From assembly GCF_003945595.2 (NCBI RefSeq), contig NW_024104403.1, positions 558,001-622,000 of the forward strand: a stretch of DNA of 64,000 nt, given 5' to 3'. The notes under the pieces were generated by a model. That model was not told where the DNA came from. It worked only from the letters and a program-made list of their open reading frames with translations, and did not search any database. A program made the position numbers and the translations under genes. The DNA comes from Pipra filicauda (taxonomy: Eukaryota; Chordata; Aves; Passeriformes; Pipridae). Below are positions 1-64,000 of the stretch, one piece after another; positions within the stretch are counted from its first letter, which is position 1; every line of letters begins with the position of its first letter.

Positions 1-3000
1 CTGGACAAATTAGTTTCACTAATTCAATTGCCCTATTTGTAAAGTGGTATAATACTTCTATTGCAGTCTCAGAAAGATGAGATTAACTCATACAACCTGG
101 AACATGAGAAGCACTATAAAGGTGCTAAGTAGAAATTACAAGGTTTTATTATGGGTTAATCTTGGACAAAAAATTGAAATAAAACTCCATTAGGATTTAA
201 ATATATAAAGATTAAAATGAGAAAAGTGTAACGCAATGGGTCGCTGATAAACATTCCAGGCAATCTAACATTCATTGCACTCTCTACATCAAGCAGTCCC
301 TAAATAATTAGTGTGTACCAGCATAGGAGCTTGATAAATTGATTTTACTTTGCTCATTGATTTGCCCATGTCACAGAAACATTATCATTACAGAATCTGC
401 ACACTTGATAGTTCCCAGGAATGTATTTTGTCAATGTTTTAAGAAAAGATTTCATTAGAAACAGAATACTGGCAGATTTCATGGAAAAAAATTGCCTCCT
501 CACAGAAACAAACAACATTAAAATTCATTTCTAGTACTCCTCCCTTTGCCATGCTGTCATGTCTCACTGAACATCCATGTCTCTGCTTATATATATTCAC
601 TTCTGGTATGTCCTTTTCCTTCACAGAGAAATGTTTCAATAGCAGACTACATATAGCAGATCAGATTTCTTTTATAAATACTCTTTAGATATACTTTTGC
701 TCACTTCAGCCACTCACCTCCCTGTGCCACACTCAGTTAGAAAAGGCTGGATAAAATGGTCCCCTGATAGGAAAAAATGTGTTACTTTCATCGTACTTTT
801 TTCCCCCTTGGCTAAATATTTACATTTCCAGGTTATAAGAAAAAGAAGGCTTTTGAATAGAACTAAACCAGTTCAAGAGCATCTTTGATTTAATGTCATG
901 TCTGGGAATGTTAATACTTCATCACCAGACTAATATCTATGCGTGCTGCATTTATATGGCAAACTTAAAACAAAAAGCCATGCTAAATGCTAGAGTCCCT
1001 GCAATAACCATACCACTTAGGTACTTAAAATATTAATGTTTAATTCTCCTTCTAAAAGCTCAAGTCCTATTCTTATTTCTGGTGAACTGATAAAGAGCAA
1101 TCTCTGACAAATGTTCTGGTCTGACCTCAATTCTGAACTTCAGAGGCATAAAAAGACAGACAAGTCTTTATACATGTATTAGTCAGTTCTCTCAGCAGGC
1201 TATCAGAAACCAAGATCAGAGATTGCCAATACTTAAAAAGTCAAATTCTGCCTACAGATGTGCATGTTGAACTCCCACTGAAATCAGCAGGGTGAGTTCA
1301 TACAAGGAAAAATTTGGCTCTAAATGAAATCTGTTGATCTAATAATAGCATGTTCTACCAAACTGGGTTGGAGGTAGAAAAGATTTCCATTTTTACTGGT
1401 CACCTTTTCTCTTCTTGAAAGTTCAGGAATTTTCCTTCACTTGCTGTCAATGAAAAGTTATAAGTATTCTTTAGCCCAAAGGTCCTTAATCAAAGAGAAA
1501 ATAGCTAGCATGTTCTATTAATAATTGTGTTAATACAGTTAACACAAATCTCATACAAATTGGGTTAAATCTGGTGCTGCTCTTTGCCAGGTGCCTGTTT
1601 TTCTGAAAAATAGTCTATAAGAAGCTGCTTCTCACACTAGTTGTTGTGATTGTCCAAAAAGTTAGTTAAAGAATACCCATTTTTGTTTGTTCTTTGTTAG
1701 CAGAGGAATGTTATTGTTCCTGTTTCACAATTATGCTACTGTTTCCCAATAGGAAGTATGGTCAAGAGCAGCCTTAATTTTAAAAGACTAAGATTTCATT
1801 TCTCTGCCTGCTTATCATTTTCTTCCTATTACTATGTTAAAAAAAAATTTGCATTCTTCTTTAAAATAGATAGCTTGATACAGACAAAAAAACATATGTA
1901 ATCTAGTCTTCTCTGTAAAACATTCACTATAATTACAGTAGTAGCATCTGAGATCAAAAATGTATAACTTATTGCAAAAGAAGTCAGCAGAGGGAACAAT
2001 GGTTTGCTTCAGGAATTTAAAATGGGCTTAGATGTAGGTTATTGCCCTAGTTATTGCCATGACAAACTCTCCAATCTTATCTTGCTGATTACAGAACAAC
2101 AACATAAGGTAGATGAGACTTTTAGATTAAATTTGTATCCATAGCAAATACATGATTATTACATGTTAAATAACCACTTGTGAATATATTTCTTTTTATG
2201 TGAGAAAATAAATTGATTCATAAGCTGTTAAAATGAGATTAAGAGACCACAGGACACAACTGAGTAACTTTCATCTCCTCCAGGCTAAGAAGCATAGCAG
2301 AACTAAAATCAGCTGGTACAAATACATGATGAAACACTCCATGGTTTTTAACTCAATTTCATATTGACATTGAGTTAGGAAATTAAACAAAGACAAACCT
2401 TAGGAAATTAAACTGGCCTTCAACAGTGACAACCAAACAACCTTACCAAATTCTCTATTGTATAAAAATGCATTTTAAAAAAGGTAAAAACAACACACCA
2501 GGATGTTACCAATTAGGTACAGTGGTTAGCTGAAGTGTCTTTGATCTACAACAACTCCCTGAAAGTTGACCAATGAACAAATTGAACAAACTTCAACTAT
2601 TTCTTTCATTATAGCAAACCTCATAGATTTTTAAATTCACAAGAATATTATGTAAAATCAGAACACCTGTGGGATGGTGAAGTGTTCCAGTGAATTTCAG
2701 TACAATTTTGATTTATTTGAAAATACTGTTTGTTATGCTCTTATGTACTCTATCATTGTTTTAGTTTATATTAGCAGTAAAACAGCTGATGAATAGTTGA
2801 CATTTTGTAAATTCTGGTTTTATGGACCATATTTATATTTAAAAGCTCAAAGTCTTCAAGTATGTCATTAGATCATCTCCTCCTTTTATAGTATCTTGGA
2901 ACAATCTGTAAAATACAAATATTTTACACATACAAAATCTGTTTATAAAGATCATCTCTAATTCTCTTAGGGACAATTTTTTTAGTTTTTGGAAAGCTGG

Positions 3001-3812
3001 AAAATGAATTAGGAGGAAATGGCTGTTCTATATAAAACAGTTTTAAAAGTCACACAGTCCACTACAAAACTTATTAAGAAACTTAGTAAAGGAAACAGGA
3101 CAATTTAATTCAGATTGATTATACTCTTTGGTGGTAACAGCTGGCTTCAAATTAAACTGGAGAAATGTACATGCATTTCGAAGTAGTTTAAGAAAATAAC
3201 ATAATTAACTATTGTATGATTCTATGGTAGAATGACACGTATGAAATGGCAAACTTCAGAAGCATTTGTAACAGTAATTACTTCAGTTGTAGTCTGAAGA
3301 AAACATTAATACTTCCATCTCCTGCACTGCAGGCAAATAGTTTCCTATTCAACTATGAACCAATGGGTGCTGTCATCTTTTAATTGTACACACAATTTAA
3401 AAACACTTAATTAAACCACAGTTTATAGTCTAAAATTCTGCACATGGAATGCTTGAGTATTTTTGGGGTTTTTAAAACTAAGAATAATAAGGAGTGCAGC
3501 TATGGTGGGGAGTAATGCCTGTACATTACCAAAATACATCCAAGTCTATGAGTACTGAAACTGCTGAAACAATAGTTTAGGGTCACTTTCTTCCGTAGAC
3601 TTGCTTACTTAAAACTCTGCTAAATAGAAATTTTTTCCTCAAATTTCTGTAACATCAGAGAAAACAATCAATGTAGCACATGGAAAAAAAAGGTGATCAC
3701 ACATGATAGAAATTTGAAGCAAAAAAAAAAGGAGTTGGACTTGGAATAATGTAGGAAGTTATCTAGGGCAATGTGAGCAAATTACAAAAATAAGTTTGTT
3801 CAGTATATCAGG

Positions 3813-3836
3813 CAGTATATTTACCAGTATATTTAC
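3813..3836. repeat. 12 bp tandem duplication
   Basis: CAGTATATTTAC occurs twice head to tail in intron 59. Confidence 0.85.
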
Positions 3837-6613
3837 CAGTTAACTTACTTTCAAGTAGCAATAATTTGCTGTGTGTATAAATTCAGACTAATAAATCCAT
3901 ACTAAAAACAAATATTGTCTTTTATTGTTGGTTTGGGTTTTTTGCATTTTTTTCTAAGTAACATAAAGTCTATCAGTAAAGGAAGAGAATTAAAAAGATC
4001 TCAGAAGTTGATGTATGTGTAATGTATTTTACTTTACAGACTGAACTGCATGAACTCTGCTAGCTTAATTCAGTGCCTAGCTTAATTTTATGTTAGCAAA
4101 AAATTAACAGAATAGTCAATCTGTCCACAATCTGCTTTAACATGGATCTAGTACTACTGTTGCTATCTAGCTGGTTGCAGATTCTGGTTGTTCAATACAT
4201 CTTCCAGGTACTTATTTCTGGCATAGATTCTATTGATCTATTTAAAACTGGTCTCCATCACACATCTCCATTGCTAGGAGGGGATGAATGTGGACTATTG
4301 GCTTGCTTTCAGATGTCATTCATTAATTTTCCTATATGTGACCCCTAATAATTCCTTATAAAAATAATTCTTTTTTTTCAGGAAGGATAGGAAATGATCA
4401 GTAACCTAGGCATTTCAAATCATTTGGAATGAGAGCACAAATTAGAAATGCAATAACTCACTTTTCTGTCAGAATCTCCATCATAGACAACTCTCAGCAC
4501 AGTTCCCTCATAATAGCACTGTAAGAATTCACTTTTCTTAAATAACTCTTTTCAGCACAGTAGTAGCAGAACAATACCAAAATGAACTACAGAACAATAT
4601 ATAAGGCTTTTTCTTAATTATTAGTATTTAAATGATCTACCTATCCCCATTCATCATCCAGTAATTGAGATTGCTGGTTTAGTATTAAGATGTTTGTAAT
4701 AATATGGGATTTTAACCTTGCCAATTCTATTTATTTACTTTTTATAGCCACATATGAACACAACTGAAATGTAGCCAATTATCTTAAGGTGTTGCCTTAC
4801 TTTTTGTCTTATTTTCAGAAAAGATGACTAGGGACAAAATGATTGTCCCCAGTCCCTACAGAAAGTCATTTTGGAGTAGATGATGAGTAAATCAGTGAGA
4901 AGTTGAATTCTGATCGATGTCTAACTGCAAACTCTGCTCAGCTTACAAACAGGAAATAAGTTTCAGGTTGACATTTTCCAGTGAACATTTGTCAGAGACG
5001 TACAATTGGCAACAACTGTCAATGATGCTGAAGAAATTTTTGAAATAAGCAGCTTATAATTCAAGCAAAAAATTGTAAATAGGCTGTGAAAAAAAATTTA
5101 AAAGCATACTTGCAGCCTTTGTGAATATCCTTGTTACATTAAATATATTAAAATCCATAATCTATATGCAAAGTTCATGTAACTGCTTTACTAGTAACTA
5201 TAAAAGTAAATCTTCAAGAAGCACCATTTCTTAAGGAGAAGACTAAGACTTTAATGAAAATTCTTTACAGGTAAATACAAGACTTATGTCACTAAATTCT
5301 GTTCTGCTTTTTACGGTTATCAATCATCATACTGAGTCAAGGTGCCCTCTTTACGTGACAGTGAAGGAGAACAAATTATCGTATAGCAGAATGGAGTTAA
5401 TTTAAAATAGGTCTATACAATTCAGCTTTTATTTGGCATGTGCTCTTAAGACATGCACTTCTGCTTTGAACTACTGCCTGTTCTTGATTTTTTTTTTTTA
5501 CAGTGGTTAAAAAAGAAAAAAATCAGAAAGTATTTATATACTCCATGGAGTCTAGAGGCTCTGCTGTTCCCTCACAGCATTGTGTATGACAGAAAACTGA
5601 ACCAGCTATATGTCACTAGTGGTATTGTAGAACATCACTGGCATAAGAAAGTGCTTTTCACTGTGCTCTCCTAAGTACGTTGGGAACTACCTTTAGCAAC
5701 AGATAAACCACACTGTTAAAACTGCCTCCCCAGTCACAAAATTCTGTGCACAACATCCAAAAATAATGGCTATTAGTTTTAAAAAAAAAAAATTCAGAGT
5801 GTAAAGTATAAAAATCTGAAACTTCCTATGGATACTAATTCCTATTAGTATTTTCAGCAGGTGTCTACAGACAGACAACAAAACAGCGAGAAGGTATCAG
5901 TGACATGTAATGATTGTTGCATGCTACTATCATGACCATTATCAAGGTTTTGGATGGTATGGAGCAAAGGAGAGTCTGGGGAAGAAAGAGAGGCAAAGTG
6001 GTTCTACTACCAGTTCCTGGAATAGGTCTTTGAATAAGATAGCAAATGGATGAGGAAGCCATGATTCCAAATCAATTACATACCAGGAAAAGCTTAACAT
6101 AAAAACGGAATGGTGGTCTCATGAGACTCTAACAGTTCCAGGCATTCTCATGAAAAGGAGAAAATTTCATTAGTGATTGCAAGAGGAGAGCATAGCTGAA
6201 TTTGCTGCAGAGAGGAGTAGAAATCATAGGCCATGTCTAAAAAATGATCTGAGGTACAATCAAACTGATCAGGCGATGGTATGAGGGGACATAGATTCAT
6301 TTGTGCTTGAATTGAATTTAAAAGAATTAAATGATGGTTTGTATTTTACCAGACAGAAAGGTATGATTGGAAGGACAGCGAATGTGTGTTATTATGAGAG
6401 TAAGTTATATTTCAGTCTGTAGATAAGATCATTCATATGAGAGAAGAAAAAAGGGAGAATAACAGATGACATCAGAGAAGTCTGAAGAATATTTTGATTA
6501 TAGATCATCTGTAGTCTAGTATGTATCCTTTGGGGTGGATGTGTGAAACTATCTCGTCCTCACAATCAGAGATGAACATTAATACAGATCAAAGATCTGT
6601 AATAAAAATAAGC

Positions 6614-6650
6614 CATTATTATTATTATTATAACATTATTAATAATAATC
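6614..6650. repeat. ATT/AAT microsatellite
   Basis: Several ATT units are followed by AAT units around a short spacer, giving an imperfect inverted repeat. It lies in intron 59. Confidence 0.85.
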
Positions 6651-8399
6651 CACTATTTTGTGTGAGTTCAATGTTATACCATGACCTTAAGAGCTCCAGC
6701 AACTATAACTAAAGAGAACAGTGACAAATAGCACTAGGTTAAACATATTCCCTAGTAAGTTATTAATCAGCTTAGGTTTGGGAAAGCTACTGCGATCACA
6801 GTTAGGAGAAGGATTTGCGAGAAATGCAATCACATATGACCAACATTTTGAAGATCTGCTCAGAAGGTGCTTGGGGTTCTTAGATGTATAGAGAGAAATA
6901 AGTACTGTTCCTCACAGTGTAATATCACTAGTCATTGTAATATACACTATAAAAACCAGAGCAAGGATGACATGTATAATATATCAATTTGATAATGTTT
7001 GGCTGAAAATATAATTTATAAAGAAAAAATCATATTGTTCACTAACAGCTTTTAACTGAAGGCTACATAACTTGTGTATTTTTCAACAAATTTAATTTTT
7101 AATTGAAACATTTGCAAAGGAAAAGTATTTAACCTTTAAGTGAATCAATTAATAAGACATCCATTATGTTATCTAGGACAGATTTTTTAAACCATAATAG
7201 GACTCAGAACTATAATTATGGATTCAACATTTCTGGTCACAGTTTAGAATCAAGCCACCTGTCTTTGTTTTCCTGTAATATCAGAGATTCAGTGTTTCTG
7301 TTCAGAATACCTTCCTCAAAATTTATGAAAAAACCTGCCTATGGCTGCAATAGCACTTTCTGGGAATTTATAAGTAGATCTCTTCTGTTCATTTATGAAT
7401 TTAAATGAAGATAAACAAATTTTGCAGCTAGCTTTTCAACAGCTAACAAGTATTTCATTTGTTCTTGTATAGTATTTGTATAGGATACTCATTAAACTTT
7501 CTGTGTGATTAAAATTCAAGGGCTTCTATTTTAATAAACTACATTTGATTTTTAAAGGCATTCTTTTCTTGCCATTAGTCATTCTATTTCCTCTTTCTTA
7601 GATCCTAGTGTTCTACTGGAGAAAATAACAGTTAGCTCAGGTCTCTTTCAAAATGACTGATGATTCCCATTTATGCGACTGAAACAGAGACACTTTGTTC
7701 TTATCAAAATGGCAACTGCCTCTATTGTGCTCTAGCTGAAGGAATCCTGTAGTATTTATCAAATCTGGCCATGGCAGTCAAGCTGAAAGAGGACAAGTCT
7801 GCCTGAGTTTCTCAATAAGCAATGATTTTATGAAACAACCCCTGAAAGAAGATAGGCATTAAGTTATAGAAAATAATGACAGGTTTTCCAGGGCTGCAGC
7901 TTTTTTTTTAGACTATCTTTAGTTATTAAGCCTAATTATCAAAAAAGACAGATAGCAAATAAAAAAACCAATAAACCCACATATTTTAAATTATTTAAAA
8001 CCTATTCTACAAGTACAAACACAATAATGCAGTCATCATACCTTAAAAAGTATAATAAAGAACAAAATTAATTTTATATACTTTTATCATATATTCCCCT
8101 ATCTACTGCATTTTGCTTTCTTTAACTTTTAACTCTGCATCTCTTGAATTAACAGTGAGTGTGCTGAGGATTTTTACACATTTACGTAGTGCTTTTACCC
8201 ATGTCAGTAATATACATTCTCAACACTCATTCAATTGTATTTTAATTGCTGAGGTTATAAAACTCTTTATATGTGCTTTTTAATATAAATCAATATGGTA
8301 CAAAGCTATCAATTTCTCATTCTAAAAGATAATTCCTGATCTAGGGATTCATGCAATGAACAGTTTTATACGCAGAAATACTGATATACTGATACATAC

Positions 8400-8668
8400 C
8401 TTGACTTTTTCTAAGTGATCCTGCAGAGAGTCAATTAGCAGATCCCCCACTGGCTGCCAGGATCCCTTGAATGCTTCAGCCTGGCGTAGTTTCAGATCCA
8501 GTTCATCCATTGCCTCTTGAAGGGCCTGCAGTCTTTCAAGAGCATCATCTATCTTCTTTTGCCAATCAGCAGACTGCACATTCAGCTTATCCCACTCAGT
8601 TCTGACCTCATCTGCTTGCCTTTGGAGAAGTTTAGTGACATGGTGGGCTCTTTCCTCAGGTGACAAAT
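8400..8668 (-). CDS. DMD: Dystrophin exon 59 (rod domain, repeats 23-24)
   Basis: This exon is 269 bp, the same length as human DMD exon 59. On the minus strand it begins after a CACATTTAG acceptor and ends AAAGTCAAG before a GTATGT donor. The frame is open. It starts with AT, which completes a codon with the last G of exon 58 (Asp), and then reads LSPEERAHHVTKLL, VRTEWDKLNVQSADWQKKID, ERLQALQEAMDELDLKLRQA and GSWQPVGDLLIDSLQDHLEK. Human dystrophin has closely similar text here (ELPPEERAQNVTRLL, EWEKLNLHSADWQRKIDE, GSWQPVGDLLIDSLQDHLEK, recalled). The spaced Trp residues and heptads are typical of spectrin-like triple helices, and the exon covers the end of repeat 23 and the first half of repeat 24. 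It ends in phase 0, as in human. It is shared by full-length dystrophin and Dp116. Confidence 0.98.
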
Positions 8669-9342
8669 CTAAATGTGAAAATTAAGAGGCTCTTAAGACA
8701 TATTCTGCCTTAGAACTAAAGCCATTGCCATCTGCGAAAGTTCAAATCTCAGTGAGAAACTATTCATAACCAAATGCACCTGTGAAATTTGTTTTATTAA
8801 TGTATTCTGGTTTCCAAATCTCATAAAAACTTTAAATCTTGACACCATAAAGATCAACAAAATACGCATTTAAGTACTTAAAGACATTTTGAATCATGCA
8901 AGGTATAGCTAAAAGTTTATCAGCTGTGTCCTGATTCAGCACAATATTTCTGCACATAGATAAATATTATTCACTGTGAAGCTTTTGCTGCAATTGAGTG
9001 GATTTGTGAGCTTCTGTAGTACTGAGACTACAAGGTGAATTTTAGCTTAAATTGTAGCTTTGAGACCTCAAATGGGCCTATAGTTATAGACAAGTCCTGA
9101 AGGTTTAAAGGCAGTTTCAAAATCTGCTTATAAATATGCATGTCTATTTAGTACCACAGTGTTCAGAGGGATTGCTAAGGCTTGCTTTCATCTATATTTT
9201 TAGCTTAGTTTCTGAATACTGGCATTCAGCTTGGAGTGTAAAAGGAATGCTTTCAGAGCGGCTGGCAGAATTTATTTAATCATCGCTGATCATCACTGAT
9301 CTTTCCAGCAATGTGTTATCACCCTGTTCTTTCTTCAATTAC
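8669..9342 (-). other. DMD: DMD intron 58 (complete, 674 bp)
   Basis: A complete short intron lies between exons 58 and 59, with a GTAATT donor at 9342 and an ATTTAG acceptor at 8669-8670. It is plain AT-rich sequence with nothing else recognised. The human intron is also about 0.6 kb (recalled), so this is one of the few dystrophin introns whose size has hardly changed. Confidence 0.95.
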
Positions 9343-9463
9343 CTCTTGTTTCTGGGCCGATCTTCTCCAGTCCCTCCACAGGCTGCTCAGCGAGGAAGAT
9401 TCGCACAGTCTCAAGTGCACTCCTGACAACAGGTTCTTTTGTTTTTATCTCCCTCTTGAAAGT
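9343..9463 (-). CDS. DMD: Dystrophin exon 58 (rod domain, repeat 23)
   Basis: This exon is 121 bp, identical in length to human exon 58. It is bounded by a TTTCTTAG acceptor and a GTAATT donor. The frame reads T-FKREIKTKEPVVRSALETVR followed by IFLAEQPVEGLEKIGPETR and one leftover G that continues into exon 59. The human counterpart, from memory, is AFKRELKTKEPVIMSTLETVR then IFLTEQPLEGLEKLYQEPR. The exon encodes part of spectrin-like repeat 23. The last eight residues (KIGPETRD) are less conserved than the rest, which fits a loop or linker between helices. The small 674 bp intron to exon 59 is a conserved feature of this part of the gene. Confidence 0.97.
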
Positions 9464-12400
9464 CTAAGAAACAAATTTATTGTAAGTGGATCTGTAATGA
9501 AGTACCTTGTTTGCATCAATTTAAGAACAAAATTTCCAACAACAGCTTGCATGTGTGTATGACAAGTAACAACAAAAACATATAAAGAGATAATCAGCTT
9601 TTGCTTAACCTGAAATCACATTATATTCAAAGGAGCAAATGTACTGCCAGCATGCCACATTCTTCTTCCTTCAGCAGCAGCTGCTTTTACTATCTCTCTT
9701 CTACTCCCTGCTTTTAAAATGACCATGAGTAAGTTTCTCAAGATTAATATTTGAAATTTTCATAGGCTACTGAAAATACACATATCTCAGTATATATTCA
9801 TTAATTCATTTATCTATTTTTGTTTAAGAGAGTGTAAGAATCCATTAATCTGAATCCAAATGTTCTCTGCATAAACATGCAGATGAAACTCAGCCTGTGG
9901 CTTGCATATTGCATTGGTACTTTTGTATGTTGTACTGAATTTATCTAAGTGGTCCTTACCACTGTTTCATTTCAACATTTTCTTGTGTATTTATGAAACA
10001 ATGTTGAATGCATACCATTTTCAAGTAGCATAGAGGTAAATTATGCAGATAATTATAGCACAGTGTAACACAAAACACAACACTGCAAAAAGGAGAGCCA
10101 TATGCCATGGGTAGAAAACAGAAATTTTACTCCAGGGATCAGAAAATTCTTTTTACAACGCTGGCATTATATAAGCATCTATCACAATAAATTCACCAAT
10201 TCAGTTAAATTAATTATTAAACCAAATTTGTATTTCTATGCAAACTAATGAAGGATTATAAATTCAATATTAAAAAGTTAATTACACTTTGAATTATATT
10301 TGATATGTGACTCTCTGCACAGGAAATACCTACCAGAACTAATAATGAGAACACCTCAGTTTATAATATGAGGACTCATAGGTAAGAAGTTCTTAACATA
10401 TTTCAGGAAAGTAAACTTAGGGAAATGACTATATTATTCTATTATAAATATTAAAATACACTTTTTATTAAATGGTCAAGAACTGACCATAAGGTCTGTA
10501 ACTGTGCTTGGGAGAACCCTTTAGCAAAGTCCACTTGGCTGAATGAAATAAAGTAAAAAATCTTCATTTTGTGCCAAGGACATTGATGGGACTAGAATCT
10601 TTTCCCAGAATGTATCTGCTATCATAAGAGAATCTGCTGTTTTATTAATAACTGTGATAAATGTTTTAAACAATGTTTTAAAACCCAACACCGATTTTCA
10701 CAAATAAAGTAGAGTACTGTATATTAACAAGTAAACTACCGCTGGACACTGCTCTGCATAAAATCTGAGTGGGTTTACTACAGGGTTGAAACTTAGACAT
10801 TTTTAGGTCTGTAATTCTTATAATTCATGTTTGACTCTTGCATGAAATGCAATGGAAAGAGGAAATATAATAAACTCTTTTAATGCCTCCAAAAGAGGAA
10901 AATCTATTGCTTAAATTAGCCTTTGTTGTCCTCTCACATCATTCTATCCCACTAGAATGGTGTGGCAGGTCTGCAGCTCAAGTAAGCCAGCAGGTAGCAT
11001 AACTTAAAAGCCAGCATGGTAGTCCCCACGGACTGTCAGCTTTGCTCCCATCTGATAGTGCTAAAAGTAACATCAACAGTCAAATTCACTTAAACCAGTG
11101 TTTTTTAAACACTAAATGGTATAACAGCTTAAAGATATAATGTGCTTTATAAAAATCTACAAAGATAAATTATTTCTCAGAAATGTCTGTGCCCAAAGTC
11201 AGTCAAGTAGGAGGCACATGCACTGAGGTCTGTCCTGCCAACACACATCAACAGCAGGAAGGAGTCATGGATATTCCAGGGGGACACAGAAATACACTGA
11301 AGGATAGGATACTTAAAAGCCAGAAATACCTCTGAGTTCTGCATTTGGGAGTGAGTCCTGCTGTAAATTGTGCTGCTGCTGAAGTCAGGTCACCCCTAGC
11401 TATGTACATGTGCACTCCATGAGAAGGACACAAAATACCTTCTTTCAGCTTGTCCTACTTTTGCAGAAAACCACAGCAATCAAATACATGTAGTGGCATT
11501 ATATTTCAAGGAGATGTTTAAAGTCATATTTCTGCTGTACCTCTTGTGCAACAGGAGAACATAACCAGGTATGTGTACTGCATCCCAAAAAGTGTCTGAG
11601 CAGGAATCGTTGTATCTTTCCCAAAACAATAGCGAATGGGAGCTTTCAGATTTTGTACATTTTGTATTTAGCCACAACCAGAAAAAGTCTTTCTAACACT
11701 GAAAACAGTGAGCCAATGTGTTACATTTTTCCTCCTCAACTTTTCCATTCTGAATGTTGGAGCTGGTGGAGGTGATTATAGTCTGTAAATCCTGAGTTAC
11801 AGAATAGTACACAGTGTGGTGTTGAGATCTATTTACAATTCTCATCTCCTTCCCTAGTTTTGATCTGCAAACTTCTACTGAGTGAGTTAAAATATGTTTC
11901 AGTATGAGAAATTTGAAAAGGAGAGGATTAAAAAAACATGAGGCTGAAGCAGTAGCACAGAACAACATTAGAAATAATGAATGTTCATTTCATACTAACC
12001 CATTCCAAGAGAAGTTCTTACTCTATGAAGGTAAAGCTGCTTTTCTGATTGAAGTTTTATTGTGAAATATGTACATGCTACCAATAAAAATCATAAGCAG
12101 TAATAAAGTACATTTTCTCTACTTTTGGAGAAAAAAAAATTATCCATCTAGAGTCCTGACAAATACATCTTTATAATAAGCAGACCATCACTGAAAGCAG
12201 AATTAGCCTAAATTAATGTCTAATGTACAGCTAATGATTTCAGGCTAATTTCATTGAATTCCTTAACTTCTTCCACACTTTGTGGTGACTGTAGAGGAAA
12301 TCGAATATGCATAATGTATGACCTGACAAAAAAGTAAGTAAACTACTTTATTTAACCATGTCTATTTGTCATCAACACTACAGCAGTAATGGCATTCTGT

Positions 12401-15400
12401 CCACTGTTTTAATAATGCATATATTGATCAGCTTATCTCAGACCTCCACTACCTCTTCCTGAGTGTCCTTAAATCTCTCTAAATGAAGAAACAAAGATTG
12501 TTTAAATTGAAAAATGTGAATATAATGAGAAAAGAGTTACATCAATAAAACTAACATTAATCTCTGTTATTAAAAAAAAAAAGATATTTTTTCTTTCAAT
12601 GAATTTTAAAGCAAAAAAGTACAATTAGATTAATTCAAGATGTTTGCCAACCAGAATGCTTTTTAAAAAAGGCGTTTTGACTTCAATTGTTAAAAGTAGA
12701 TATCAACTGTGCCACCAGAAAAGGTTAGTGTGTCGAAGCAGGAACTGTACTCCTCCTTAGGCAGTGGTGCTATAGATTTCATGTGAAAGGGTTTCCATGG
12801 AATTGTTAATAACTACATTCTATATTCGTAAATGCTATTTATGCTGTTAATAAAATCACTACATAGAAAATGAGGCAACTCTCAAAAGAATGAAAGACAT
12901 AGCAGGCTATCTGCAAGATGTCTAAGTTACTTAAATGAGATAAATAGTAGTTAATAAAATTTCAATAAAACAATATTATGATACTTAGTAAAGCAAAGAA
13001 AACTGTGAGATAATTAAGTAATGTTTTGATGAACAGGAGACAGAATTTTGTACTGATTCTTTTCCGTCCTCTATAAGAGATACTTGAAGATCAGACAGGA
13101 TAAATTAATTTCAGTGATTCTGTTTGTTCTTCTTCCATAGGGAATCAGAATACCTACAACTAGAAAGGCCTCACATCAGACTCCTGCGGTGCAACAGAAT
13201 GGGAAAAGGAAAGAAGACATATTTCTAAAAGGAACTAAAATGTTCTAACTTCAATACTAGACAGGATGACCAAAAATCTGTGTTATGCATCTACAAGTGG
13301 CAGAGAAGGTATAAAGGAGAAATGAGAAGATCTATTTTGTAAAGTCATGTTGCATCTATTCATGGTAATTTACTTTCATACAACACTTTTTATCTCTAAA
13401 AGTTCTAAATACTTCGTTTGATTGGTGAGAGACAGAGAGATCACTTAGTTCATCACTGAAGTCCTGCCATCTTTATGGTGAATTCTGGGTAACTTTCAAA
13501 CAGCTTATAAAGCAATATACAATACTAAAATTTTATGAGAAGTAATTTCTTTAGATGAAAAAATATTTCTTCTGTCTAGGAGAAAAAACCAATGTTTTCA
13601 AAGACTCAAATACTATTTAGATGAGAAAACCTTTATTGGAACAATTCTACAAAAATCATTCTCTAAGTCTTGTTTTGGCTTAAGAGTAGTCTTTGGAGAA
13701 ACGGGTTGAGTTAATGTTATGCTGAGTTAAAGCAACATCTATATTGTGTCTTTCATCCTGATGTTCTGGATGGGCTTTAAAACTACTTTATGGAAGTTGC
13801 TACAGACAGCTGGCTAGAACAGACCTCAGGCATACCATATATCTTAACTTTCATGGTGGAAAGGTGAAAAAAGGAATAGTCCTGCTCCATAAAGTCATGG
13901 ATTCCTCACTGTTTCTGTGATAATGCTTTAAGTCCTGAGTAAAGTTTGGTGAGAAAGACACGTCCTACGCATCACCTCTCCAGAAGGAAGATCTAAACGC
14001 GACCAAGCTGCCCCTTGCAGCAAAGCATTATCTTAGAAAAGCATTTGGCACTAAGAGAGAGGGGTTTTGTTCCTCTTTCTCTTTGGTTTCTTCAGCCATT
14101 TGGTGAAGATAGGCCCCGAGAAACCATATTGGCACTGGTTCCCATCAGTCTGCTACTGATGAGAATAACTTTTGGCTATGCCAAAATCCATGCCTGACTG
14201 AATATGGTACTTCTTGATTTTTCACAAACTCAGAGTTCCAAATAACTTGAAGCAGCAAGATATGTCATGTTCTCTTTCCAAATTTTGTCTCACTATTTGT
14301 TCTCAATTGTGTCTTTCTGCATGAAGGAGAGCAATGTTTATATTTAGCTACCTGATGAATGGAAAAAACACAGATACAATTTCATTTTATAGTAACATTT
14401 CACATTTCTCCATTAGGCAATAAAATCAGAGATTTAGGAACTTCAGAAACAATACCTTTCGTGGCAAGCTTCACAAACTGAAAGTTACATATATGCAGCA
14501 CAATGCTTTGAGAGGATGATCGTTGGTTTTGAAACACTCTCTTCTTGTGGAAGCAAGTTGTCTGGCTGACAATTTAAATTTTTCAATAAAAATACATTTG
14601 TTCAAAATAACTTTTTAGAAACCCACTGAAGCATAATTGGACACCAAAGAGGAGGTAAAACACCTCCCATAACGTTATTATTTTAATTAAAGACACATGT
14701 GGATGAAGCAGAGGAGAGCTTGAATACTACATCCAAGTAAATTCCAAGAAAAGGAAAAGTGTATAGTGGAGGTACTAGTGTGATTTCACATTCAGATCAG
14801 AATAGACCTCAATGGCATAGTTAAATTAAAAGCTGTTTACCTGAAAGCAGACATTAGGTTAGCATCAGATAGGTGAGAGAACTTGGTTCAACGCAGGAGA
14901 TATACTTAAAGTATACCTTTACCACCAAAAAATCTGTGTGAATCTTTGTATGAAGAATTATTCAGAAGTATTGTGTTATTTTGGAGGTTGTTCATCTGGT
15001 GGATTTTAAAAAAATCAACTTTCCATACAAGCATTCAATGTAGGTTCCTTGTTAATGCGAATCTTAGTCTAGAACAGTCCCCATATGACACTGCTATTGC
15101 CTTTCCATAAGAATTCCATGATGAAACCAGTGTGAGCCATAGCGAGTTGTCACAATGATGCAGAGCTGTGCATTAGGGCTGATATCAGCTACTCTTTTCA
15201 ATAGCAAAATAGGGTTTCAAAAAGTACACATGAAGTTTAAATGCCTGATCTAGAAAAATTTTCAGAACTACTTATTTAATCCTCAAAAAATACTGAGTTA
15301 GTAATTGTTCTGGCCATGAAATCTGCCTTTCTGTGATAGGTCTGTGAAGGTCACGGTAGTAAACACTCCATTCTCCAAAAGGTTGATTTTCTCTTCTGTG

Positions 15401-15552
15401 TTTGAAAGTTATTATTCTCAAGGAAGAACTTTGGTTTTCATTCTAAAATGTATTTTAAATGGTGTCTTCCTTCTTCCAACAAGGACCGTGTCATGCAGCA
15501 CTAACCTGCCAAACAAAAAGCAATGACCAAAAGATTTTTAAAAAGCCCATAC
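9464..15552 (-). other. DMD: DMD intron 57 (complete, 6089 bp)
   Basis: The intron starts with the GTATGG donor at 15552 and ends with the TTTCTTAG acceptor at 9464-9465. It is AT-rich, with short poly-A and poly-T runs. No repeat family, RNA gene or conserved coding stretch is recognised. The short open frames here (for example 11248-11968) show no family resemblance. Human intron 57 is about three times longer (recalled). Confidence 0.93.
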
Positions 15553-15709
15553 CCGATGGATGTCATTCTGTTTCTGCACAGTGGGAAGATCTCCACCAAT
15601 GGGCGCTTGCTGTTTTAATTCATCCTCTTTCAACTGCAGCCATGCTAAAAGTTCCTGAAGAGAGAGATGCAATCGCTTCCACTGGTCGGTACTGGCTTCC
15701 AAATGGGAT
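15553..15709 (-). CDS. DMD: Dystrophin exon 57 (rod domain, repeats 22-23)
   Basis: This exon is 157 bp, the same as human exon 57. It follows a TGCCTTCAG acceptor and ends CATCGG before a GTATGG donor. Its first base, A, completes the AGA codon begun by AG at the end of exon 56. The frame then reads SHLEASTDQWKRLHLSLQEL, LAWLQLKEDELKQQAPIGGD and LPTVQKQNDIHR. Human dystrophin has near-identical text (SHLEASSDQWKRLHLSLQEL, then APIGGDFPAVQKQNDVHR, recalled). Trp residues in DQWKR and LAWLQ are the usual spectrin-repeat core positions. The end of the exon is in phase 0, which joins to Thr at the start of exon 58. Confidence 0.98.
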
Positions 15710-15903
15710 CTGAAGGCACGTGTTAAATATAAGATAGATTCAGTCACAGTGAAAGTAAAAACCAAATTGTACAAGCTTATTTACTAGAAAAAATCCTAGT
15801 GTTTCATTAACTTAATGATTTTTAAACAGCTTCAGTAGCTTTGAATTAGATTCTGGCAACACAGATTTAAATTTGTTTCTGCAGTCTTGGCTTTTTTCGC
15901 GTC

Positions 15904-15948
15904 TCTTGTTTTTTGTTTTTAATTGTTTGGTTTGTTTTGGTTTTTAAG
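15904..15948. repeat. T/G-rich low-complexity stretch
   Basis: A short run of T with G and GG interruptions lies in intron 56, in the same strand orientation as the stretches at 22452 and 33899. Confidence 0.8.
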
Positions 15949-16300
15949 TTTTCCTCTTCAGCAGTGAGTAATAGCTGTGTTGAATTGTCAGTCTCCCTAG
16001 AAGTGCACAAATATTATGCAGGACTAGCATAAGAGTAGTGTAGTCATCACTTAGGATTACTGGGAGTTTAATTACCTGAAATGTAGAGAGCAGTTTTCCA
16101 ACTCAGAGAAGAGCAAGCATTTCTTTAAACCACTATGTAAACCATTTAGCTCACATAAGATTCATTCTCTTATTTTAAATGAAATTCTTTCAAAAAAGAA
16201 AAAAAAATAATGAGGAGATTGTTAAAGCCAACAGAATCCCCATACACTACTGAGGCAATTGTCTGTGCCATTTGAACAGAGGTGTGTATGAAACTAATTG

Positions 16301-16327
16301 AATTGGAAAAATTCAATTGGAAAAATT
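16301..16327. repeat. 13 bp tandem duplication
   Basis: AATTGGAAAAATT occurs twice, separated by one base, in intron 56. Confidence 0.85.
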
Positions 16328-17436
16328 AAACGCTAGAATACCACTTTATGCAAAAAAGGTCTCCATCATAATGACACCTTCTAAATATTTCTTCTGTATA
16401 TGTACCACTTTTTATCTCAAACATCACTGCATTTGAGCAAGTTCATGGGTAGTATGCATGTGATGAAAAAATTCTCAGAGACCGTGAAGGGTTTTATCCT
16501 TCTTCTTTTGCTCCTCAGAAAAAAAAGAAGGAATGTGTCTCTTTTTCTTTAGCTACTAATCTTTTCAACCTCACATCCTTTATTTATTTTTAATGATTGA
16601 TGATATGAAGATGGCTTTTGTCATTACACACCCTGACCTCCCTCAGGACCTGAGCTGAAGAAAGCTAATATTTCATACATTACTTTGGAAAACACTTCTG
16701 CCTTTTGCTGTCCTCTGAACTACCACCAACACACAGCAAGTGAGCAAATGAAAAAATGCCTGAGACTGAATGCAACAGAGCTGGGTTGCCTATTGTAAAA
16801 GTCATATTTCTGAAGGAAAGTTTCCTGGATAAATTATTTTGAAAAGAAATCTTCAGTCCTTTGAAGTCTGAACGACCACTTGATCATTTGCAATGTTACC
16901 TTTTATTATATTTTCCCCTGCAATCAAAAGTTTTTTCCTCTCATGACACTACCTATGGATTTCTTTTACCCCTGGATTTTATTTGGCAATTCTGTCCATT
17001 CTCCACACAACAGCTAAAACCTTAAATAGTCTTCTCATTTGCAAGGCTATTTTTAGTTTTGCACTGGAAATAGCAGCCTTCAAAATAAAGCTTATCATAA
17101 ATACTGGTTATTTAATCACTCACTTTCAAGACTCATTGATAAGTCATATCCAGCTCTAGAAAAAGCTTACATTTAGAGGGGGTACAGTTACTGTTTAAAC
17201 ATGCTAATCTCTCCCTCTGTAATTACAAAAGTTCATCATATGCCTCAAATCCTAATCCTCTACTATCATTTTCACACCAAAAAACCTAATTCTTACAAAG
17301 TTAAGCCAACATTCAAAGTAGCAGAAATAATTTCAAAATAGACAAAAACAGTGCTATCAGAAACATTTTTACTTGCAAAATGCAGCATTCTGTCTTACAC
17401 ACCAACAGGAGGCTTTTGCTCATGTTCAAGTCCTAC

Positions 17437-17609
17437 CTAATGTTCAGAGATTTCTTCCTAAGTTCACTCCATCTGAGGTTCATGTTATCCAGGCGTCTCT
17501 GCAAGAGGGTTGCATCTTCAGAGCCTTCAAGGGACCTCAGGATTTTCTGCCCGTTTTCATCCAGGCTGTGAAAGATGTCAGTGTGAGCATCAATTTCTGC
17601 CTGTAGTTC
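17437..17609 (-). CDS. DMD: Dystrophin exon 56 (repeat 22; first shared exon of Dp116)
   Basis: This exon is 173 bp, matching human exon 56. It lies between a TTTCATAG acceptor and a GTAGGA donor. The frame is open: [57 protein letters not shown], then AG. Human text, recalled, is [57 protein letters not shown]. It encodes most of spectrin-like repeat 22. The exon starts at a codon boundary, so it can be spliced in frame either to exon 55 (ending WQ) or to the Dp116 first exon 341 bp upstream. Its lower-coordinate edge abuts the 1.7 kb intron 56. Confidence 0.98.
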
Positions 17610-17950
17610 CTATGAAAGCAATAGAAAACAATACATGTGATTTCCTAAAAAATCATAGAAACCATAATTTTTCAAAAGAGTGGAAAAATCAGTGCAACAC
17701 AGAGCACAGGTTTTGATTACTCCTTTTATGGCAGTACCATGTACTGTAGACACAGCCATGTTCCCCTTTCACATGAAGGCCTTTTGCATTGAGTGTGACC
17801 TTTCTTTCATAGAGAGCATACTGAGCAAAATGCAGATGGTTAAAAGTGTAGCCTTTGACAGGCAACAAAGGAAGGACAGGTTATATTTACTGTGCTGATG
17901 AGGGAAAAACAAACAAACACAAAACCCCCAGGGTCTCAGGTAAATCTGAC

Positions 17951-17980
17951 CTTCACGTGATACGTCTTCCGGTGCAACAT
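17951..17980 (-). CDS. DMD: Dp116 isoform-specific first coding exon
   Basis: On the minus strand an ATG at 17980-17978 opens ten codons, MLHRKTYHVK, directly followed by a GT donor (AAG|GTCAGA, donor bases 17950-17949). This matches my recollection of the unique N-terminal peptide of human Dp116 residue for residue. Dp116 is made from an internal promoter just upstream of exon 56, is expressed mainly in Schwann cells in mammals, and links the dystroglycan complex to the cell membrane through its C-terminal half. The exon ends in phase 0 and exon 56 begins in phase 0, so the join [19 protein letters not shown] is in frame. The intron between them is 341 bp. Only the coding part is given; the 5' UTR extends to higher coordinates with an unknown start. 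The donor is weaker than consensus after GT. Another frame is open across this point, but it is a shadow. Confidence 0.9.
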
Positions 17981-18180
17981 TTTCAGTTTCAGCTGGGGAC
18001 TGCAACACCGGTCCTGCTGCATAGCAGTTCCAAGAAATCTGGGTGTCTGCAGCAGCTGAGCTTTAAAATGCCAAGTTCACTTACATTCTGTTGACAGAAT
18101 GCATTTTGGAGCCCAGGCCTCAGAAGTCAATAGCAATAAACAGCCACTTTGTGCTGTACCAAAACACTGGTTGAGGCCAC
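17981..18180 (-). promoter_or_regulatory. Candidate Dp116 promoter and 5' UTR
   Basis: Location is the main evidence: this is the DNA directly upstream of the Dp116 start codon, on the minus strand. It contains a TATA-like TTTTAAA (18062-18068). About 28 nt downstream lies CCAGATT, which fits the initiator consensus YYANWYY with A at 18040. That would give a 5' UTR of about 60 nt. CAGCTG E-boxes occur just after the TATA-like site and again near 17992. A SOX-type ACAAAG lies at 18147-18152; SOX10 is a natural Schwann-cell regulator, but one hexamer is weak evidence. The start site and motif use are inferences from spacing only. Confidence 0.4.
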
Positions 18181-18501
18181 GGATGTAGGAGGGCCTGAGA
18201 ATAGCAAGGACCCAGAATGTGCAACTGGCAGCTCATGTTGAACAGCCAACTTTTCTTATCGCTCCGTAACTGCAGGCCAGCTCTACGTTTTGGATTCATT
18301 TTTCCCCCTCATTTTTAGCACGGCTGTTTCTGCCAAAAGAACATTCTTTAGAGAGCTGCCTGGTACCAGCATTCCTGCCTGCCCACACAGTCAATGCAGC
18401 CTTTGTACGCTGGCTGCCCTTCTCCAAGACGTTTGCATGCTGCAGCTCCACAAGGTCAGATTCATTCGCAGGGAACGGTGGTTGAATCAAGCCCATTAAA
18501 A

Positions 18502-18524
18502 AGAATAAAAATAATAATAATAAT
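18502..18524. repeat. AAT microsatellite
   Basis: A short AAT run lies about 520 bp upstream of the Dp116 start codon (minus-strand sense), at the edge of the GC-richer block 18240-18500. Confidence 0.8.
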
Positions 18525-21500
18525 TTAAACACGTACATGCGTGAGCACACACGTACTCTGTGTGCAGCCGCATTCGCTTACTTTCAAACAAAGACACAAA
18601 GAAAATGTCCTAGTGAATAAAGCTCTGCATTTTCTCCTGGGATGCTTGGGCACTAAGTTTTCTGGTGGTGGTGGTTTTCTTGCTACCCGAAATGGGAGTG
18701 CTAGGGATGAAGTGTGAAAGAGCAAGTGATTTATGGCATTTGAGAGCAAGACCCAGCACTAACTGAGCATCACAGACAGTCCCCAATGGAAATTTGTTGC
18801 AATTTTCTTTAGAAGAATGACTTTGAAGGAGGGAAGCACACAATCTGTCTACTTGGTGCATTCCTAATTGAATTGGTTTTATTTGATATTTTAAGTGCAA
18901 TGTTAGCTGCACTGAATCATGAGTGGATTGTCCTTGTTCACCTACTGCTGTTCCAAATGTCCTTAACTGGATACCTATTCCTTGCAGAGCAATGACTAGT
19001 ACAGTATTTGGGGCAATTTTAAGGTGGGCTAGCAATGTCTTCAGTACAGTATAAAAGTTTTTATGCAACTATTTTACTTATCTAAGGTCATCCTAGCAGT
19101 AAAGTAGTTAGGAATGAGTTTGGATACATCAGACGTAACTCTGCAGAATCCAAATATATTATAAACACTATATGTTTATTGATTGGTGTTAAATAAGCAA
19201 TTTATATTTTTAAAAATGCCATTACTGAGGTACATAACAATGTCTAGTATTCCAGGTATGAATGCCCTTACTTGAAAATTTGTACCTTAATTCAAGTCTG
19301 AATGTTGTTAGCTTCAGCTTCTATCTGCAATACTTTATTTCTGCTTGCTTGACTGAAGAATATTCTATTACCAAATTTCTTTCTCTCCATGTATGCATTT
19401 GGAGATTTTATTTAAGCTGGGTTAAGTGTTACTATCCTGATGTAAACAGCCACGTAAGAAAGGATAAAGTTCGCAGTAAAAAAGTTAACTTTTAATTAAG
19501 TCTGTATACTTGTAAGGTCCTTCCACATTTAAAAAATGATAAATCTATTCTGAATAGAAAGAATGAAAGGGTAAAAGAATTATACGCACTAACTCTTGCA
19601 CAAAGTCCTTAGTTTTTAGGATGGTGATGGAAAGAGCTGCCTTCTCCTCTGAAAGAACATGTGCCATGAAACATGTTCAATAACAATTCACAGTAGGAAG
19701 CTGTCAAATTTATGCCCTCTTGGTGTTTTACCACACATTTACTCATAGCATTTTATAAGACAAAATTTTAAAAAAAAGGCTTTCTGTATTTTTCTTGTTT
19801 TTAGAAAAAGTGTCTTGAAGTTTGTACATTTTGTAGTTCTCTCCTGACACATACATAATTCTGAAAAGAAATTAAGCCATATCCTTTTTTATTTCAGAAT
19901 ACTATATAGAATCACAATACATCTGGACAGTTAGTTAAGTAGGAAACAAACATGAAAAGGGGAGTATTCTTGACAAAACCTTAGCATTCAAGACTTGGTC
20001 TTCCTTATTCCAGATTACTTGTGTATACTGCACTACTTTTAATGCTCCCAGAAGAAGTTTATTCCAGCCATGCAGGAAGCCTACACAGAAGAAAGGCAAC
20101 AACAAAGATATTTACTCCATTTTGGTTGGTGCATTTTAGTTCCTTTCTTTGTGACACTTTCACATCCCAAGAGAAGCAGAGAGCATATAATAAAAAGATC
20201 TATATACCTTTTATTTGTTTTCTGAAATAAAGAATGTCCATGTCTCAAAAGTACAATATGAACTAGGTTCTTTTTCTTGGCAATGATAAAGCAGGAAGAT
20301 CTACTTAACCTCAAAAATGGCTGTTATTTGTAAAAGTGTGCTGCGATTACACATCATACCTAGAAGTACAGCATATAGACTAAATACATATTATTTATTG
20401 TATTTTCATCTTTTCCAAAGTGTTCAAACACATGGAGAGACCATAGAGATAAAAAAATCAATCCTGGTATAATTCTACTGGGTTACAATTGGACTGTGTG
20501 GTGCATTTTTGCTGTAGTGGTTATTACTGAGGCTGTGTGGAAGATTTCTATCTGCTCTAAAAAAAAGTTGAGAGCAAAATAAAAAGCATCTTTTTGATCA
20601 CAAGTTACTGCTTTGAGTGAGTTGAACTGCTTGGAAAGAACTGCAACTCCATCAGGCACAGATTTGTCTAAGAATTTCAGAGTGAAATCCTCCTTTATTA
20701 AGATGAATTATAAATTTAGATGATAATAAGTAACATAATATTTGTTCGTAGAAACTTAGCTGAATAGCTATTAGTGGTTTCTTTTAAAAATGTGTATTTA
20801 CATTATTTTACTATATAGAGCAAGTCTGGAACTAAGACACAGAACTGGAATGATAAAGAGATGAAGTACACTTGTCTTGAGGGAAACAACCTTCTTGGAC
20901 AAAACTGGGTGAGGAAATTTGCTCTGGCTGTTTCACTTTTGTCCTGAGCCCTTGAAACCATTGCACGATTTTAGGGGAGAAGTACACTAGTGTTTTAAGA
21001 CAGCACACCCAACACTGCCAGAAAGCCAGAGCAAAATACTTGCCCAGTTCAATACAAGTTTTGGCATAATACTTGCCCAATTCAGCTGTCACCCTTGGAA
21101 CTACTGCTGCCATTCCCCACAGGAGCCCACATTCTCACTGCCCTAATTCTTTCGGTAGGTAAAAGAGATTCACCTGTGGCTCCACAAGTTTTATTTTATA
21201 CAGTGCCCTGCTAAGCACAGCAGGGCTGTCGCAGTGAAATCTAATGCATCAGAAGTTCAGTATACTTCATGTCCCACATGCAACACATAGACATATAAAG
21301 GACACGAGACGTCAAAATCTGCCATTATTTCAGCAATACATCAGAGAAGGATTGGTAGTCTGGAAGTAAAACGAAGTCCTAGAAAGAAGGACTCAGTTAT
21401 ACTTCTTGGACTACAGATAAGTCATACTAAAACATGGAAATTAATGCAGCACAGCTGACAAAACATTTATCTTTTATGCAAGGTAAACCAAATTAATTAT

Positions 21501-22090
21501 ATAATAATTTAAAGAAATTAAAGTACTTAAATCCTCCTCTACAAACTCAGTTCCATCCTTGGAATTATACTTTTTATTTCCAGTGAAGCATTTTACATTT
21601 TCTAGGTACTGTACAGAGTTACTGACGAAATAACTTACATTAATTGAGGTATGGGGGGGATAACAAAATTAAAGACCTCATTAAATAAAAACTACACAGA
21701 GAAAAAAAAATTATCTTATTGGTAGTAAATAATCAAAATGTCAGTCTGCAAAATTACATACATGTATGCAAAGCATCAGCTGTAATATTTGTGTGGCTAT
21801 ACATAGCTTAGAAGTATTATACTGTTTCTGTAATACAAATACTGAAATAGCTAGAAAAGTGATCATAAAATTACTCAAAACAAAACAAAGATCACCTCTA
21901 TAATCCCTCTCCATCTCTGTAGTTTGCTAAACTAATAATCCCCTTCATATTTGCATTAACAGAGCATACTGTATTTCCCATAAGTAATTTCTGAAAAAAA
22001 CAAACCAACAAAACATTTTAAATAGCTTATATCAGTAGAATATGCTTTATAAACCTCTTATACTGTACAGAACACTTAAATGATGTAATT

Positions 22091-22296
22091 CCTTTTTTCA
22101 TTTTCCTTTTTTCCTCTTTTCCTTTTTTCCTCCTTCCACTTTAGCTTTTCTTTTCTCTTCTTCCTTTCCTCCCCTCCTTTCCCTTCCTTTCTTTTCCTGT
22201 TTCTTTCTTCCTTTCTCTGTTCTCCTTTTTTCCTTTGCCTTTCTTGCCTCTTTCATCTCCTTCTCTCCTCCTTCCTTCCTTCCTTCCTTCTCTTTG
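22091..22296. repeat. Polypyrimidine tract with CCTT tandem repeats
   Basis: About 205 bp are nearly pure C and T on the plus strand, with rare purine interruptions. The right end (22270-22290) is about five copies of CCTT. On the transcribed (minus) sense this is a purine-rich run, which explains the open frame full of Lys, Glu and Arg on that strand; it is not a gene. Mirror-symmetric parts could form triplex DNA. Confidence 0.95.
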
Positions 22297-22451
22297 AAAT
22301 ACAACTTTCTATGAATAAAAAAATTATTTTTATGTTCTTTTATGGTGATTTCAAAACTTCTAAAGAATATGGGTATCTTTCTGCTTTTGTTTTGCATTTA
22401 TATCATTTTAAGGGCCTGAATAAAGCAGAATTTACAAACTTGTTCCAAAAC

Positions 22452-22537
22452 TGGTTGGGTTTTTTTTTTGTTTGTTTGGTAGGTTTTTTTTTTTTGGTGG
22501 GGGGACTCATTTGGTTTTGGTTTTGTTTGGTTTTGTT
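22452..22537. repeat. T/G-rich low-complexity stretch
   Basis: The plus strand is runs of T broken by G or GG (GGTTTTGGTTTTGTTTGG and similar). It is simple sequence. The open frame across it is low-complexity Phe, Gly and Leu and is not a gene. Confidence 0.85.
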
Positions 22538-24855
22538 CCAACAATACTACTGAGAACAGGTCTGTAGAGAATAGGTCTCTGTTTTATGGTCTTGAAGGTG
22601 ATAGAGCAGCTCTCAGGGCTAAGCATACTGAGTGAATTCTTCCAACAGGGATGATCTGCTGGCTTAATCAAAAAAGGCTCCCCTTCAAAGTTCTGGTTTG
22701 GTTTTTTTTTGTAACCTCCTTATGGTTTCTACAGATGTAGGAAATGGAGTCACTGCCTATACTTTGCAACTCTGTTCAGCACAGCTAAGCACAGTTTAGA
22801 TATGGATTTCAAATTAATCATCCCACTTGCTTTCATTTAATTACAGCTAAACTCCTTCAAATTTCCGATTCTGCCTAAAGTGTTAAACTCTATGCGAGGA
22901 TTCAGAGAGTATGAGATTTTTTTTTCAATGCCCTGGCAGACTCCAGCAGCCTTTGGAGGCACAAAGATCCATGTACATGGCACCTCTTTCAGGATCACGG
23001 CTTATTCTTCTGTCTGCTAGAGAGAGGAATAGTTTTGTGAGTGTTATAGTTCTGGAGATGTTGAATTAATGGCTACAGAAAGGCAACTCAAATGCATTTT
23101 AAGTACATGAGTGATAGATTTAGTACAAGATGCACTTGCTCTATTTCTTTGTTTCTGGCAGTAGAAGGTCAGTTTGCACTATGCTTTATGACAGTCTGTC
23201 CTTGTGAGCTGGGCATTGCCATCAAAGCATTTGAACAGAAAGAAATGTATACTTTTTTTGAAACATTTGTCCTGGAAGGAAGATACTATGAATTAGAATA
23301 ATGATGGAACAAAACAGTGAAGTATTTCTGCTGGTTTGTAAGACACTTCTGGTCCTATGGGAGTTCACTATTTTAAAAGATATACTTCTTCTAAGAACTA
23401 GTGTGGTTTGTTTTTTTCTTTTTTAAGCTCCCAGTTCCTCCATCAAGCTTTTAAGTAATTTGCTCTTCTAGTCCATAAGCAAAACTTTTATTGAGTCTTA
23501 GAATGAGCATTTACTGAACAATTTACATAATGATAAAAACTTCTCAAATGAGATTTAAAATATAATTAAAGGGCAGACTTACTGAGTTAAAAGCATTGTT
23601 GTGAAATAGTTATACATCATCATGCCAAGAAGCCTCCTATTCAGCCAGCCTATGGCATGACCCCAATTCCAGTCTGGTATGATTACATCTCTGAGTTTCA
23701 TGCTAATTACTTGATTAAAAAGAACGATAAAAAGGTCTTTTCTATTGTGAAGATAAGCTTATGAATATAATTAAGGCATTTCTAGGTTCTCAACATATTT
23801 TTCAAGATAAAAAAGGGTAAGAGTTAGTCCTCTAAGAGAGAATCAAGTGTTGATGAGTGGAAGCCAAAATATAACTTTGCACTGCAGAAATCCATACAAG
23901 TTGCATCTATCACTCTTATGGTTTAAAATTCCACAAGTCCTGGAATAAAGATGTGACCAAACTTCATATTCAAATGCTACTTTCATCTAAAAGAAGATAA
24001 AAAAAGAGCTTTCTTTAGCAAATTGGGCCCTGTCTTCAGAAAATATCTTTATAAATAGGTAAAACAGGCCTTCAATTTAGGTTATATTCAGATTGCAAGA
24101 GATTTCAGAGTGCATCTAAGGATGCAGCCTTCTCTTGCTGACAGTAACTCTGCAAACATGGCATGGGCTTCTTAATTTCATTAACATTGAGTTACCTCAG
24201 CTGTGGAATTTTAACTCTTAAGAGCACTAATATAATAATTTGAACATATACTCAAGTCTCTAGTGTGCAGATCCTCATTCACAGGACTGACTTTTTAGAC
24301 ATACCACAGGGTCATGTATTTCTCTCTTGATCATAGGCAAATAATTTTTTGGGACCTCTAGCAATTAATTTGTATTCAATTATTACATAATTCCATGTGT
24401 TTCAGAGGAGTTTATGGATTTCTTGGATGGGTTTTTTGAAGTGAGAAAAACCCTGAATGACTGCTTTCCTTTACATGTAATGAAAATGTGAATAAATAGA
24501 TAAAATCTTTAAAGAAACAAATCTTTCTGCATTTATAGTTTCACTTAGGATCTGACCCTTGCCATTAGAGAAATATTAACTATTCTGATAATTGTAATTT
24601 TAATGGAAATTGTTATTTTTACCATTTGTCTATTTTTCCTGTCACTATATCTAGGATGGAAACCCTAAATAGAATGAAACACTGTGTGTTTGAGGCTACA
24701 TTAAGGCAGAAAAATTCCTCATAGACACAGCAATGAAGAACTTTTACTGTATGGTGTAACTGTGTGATATTTATGTTACTAACATAGCCTGTACCCTGTT
24801 TCATGCCAGCAAATCCAACAAAGCAAACAAAGCACATTTTTGAAGCAGGAGTTTC

Positions 24856-24885
24856 AAGTGTATGTTAGAAAAGTGTATGTTAGAA
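24856..24885. repeat. Perfect 15 bp tandem duplication
   Basis: AAGTGTATGTTAGAA is present twice, head to tail and without mismatch, which suggests a recent slippage or duplication. Confidence 0.9.
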
Positions 24886-27800
24886 AATCAGCCACCTCTG
24901 CTGAGATGTCTAAGAATGGGCTTAGCTATTTGCCTTTGAAAACTCTGTATTTGAGGGTTGGGTGAGTAGGAGGGAAATAGCATAAATGTGCATAGAATCA
25001 CACACACAACTTTCTGAAAGCAAAACTGTAAGACCTGTTACAAACTTGGATAGTTTTCTAGATTTTTAGAAAGCAGTCTGCTCCCGACAAATATGCAGGT
25101 CTTGACCCCTGCGCTTCAGTGAATGTCTAATCCCATTACACCTGCTCATTCCATCAGCACACTCACCCTGTCAATCTTTTGGCAATCTTTCTGCAGCAAA
25201 ATAATTATGCTGCTACTTTCAGTATGTCTAATTTTCCCTCTCCCCATTTTCCAGAGATCAAACAGCAGCAGCACGAAGAAGCACCTTCCCTACAGGAACA
25301 TTTACCTCCACTTAGTTACTTGGGCAAGGTCTTAAAGTCCTGCTGGACAGTTTGGAGAGCATTTACCTCTATTAGTTCTGCTGACATTCCAATACTTGAA
25401 ATCAATACTGACTTTCTCTTACAACAAGCAGCCAGAAAGGCTGCACAACCATTTCTAGGTCTGGAGAAAAAAAAAAATCTTATGAAAGAAGGAAGGACAG
25501 TTTTTTTCTCTTTCTCCAACCCAGTGAAACATACCTGAGATCTGTTAATTATAAATAGCTATTCCTAGAAGAAAAATTATTTGTACATACAGGACTGTAT
25601 ATTTAAATGATATACCAAAATGTAACAGTAAGGCCTCTCATATTTTAGCACCTATGGGATTCAAATATACTTTCATCCTTCCTCAAATACACTAACACAT
25701 ACAATCCTCTTTCAAATCCTATTAAAAAAAAAAGGGTGTTTTAAAATTAAAAGAAATTATTTTGATTCTAGATACTATCCTAATTCCTTCCATTACAAAT
25801 AATTCTTGCAATCTTCTTTTCTTTTTAAAATAAAGTCTGAAATTTTAAGTTGTTGCTAACATTGTTGATGACTGGAAAAAAATAATTGGTATTATGAAAC
25901 ACCAGTTTCATAACATGATGTTTAATTAATTAAAAAAACCATAAAATCTTATTAAAAGAGAACAAAACAAAACATAAAGCAGAAAGTAGAGGCCTCATAT
26001 ATTACACATTATTAAAACTGGCTCGAGCAGAAAAACAACTATAATTGTTTTAGGACTCCTTTTAGAAACTAGCATTGTTCCATACATAATAAGATTTCAA
26101 TTAGGAATTTATACTATTCCAGGCGTTTCTCTCTACCAACGTGCAAGATCCAACTGCAATTAACTGTTCTTAATGAAGGACAGGTTAATTGGGACCCAGT
26201 GGTCACTATGCAAGAGGAAATATGGCAAAAGCTCCAGAGCTTCTGCACATACTTGTGTCAAATCTTCTCTACTGGAGGTGTCCTAAGGCAAGATCAGGGA
26301 GGGTAGAAACTTGGGCGCCATAAAGGGCAAAAGTACCCTTAATGTTGATTTTCAGTGCAAATATAGGTCATGCTAGTATGGCCTAAGGATCTGTTGACTT
26401 TCTGTGTTTTAAGCAAGAGATGTCAAGAGAAAATACCACAGAGAAAACTGTTCTGTGGATGTCAGCTACTAGCAAAATCACTTCAATATTTGATGTCAGA
26501 TGTTCCTGTCACCAAAAAAACAGAATTCACCAAGTGTTAGTCAGTTTACTCATTAAGAATGAACACAAACTGCCATGAGAAAAGTTAGTTTTATCTTCCT
26601 GACGATGTTTTAACCACAAGCCTGCTCGGTATGAGGGTACCACATGTTTGGATACCTGGTGAGAAGCCAAGAGGCCAAAGCTATTATCTACGGCACCTCC
26701 CTGTGTAAATGGACACTTCTCTAAATGCAGAAACAGGCAGAGCCACAGAGGCTCAGGGGGCCCTGAACAGCTGTTGCCAGAAGGGCTGACACAGAGATGA
26801 AAGCTGTCAGGGTGGCTGCAAGAAGGAGCTGCCACCAACCCCAGTCCATAGCAAGGCCTTGAGGGGAACGTGGAGCTACATGCAAGGCTTTCCCTTCTGT
26901 CCCTCTGACCCAAAAGTCCTCAGCTGCCTGCTGACACCAACACTAACAACAACACCAGGACTTCCACTTTTAAACCAGTACTGTGTTCCTCTCAATACCC
27001 AAAACTCGAACAGCCAAATTAAAATGCATAGCATGACTTCTGCTCTGCTAACTTGTTATTGTTACCCTGCACACTGAGGTGTTTAACCAATCAGTGTGAT
27101 ATTGTACTCAGGAACTGCATTTGTGAGGAATTTGACATAAAAGTTCATTCTCATCAGTTTTCAGCTCAAAGAATTTCCATAACTTTAAGTTCTCAAAGAA
27201 TTTAAGTTCTTTTGAACAACCTGAACCAAACCAGAACTCTCTTCTACATTATTTATTTTAGGTGATATAATAATGCATGCTGACTGTCTTGAAATAAGCA
27301 AGTGACTGGCAAATGTTTGGAATCTGAAAAAAGTATAAACCTTTTAAAAAAATCCTTCAAAATAGCAACTTTAACTATCATATTGATCAGTCTCTCTGTG
27401 GCAAAGCCTAACCATGTTTTGTTGCACCCAGAAATCAAAAGCAAAGTGGAACAGTATGCCTGTATCAAGGGGTCTCTGAAAAAGATTCATATCCTGAAAA
27501 TAATTATTTGTTATTTTCTTGGATTTACAAGCAAGATGCATGTACTCCCACAATAAATACAGTTTCAGGTTAAAGTGATAAATATCACTGAAAAAATAGT
27601 GCAATCATCAGAAAATTCTGACATGAGATAAACTTGTTTTTTAATCTTAACTTTTTTTTTAACAGACAAGCTATTTGGGGGTGAAAATCAACTTCTGTTC
27701 ATGTTTTTCAGTTTGCCATTAAAAAATCAATTAATTCAGATTACTGAGTTCCTCAAATTCACCAACTGAAAAAAAAATACACTTGATCCTTCTATCTTCC

Positions 27801-28930
27801 CTTCATCCTGGTAAAAGGAATAATTCCATTATCATAACAAAAATGGAATAATTTTAATTCAAACATTGCATTGGTGAAGTCATGTAAGTGTTTTCATTTA
27901 GATCTAGATAAGAATGTCAGTTCCAAGATCTGCACATCAAAACTGCCACCTGAAACCATTATTTATGCCTTTTCAAGACTTGTTTATATTTTGTTGGAGC
28001 AAAAACTAAAGTTTATCTGAATTTTGCCCAAAATAAAGACTATACCACTAATGAAAGACCACAGCCAGAGAGACAAATGTTGATATCATTAGAGAAATAA
28101 ATGTAAACATACTTGATACAATAATCTTTTTTGTTTTCTGTCTCAAAAGACAAGACTCCAACTCAAAGCCAGAAAGCAAAGGAAAGTGAAATGCACACTT
28201 TTAAATTTAAAGTGTATTTTGTACTAAAGAACGAACAGAGGTAAGACTGATCAGCAAACAGTAATGGAGGTAATATAGCAAATATATATAAGATTTTAAA
28301 AACCCCCACCCTTCCTTTCTAAAAAAAGACTATTTAAACTTAAAAAAGAACTCAGGGCTTGGATACATTCCCGGAAGACAGAGTACACTCTTGTCAGTAA
28401 GTCAATATATCAGGCAGATCTTAAATACTGCAAGAAAACAATATTCTCCTACTTAAGTTTCTGTAGAGATCAAATATGCCTCTTCTACTGTCACTCCAAA
28501 GTATGCCATCCAGACCCAAGCTTATACCCTGGAATTGCTTTTGTAGCTCTTCAGTCAAGACTACTTATCAAATGCTTTATAAATTGCTGACATAGGACAC
28601 TGCAAGTACTTGACTTCAATACTTATCACATCAAAGTTACTCTCATATTCAGAAGTTTTTGATATGTTGTTGTCATTGGTCTCAATGAGACACTAAATGC
28701 GACACAAACACGGGGCTGAGAGATATTTCTTCAGAAAACAGTTAATAAAATAAGCCAAGGTACCACATATTCATAAAGTTTCTGAATGCACTCAAAACCC
28801 AGGCTTAAATATCTCAGGAAACTGAAGACTTCGCTCAAACATACAGTCCAGCCACAGTAGTTATACCACCCAAAGTTGAAAAACCCAGGTGCTAAGGAAC
28901 ACTGATAGTCCACTTTGTTTATGTGCTCTG

Positions 28931-29155
28931 TGGTGGGTTAGCCCTGGCTGGATGCCAGGTGCCCACCAAAGCCAACTGCTCCCCTCCTCAGCTGGCCAGG
29001 GAGAGAAAATATAATGAAAGGCTCAGAGGTGAAGATAAGGACAGGAAGACATCACTCACTAATTCCTGTCACAGGCAAAACAGACTCTACTTGGGGAAAT
29101 TAGTTTAATTTATAATCAATCAAATCAGATTAGGTTAATGAGACATAAAAGCAGC
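28931..29155. mobile_element. Probable LTR-retroelement-derived fragment
   Basis: The stretch starts GTGGTGGGTTAGCCCTGGCT, then reads GGATGCCAGGTGCCCACCAA, and later contains GAGAGAAAATATAATGAAAG and GGCAAAACAGACTCTACTTG. I recognise this as a high-copy dispersed sequence of many bird genomes that I associate with endogenous retroviral LTRs. That assignment is from memory. No coding region, primer-binding site or paired LTR is visible, so it would be a solo or broken piece. It sits about 30 bp from the 3' end of the CR1 at 29186. If the family is right, it favours a neoavian species. Confidence 0.5.
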
Positions 29156-29185
29156 TCTTAAAATGTCTTCCTTTCATTCCTTCAC

Positions 29186-29935
29186 AGAATCATAGAATGG
29201 CTTCGGTTACAAGGGACCTTTGAAGACCATCTAGTCCAACCCCTGTGCAGTGGCCAGGGGCATCTTCAACTAGATTAGGTTGCTCAGAGACCTGTCAAGC
29301 CTGATCCTGAATGTTTCCAGGGATGGGGCACTCAACACCTCTCTGGGCAAGCTATTCCAGTGTCTTACCACTCTCATTGTAAAAAATTTGTCCTTATATC
29401 CAATCTAAATCAACCCTCACAGAAGCCACCCTGTAACCCCTGCTACCAAACCCTGGCCACAGAAACAGAATACACACACCTATCAGTTCTCACAGCTATC
29501 TGTATCAAGCTCAGAGAAAGAAGTATCATTTTTAGAAAAAAAAATTACTTTGCATGCCCACTATTTCTCCTTTGTACATAAAGAAAATCTGTAGTTTCCT
29601 TCATCTATTTCTACATAAACATATAATATAAAATATATATGGGTTTATATATAATTATATATAATATATATAATAAATATTATATTTTTTTACATTATAT
29701 ATAATATTTATAAGCCATCTCCACCTGAGACAGAGCAAATTCAGCTCTAAGAGCTTCTCCTCATGTGTGCTACATGTGCTACCAAGTACCTTGGTGGTCC
29801 TGTACTGAACTCCCTCTAGTATGTCCACATCTTTCTTGTGTGGGGGAGCCCAAAACTAGATGCAGCAATCCAGAACAGTAGAGAAGAAGAATCACTTCTT
29901 GGACCATCTGGCTACATTCCCACTAACAGGGTTTA
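29186..29935 (-). mobile_element. CR1 LINE fragment, split by AT-rich DNA
   Basis: The element's 3' end lies at the left: on the minus strand it finishes CCATTCTATGATTCTG, the usual avian CR1 tail. Typical CR1 3' text read on the plus strand includes CATCTAGTCCAACCCCTGTG, then GGGCACTCAACACCTCTCTG and AGCTATTCCAGTGTCTTACC. Matching body sequence resumes after an AT-rich block: CTAAGAGCTTCTCCTCATGT, then GGGGAGCCCAAAACTAGATG. The AT-rich block (29621-29713) interrupts the copy. The right edge is approximate. The copy is a dead remnant, in sense orientation with DMD. Confidence 0.85.
29621..29713. repeat. AT-rich low-complexity block
   Basis: About 93 bp are almost pure A and T, with repeated TATATAAT and TAATATATA units. 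The block lies inside a CR1 copy, so it was probably inserted or expanded after the CR1 integrated. Confidence 0.85.
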
Positions 29936-30218
29936 GCAGTTCGGTGTTGCTGCCCTACCCTCTTGCAGATCAACACCAACACCATCCAGAGCTTGTGGCC
30001 TCTTTGCATCCTTGCTGTAACAACTGGCATGTAAAAGTGCTCAGTACTTCTGTGGTACACTTTTTTGACAACTCAAACTGAAACCATCTTCCTATTGAAT
30101 ATTCATGTTTTCTACAACATCCACGGCAGTTACTGTTTTCATGAAGTTGTCAAGTGCAATATATCATGTTCCGATTTGTTGAAAACTCTGCAAATTTTAA
30201 CACCCACTGATTCAAAAA

Positions 30219-30238
30219 ACTTTTGTATATACAAAAGT
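30219..30238. repeat. Perfect 20 bp palindrome
   Basis: ACTTTTGTATATACAAAAGT equals its own reverse complement. It is AT-rich intron DNA with no known role. Confidence 0.85.
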
Positions 30239-30683
30239 GAATGAAGAAGAATGTGAGGAAATAAAGATAACAGGTGTATCTGGTTTACTGTGTAATATGT
30301 GAGCGATCATGGAGGCAGAGTTTCCACCTTTGTGACAGGGAGTACAGTTTGCTCACAGGAACAAAACCAGAAGTTACGTGTTCCCTATGGAAATAATATA
30401 TCTTTTTTTCTATAATCCTCTTTGAAGTATCACTACTGCTTCCATTAGAGAATTAAAAAGAATTGTGTATGGCTTCTAAGCCCAGAGGAACTAAGCATAC
30501 AAGAAAAGAAATATGATATATTTTTTGAAGAGACAGATGGTATGTTCTGTATCTTTGAAAAAAAGATACCTATCCTATTTTATTAAAAGTGATGCAAAAA
30601 AAATCCTATAATGATTATATGTAACATTTGAACCATATGAAGTCCTGATAATAGGAATTCCATGTTAGAGGTAAGGGAAGAGG

Positions 30684-30699
30684 CAGAGAGAGAGAGAGA
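30684..30699. repeat. AG dinucleotide run
   Basis: About eight AG units in intron 55. Confidence 0.85.
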
Positions 30700-33600
30700 C
30701 TAGGTAAAAATATTATTTATATCCCAGAAGTAGTTCTTGAAGTTTTAGGATGCTGTTATACCCCAATGGAATGAACATAAGAAATCCCAGAGATTCAAAG
30801 GATGAAATTAGGCAAGCTATTGGTGAAACAAGGTAAGTGTAATATCCCTCAAGGCACTCAGAGCAATAACCACTTTTACACTATTCAGTGTAATGCCACT
30901 TATCTTCTATCTACCCATATTTGACATATAATCAATTTTGGGTAGAAATAATTCTCATGACATAAATCTATTTATAACTCTGACAGAGTAATGCCACTAT
31001 TCAATAAATACTCACTGAATAAGGGATAACAGTGCACCTGCATCATGCATTCATTCAGTGCTAGGTCCCATGAAGATTAAAACTTCCTTTCACATACACC
31101 ATTTTTATCTGAAATTCCTTTTGGGTTAAACTGAAATTCACCTGATTAACACTAGTGTAAGAAAACTCTGTCTGTACAGCAATAAAAAGTTTACTCTCCA
31201 CCCTAAAACATGAGAAAACTTCATGACTGACCAACCCAAATAAAAAAAAATTACAAAAAATAAAAAGTCAGTTGATCTAGAATTCAAAATCTGAGAATTT
31301 GTCTGTCACCTTCAAATGGCTTCTATACATTTGACTTGATAATAGAGAAAATTCACAATTCTCTTTCCGCATCAGTGAGTTTTTTGAAATAAATACCCTT
31401 TCACATACAGTGCTTCATAATCTAACTGTACTACTAAATGAAATACTGATGCTCAGTTTCCCAGTGGAGCTTTGAGTTCCCTTTGCAATCTTGCTGAAAG
31501 CCTAAAAACCAAACACTGACAGAGTTCTGATGCCTGTTACTCAGCAATTGCGTCTGTTTGCCAAGGGCACATGCAAGTGAGGACAGACATGAGTTTCTGC
31601 TTAAACAATATCTCAAGGGGATGCAGCCTTATAAGAAACAAAATGAAACAAAATAGTCTGCGGGAGAAAATTTCAGAAGCTGATGAAAAAGGAAATACAG
31701 CAATCCTTTTACATTTCCTCTTTTTACATTCATTTACTTGACAAAGGACATGTTTGGCATGCAGAATTTATCTTAGAATAAAGGAAATGAAAAAAGAAAA
31801 AACAAAACAAGTAATGACTCTACAATTTATATATTTGCATATTTAATTAAAAAAACCCCAGCAAAATTAAAGTCTCTTCCATAAGCAAAGGTATGATCAT
31901 CAGGAAATAGAATATCACTATCATCCTTTACACATACCTATACACATGCCACAGCAACCATCTGCCAAAATGATCTTGCTGTCACAGTTAATTCCAAGAA
32001 TCAGATGCACACAGTCTGTTCAGCACAACACCAAGCTCTCTGCAGATGGGATGTGAGCTTTGAAATGCAGCCTGCACTGATTTACCAACAACAGCAGGTG
32101 ATCCCTAAGACCTCAAGACAGCATCCCAAATTCAGGGATAGAAAAGTTACCATTGCCCTGGATTAGCTTTCTATCAATCAGTGGTGCGGTAATCCCTGTT
32201 GTGAAAACTATCAAATCAGAAGGATTAAAGGTGTGCTCAGAAGGATACAAAAGCAGGAAGGAAAATGTTTGATGGGCACTGAACAGTCAAGCCAAGCTTC
32301 TGTAGCAAAAAGAGAGTTCCTTGAAGGAACTGTGAAACTGGATGCACTAACTTTTCCCTGATGTTCATACTAGTCCCTCAGGTTAAATCTGTCTGACAAC
32401 CCCCCTACACAAAAGGCTTGCTTTAGAGGAGATGCAGTACTCTGTCTGCCTATTGCAATATGTCTTATTCTGCCTTTGTAGAAACTCCGAAACTTGAGCT
32501 CTCCCTGGATGTGACAACTGTAGGCTGCCTATTATAGCAGGAGAACACCGTCAGGACCTGTGCAAGTCGTCCTTCAGGCCTCCTGCAGGGCAGTGCAGCT
32601 TAAACCAAGGAGATCTCTTTCATCCCTGGATAATCCAGAAAAGTTTTGGGTCTGATTTCTTTAAAACAGAAAATAGACCTCCATAAATTCCATAGCAGGT
32701 CCTCTCAAAACAGGGACAATAAAAACTTTAGCCTACTGTACATGTATTGTCCTATGTAATCTGACTTTGCATGTTGTCTTTATTTAAAGAGTATAGTTCC
32801 ATTTTTCAGTGATTTAAAATTAGTGTCGACATTTTGATGTGACTGCATTCTCTAAAAGTCATGTGGAAATACATGCAGTAATCAGAATGCTGCAGCTACA
32901 GTATTAGAACCATTTCTAGCAAAGATTGATAAAAACCCAGCAACTTTGTTTCATGAAAAAGCCTGACTTTTGAAATTAACTTTGACTAAGAATAAACCTA
33001 AAGTGTTTTATTTTTAGTTTCTTCCTGAAAACTTGAAAGAGTATCCTGACAGGTAGTCAAAGACTCAGCAATATGCTATGCAAAAAACTTAGGTTCATTC
33101 AGTTCTTTATGAAAAAAAGTTAATTAAAATTACTACGACTTTTTTTTTTACAAGCTGACACTTATATTAAGTTATCTGAAGTTATGAGTGATTGCTAGGA
33201 TATCGAAAAAAATAAAACAACACAAAATACAACCCAAAAAAGAAAGAGGAAAATTACTAGAATGGTGTGTAATAGTCAGTTCTTTTCAACTGACTCATTT
33301 GGGGTACTTCAGACCTACAAACTACTCTTGTCCAAGTTTCACTTGAAGTTATACTTGAAAATCCCACCCAGAATGAGATAGGAGCACTTTTATGAATGAC
33401 TAACTTGGAGATGCAACATAGGTCAAATTTCCTTTCATAATAATCTGTGACAGAAAAAAAATAATTTGAAGAATGCTCTAGGACTGTTTAATTTTTATAA
33501 TTTTTTATCTTATACAAACAAAATAAGCAGCAAGAGACAGAATTATTTGTTTCACAAGTTAGACTTCTTTCACCTGTAATTGAAAAACTGTTAAAATGAC

Positions 33601-33898
33601 TCCTTATATGTAAATTTTCACTGAAGTTACATGTCCCTGTAACAAAGATCTGAACTTAAAATATTTATTGATTGAGACCAGCATTGTGTTGGGCTCACAG
33701 CATCTGCTAGTCATGAATGAGGTTTTCTGGAATTTCTAAAAACAGAAAAAGAACATTACTGAAGATGTTACTTCAGTCAGATAACATTTCCATTTCACCA
33801 GCGTGTCTTCAAGTAACTGCTCATGATAAGAAATTTGGCCACCTCTGTCTCATCAAAAAAGGAAAATTCCTTTCAGAAAGATGCAAGCACAGACAGGA

Positions 33899-33982
33899 GT
33901 GGTTTGGTGTTTTTTTGTTTCTTTGTTTTTTTGGTTTTTGTTTGTTTGGTTTGGTTTTTTGCTTGTTTTGTTTTTCTTTTCC
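33899..33982. repeat. T/G-rich low-complexity stretch
   Basis: The same composition as at 22452 (TTTGTTTGGTTTGGTTTT and similar). The Phe-rich frames over it are artefacts of composition. Confidence 0.85.
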
Positions 33983-34191
33983 TGAGAAGTTGCTGTGAAG
34001 ATGTCCTTAAGTTTATAGGCTCAGTGATTTTCCAATGATTTCCTAAGGAAGCATAACTAAGAGGGAAAATAATTTCTACCTTAACCAGTCTTCAAGCCTA
34101 GGTTCTGAAATAGGCAGAGCTCATTTGTTCTTGGAACCACTGTATTGTGCTCTTTTCCACTAAGCTTAAGTTCCACAACTGGAGTTCTAAG

Positions 34192-34380
34192 ATGGAGAAC
34201 TACAGGCTGTTCAGGAAGAACAGACAGGCCAGGCCAGGTGGAGATGTCACACCATACATAAGGGATAGGTTTGATGGCACAGCCCAGACAGGCAGTGATG
34301 ATGTGCTGGACATCCACTGGGTGAGGATTAGGGGGATGGAAAACAAAGATGTTGATGTTGTAATGGATGTCTACTGTGTC
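34192..34380 (+). mobile_element. CR1-like endonuclease fragment
   Basis: The plus-strand frame reads MENYRLFRKNRQARPGGDVT, PYIRDRF and later HWVRIRGMENKDVDVVMDVY. CR1 ORF2 endonuclease has a similar run, with YRLFRKDRQGRRGGGVALYV followed by LWVRIKG and GVYYRPP (from memory of the family). About 63 codons are still open, but the flanking ORF2 parts are missing. I see no 3' tail. This is an old fragment lying antisense to DMD. Confidence 0.65.
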
Positions 34381-37300
34381 TAGAAGAATAAAGAAGAAGA
34401 AAGATAGTTTAGCATTAAGAAAAAAATAAAACATAACACTGAAACATCCAAAAGGACTCCTTTGGACAATATAATCCATAGCTCAGCACACCAGTAAAAC
34501 TGCACAAAAGAGAGACAGAAAGGCAAAAAGCAAACTAGACAAAGCTTGCATTGCCACATCACAGCATGAAACCACCAGAATAATTCTATGTTATCAACAA
34601 ACAGTCATCACCTTTACAGAAACAAGATTTATTTATGGCTTGGCAAGACCCTGTCTGGTAATTTTTTTCCTGATATTTAACTTTTCTTTTCATGATATAA
34701 TCATTTAGCTTCTATTGACTTCTTGTTTCAGTGTAAACAATTTTCCTTCCATCTTCTTGCTTCACCCTTCAAACTTCAGTGGACAGCTATTTCTCTTTGG
34801 ACCTTTCTGTACAAAGTGGCAACAACCGAATGACGTTTAAAGTCTACGAGCCACTTTTAATCAAACAGCAGTGCATGTTCCTGTCTTCAGAAATGGGATA
34901 CTTACTGTGTTCTTTTTAATTGCCAATTCTGTAACTGTCAAATAACCAATTTTGTCTTGTCAAGTTTTGATCTTTTAAAAGCCTACCACTATTAATCCTG
35001 CTTTTCTAAACACACTTGCTCAGACAACTTTGTTTGCTACTGTTCAATATCAGTTACACACTTACTTAAGTAACACGGCAGAAACCAATTTTTCTTGGTA
35101 TCTCTTTGGGGATAGAATTGGAAAAATAATTAGGAAAACAGAAAATTAATTCAACATATTTTATTCAGGATAGTTCATGGGAGAAGGAAGTTAAGAGAAA
35201 CTGCATTTGTTGCCAAATCGAGGTTTGTCATCTATTGAGAAGAGGAACTGCACTCAAAATAAAAAAGACTAAATGCATCTAAACCAAAAAAAAAACCCCA
35301 GTAAGGTTGCAAATAATAAATGGAGGTCAGCACATAAATCTCTTAGGTCGCTTTACTGTCTAAAGCAAGCATAGCTTTATATGAGAAGGATATAAAGAAA
35401 TTGTTGCTGCTTACAAGATTCTTCATCTTTGTAGATCTTAGGCCCTACAGTTTTATGTGCTCTTCTAATAGTCTCCAAAAGTTAAATCTGTGTCTGTATG
35501 TGAATGAAAAAGTACAGATCACAAAAGAGGTAGCATGATGGACTTCCAACTCTGCACAGCAGGAGTAGGTTCTTAAGCTTAAAAACAGAAAAAGAAAAAA
35601 GTAACCAACTGTCTTTTTTAATTACTAACATGTATTCGCTTCAGCAACAATTTTAATCCTAGATTTGCTTTTGGACTTGTCCTTCCCTGCAGTATTTGGC
35701 AACTTATTGGAAATGCAAGATTTATTTTAAACTTGATTAAAACGTTGAAAAGAACATTTAATATTGATGTTGAATCTTGGTAGGATGTCCTGAAGACCAT
35801 TTGGAATATTTATTTACCTATACAAAACAGAAATATCCATATAATTTCATACACTGTAGCTGACAGATAGAAAAATAGTTACAAGAACATTAACTTCTAG
35901 GAAGTACAGTTTTTAAAATATATGTGTATGGAAATAAATTTAAGAAAGCCTTGTACAGCTGGTAGAAGAAAGCTTTCTACTTTATCCAGTGCAATATACT
36001 CTTGCATTAAATGACAGAGTTGCAGCTTGTTCAGTCTTCTTCTTAATTTGGGTTGTCTGTGTCCTTATATTAATTTTTTTCACAATATGAAACTTTTTCA
36101 AATATTTTAATTATTTTCAAATAAATTATGTCAACTATCCTGGACCTAATCCTGAGCATAAAATTTACTTTCTTAACAAATATTTAACATTAGGTTAATT
36201 TTTAACTGATTTGCAAAATGTTTTCTTAAATTAGAGTTCCTTTTTTTACCATCAGCAATAGGTCATACGCCAGCAACTTCAAAATTGCCTGTTGGAAGCA
36301 AGTAGGGTACGCTGCTACAAGATTTGTCAATAAACTCTCTCACACATAGCATCATAAAATATTTTATTTACTTTCTTCCTCTGGTTAGTTCATAATTTGA
36401 CTAATTTAAAAATGTGACACACATTGCAAAAGTATCATTTGGTATATTTTACTTTATTCCTCTAAGAGCAATGTGTCAAAGTACTCTGCTGTTGTTCCTA
36501 GTCCTGATCATTATGAAGATATATTAGTCACAGATTCGCTGTCCTCACTTTACCATATTAAGATTCAACAATGACAACTATTCACATCAGCTTGGACTTT
36601 GCCCTAATTTTTTTTCATATCTTAGTTTCATTAGACACCTCCTAGACAAATTTTTAGGCTTTTTTTTCCTCCAAAACTTCCTTACCAACACAAAAGTATT
36701 ATGTATAAATTATGTATATGGATACCAAATTCAAAATTTTTATTCCTTTAGCCACCTGTGTCCTAGAGTAGTAAAATCTTCCTATACCTGGAAGCAATGA
36801 CTACTGTCTCAGCCTCAGAGTAGGGCTGAATTTGATTAGATTCATTCCTTGACTTCCACATGTCCTCAAATGGCTTCGACACGCTTAGAGATGGATGTCA
36901 TTCAAAAGTCCATCCTCTCTCACATATTCTCAAATGGAAACTTCCTCTTTGACATTTGAAGTGCTTCAAAGCCCGCACCAGGGTTTTTACTATTCAGCCA
37001 CACATATCTGGGGATGGTTCAGCAGAGCTCCCAGAACCCTCCCAATGGCAGCAGTTCCTTTATGCCCTTAAAGCGGCTGTCAAGCCAAGAACACACAGGT
37101 TTTCCCGGCGCACACGTGCCGCACTCTCTTTAAAATAACCTAACCAACGAAAAGGTCCCCCAATCCCAGCCAACAGGGAAGGACAGAGATGCACAAGTGC
37201 ATTTATTATGGGTCTGCAAAAAATAAAATCTATGCAGTTAGCTTCATGTTCTCACCAAAGCTGTTGAACCTGGCAGAAATTTCTGCATGTTTTGCTCCCG

Positions 37301-40300
37301 GCTGTGTCACAGCCACCTTTCAATTTGAAGTATTCTTTCTTTACTAGGCCCCTGATCTTTTTTATGCCCCGATATTCAACTGAAGATTTCAAGCCTGAAG
37401 CTTCCAGAAACTTCCTCATCTCAAGGAAACATTGTTCAAAGCGTGTTGGTATGTTGGATTAGTCCACTTTACATCCATTTTTGCTCTGTGTTTTCCATTT
37501 CCATTGTGAAAGCTGTACCTGTAAATGTGAGAATACCACTTTTCTCGTCCGCAGTTAGCAGGGATAAATCACCTTAGTCATGATTAAGTATGCAATGTCA
37601 CTCTGCATATAGTATGCTGTGCAGCTTGCTTAAGTCATTTTATTAAGGGCAGCACAGACAGAAATCCTGGATAGCTTCTGCTCATGTGCTGTGTAGTCTC
37701 AAGGTGTATGCACAGTAAGTCTGATGCAGCTAGGAAATGTAGGATTTACACTGTGTAAGCTACTGTGCCCACTCTGTTCATGTGTGAAAGGTCCAAGAAT
37801 TTCTGAAAATGCTTATGAACAGCAAACTAGAAATCCTGTGTTTCATACAACAGTCTTATTCTTATGGCATTATTTGCTTAAAGCCACTTCTCACACATAA
37901 TTTACAGACACATTCAAAATACAAGTTGAAATGCAACACGTGTTTCCAAAAGTACATACAATTCACAACATAAAAAGGGCATAAGCTTCAGATGGTTAAA
38001 TCCAATCAGAACAGACTATTTTTGACAGCATGTTAAAAATATGCCTTTAGATAATTTATTTATAAAGTGATTCTGTTTGGGTATTAACTCTAAGACCTCA
38101 TGAATACATAACATGGAGTAAATAAATGCCTTCATAAAAATTTTTTCTCACTATAAAAAGTTCAGGAACTGGAAATTTATCCACTTGTGTCATGGAGCAG
38201 TAGAAACTTCCTACACTGACTTTTTAAAAGCCCTCCTGACTGATTTTTACAGATCTTGTTTCACATCAGTGCTATTTTTGATATCCATGCTAAAGAATTT
38301 ATACAGATTATGTCTCTCAGAGATTTAAACACTTATTTCTCTTGCTTGGACTCACATTTTTTGTCCAGTATTGAAAGAAATGAACAAAAAGACAGAAACT
38401 GGTGGAAAAAAGACCAAAACAACAAACACCACCAAAAAACCCTTGAAAGGGCAATGGTATTTTGTTAAGTGATCATAATGTTTACATGTTACTAACAGGC
38501 TTTACTATGACACAAATTGGCTGTCATTCTCCAAACCACTATTACTCCATGTAGAGTATTCACCTAAACTAAAATTTACACAAATCTCAAACCAATATCC
38601 AAGTAATTTGGTCCTTTGAAATTTAATCAGTGTAATCTATTTATACAATCATAAGGTGCACCAACATTTCAAATCTGAATTTCGACAAATTATCCCTGCT
38701 TTGAATGAGACTCCTAAAGAGGCGTTCCAATCTCCACTTCTGTTCATGCATTTCTCAAATATCAACTTTTTTTGGCTCTCCGTTCTACATACAAGTTTTT
38801 TTAATAGAACCAAACCCAAAGACGTGTACACTTTGAATATTTGTTCAAAATAAAGCTTCATATAGAAATTATTAAAAATCTTAAACTGCCATATGGCTAT
38901 TTCCACGTACCTAAACCCAATAGTGTTATATTTGTCTGCGTGCATTTCTTCACATGCAAAAATATAACATTTAAACATGACACTTATAAAAAGTAAATAA
39001 GACAGAACTTAGCCAATGTAATTCAAAGTCAGAAATATTAATTGTTTGGTAAGATCTATTCACAGTAGTTCAACCTTTGAAGTTTTCTATGAAGAGCTAA
39101 AATAGTCAGAATCAAAAAAGCTACAGCTTGAGATACTTCAATGAGCTGTGCAATATAATTGCACAGCTAATAGAAGCATAATCATCTCAGCAGGAATTAA
39201 ATAAGGCAAATACAACTGCTGAGTTGTTTTTCAATATTATTAATTTCAAAGCATATCTTGCACATGCTGGCATATTTAGGGAAGCAAGGCAACTCCAGAT
39301 CACAAGAGTATACATTTTAAGGGTTTTCTTCTGATGATGCAGCATGTAATGAGAAAACTTTGAAACTAACTTAATTCAAATATTTAGTGTACACATAAAA
39401 AATAAATCCAAATCCCATATATTCCATACTTCAACTTACTGCACTTAAACGTGTTTCTTACAAATTGAACTAGAGAAGAAATAGGTAGAATTAAGCCAGC
39501 AGCTATGTAAACACTATAATTTTTAATTTTTTATTTTCCCATATTTCATGTTTAAAAAATAAGGATAACTTTCTTAATCCTTTTTCAGCACATAAATTCC
39601 TTATTCTGTATGGAAGAGTATTGTAGTGCAGTTGCTGCATAAGAAACAACAAAAAGCAGAAGGGCTGCAAAGAGCAGAAATGTAGCTTAGGTGCTACTTC
39701 TCACAAAGACTGAGGGGGAAAAAACCCAACCAATAATGAACCGGAGCAGTATGCAGCAATACAGTCACTGGCTTTACATTTTGAAATCTCTAAAAGGTCA
39801 GGTTAAAAGGTGTCATGTACTCACAGCCTTTTAAAGTCTGACACCAGTGGTGACAGTAGCACTCCAGACTTGAGCATCCAGCAGTCTGAGAACAGATGGC
39901 AGAAGGGATATTTCTTTGAAAGTTTCTTTGAAATCCCAATTCTTGTGCAGCCTGTCCAGCCTTGAATCCACGGGCATAGCACTAATGTAATGCTCAAATC
40001 TGTTTTATTTGTCATGAGTCTGCAAGCATTCCATCATTCCTACAGAATCAAGATGCCAAAATACACTTGTCTCCTTAAGAAATTCACACAGTTAATGGAG
40101 ACTGGTTTACTTGTTAGATTCAAAAGAAAGAGAAAACCAGACAGCCTGCTTGGCAAATTGAACGGTATGTTTTCTGATCACAAAATCTTCTATAGCCAGG
40201 CTTTCTTATAGGCATTCACCACTCATGTTGCCAGAAATATCTTTCTAGAAATGCTTCAGGCTCAATGAACTATTGCCAGTTTCAAGACAAGATTTTTATA

Positions 40301-41513
40301 AGCCCTGCCTAGGCTGTCAGCACACAAACACAAACCACCTCTTTCTAGGAACTGCAGCTCCACCAGGACATCTCTTCCTCAGCATCTGCTACGTCCAAGT
40401 CACCTCAGTGTAAGGGGGACAGAGGATACAACTGAAGATTGGTGGATTTCTTCTAGAATTGAAATTCTGGAATTTATGGTTTCTAGTCCTAGTGATATTC
40501 CTGGTGACTACTAAAGGTTTTTGAAAGTAAGTAGAGAAATTGATAAGCTCCAGAGTATGCCTAATTTCAAGGTAATTTAGAGTATTTTTCATCTTGTCTG
40601 ATTTGGCCTAATATCAAATTGAAACTTTTCTTTGAACCATTTTTAGAGTTCTATCTAATGCTCGCTTTGACTCTAGACAAAGACAGTAAAGACTGAAATT
40701 CTCTGAAATGAAATTCTGATTTCTAATCTGTCTGTTACTGTTTGCTTTTCTTCTGACCACCAAGGCTGTTGTAATCACAATAATTTCATGAGGAATAAAA
40801 CTTAGTTTAGCTCTACTATCAAAGTGTGCTTGAAAAACATGAGTATAATAGGATTTTTAATAGAGGTGCCTTTATTCAAAATGCTCTACATATTTCCTTA
40901 AAATAAGCACCTGGCATACAAACAACAGATGGTAAAGCATATGGTTTATCACTTACAGATATAACCAAACAAAACTTCTAAAGCCACTCAAAAAGCAGGA
41001 GTGATCCAGGTAGCCTTGGGTCAACTGAGTAAACACAACTGGACAACAGCCTTGTCTCTCAGACGAGCAGCAACTGGCCAGACATGTGTGAGTGGTCTTG
41101 ATTCATGTACATAAACTGAAACAGCCTGGTCCTTTCCAAATGCCATCAGAGCCACAGGGGCATGTCAATGCCCTGACACTTGGCACCAGCTGTAACAACT
41201 GCCCAGAGTGCACAGACTTTGCCAGGATCCTCTATCTGATGGCACAGAAAGTCTGCTATTAGGCTGGTGCTGTGTTTTATTATTAATTAGACATATCTGC
41301 ATCTCCACAACATCTGTAAGGGTGCTGTGTAATGCAGAGTTAAGAGGAGGATAATGAAACCAGGAGTACTGTGAACAAATAATAAAGTAATCTTACTTCC
41401 ACCTTCGCCTGTGACGCAGTAGGAATGAACATATTTTATGATAATACCATTTTAAATGATTTTTCAAGCCTTTTTAATTTCTTTTCATTTGCTTTTATTA
41501 CAGTCTTAGTGTG

Positions 41514-41541
41514 AGCACATGCATAAGCATATGCATGTGCT
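41514..41541. repeat. Inverted repeat, 11 bp arms, 6 bp loop
   Basis: AGCACATGCAT and its exact reverse complement flank AAGCAT. More alternating purine-pyrimidine sequence (CATGCATGTGCATG) follows directly. Confidence 0.85.
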
Positions 41542-42279
41542 TTCATGCATGTGCATGTTGCCAATGAACCTTCTTTTAAAAGGAAAAAGGATGCTTTTTC
41601 ATATTCAGGATTGAATTTAGTTGAGTCTCGTGTTATACTTAAGAAGTTTCTGTTTTGATAAGGCATGGTGTGTGCCCCTTTTAATAAGAGCTCGTGAATT
41701 TTCCTCATTGAAAATATAAATATTCTATCAAATAAGCAAATGTGGGGTTTTTTTGTCTTTGCCTTAACATAGTTGCATAAGTAGTGGGAAATAGTTTATA
41801 TAGGCTAGAAATGTCTTATTTTCATCCCCTAAAAAGACAGCTGGCTTTTGATCACAAACCTAACTTAAGCTAACTTGTGCCCAGGACAAGGAAGTAAACA
41901 AATGCTGTATGTCAGGTCTATGTGGAATACAAAGTCAGAAACTCAGGAATCTGAAGGCTTTAGATCTGCCTTTAGCAAAAAGAACATCTAATACTGAATG
42001 AATAACCTGCAATAGCAAACAGCTAAGGTCTACCAGATCTCAGAAAACATGCTTCAAAAGAAGGAACCTATTTTTGTGGCTAAGATACAAGAACTCTCAG
42101 TGGACAAAAGAAGATGTTCTGGTTGCTGTTTAAGATAAATATAACAATATTTCTCATTGTGGAATATAGAATGTGGTTAAAAATCAAACATAACTTTCTT
42201 TTTGGTAAGTGTTATTTTGTGAGGCACTTGAGGCCATCAACAGGGATTGTCTTTGCCACCCCTTTTAAACTTAAAAATG

Positions 42280-42308
42280 TAACTAGTGCAATTAGGATGC
42301 ACTAGTTA
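42280..42308. repeat. Inverted repeat, 11 bp arms, 7 bp loop
   Basis: TAACTAGTGCA and its exact reverse complement flank ATTAGGA. No transposon terminus is recognised around it. Confidence 0.85.
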
Positions 42309-45300
42309 ATTATATATTCTTTGCTAAGTCTTCAGATAATTTAGCTTCTTGGCTGAGTGGACATAAGAAAAGCCTTACAACAGCAGCCTTGCTAGTCCAA
42401 ACTAAGGGAAAAGAAATATATGACCGAGGGCAAAATTGTAGAGAATGTATTTAGAAAATATTTATTGAGAACAAAGGTAAAGTGCACATCTCTCAATGTT
42501 AAAACTCATTTATTTATGCCATATAAGACACACAAACCAAAATAGCTCATCCTTATGCAAAAAATAGTCTCAAAATATGTCAAGGATTAGTGTTTTAAGT
42601 GCTAAATAAATTAAACTATTAAATGGCAAAATCTTACTTTTTTTCCTCTTTGAACTCAAGATTATTATTAATTGCCAAAAGTGATTTTCTTTTGTCTCCA
42701 ACAAATCAGAAAAGGTGTAACCTTGCAGGTTAACTCTATTAAATAATTCAAAATCAGATAAGTAGGGTATGTACTTACACTAAAATATCTCACTCTTCTT
42801 TTTTCTGCTGTATTACCACTGGTGCCTCTGAAATGCTAGAGTTGCTATTTTATGGCTTTGCACATCAATTCCTTTTAGCTAAATATTTTTCTTCAGAGAT
42901 TCTAGAGCCAGCACACATGTATGACACTCCCTTAATATTACAAAATCCAGGAAATACTTAAATTTAAGAAAAAATGTATTGAAATGGAAATATAATAATG
43001 CAAATATATAGTGTTACTCCCTTTCTGAAACATCATTGTTGCTATGGCAATTCTCAAATCTAATATTTTCACGAGAAAGCCTTCTTCATTGAAAGAGTCT
43101 GAATTTATATCCACCTTCATATTTGTATGCTCAATTACACTTCAGAAACAGCACATGAAAGATTTAGTTCTGCTTCTATAAGTTTTAGTGAATTCTCTAA
43201 GTAGATATTTCTTAATATTTAGTCCCATATTCCATGACCATGAAGATCAAAATCAAGTTCCTTTTTTTCTTCTCCTGGAAATCAGTTGACACTACCTTGA
43301 CAGCTTTTAGACATTCTATCAGTTATTCTACATGGGAATAAATATAAATGACTAATAGATTTGAACCATCAAAATGGAAATGTTACTACCTTGAAGTTAT
43401 TTTGATAGAAAAATATGTATGTTAACTCATAACAGCAAAGAATGCTTGTATTTAAATCTTTCCTCTGGTGATGTTCTTAAGAGTTTAATAAACCAGAGTA
43501 AGTATCTCATCATGAAGTTATTCTAAAAGTTGGCAAATCATTATTAATTTGTTGATAATTGACTGCAATAACATTAATCCAAGCACTTTCTTTCACTCTT
43601 TCTTATGTATAATAAACAGTTCAATAGGAATCTCACTGCGATACAGCATTAATTAATATCTACTTGTTGTAGAGTTACAGGTTTCCAATAGCCTGTGTGA
43701 CAATTACCCTTTACAGGAAATGTCAAATCTTTCTTATTTCAACTGTATTCATTATAACAGCATTACAACATGCCATATGCTTCTACTGTAATTCCAGTGC
43801 AACCAGCAAAGAATGATATAGCACCAAAAAGTCCTAGTACTTAACATGAATGTTCAGAAAGGACACTCAACACTTCTGACTCTCTGTGGAGACTCAGAAA
43901 GGGCTTGGTGAATTTAATACCAAAACCACCTTGCATCATTTTGCTAAGTGCTGAAGATATGCAGCGTCCCTGTGGGAAGGGAAACAAAAATGCCTCAACA
44001 TTTTCTTCCCTCTCCTGCAAAGGTACAGTAAGTGAGGAAGCAATTCAAAGAAGAAGTGATCACACATATGAAAAAAATATGTGTCTTATAACACCAACTT
44101 TATAGCACCAGTTTCAAATCTGGCAGTGTAAACACAGGCACTCATTAAGAGCCTAACTGAAATTAAAAAAAAAACCGTAAGTGACAGATCGTAGAGGCCA
44201 AAGCACATGTTCCAACAACTTGGAGCAGGATCATGGTCTTCAGGCAATTTTCATTCAGTTCAAGGTGAAAAAATAATACTTCTCATGGTTAAATTTCATG
44301 GCTTTTTTTCCTTTTAGGCCCAATAGAATTAGTCTTAATAGTCACATTTCCCCAAGGGCTTATAAAGCATAAGTTTCAGAATGCAGTGTGATAGGTATAA
44401 TACACACATGACTGTACACATATAAAGGATTGCTAAAATACACTTTTAAAAGCCTTGCTTATTGCTGTCTCTGCTTTGGAATTCAGAAATCAGCAAAAGA
44501 GGCATAGAGGGATATTGGTCCCAGCTATCAACTTCAGGAAATATACTGGAAATCCAGGAAAAAAAGTAGGCAGGGTTTCTTTATATTTTCAAATATAAAA
44601 TCTTGAATTGTCTAGTTATTTACTGTACTACAGTGCACTTAAAAGCTAGCACTTTTATTCTAGACCAAGGATTGGTTTTAGTGATGTTTTTATGATGCAA
44701 AAATAATTGTGTCCCTGTTGAAGACAATTCACACACTGGTAGCTCAAGAGAGACCACTCACCAATAAAACTGCAAGTTGATGTTTACGTTATTTCCACTT
44801 ATATGAAGTATTTTGGTAGGTTAAAGTGATTTTCTTGAAATGTGACTAAGATGGTAGCTTATCATAGCTTTTAGCATATCATTGCTATGCTAAAGACAGG
44901 TTAATGACTACATAAAAAATCATGCATATTTCTATAGTACACTTACAAACCTATTTTAAGTTCAAGAAAAGCACAACTGATGTGTGCTGTTTTTCCTGTC
45001 CTTTTTTTCAGACAGATTCAGCATAAAAGACATTGCCTTTCCAGTTATTACACAAAGATTAAGCACTAGAAACAGATGGGGAGAATTTATTTATTTATTT
45101 GCATCTCCAACCATCTCCTCCTTTCACCAGTTTTTATCTGGCCTCAGTTAACTTTTATTTATTCCATATTTATTCATCTGCTTCACTCCTTGCTAGTTCT
45201 CTGCAGCTTTTGGAAGAACACATAAATAATAAGATATTAAACACTGCTCTTGGTCTGTTGTGACTTCTCCCTTTCATTTAAGCACATTCTGGGACTTTCA

Positions 45301-48300
45301 AGAAGACTCTTGCTCTGTGAATAAGACTTCTGAGGGTCTGAATGTTGAATTATTGAAACCTTGGAGGTACAGTAGCACACTGATTGAGGGAGGCAGTTAT
45401 GACTCAGAACTATATCATCTTTTATTTTGATATAATCACAAAATCATAAAACAGAATATTAATATAGTGTATACACACCACAAAATGATATTTCACTACA
45501 GCATGCACATCAAAAAGTAATATATTTCCCGAAACCAAATAACCATAATGAAAATTATTCAACATGTTCCTATTAAAATTACATTAAAATTCATTCATTG
45601 CTCTAAAAAGTTTTAATTTTGAAAGTATTTATTCCTACCAAAGCAAGTCAGACAGTTCTAAAAATAGCCTTAACCAATACATGTGGGGACTGAATGCAAC
45701 CTTATTTAGTCTGGACAAACCAAAATCTAAATCTTAACCTTCATCTAACCTAATGTTAAAGCCAATGAGCTTTACATGCTTTAAGAATTATTTTTCTAAG
45801 GTGAAAATAATTCTCTGTTGTCTAATTTTGGTGCATTTTCTAGCAGTTAATCTTCTGATATTTTATGTAATTAGCTTAAATCATAAGACATTAACAAGTT
45901 CATTGTACTTTGCAAAAAATTAATCCTGAGATAAGTAGGACAGTCTAGCGAAAAAGCCTCAGGAATCGTGTTGAACAGCTCACATAGACCTCATGCAGCC
46001 ACCCCATGCAAATGTGATCTTCATTAGAAAAGATTTCCTCACGGCTTTAAAAAGAAGTTATGATATTGCTACTATGCTGGCTCTTCATCCTCTTTTAATA
46101 ACAATTTTCCTGCCATATTAATGACAAATACATCATAATTATCTCTCTTCACCTTCAGCTGGAACACCACAGAACAGTTCTTAATCTAATTGCATCTCTA
46201 AATTCATAGAAAAACAGTCAATCATGGTAAAGACTTGTTTGACTGCGAAATCGTTAATGAGTCAAACAATTAAGACTATCATTTCCTCTGTAATTCACAG
46301 ATTCGTGACAGGAACATCATTGTGATATGAAACACTGAAACACTTTCTAGACAGTGGGAGGAGTTTGTAACTTCTGATTTCCTTCATTCTGTCAACTTTT
46401 CCAGCCCAGCAACATTAAAATAAGTGCTGACATCTAGTTCAAGCCTGGGCACCATTTCTGCAGAAAGTTCCACTACACCTTACTAACATCAGAAGACTGG
46501 TTTAGAGGTTATGGAACATCAATTTGTTCTGTTTCCCCTCCACACCTGGGAGCCCAAGTATATTCTTTAAAATGGTAATACAATTAATCAGTATGATGGC
46601 TTGGGAATGTAATGTAAACTGAATTTAAAAAACCCAATTCCAGAATACCAAATTCATTTAGCACAAACAACGGTTTAGCTTAAGGTCAGAGAACCCCAGT
46701 TCTGAAGAATATGTAGAACAAAAGTATGGTTTCTTTACAGAGCATTAAGTGCTAAGCATTTCATAACAACAGAATTTTCAAAAGTACAGGTTAGGGTACA
46801 TCCAACAAGATTATCGGGCTTGCAAACCAACCCAACTAATGAACAAATATATCTGTGGTTACACCCACCACATCCAAACAGAATCTGGCCCGGGTGCGTT
46901 CTGAACTCAAAGGCTGAAGCTTGGAATAGACCAGCCTTTAAAAAAACTTAGTAAATTTTTTAATTTCAGAAAAAACTTTTATTTTTATGACCTCAGAATC
47001 TCATACATATGTAGAGTTTTTACTTTCTTTGTCCAACACTGCTGCATCTATTTCCCCTGGTAATGTGAATACCAAAGCTATTTCCCCTATCCCCCCAGAT
47101 GCCAATGCCTTAATAGAAGCTAAACAACGATCCAGTAAATAAACAGTAATTACAACTACTTATATCACCAATTTATAACGAGCACACATATCCCTATGTA
47201 TGCACTAATTTTCTTTTACAAGACTAATGTATTCTGGTAATATCTACATCAACATCAGCAAAATACTAATACTAAATGAGATTTGAAAATTTGTTTCTAG
47301 ACTTTTTTATCTGAGTGTTGCAAGTGCTAGGGCAAAATTTAAGAAACTAAGACAAAAAGTAAGAAGAAAAAATATTACTTTTACAGTTGTTTTAACTTAA
47401 AATAGATATAAGAAGTGCAGCACAAAATAAAATAGCACAGTATTTCTCTGTGCCTGAAAACAGTGATGAAAAGGGAGTTGTTTAAATTTAGTCTCTCTCT
47501 GTTCATTAATATTCCATGAGATAATTACGATAGACTCAAACTAATTTATTTAAATTATAAAATAATTTTAGCAAATAATTTTGTTCTGTAGAACATGCTG
47601 AAACAGTTTATTAACAACATTTATTATCCCTAACAAGAGCTGCATCACTTAGTTTGATACAGAAGCCATATAATGTTGGATGTGTGGCTCCTAAAGTAGG
47701 ATTTCCTAAGTATAACACAATTTCAAACATTTGTTTTCAGAAGATATGATCTTGAAGACAGCCAAACATAAACAGATGGTTTTTTGATTGCCCAGGTGTA
47801 GGTCAGCAAGAACAGTAATCTTTTGGGAAAAAACAAATCTCTCTCTTCTATTTCCCTCATTTACTGAAACACCCAAGCCTAAAACAACTGGGAATGACCC
47901 AAACTAACTGCCCACTAACACCTTTTACAAGACAGTGGGAAAGAAGTAGAATGGGAACACTGTGCCTGCAAATTCTGGAAAGCATTCAAGGTCTCCCAGT
48001 AACATCTATGGTACACTGTATTTTCTTGCCATTGTCTACTGCAGAGCAGTAATTCCTTAAGGCCTGTAGGAAGGCACGACCAAACCCAACCTCTTGAGAA
48101 ACTTGCAAACATCTTATCTTCATGCCTATAAATATCATCAACAACATTCCAGAAGAAATGATAGTTTATCTTCTAATATAGGTCTATTTTTGAAATCAGC
48201 TTGCTCAGCGTCAGCACTGTATTATAAATACTATCGTAGAAGTGTAGCCTAGAATATATTCTGGAGACAGCCAGCCAGATGCAAATACTGTATTCTAGAA

Positions 48301-51300
48301 CTAAGTGCACAGAAAATTGTACAAATAAACATGTGCAAATTTAGCAAGTTCACTGTACATATATCTGTGGTACACTAAATGTCTAAAGACTTCTAAAAGA
48401 CCTTTCTGATTTCATCGGTTCACAGAGAATCATAATCTAGCATAATGACATTCTTAATATTTGTTTTCTAGATGACATTCATAAATGCTTCAAAAATAAC
48501 ACCTGTTTAATACATCTAGCAACAGAAAGATGGTAGCACTTCTACCTGTCTTGCAGAAGAATATAAAGAAATCACTTTTAGTAATTAAGATTACTAAATC
48601 ACCTAGAAACCCCTGGAAAATAAAAATTTCTTGACTCTTTTATTTCTCAGTTGCAAACCAACATTTCCAAGGCATCTATTTTCAGAATAATGACCAGAAA
48701 ACTGATAACAACTCTGAGGAAAAAAAAACAAATTCATTACAGTACCACTAAAGCTATTCTGTATAGTATTTTATTGTATTTCTATGGCTTGTGTATTTTA
48801 TCACTACTTAAAAAAAATGTACGGATTATCCTTTACATAGAATTAACTATCAAAGGAATCATTACTATTACAGTAATTAAGAACGTTTGTGTTAATTTCC
48901 AAGATATCTGACTGTCAATGGTTTAAAAAAAACTTCTGTTTCATCATTTTATTTCTGATGGGTAAGACAGATAAGACACCACTGACTACAGGCCTAATTC
49001 CTGTCTTTAACGCTCACCTTGTATAGTATAACACCTCTTTACATTACTTTAAGGACTAAACAGAGAGAGTACAGAGAAATAAGTTTGGAACAATCCAGGT
49101 TAGAAGCTACATCAGATTATTGCAAAGGGATGAAACTGAGATGTGCAAGATGCATTGGGAATGTTGATTTGCAACTGAGAAGTAAAAGATCCAAGCACCT
49201 CAGGCAACAAAGAGCTATACAGAAAATACCTTGTACTGGCCACATGGAGACCAAAATAGAAAGTCAAGTCCAAAATGAAACACAAGATGCTCTTGTTAGG
49301 TAATGCAGAATTACCTATATTTTAGTAAGACTGACAATAAGATCAATAGCGCTTTGGTAACTTGGAAAATTATTTTCTACTTACCCAGACACCTTATAGG
49401 TTATGGGTAAAGTGCTCCAGTGTGCTCATAGTCATCCTGGCACCATATATGTACCATATTCTGACTTCAAATTGTCGGCACCTCTAGCACAGAGGGTACC
49501 ACTGAAATTAGCCACATTTCCTTTTCACTTTGTTACCAAAACTCTTGAGATGTGAGTAGCTTCAACTCCAGCCAACTGTCTTACCCAAGACTCTCACAGA
49601 AATATAAGTAGACATTTAACTTTCAAAGACTCCAGACTGTGCTTTATCTTCTGTGCTGTTTTTTGAAGTTTTGAGATCATCTGTTTTATATAATGTAACT
49701 GCAAAAATATTGCCTCTGAGTTAGCTCTGCAATAATTCACTCTTGGTACAGCAATGATTGAGTAAACAGAAACTTCTACCAGAGGCATTCTTTTCTATTA
49801 TTTATTGTAATATTTTTCATAATTTAATGAGAAAAAATTTAAAAGCAATATTTTTATTCTTTCATGTTAAATTAATTTACAGTGCTACAAGCCATAATGA
49901 AAACAGAGAAATCATCAGCAAAACAGCATGCTAATAAAGACAGATTTCTACAATGTTTTTTAACTAAACTCATAAAATAATTTTTTTCTATTTCTGTCAG
50001 GTCCATTTTGCCTCTATTTGTTCCCAAGTATTGAGACATGCAGTGAAAATTATATAACAATGAAAAAGCAGAAACTACATATGAACAAAGAAATTGAGAA
50101 TGAAAAATTTTATTTTAAGCAAATCTGATTTTTATTAATGTATATTCCAAATATCTGCCCCCATCTAATGTGGAAAATGCCAACTTCCAGTCTGATGCTG
50201 TAAAGATCTTAGAAAAAAAAGTATAAAAAATATTTAAATTAAGTAAACCATTCTCAAAATTGAAATAAAATAAATAAAATAATTAAAAAATCCCCATAGC
50301 TTTATCTCCTTTTCCTCCATCTCACCCACACATCTGGTGCAGACTCCCTACCCTGAGTCAGTTGCAATAAGTGTTGACAATCTGTAAAATTCCTTTTGCT
50401 ATGAACAGGACTGGAGTCTCCCAGGATTAGGTTTAGTGCAAGGCATTCATAGCAGTGGAAATATAACTGCAGCTGCAAGTTTGCCCTAAGGACAACAGGT
50501 ATTTCTTCTTTTGTGCCCTGATCACAGAACAGGATTAAAACTGGTGAGGATCCTGTTTTTACCTGAGGCAGCATGAGCCCAGCAAAACCCAGGTGTATAA
50601 CATGTATGTTCTATATCTAACAGGAAACACAAAATAATGAAATAACAAGCTGTCATGGAATAGCTCCCATTGCAGAAATAACATTCCTTGGCATTATTTT
50701 CCAGGTGTTGCCAACCCTCCGAGGTATTCCATGTCCCATAAATTAAAGGTTGAAATAAAATTACTAATTTTATTTTTTAAAGCAAATCAACAAGTTGGGA
50801 TTTAAACACTACTGCAACTCTTACGAGGCATGGAATTATGATATTACAGTTAAAAAATTTAAAAAAAAAGAGATGATCTGTTGAGGTTAATGCACTGTTG
50901 TGTCTGAAATAGGTGTAACATAAGTGAGAACAGGTTTATTCCGTAGCTTTGATCTCACAGCTTCCAGCAGATTTCCATGTTATGGGAAGAAAGGATTTGC
51001 CACTTCATTTATAGATCAGGGAAATAGACTTGGATATAACCAGTACAAAAAAAAAGCAGGACAACTCTAAGCTTTCCCCAGCAAAAGACCTTTGAAGTTC
51101 AACAATGAATTTAAGTGACTCAATCTTTTGGGTTTTGTACTTAGTCCTCTAGAAAGTGTGCCTTGCTATTATTTTTTGTTGCACTATGAAGTAGTTGCAG
51201 GAAAAAAAGTAATGAAAATTGTGTCCAACATAGCAGACTGAGTTAGAAATTAAAATTAATAGTATAGACAATGTATGGTATTTCCATAGAGGATATAATT

Positions 51301-53191
51301 TATATTTTTAATCTGCTTAGTTACTAGTTGGTGGTCACGTTTGCTCTGTTGGCAAAGTTCCCCTAAAAAACTGTAATATTTGATTTCAGAAATTAAAACT
51401 CCGGCATTAATAAAGAGAATTCTCAGGGTCTCTTCTTAGGGTTAATTCATTTATTTGACAACAAATTATCAGTATAACCAGACAGAAGATCTTTTTGACA
51501 GATACAAATTTTTCAATCAAGTTGCTATAAACTATAAAGATTTCTAACATGAAAAAAATTACACAAAGTAAGAAAATAAAAATGTTCGCCTTCAGAACTG
51601 CTTATTATGCCTGCTTCTTGGTGCTTATGGCCTCTTTTAGTTTTGCATTATTTTTTCAACTATACATACAGTATAGAATTGAAGACATTTAATTTAAACC
51701 AACTCCAGACATTTTCTCTCAGATACCAACACCTCTGGTGACTCTTAGTGTGTCACACTAAATCCATTTTAAATAACCAGATGATAAGCAAGCTATTATT
51801 TTCTCTGCTATATTTGTTCATAAATACTGTCTTCTGCTTTAGATGCACAATACGGCCAGTTGAAAGCTGCTAATTTATCAAGGCAAAAATGAACAGTTAA
51901 ATTTCAGATGTCTCCTTCCATTCCTCCAGCCTCTTTCAGCTCCACTCTGATTCAGCAGAGTTATTCCACACAAAACGATAATGCAAAAACCTACTGTTAT
52001 TTTGGCCACTTCAACCCAAACTTTAAATCACAAAGGGCCCTGGATTAGCATATCTAAACCAGAAATCACACACACTTGCAGGTAAACTGCTAAACTTCTG
52101 AAAAACAGCAGAACCCTAAAAAGACCCCTCCTCATTTGGGTAAAATACCTAACAGAAAAGCCACAAGATACAGTAAACACAGAAGCAGAGAGGAGAGAAC
52201 AAGGATTCCGGAAGTCTGAAGAAAATGAGCATCCTGCCTCTTTCACATACCTGCAGATAAAGAGATCTGCCTTTTGCATGCACAGGGTAGCAGACACTGC
52301 CCACTATATTTTCATTTTTGAGGCCCGTTTTCCTCATTTTTTAGTACTAAGAAAAACTATTTCCTTGGGGTCAGTGATGGACTGCTACCAAAGACAGCTG
52401 ATGGACTACAGAAACAGAAAGCCAGCGGATGTCCACGCTCTGGTGTGGGCTCTCTTCACCCTGCTCCCTCCCCTCGGAAGCAGCAGCCATCCTGCATGCA
52501 GCAGAATTGCACAAAAGGACTCATGAGCAAAATCTGACTGACTGTATTAGCCATGGAGTAGTTTCATAGCTGTGCTCATTCAGATGTCCTGACAACTACA
52601 ACAGCTGAACTGAATCAGCTGAACCTCTTTCTGCAACAGCGAGAATGGTGTAAAGCAGCCAAAATCCTTTCCCTAGGTGAACAACTATTCAGTTTCAAGG
52701 ACATTTTAAATGGAAAGGAAACACAAAGTACAGAAAGCATTAACACCTTTCCCACCTGGTGACAACGAAGAGGCAAGACAAGCCAGAACAACATCAGGCA
52801 TAAACACTTCTCAGCAAAGCAGAGAAAAAACAAACAAATATCACTGCACTCAACACTTACGAGACATTCATGTGGACGGTGGGGGTCAGCAGAATATACA
52901 GCTTAAAACCTGGAGTGATCTGGCAGAAGAAACTTTCTATACATATTTTCACAAAGCTTCATAGTTACCTATGATTAAATTCATGGCCATCACTTGAGGG
53001 AAAAGTGACCTCAGCAGTCTGAGTTTACATCTTGGTTCTCTTCACTCGCCTCATGGGTAATTGCATGATTTAGAAATATACCGAGTGGTAGGACCTACAT
53101 GAAACTATAAGCTCTTTAACCTGTTTTAGGCAAAAGACCACCAAATAAAGAAGTGAAAAAACCAACAAAAAGCCCACTGGGTTTACATGCT

Positions 53192-53206
53192 TGAGAGAGA
53201 GAGAGA
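53192..53206. repeat. GA dinucleotide run
   Basis: About seven GA units in intron 55. Confidence 0.85.
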
Positions 53207-56200
53207 TCACACAAATTTTATATGAAGTTTAGGCAGCTAGTGTAGCCAGTAAGTTATTTAGCTACTCTTCTTAGGTTGTCTCTAAGTCAGAGGAGAGGAA
53301 TATGCTTCTGCGGAAGGCAAATAGTCCCAGCTCAGCTGGACTAAACTGCCCTCTGGAAGTGCATCTCTCTTATCCTTATCTATGCAGAACCAGAAAGACA
53401 AGTTGTTGCAACCAAGCTGAGCTGCGTGGCAAAAACTCCTGCAGCAAAACACCTGCAGAAACACCTCTTGGACATTTTTTCATGGTGGAAGGAGCTACAA
53501 ACACAGCTGCTCTTGCATTTCTAGGGAGATGAAGATAATGGGATAACTACATTTGGCCAGCTGCATAACTGTCTAGATTTCATCAGCTCTTAAGAGGAGT
53601 TTAAACAGCTCACACACCACTGATACTTTGAAGTAGGTGTTAGAAGTCAACTCTTCATTACCTGCAGTATTCCAGTAAGAACAGATGGCAGATATACAAC
53701 AAACTGATTAAATGGCCTCTAAAAATGTAAAGGTTGACAAAACACGGGAGAGATGACAATACTGTATTTCTATAATCTGGTTACTCAGCAGACAACAACT
53801 GATACCCGAATACAAAGAGCAGAGCTTGTAGCTGTTTGCACCAGCATTTACATCCTGCTGACTTCACCTATAGAAAATTCACAGATAATAAGGTTATTTA
53901 AAAAAAAAAACATAGCCCACAAGGTGAACTAGTTATCTTAAACTGTATAAGCCTAAAACCACAAGAGAATATATGTGAAGGATAAGAGAATAGATATATA
54001 AATATAATACATATAACAGAAGAACCAATATAATAGAATTTATGTGAGCCTACATCTGATTTCCAATGCCATAGGCTATAAGTAAGGTCATTCAATCTCA
54101 TATGAAGCAGCTCAATACTGTTATATTAGGGTACTTGGTAGGCATCATAACATCAGATGATTCCCCCCACACATAAAAAGATACATAAAATTAAGAACTG
54201 ACAACACAAAAATAAGAATGATAAACCCTAGAAAGACTACCGATGCACACTTAAGTAGCTATATATTTTCAATACAATATTAGACCTCTGTAAATGCAAT
54301 TATTATACTAATCATTTCAGGGAAGATAAGCCCAAATCTAGTTAAAATTTACTGAGACAAAATGTAGTAAAACTATGATAAGTAACTGTAATTTAAGGTT
54401 GGATTTCTTGAATTCTCAAACAACATACATTTTCAGCAAATGGAAAATGCCAAACACCAGTTTAGAATCTCTTTGCACTGCCACAAAGGAGGGCAAAGAT
54501 CCTCCTCCAGAAAGTTACTAATGTTATCAGTGATAACAAGTGTAAAACCCACTGGAATCATTGCAAAACAGACTGAGATAATAATTTTGTACTACTAAAC
54601 AAAAAAATTGTATTTTTTTCATATGTGGGATAAATGGCAGTTTATGTGGTGAAAATCAGTAAACTGAAAGCATGTCCTCAAGAGAAAACGTGGAAAATGA
54701 AATGGTATCCAGTGAAAATAAAAGATTTCAAATGAAAAATGGGGCACACAAGGATAAATGCACATGTGGAACTTTGTACTGACAGAAGAGATTCAATTTC
54801 TTGTCAGCAGTTGAAAGAAAGGAAGTCTACATTTCTGACAGAAAATGAAACGGGGCATTTACTTGGTGATGATACAGACAAAGTTATTTTTGTCAAACAT
54901 GCTGTCAGTTTAGATAGTGGGAGTTGCTATAGTATTCAACTGCTGCACAGTGCATAATACAGAATAGCTAGTATTGTGAAAAAGTGTAGATTCATATGCA
55001 GAAAACCTGTGCCATGGCAGCTATATATTCATAAAAAGAAAGAGTTTGAAGCATTTCTTAGAAGACAACTATTTTTTTCAGTACAGTCTAAAATCTTTCA
55101 CAAAACCAGTGTAACTTGTTCCTGAATATGGTTTGTGCTTCTATTTTATTCCTTATTTGTATTCTTGTAAGTCATTGACTTCTTACATATTCAGGAAGAT
55201 ATCTGACCTAAGTCAAAATTAATACTTTTCCTCAGTCATGCACTATATAATTTATCCTTTTTATATTAACATGGTTATAATCACAATACAAGCATTTTTT
55301 CTTTTTACCAGCCTTGGGAAAATACACATCTGGTCTCACTAATGAAAAATTATGAGTTCCTCAGCCATGTGTTTTGAACAATCTGGTATGAGGCATAATT
55401 GCAAAAGGCACGGATACCCTTTTAAACTCATCATCAGAATATATTAAAAGCTACCACTGGGTTTTTGCAAACAGTTTTTACCGATTGTTCATTTTTCAAA
55501 AAAATATGCTATGAACAATAAAAAGTAAATAGAAAAGCTAAGTTGGAGATTAGATTGTACTAGTAAATACTGATGGTCACAGGAAGATCAATTGGTGGAA
55601 GTCTTCAAATTTTTGGTAACCACTCAGTCTAATTCCTATCACTTCAAACTGATAGGCTACAGTGAAATATGACACATACTTAGAAAGATTATGAGAAAGT
55701 CCATTCATCCACTTCTTCGGATGTATGAGAGCCTGTTTTAGAAAAGCCTACACCAAGAGCAATAAGGTATCCTACGGAAATTATAGGGTCAGGAGAAAAT
55801 GTAGGAATTGGAACCCACTCAGGAATAATGCCAAACCATCTTATCCCTTCTATTCCATTTCTATTTGCAATTTTGCAAGTTCTCCTCTACTAATCTCACT
55901 CCATAAAACAGAACCTCACAATTAATGCTACAAAAGTTTTTCGCATCTAATCTGTTTGAAAATCAGTGTTTAAAGATGGTAGGATTTGAATGCTGATCTG
56001 CAAATGAAAACTCAGGACCATCCCTCTGGTGTGCTCAATAAACTTTTACAGAGGAAATATATAAATCAGCCAAGTGGTCATATACTAGGCTACTTAGCAC
56101 ATTTGAAAAATGAGATTTTTTTTCTACCTTGATTATGAGAACATATGCAGATGAGAAATTAAAGGAAGGAATTTATCTTCTTATTTGAAAACACCCACTT

Positions 56201-57073
56201 TATATGAGAGAATTCTGACAGTTGAGACTGTTTATCTTCATGAGAATATGTTTTGAGCACTTACACCTCACTCTAGTAAAAAAGTACTAGATCACTTGAT
56301 AAAACAAGCCTTTTACCTTTTAAAAGAAAATTAACACTGATTAGAGGTTTGTTCTAAGTTCAGAAACAGGGATGGTAGAAGCAGAATACATATTAATGTA
56401 TTCACTCCTAGATAAGCTGCAGCAGCAATACATTTCTGGTTTTAAGATAAAGACCATCCAAACTAAACTAACAAAATATTTGACAAAACGCAGCAATATC
56501 TACCTGTCTGCTTTATTGCTGATTTCTGACCACTTCTCTTTGATATCCAGATAAGATTAACAGCTGTAGTATTGCCTGCCCCACTGAGAATCAGCACCTG
56601 AACCTTCCTGTCAAAGTATTCAGTATCTGACACTTGCTGTTAACAACAAACATTATTCCCCTTCCTCATGACTACTAATTACAATACTGATATGTTCTTG
56701 ACCGAATGTTTTCAAAGCAATACTATCCAATATTTAAAAAAATCCACTCTGACAAAAAAGATTTCACTCTGAGATACTATCTTGCCCGGTCTCAGATGAT
56801 GCTGTAATAGCATTTGTATTGCAGTTTAAGATTTTGGAATTTCTCTTCTATTACTCTGTGGAGTAAGAGGGTTCTGACAGTTGCTATTCCATTACAGGTA
56901 CTATGGAACAGATTTTATTTTAGAATTGGCAACATAGTATAGTTAGTATAAAAGTAGTTACTTAGTATAAAAGACAAATCTGGAGAATTAAGCATCAAAA
57001 AATAGGTGAAGGAAGAAGATTATACATTATTTTTAAAGCTTTCAGAGAACAATTTTAAGCAGAAGTGACCGAG

Positions 57074-57112
57074 AAAGTGTTTCAGAATGAAGAGTGACAA
57101 AGTGTTTCAGAA
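57074..57112. repeat. 25 bp period imperfect tandem doublet
   Basis: AAAGTGTTTCAGAA occurs twice at a spacing of 25 bp, with similar GAGTGAC-like text between the copies. Confidence 0.7.
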
Positions 57113-57282
57113 CAGAGAATGAAAGTACTTGAAAATTAATTACTATTAAATATTTTTTAGTAAAATCAATTGAAATGAGCAAGAATATTACAGATACTTT
57201 CTCTCTTTCCTGTTAGTCAGACTGGTCATCTAATCCATACATCATGTCACAAAATTAACTGTGCTGGGCAATTAGATATAAA

Positions 57283-57768
57283 TTATTTCACAGACACTTC
57301 TTGAACTCTGTCAGGCTTGGTGCTGTGACCACTTCCCTGGGGAGCCTGTTCCAGTGCCCAACCACCTTCTCGGTGGAAAACCTTTTTCTAATACCCAACC
57401 TAAACCTCTTCAGGCCATTCCCTTGGGTCCTGTCACCGGTCCCCACAGAGAAGAGATCAGCGTCTGCCACTCCTCTTCCCCTCACAAGGAAGTTGTAACT
57501 GCAGTGAGATCTCCCTTCAGTCTCCTCCAGGCTGAACAGACCAAGCCACCTCAGCTGCTCCTCATCCAGCTTCCCCTCAAGGCCCTTCACCGTCTTCATT
57601 GCCCTCCTTTGGACACTCTCCAACAGGTTAATATCCTTCTTATTTTGTGGTGCCCACAACTGCACAAAATATTCAAGGTGAGGCCACACCAGAGCAGAGC
57701 AGAGCGGAGCAATCCCCTCCCCAGCCCAGCCAGTGATGCTTTGCCTGATGGTCCTCCTGGCTGCAGTA
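57283..57768 (-). mobile_element. CR1 LINE fragment (RT C-terminus), 3' truncated
   Basis: The minus-strand frame at 57288-57689 reads MWPHLEYFVQLWAPQNKKDI, NLLESVQRRAMKTVKGLEGK, LRWLGLFSLEETEGR and VVGHWNRLPREVVTAPSLTE. This is the C-terminal part of CR1 ORF2 reverse transcriptase. The open frame ends at the left edge of the copy; the last part of ORF2 and the 3' UTR with its tail are missing. To the right, similarity stops near 57768. The long plus-strand frame at 57354-57911 is the antisense of this element. Confidence 0.9.
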
Positions 57769-58491
57769 AAGTTGGAAACAATTTTTTATCTCTCAAAGAA
57801 CCTATTCTGCTACATAATCAAGAAGTGTCAGGAATATGTATCTACCTCAGTTTCTTACTACTGAAAAAAACCAGCTGCCTGGACACCTTGAAAACAAGTG
57901 AGCACCTTTGAAGTACTGATAGAAATAGAAGAGACAAGAGTACCTTGCCTGCTGTTCATGTCTCTTGTCTTAGATAAAAACATCACTGTGAGAAAATAAT
58001 AGTGCTGCTCATACTATATTAAGTATATATTAAGGCAATGCATATTTTCCATATTATTAGCGGCAAAACTCCTACATCTAATTGAAAACTACTTAGGTCA
58101 TAGTGAGAAGGAAGGTGGTAATAAAAATAAATCTGCTATGTATTTCATGCCTAAGTATTAACTTTGCTTTATTTATCATATCCTGTCATACTTTCAGTCA
58201 GCCTACACTGACTACTACTACCAATAATTCATCAGTCATCATAGATTATTTCAGATACATTTGGTAACCTGTGTATATAGTATAGAAGCATTCTCCAGTT
58301 AATATTTAACTAGGTGTCACATGCAGTATTCTTTGTCAAAAAACTGTGATTATATTCATTTGCAGTCTTAATATTAATTGATTTCATTTACAAAATAATA
58401 GGATAAATCCATATTAATCTAATGTTACATAAACTGTACAAACTGTCACATACAATCATTGCTAAAAAGACAGACCAGAAGAGTACTCCTT

Positions 58492-59985
58492 AGAATCATG
58501 GAGTTCTTAAGGTTGGAAAAGACCTCTAAGACAATCAAGTTCAACCATTAACCTAGGACCACCAATTTCACCTCTACATCGTGTCCCTAAGTGACAGGGA
58601 TCCAGGAATTTTGACTCAACTACTTCCCTGGGAAGTCAGTGCTTGTTCCAAAGCTTGACAACCTTTTCTGTGAGAAAATTTTTCCTGATACCCAATCTAA
58701 ACTTCCCCAGGCACACCTTGAAGACATTTCCTCTTGGACAAAGAGACCAACTCCCATCTCACTACAACTTCCTTTCCAGTAGATACAGAGAGTGATAAGG
58801 TCTCTCCTGAGCCTCCTTTTCTCTAGGCTGAACAACACGAGTTCCCTCTGCTGCTCCTTATAGGACTTGTGCTCCAGATCCTTCACCAGCTCCACTGCCC
58901 TTCTCTGGATACACTCCAGCACCTCAGTGTTTTTCTTGAAGCAAGGGGCCCAAAACTGAACCCAGGATTCGAGGTGTGGCCTCACCAGTGCCCAGTACAG
59001 GGGAAAAATCACTGCCTTGGTCCTGCTGAGCACATGATTTCTGATACGAGCCTGGGCACACTGCTGGCTCATGTTCAGCTGGCTGTTGAGCAGCACCCTC
59101 AGGTCACTTTCCAGACACAATTGCCTCAGCCTGGAGCACTGCCTGGACCAAAGTGGAGGACCCAGGAGGTCCTGTTGAATCTCATACCACAGGCCTTGGC
59201 CCATCAATGAGAACATGAGAACAAGGGTTAGTGATTGTGAGACTTCTCCCATCTGTTTATAGAATATTTCATCTTCCTCTTCATCCTGGATGGGAGGTCT
59301 ATAATAGACTCTCACCAGGATATCTGCCTTGTTGACCTTCCCCCGATTCTTACCCATAAACCCCTAACCCTACTATTGTCACCATCATCAAGCTCTGGAC
59401 AGGCAAACCACTCCCTACCATACAGGGCTGCCCCATCGCCTCCCCTTCCTTGTCTGTCCCTTGTGAAGAGTTTATGGCCATCCATTGCAGCACTACAGTT
59501 GTGCAAGTCATTCCACCATATCTCTGTGATGTCATAGTTTTCCAGCTGCACAATGGATTCCAGCTCCTCCTGTTTGTTGCCCATGCTTCGGTGTAGGTGG
59601 ACTTCAGGTTGTTGATCCCGCCACATTTTTGGGGGGAGAACCCACTAATTCCTACATGACCATTCTCATGGTGCTTCCATTGTGTCTAACACATCAATAA
59701 CTCCTGCATCTTTGCAGCCACACGGATCTCCATCTCCCACCTCCACTGAGATGTCAGACCAAAAGTCCTCACCAGCACACCATCCCTCAAACACTGGCAT
59801 GCTGTCCCCAGGTTTATCTCCAGTGAGCCTGGTTCTAAACCTTTCTCCCCTCAAATTCAGTTTAAAACTCTTCACTAAACCCTGATAACTTCTGTGCAAA
59901 GATCCTTTTACCCCTTTGAGACAGGTGTATCCCATCTGTCACCAGCAGGCTCAGTGCCATGTAAACTGACCCATAATTATAATTA
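58492..59985 (-). mobile_element. CR1 LINE copy with large internal deletion
   Basis: Read on the minus strand from high to low coordinates, the copy contains: the end of ORF1 (TDGIHLSQRGKRIFAQKLSG in one frame near 59930); the start of the ORF2 endonuclease (SMGNKQEELES, then MDGHKLFTRDRQGRGGDG near 59430-59590, then [20 protein letters not shown] near 59270); then directly the RT C-terminus ([53 protein letters not shown]); then the 3' UTR ending near 58492 in a degenerate ATGATTCTAAG tail. The junction between endonuclease and RT lies at about 59208. Most of ORF2 is missing there. Frameshifts are present, so the copy is inactive. It is in sense orientation with DMD. Confidence 0.88.
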
Positions 59986-62194
59986 ACACAGCTGAGAGTT
60001 CATATCATTAGAAGTATGAAAGCAGAAAGTAAAGTTAATTGTTTTCATCTCCCTCATACGGTTACTTATGAAACCAGGCCTCATGAGGACACATGATGTA
60101 TTTCAACGAGACAATACAAAGCAGCACATAATTACACAACTCCTTGGAGTAACGGGTTTGTATCCTTGAAAATTCTCCAGAAAGTATTCCAACTGTGTGA
60201 ATCGCCTCAACTATTACATTGCTGTCAGTTCAGACAAATGATGCATGCAAATACATCCTTATACAAACAGTGTGTTTCTAATGCCACATTTTAATATAAT
60301 TACATCATGAGGTAATTAGAATGTGCAGTTATATAAGTCTCACCTTTCTCCTGCTACTGAATGAACTGCTAACTACAAGGGAAAGATTAATCTTTATTAG
60401 TGATGTTTGAGTTAATGATTTCTGAACATGAAAAGAAAAACAAATGCCTAAAAATGGGAGATTTTCCTTGACAAGAAACTTCTGCTCTGTAAAAAGTTTC
60501 TGTACAGTAAGTCATTATTTTTCTAATCATTTAAAAAAATAAAATAAAGTTTGAGAGTGTAAAGCAGAAAACTGCTGGGTCATGAAAGGTGAGATAAGCA
60601 TCTGTACTGACAAGGATATAAAACTACTAGCGAATTCAGAAATTTACGTTTTTCATTATTTCTGTAGAGAATTATTTATCAAAACACTGCTTTATACTTA
60701 GTGCCTAAAAATATCAGATCAAAACAGAATTTTAACATTTCAGGACTCCTAATGACTATTTTCACATTATCCAAGTCTACGCAACTTCATAGAGAGCAAC
60801 ATAGAGACTGCAGATCTAAGTCCTTATGCCATATTTGACCATAACTTCTATGAATGCTATAAACCCAGGGAGTCAAAGTTTCCATCAAAAGATTTATGAG
60901 ACAGTGATCTTTAATCAGAAACCACCTTCTAGGATCTGGATTCAGCCTGGCTGATGAGATATTAAGAAAAAAAGAAAATGACGTATGAAAAGTGGTTTGG
61001 AACTCTAATCTGAACTGAAAGCATTTAGGATCTTTTTTATGCCGGGACAAGGCTTGTGGTTAGCACCCACATACACTGGGTGTTAAAAAAATATATTAAG
61101 GATATAAACTGAATGTTCATGTATATGAATGTGTCAGTGAGTTTCTTGGAATACAAGACATTGCCTGATGTGTTATGTAGGGTAAGTGTATTTCTCGCCC
61201 ACAAGAGGGAGGAACAAAAGAGACTTATCAAACTGGGGCTGATTGTATAGATTAGTGAGCAATAACCCCTTTCCACAAAGTACATAAATGCATATTTCTG
61301 AGACTTTTGTGACTTATTAAAGCTCTTTTTTGTTTGAATCTTTTATATGCATAAGTTGTGTGCAAACTCCACACTTATGTCATGTTCTTGCTTTTCATCC
61401 TTATGCATCAAAGTGAATTGTAAGAGAGAACTCTTACAAGCAGAGTACGAAGCCCGGAAGAACTGATGCAGCAATACCTAAGGAACAGATGAAAAGCCAT
61501 AAACTCTTTCCTGGCCACACAGCTGACATAATAAAATTGTTCTATTAACAGAATCGTGCTCCATTATCCAGTTTTGTAGCAACACAGATAGGCAATATTT
61601 CCCTATCAGGAAACTGTACCTGTTTGGACAAAAAGCTTTCACAATAAAGACTACTGATATGGAACACTGTGTTATGACTACTGTAAATATTACCCATCAT
61701 AATAAATTAATTTATTTTACAGCTAAGCACTCTGTACCTATTGAATAAATTTACTTTTTTTTCTTTTGAATAATTTTCTTATGTAATTTAAATTATATCA
61801 CTTAAATGAAAAAATTCATATAAGAAGAATAGTGCAACTTAAATTCAGAAACACATAGGGGCTTTGGTATATTACTACAAAGTCAAATTAGCATAAAAAG
61901 AGAGCTCAGTATCAAAAGTATGGTTCAGACTTCATTTTTGTACAGTGCAACAATTGTGCAACAGAGTATCATATAATGGAATCTAGTACCAGTTCAGTAA
62001 ATAGTTAAAATCATGTATTAATACAGTAGTGCCAAAAGAAGTATTTCCATCCAATGTACTTACTCAACATAATCACTTATAACTAAACTTTTCACAGTAT
62101 GTTTTTCATAAATAAATTCAGGCATAGATGATCCAGTGCCTGCAATTTCCAGTTTTGAACTTTCTGTCAACAGGAAAGTCATGCACTATGAAGG

Positions 62195-62408
62195 AATACC
62201 AGAAATTTCTTCATCAAAAAGGTTGTTGAGCATTGGAATGGGCTGCCCAAGGAAGTAGCGGAGTCGTCATCCCTGGAGGTATTTAAAAGACAAGTATATG
62301 TGGCACTTGAGGACACGGTTTAGTGCTGGGCTTGGCAGTGCTGGGTTAATGGTTGGACTTGATCATCTTAAAGGTCTTTTCCAGCTAAACTATTCTATGA
62401 TTATATGA
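62195..62408 (+). mobile_element. CR1 LINE 3' end
   Basis: The text runs TTGTTGAGCATTGGAATGGG, CTGCCCAAGGAAGTAGCGGA, then GGCTTGGCAGTGCTGGGTTA and TGGTTGGACTTGATCATCTT, and ends CTATTCTATGATTATATGA. This is the standard avian CR1 3' end with its tail of short repeats. The copy is 5' truncated to about 210 bp and is antisense to DMD. Confidence 0.92.
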
Positions 62409-62909
62409 ATGCTGGAAAAAAGGGTCCTGCTTCCAAACAGCCAATCAACCTCATATTTAAGAGATTTAAGACCTCAAGCAGACATTTCTGTATTCCTCTC
62501 AATAAGTGTAGTGAAGAAAACACAATGAAAGTATAACAGCATAGTTCAACAGCACCATCTCATCTACTTAATTTTCTTTTTCCTCAAGATTCTCTGGAAC
62601 ACTAAATACAGCATTCTCTCTTTTTAAGATTTTTTTTTTCCCCAGAGGAAAATAACTGTATGAAAACTGTCCAGCCATTTACTAGGAATATTTGCATCAT
62701 TATCTCTTTTTATTACTGCAACAGAGCATGTTGACAATAGACTACCAAACTAACATTTCTCATGTATTTGAAAGTAATGGAGAAAAACTAATTCAGTTAA
62801 GCTACAGTGAATAAACTTGATGCAAATTATATAACTTCTATAAATATCAGAGATGCTTGATAAACTCTCACGTTTGTCAAGTGCCTCTAAGCTGAAGTGC
62901 TCCTCTTAC

Positions 62910-63099
62910 CTGCCACTGTTTCATGAGCTCCCGAACCATTTTGGCATCTTCTAGTGTCTTTTCTTTGTGTGTAGCATCCTGCAGGACATTTGCAGTTGTT
63001 TCAGCTTCTGTAAGCCAAGCAAGAAACTTTTCGAGATCCAGGTAGAATTGCTGCAACATTCTCAGGGCTGATTCCAGTGCTGCTTCACGCTCACCAACC
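62910..63099 (-). CDS. DMD: Dystrophin exon 55 (rod domain, repeats 21-22)
   Basis: This exon is 190 bp, identical in length to human exon 55. It follows a CTTGTGCAG acceptor and ends CAGTGGCAG before a GTAAGAGG donor. After one base G shared with exon 54, the frame reads VGEREAALESALRMLQQFYL, DLEKFLAWLTEAETTANVLQ, DATHKEKTLEDAKMVRELMK, QWQ. The human counterpart contains SEREAALEETHRLLQQFPL, DLEKFLAWLTEAETTANVLQ and DATRKERLLEDSKGVKELMK (recalled). The exon covers the end of spectrin-like repeat 21 and the start of repeat 22. It is present in full-length dystrophin and the longer short isoforms but lies upstream of the Dp116 promoter, so Dp116 lacks it. Intron 55, between here and exon 56, is 45.3 kb. 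Confidence 0.98.
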
Positions 63100-64000
63100 C
63101 TGCACAAGTACAAACAGTTAAATACAGCAGTCTTTGGAAGAAAGCAAATCTTAATCATTAAATCAAAACATAACAAAGACATGCTAAATATTTTTCATAT
63201 ACCAATAAAAGTAAATTTGCAGATACATCAGCTACAGAACTTGTATGGTATGTTTGGCAGGTAGGGTTCCTTTTTTACCTTTTCCGTTGAGAAGCAATAA
63301 GTGGAATCTGCCTGACAAAAAATTAGGCAAAAGCACTTCTTTCAAAGCACTATGCCTAAAACATGCACAGTTGAAAACAAAAAAAATAATCAGCAGTAGT
63401 TCCCTGATTTGCTTTAATCAAAGATTATTTTCTAATTTGTCATTAACATGGGAAATCATGTTCATTTTCATAAATGAAACAGTTTCTGGCCACTGCATGG
63501 TACGATAAATTTAATGATTAGTTTTTATGACCTGAAACCTTTGGTGACTACGTTCAACTCCTTAAACCCTAACAACACTGACATTTCTGGAGGGTTTTGT
63601 GGTTTATCTTTCTTCTTTCTTTTTTTTTTTTAAATATAAATGTGAAAAATTACAAGGATGATCTCTATCAGTTACATGATAAAATACAATTTTTAAAGAC
63701 CAAATTTATCTTATCTTTGGGGAAGATCTAACTCATGGATTAAGGAAGAACCCTAAAGACTTCAGCAATTCTAGTGTTGAAAAAACATTAAAGCAAATCT
63801 GTGTTCTATCAGCATTCCTGTGCAATGTAGGTGTCACATGTACTCACCGATTTTTTGTATTGAACTGAGCACAATATGGATTTAGAAACAAGATCAGTTA
63901 AGTATGACATACCGTTCATTAACATCAGTCTGCCAAGGCTACTTAGCTATTGTATTACATGCATATTTGTTTAACATCAACATTATAACTGAATAATTTT
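63100..64000 (-). other. DMD: DMD intron 54 (partial, 3' end)
   Basis: This is the 3' end of the intron before exon 55, ending in the CTTGTGCAG acceptor at 63100-63101. It is AT-rich with a T-rich run near 63611-63633. Exon 54 is not present in the window. Confidence 0.9.

What the first reader, a model, noticed from the sequence alone, without database searches (positions are those of the whole stretch)
17951..17980. Conserved Dp116 first exon: ten codons MLHRKTYHVK before exon 56
A 30-base coding exon, too short for ORF scans, sits 341 bp upstream of exon 56. It starts with ATG, encodes the same decapeptide I recall for human Dp116, ends at a GT donor, and is in the right phase to join exon 56. 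Identity of all ten residues between bird and mammal would show that the Schwann-cell internal promoter predates their split and that this N-terminus is under selection. Automated gene models would probably miss it.
Basis: partly seen in the sequence, partly recalled or inferred. Interest (0 to 1): 0.85.

Follow-up and report, generated by a model that had tools for sequence, protein, structure and literature searches.

The report
Bird dystrophin Dp116 first exon
This is the first exon of a short, nerve-type form of the dystrophin gene in a songbird-like bird; the exon is already known from mammals to fish, and here it probably codes for 24 amino acids rather than the 10 that were noticed.

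Summary
On the minus strand, 17980-17951 reads MLHRKTYHVK, ends at a GT donor in phase 0, and lies 341 bp upstream of dystrophin exon 56 (17609-17437). It is the first exon (S1) of isoform Dp116; the decapeptide matches the published human one at 10 of 10 residues. Two things change the reading. (1) The decapeptide is only the end of the coding part. An in-frame ATG lies 14 codons upstream at 18022, giving MQQDRCCSPQLKLK-MLHRKTYHVK, which matches the human 24-mer (the proposed 'Dp118') at 20 of 24 residues and a duck record at 23 of 24; elsewhere in the window the best match to the human 24-mer is 7 of 24. (2) The conservation is not new: Jin et al. 2007 reported this exon from mammals to zebrafish, Matsuo et al. 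2017 the 24-residue version. Of 118 protein records retrieved, 27 carry the exon's peptide, so gene models often include it. Small additions: an intact exon in a passerine-type bird, the mammalian S-P-R motif replaced by S-P-Q in both birds that show this segment, and a TATA-like box at the spacing predicted from the human exon. Transcription in this bird could not be tested.

The parts
17951..18022 (-). Coding part of Dp116 first exon S1, 24 codons: MQQDRCCSPQLKLKMLHRKTYHVK
   Evidence: Open frame and upstream ATG; 20 of 24 identical to the human 24-mer printed in PMC5664101; 23 of 24 to duck P0001
17951..17980 (-). The reported decapeptide MLHRKTYHVK (second possible start, ATG at 17980)
17945..17950 (-). 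Splice donor gtcaga after AAG, phase 0
   Evidence: 6.98 bits on a recalled donor matrix, equal to exon 56's donor and above exon 58's (6.81); 2.4% of 3558 GT sites on this strand score as high
18041..18041 (-). Projected transcription start if the exon is 91 bp as in human
   Evidence: Projection only (human length from PMC5664101; arithmetic)
18061..18068 (-). TATA-like TTTTAAAG, 27 bp upstream of the projected start
   Evidence: TTTTAAA occurs 55 times on this strand of the window (0.009 per 10-bp slot), TTTTAAAG 8 times
17437..17609 (-). Dystrophin exon 56 (173 bp), splice partner of S1
62910..63099 (-). Dystrophin exon 55 (190 bp), the alternative partner in long isoforms; intron 55 is 45.3 kb here
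15553..15709 (-). Dystrophin exon 57 (157 bp)
9343..9463 (-). Dystrophin exon 58 (121 bp)
8400..8668 (-). Dystrophin exon 59 (269 bp)

Best explanation
The sequence is the first exon (S1) of dystrophin isoform Dp116 in intron 55 of a passerine-type bird. A promoter just upstream starts a short mRNA; S1 is spliced in phase 0 to exon 56; the protein keeps the last spectrin-like repeats and the dystroglycan-binding C-terminal part and lacks the actin-binding end. Translation most likely starts at the upstream AUG (18022), giving a 24-residue N-terminus (the 'Dp118' form), with the AUG at 17980 as a possible second start by leaky scanning. Shown here: sequence, frame, donor, exon 56 partner, peptide conservation. 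Inferred from mammals: transcription start, glial expression, role in the dystroglycan complex of Schwann cells. Inferred from sequence only: which AUG is used.
For: Peptide and position. Human S1 is also in intron 55 just upstream of exon 56 (755 bp there; PMC5664101). 27 of 118 retrieved records have this peptide type, 10 of them MLHRKTYHVK exactly. Upstream AUG: 14-residue extension conserved with human (10 of 14), duck (13 of 14) and the beaver-led mammal cluster (11 of 14); first AUG after the projected start, with G at -3.
Against: No transcript evidence for this bird. 20 of the 27 records start exactly at the decapeptide Met, among them stork and junco, and 3 cypriniform records have unrelated residues upstream, so the upstream start is not general. 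Both AUGs have a purine at -3, and the lower one has A. Jin et al. 2007 note an unconfirmed stop codon in chicken exon 1; not testable here because the window is not chicken-like.
Confidence: 0.88

Rival explanations
1. Same exon, but translation starts at the decapeptide AUG (17980), as annotated for human Dp116; the 14 upstream codons are 5' UTR whose resemblance is conserved for another reason.
For: 20 of 27 records start exactly at that Met; its -3 base is A.
Against: The 14 upstream codons stay in frame, without a stop, at 10 of 14 residues identical to human and 13 of 14 to duck, while the S1-56 intron matches a duck model at only 13 of 31 translated residues with a stop. Gene-model starts are predictions.
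Confidence: 0.25
2. A relict: the peptide is kept in sequence but the promoter is no longer used in this bird.
For: Chicken was noted to have an unconfirmed stop codon in this exon, and no expression data are at hand.
Against: Frame, donor and peptide are intact and duck keeps 23 of 24 residues.
Confidence: 0.05
3. A chance reading frame that resembles the recalled human peptide.
Against: The human peptide was checked in print. The next best place in the window is 7 of 24 and 6 of 10. It sits just upstream of exon 56, in phase, with a donor.
Confidence: 0.001

Closest known systems
Dp116 (S-dystrophin) exon S1 of mammals and fish (PMC5664101; PMC1790709)
   Same: Place in intron 55, phase, splice partner exon 56, decapeptide 10 of 10 with human
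   Different: 341 bp from exon 56 instead of 755 bp in human; intron 55 is 45.3 kb
'Dp118', the proposed 24-residue start of the same exon (PMC5664101, section 11 read)
   Same: Upstream in-frame ATG at the same 14-codon distance; 20 of 24 residues identical to human; Cys-Cys pair kept; Pro at residue 9 as in the other species of that paper
   Different: Q5R, R10Q and F11L against mammals: the S-P-R motif discussed there as a protein kinase C site is S-P-Q here and in duck
G-utrophin (Up113) first exon, the utrophin counterpart (PMC1790709, passages and section 5; PMC5664101 section 6)
   Same: According to those papers, a first exon in intron 55 before exon 56, with residual similarity to that of Dp116
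   Different: Different gene; a 48-residue unique N-terminus is reported. Not compared here

Membership tests
Dp116 first exon S1 | Lies in dystrophin intron 55, shortly upstream of exon 56, same strand | tested here: met
   Exon 55 at 63099-62910, exon 56 at 17609-17437, S1 between them
Dp116 first exon S1 | Encodes MLHRKTYHVK and joins exon 56 in phase 0 | tested here: met
   human peptide from PMC5664101
Dp116 first exon S1 | Transcribed from its own promoter and spliced to exon 56 | not testable with these tools
   No RNA data; donor and TATA-like box only
Dp116 first exon S1 | Expression in Schwann cells or other glia | not testable with these tools
   Known for mammals and the avian ciliary ganglion through PMC5664101
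'Dp118' form | In-frame ATG 14 codons upstream without an intervening stop | tested here: met
   ATG at 18022
'Dp118' form | Conserved 14-residue extension | tested here: met
   10 of 14 to human, 13 of 14 to duck; but seen in only 3 of 27 S1-bearing records
'Dp118' form | Protein made from the upstream AUG | not testable with these tools
   PMC5664101 says that it is unconfirmed in human too

The most novel reading that the evidence does not exclude
The textbook ten-residue Dp116 N-terminus is a truncated reading. In mammals and birds the main product starts 14 codons earlier and carries a near-terminal Cys-Cys pair beside lysines that could be acylated, giving this dystrophin without actin-binding end its own membrane attachment. 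The earlier start would be an amniote or tetrapod feature, while fish start at or near the decapeptide.
Probability: 0.35. Interest if true: 0.45.

Novelty: already known. Interest (0 to 1): 0.2.

Why it matters
It shows an intact Dp116 first exon in a passerine-type bird, where a 2007 paper noted an unconfirmed stop codon in chicken. It supports the proposal that the 10-residue Dp116 misses 14 conserved residues; transgenes made to test Dp116 in dystrophic mice used the short form (PMC5664101). Otherwise it is an ordinary, known alternative first exon.

Tried and rejected
Chance match: rejected. A second copy of the exon in the window: none. Stronger-than-average selection on the decapeptide: over the 23 S1-bearing records of the first search its mean identity to the window is 0.848, the same as exon 56 (0.848); against the mammal cluster 10 of 10 has P 0.098 at the exon 56 rate, so no excess. 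In catfish P0115 it is 10 of 10 against 30 of 58 (P 0.0014); that test was picked after seeing the data. SOX and TEAD motifs in 18000-18450: ACAAWG 2 hits (0.28 expected), its reverse 0 (0.37); GGAATG 1 (0.13), its reverse 0 (0.11); not used as evidence. A paper on Schwann-cell promoters does not mention dystrophin in its main text. The original paper on Dp116 in the avian ciliary ganglion was not among the 10 of 239 papers listed; I know it from one sentence of PMC5664101. Passages on Dp116 in PMC10377302 and PMC4932663 added nothing on birds. No Rfam family reached its gathering score in the window. Codon-level test against a mammal: only a 19-base dog primer from PMC7372313 was at hand (14 of 19 identical, compared by eye), too little. 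No shark record with the S1 peptide was seen: the Callorhinchus records have exon 55 or an unrelated start.

Full report
What is there. On the minus strand, 17980-17951 encodes MLHRKTYHVK, followed by the donor gtcaga. The gene around it is dystrophin: exons 55 (63099-62910), 56 (17609-17437), 57 (15709-15553), 58 (9463-9343) and 59 (8668-8400) were found by tblastn with recalled human peptides and set to splice sites by reading the sequence. S1 to 59 joined read through 264 codons without a stop. The exon 56-59 protein matches the dystrophin chain 9c3c_D over its whole length at E 4.7e-129, and S1-59 has spectrin repeats in Pfam. Exon 55 and S1 both end on a full codon, so either can join exon 56.

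Which bird. Exons 55 and 56 together are identical at 121 of 121 residues to a record of Pseudopipra pipra (P0018; a manakin, recalled) and at 119 of 121 to three zebra finch records. The window is therefore probably from a passerine, perhaps a suboscine, and not from chicken. This rests on one short stretch and on the records that the search returned.

More than chance. A six-frame scan of the window against the human 24-mer gives 20 of 24 at this place and at most 7 of 24 elsewhere; for the last ten residues it is 10 of 10 here and at most 6 of 10 elsewhere. The S1 donor scores 6.98 bits on a recalled matrix, as much as exon 56's donor; 2.4% of 3558 GT sites on the strand reach it.

The exon is longer than reported. 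The frame is open from a TGA at 18079, and an ATG at 18022 gives MQQDRCCSPQLKLKMLHRKTYHVK. Matsuo et al. 2017 (PMC5664101; abstract, passages and sections 6 and 11 seen) print the human counterpart MQQDQCCSARFKLKMLHRKTYHVK, call the longer product Dp118, and give S1 as 91 bp, 755 bp upstream of exon 56. They say that nine animal proteins share one 24-residue sequence. The window differs from human at 4 of 24 residues; one of these, Pro at residue 9, is the state the paper gives for other species. Against the beaver-led mammal cluster (P0002) it differs at 3 of 24.

Promoter. Placing the human exon length on the bird gives a start at 18041. TTTTAAAG begins at 18068, 27 bp upstream. On the minus strand of the window TTTTAAA occurs 55 times (0.009 per 10-bp slot) and TTTTAAAG 8 times. 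This fits a TATA-type core promoter but is no proof. With that start, 18022 is the first AUG, since the ATGs at 18104 and 18086 lie upstream of it. Base -3 is G at 18022 and A at 17980.

Relatives. The first protein search (window-derived residues 1-82 scored) listed 108 records, of which 23 have an S1-type peptide. In three of the 23 it is not directly at exon 56: two sturgeon models carry two more residues, and one snake model reads into the intron. The second search (sturgeon query) listed 95, 7 of them new, 1 with the peptide. The third (catfish query) listed 4, 3 of them new, all 3 with it. That makes 27 of 118 distinct records, some from the same species (for example three from one sturgeon). 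The other 91 have exon 55 or other, partly model-made, sequence before exon 56. MLHRKTYHVK is exact in 10 of the 27: duck, beaver, hamster, stork, gecko, monitor, catfish and three cypriniform fish. Junco has MLHRKTYHVQ, two snakes MLHKKTYHVK, four sturgeon records MLHRKTYNVK, ten frog records variants such as MLHRRKYNVK. The MQQ extension is seen in 3 of 27 (duck, the mammal cluster, hamster); 20 start exactly at the decapeptide Met, the catfish two residues before it, and three cypriniform records have unrelated residues upstream.

Strength of conservation. Over the 23 records of the first search, decapeptide and exon 56 have the same mean identity to the window (0.848 each): it is conserved like ordinary dystrophin coding sequence, not more. 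In the catfish and cypriniform records, where exon 56 falls to 30-35 of 58, the decapeptide stays 10 of 10. Waterfowl give a local contrast: S1 is 23 of 24 with duck P0001; the S1-56 intron is 13 of 31 translated residues, with a stop on the window side, against a duck model that reads intron (P0055); and a block upstream of S1 is 16 of 16 against a goose model (P0063).

What was already known. Dp116 in glia of the avian ciliary ganglion is mentioned in PMC5664101. In the listed rows of searches I saw no paper on a passerine Dp116 exon; the library holds open-licence papers only and the lists are capped.

Two small new points. First, S-P-R, the mammalian motif discussed as a protein kinase C site, is S-P-Q in the window and in duck, so that site is not shared by these birds, while the Cys-Cys pair is. 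Second, the exon is intact in this bird, so a stop in chicken, if real, is not general for birds.

How it most likely works. As in mammals, an internal promoter in intron 55 makes a short dystrophin that keeps the dystroglycan-binding end and lacks the actin-binding end, in Schwann cells and other glia (mammalian facts from PMC5664101). The step from sequence to expression in this bird is inferred. So is the choice of AUG: the upstream one is favoured by peptide conservation with human and duck and by being first, but most non-mammalian records retrieved do not show it.

Noticed in passing
18338-18385 (minus): Translated stretch WAGRNAGTRQLSKECS, about 320 bp upstream of the upstream ATG, is identical (16 of 16) to the start of a goose dystrophin gene model (P0063) that has no start Met. 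It may be a conserved promoter-side element or transcribed leader; the goose model itself looks artificial.
   Followed up: partly
57288-57785 and 58620-59363 (minus): Long open frames whose translations look to me like decayed avian CR1-type LINE reverse transcriptase (recalled likeness; no search made); local GC is the highest of the 4-kb bins (0.409).
   Followed up: no
18610-19068 (minus): 152-codon open frame without evidence of a gene, a few hundred bases upstream of S1.
   Followed up: no
22089-22285: Pyrimidine-rich tandem repeats, periods 8, 16 and 47.
   Followed up: no
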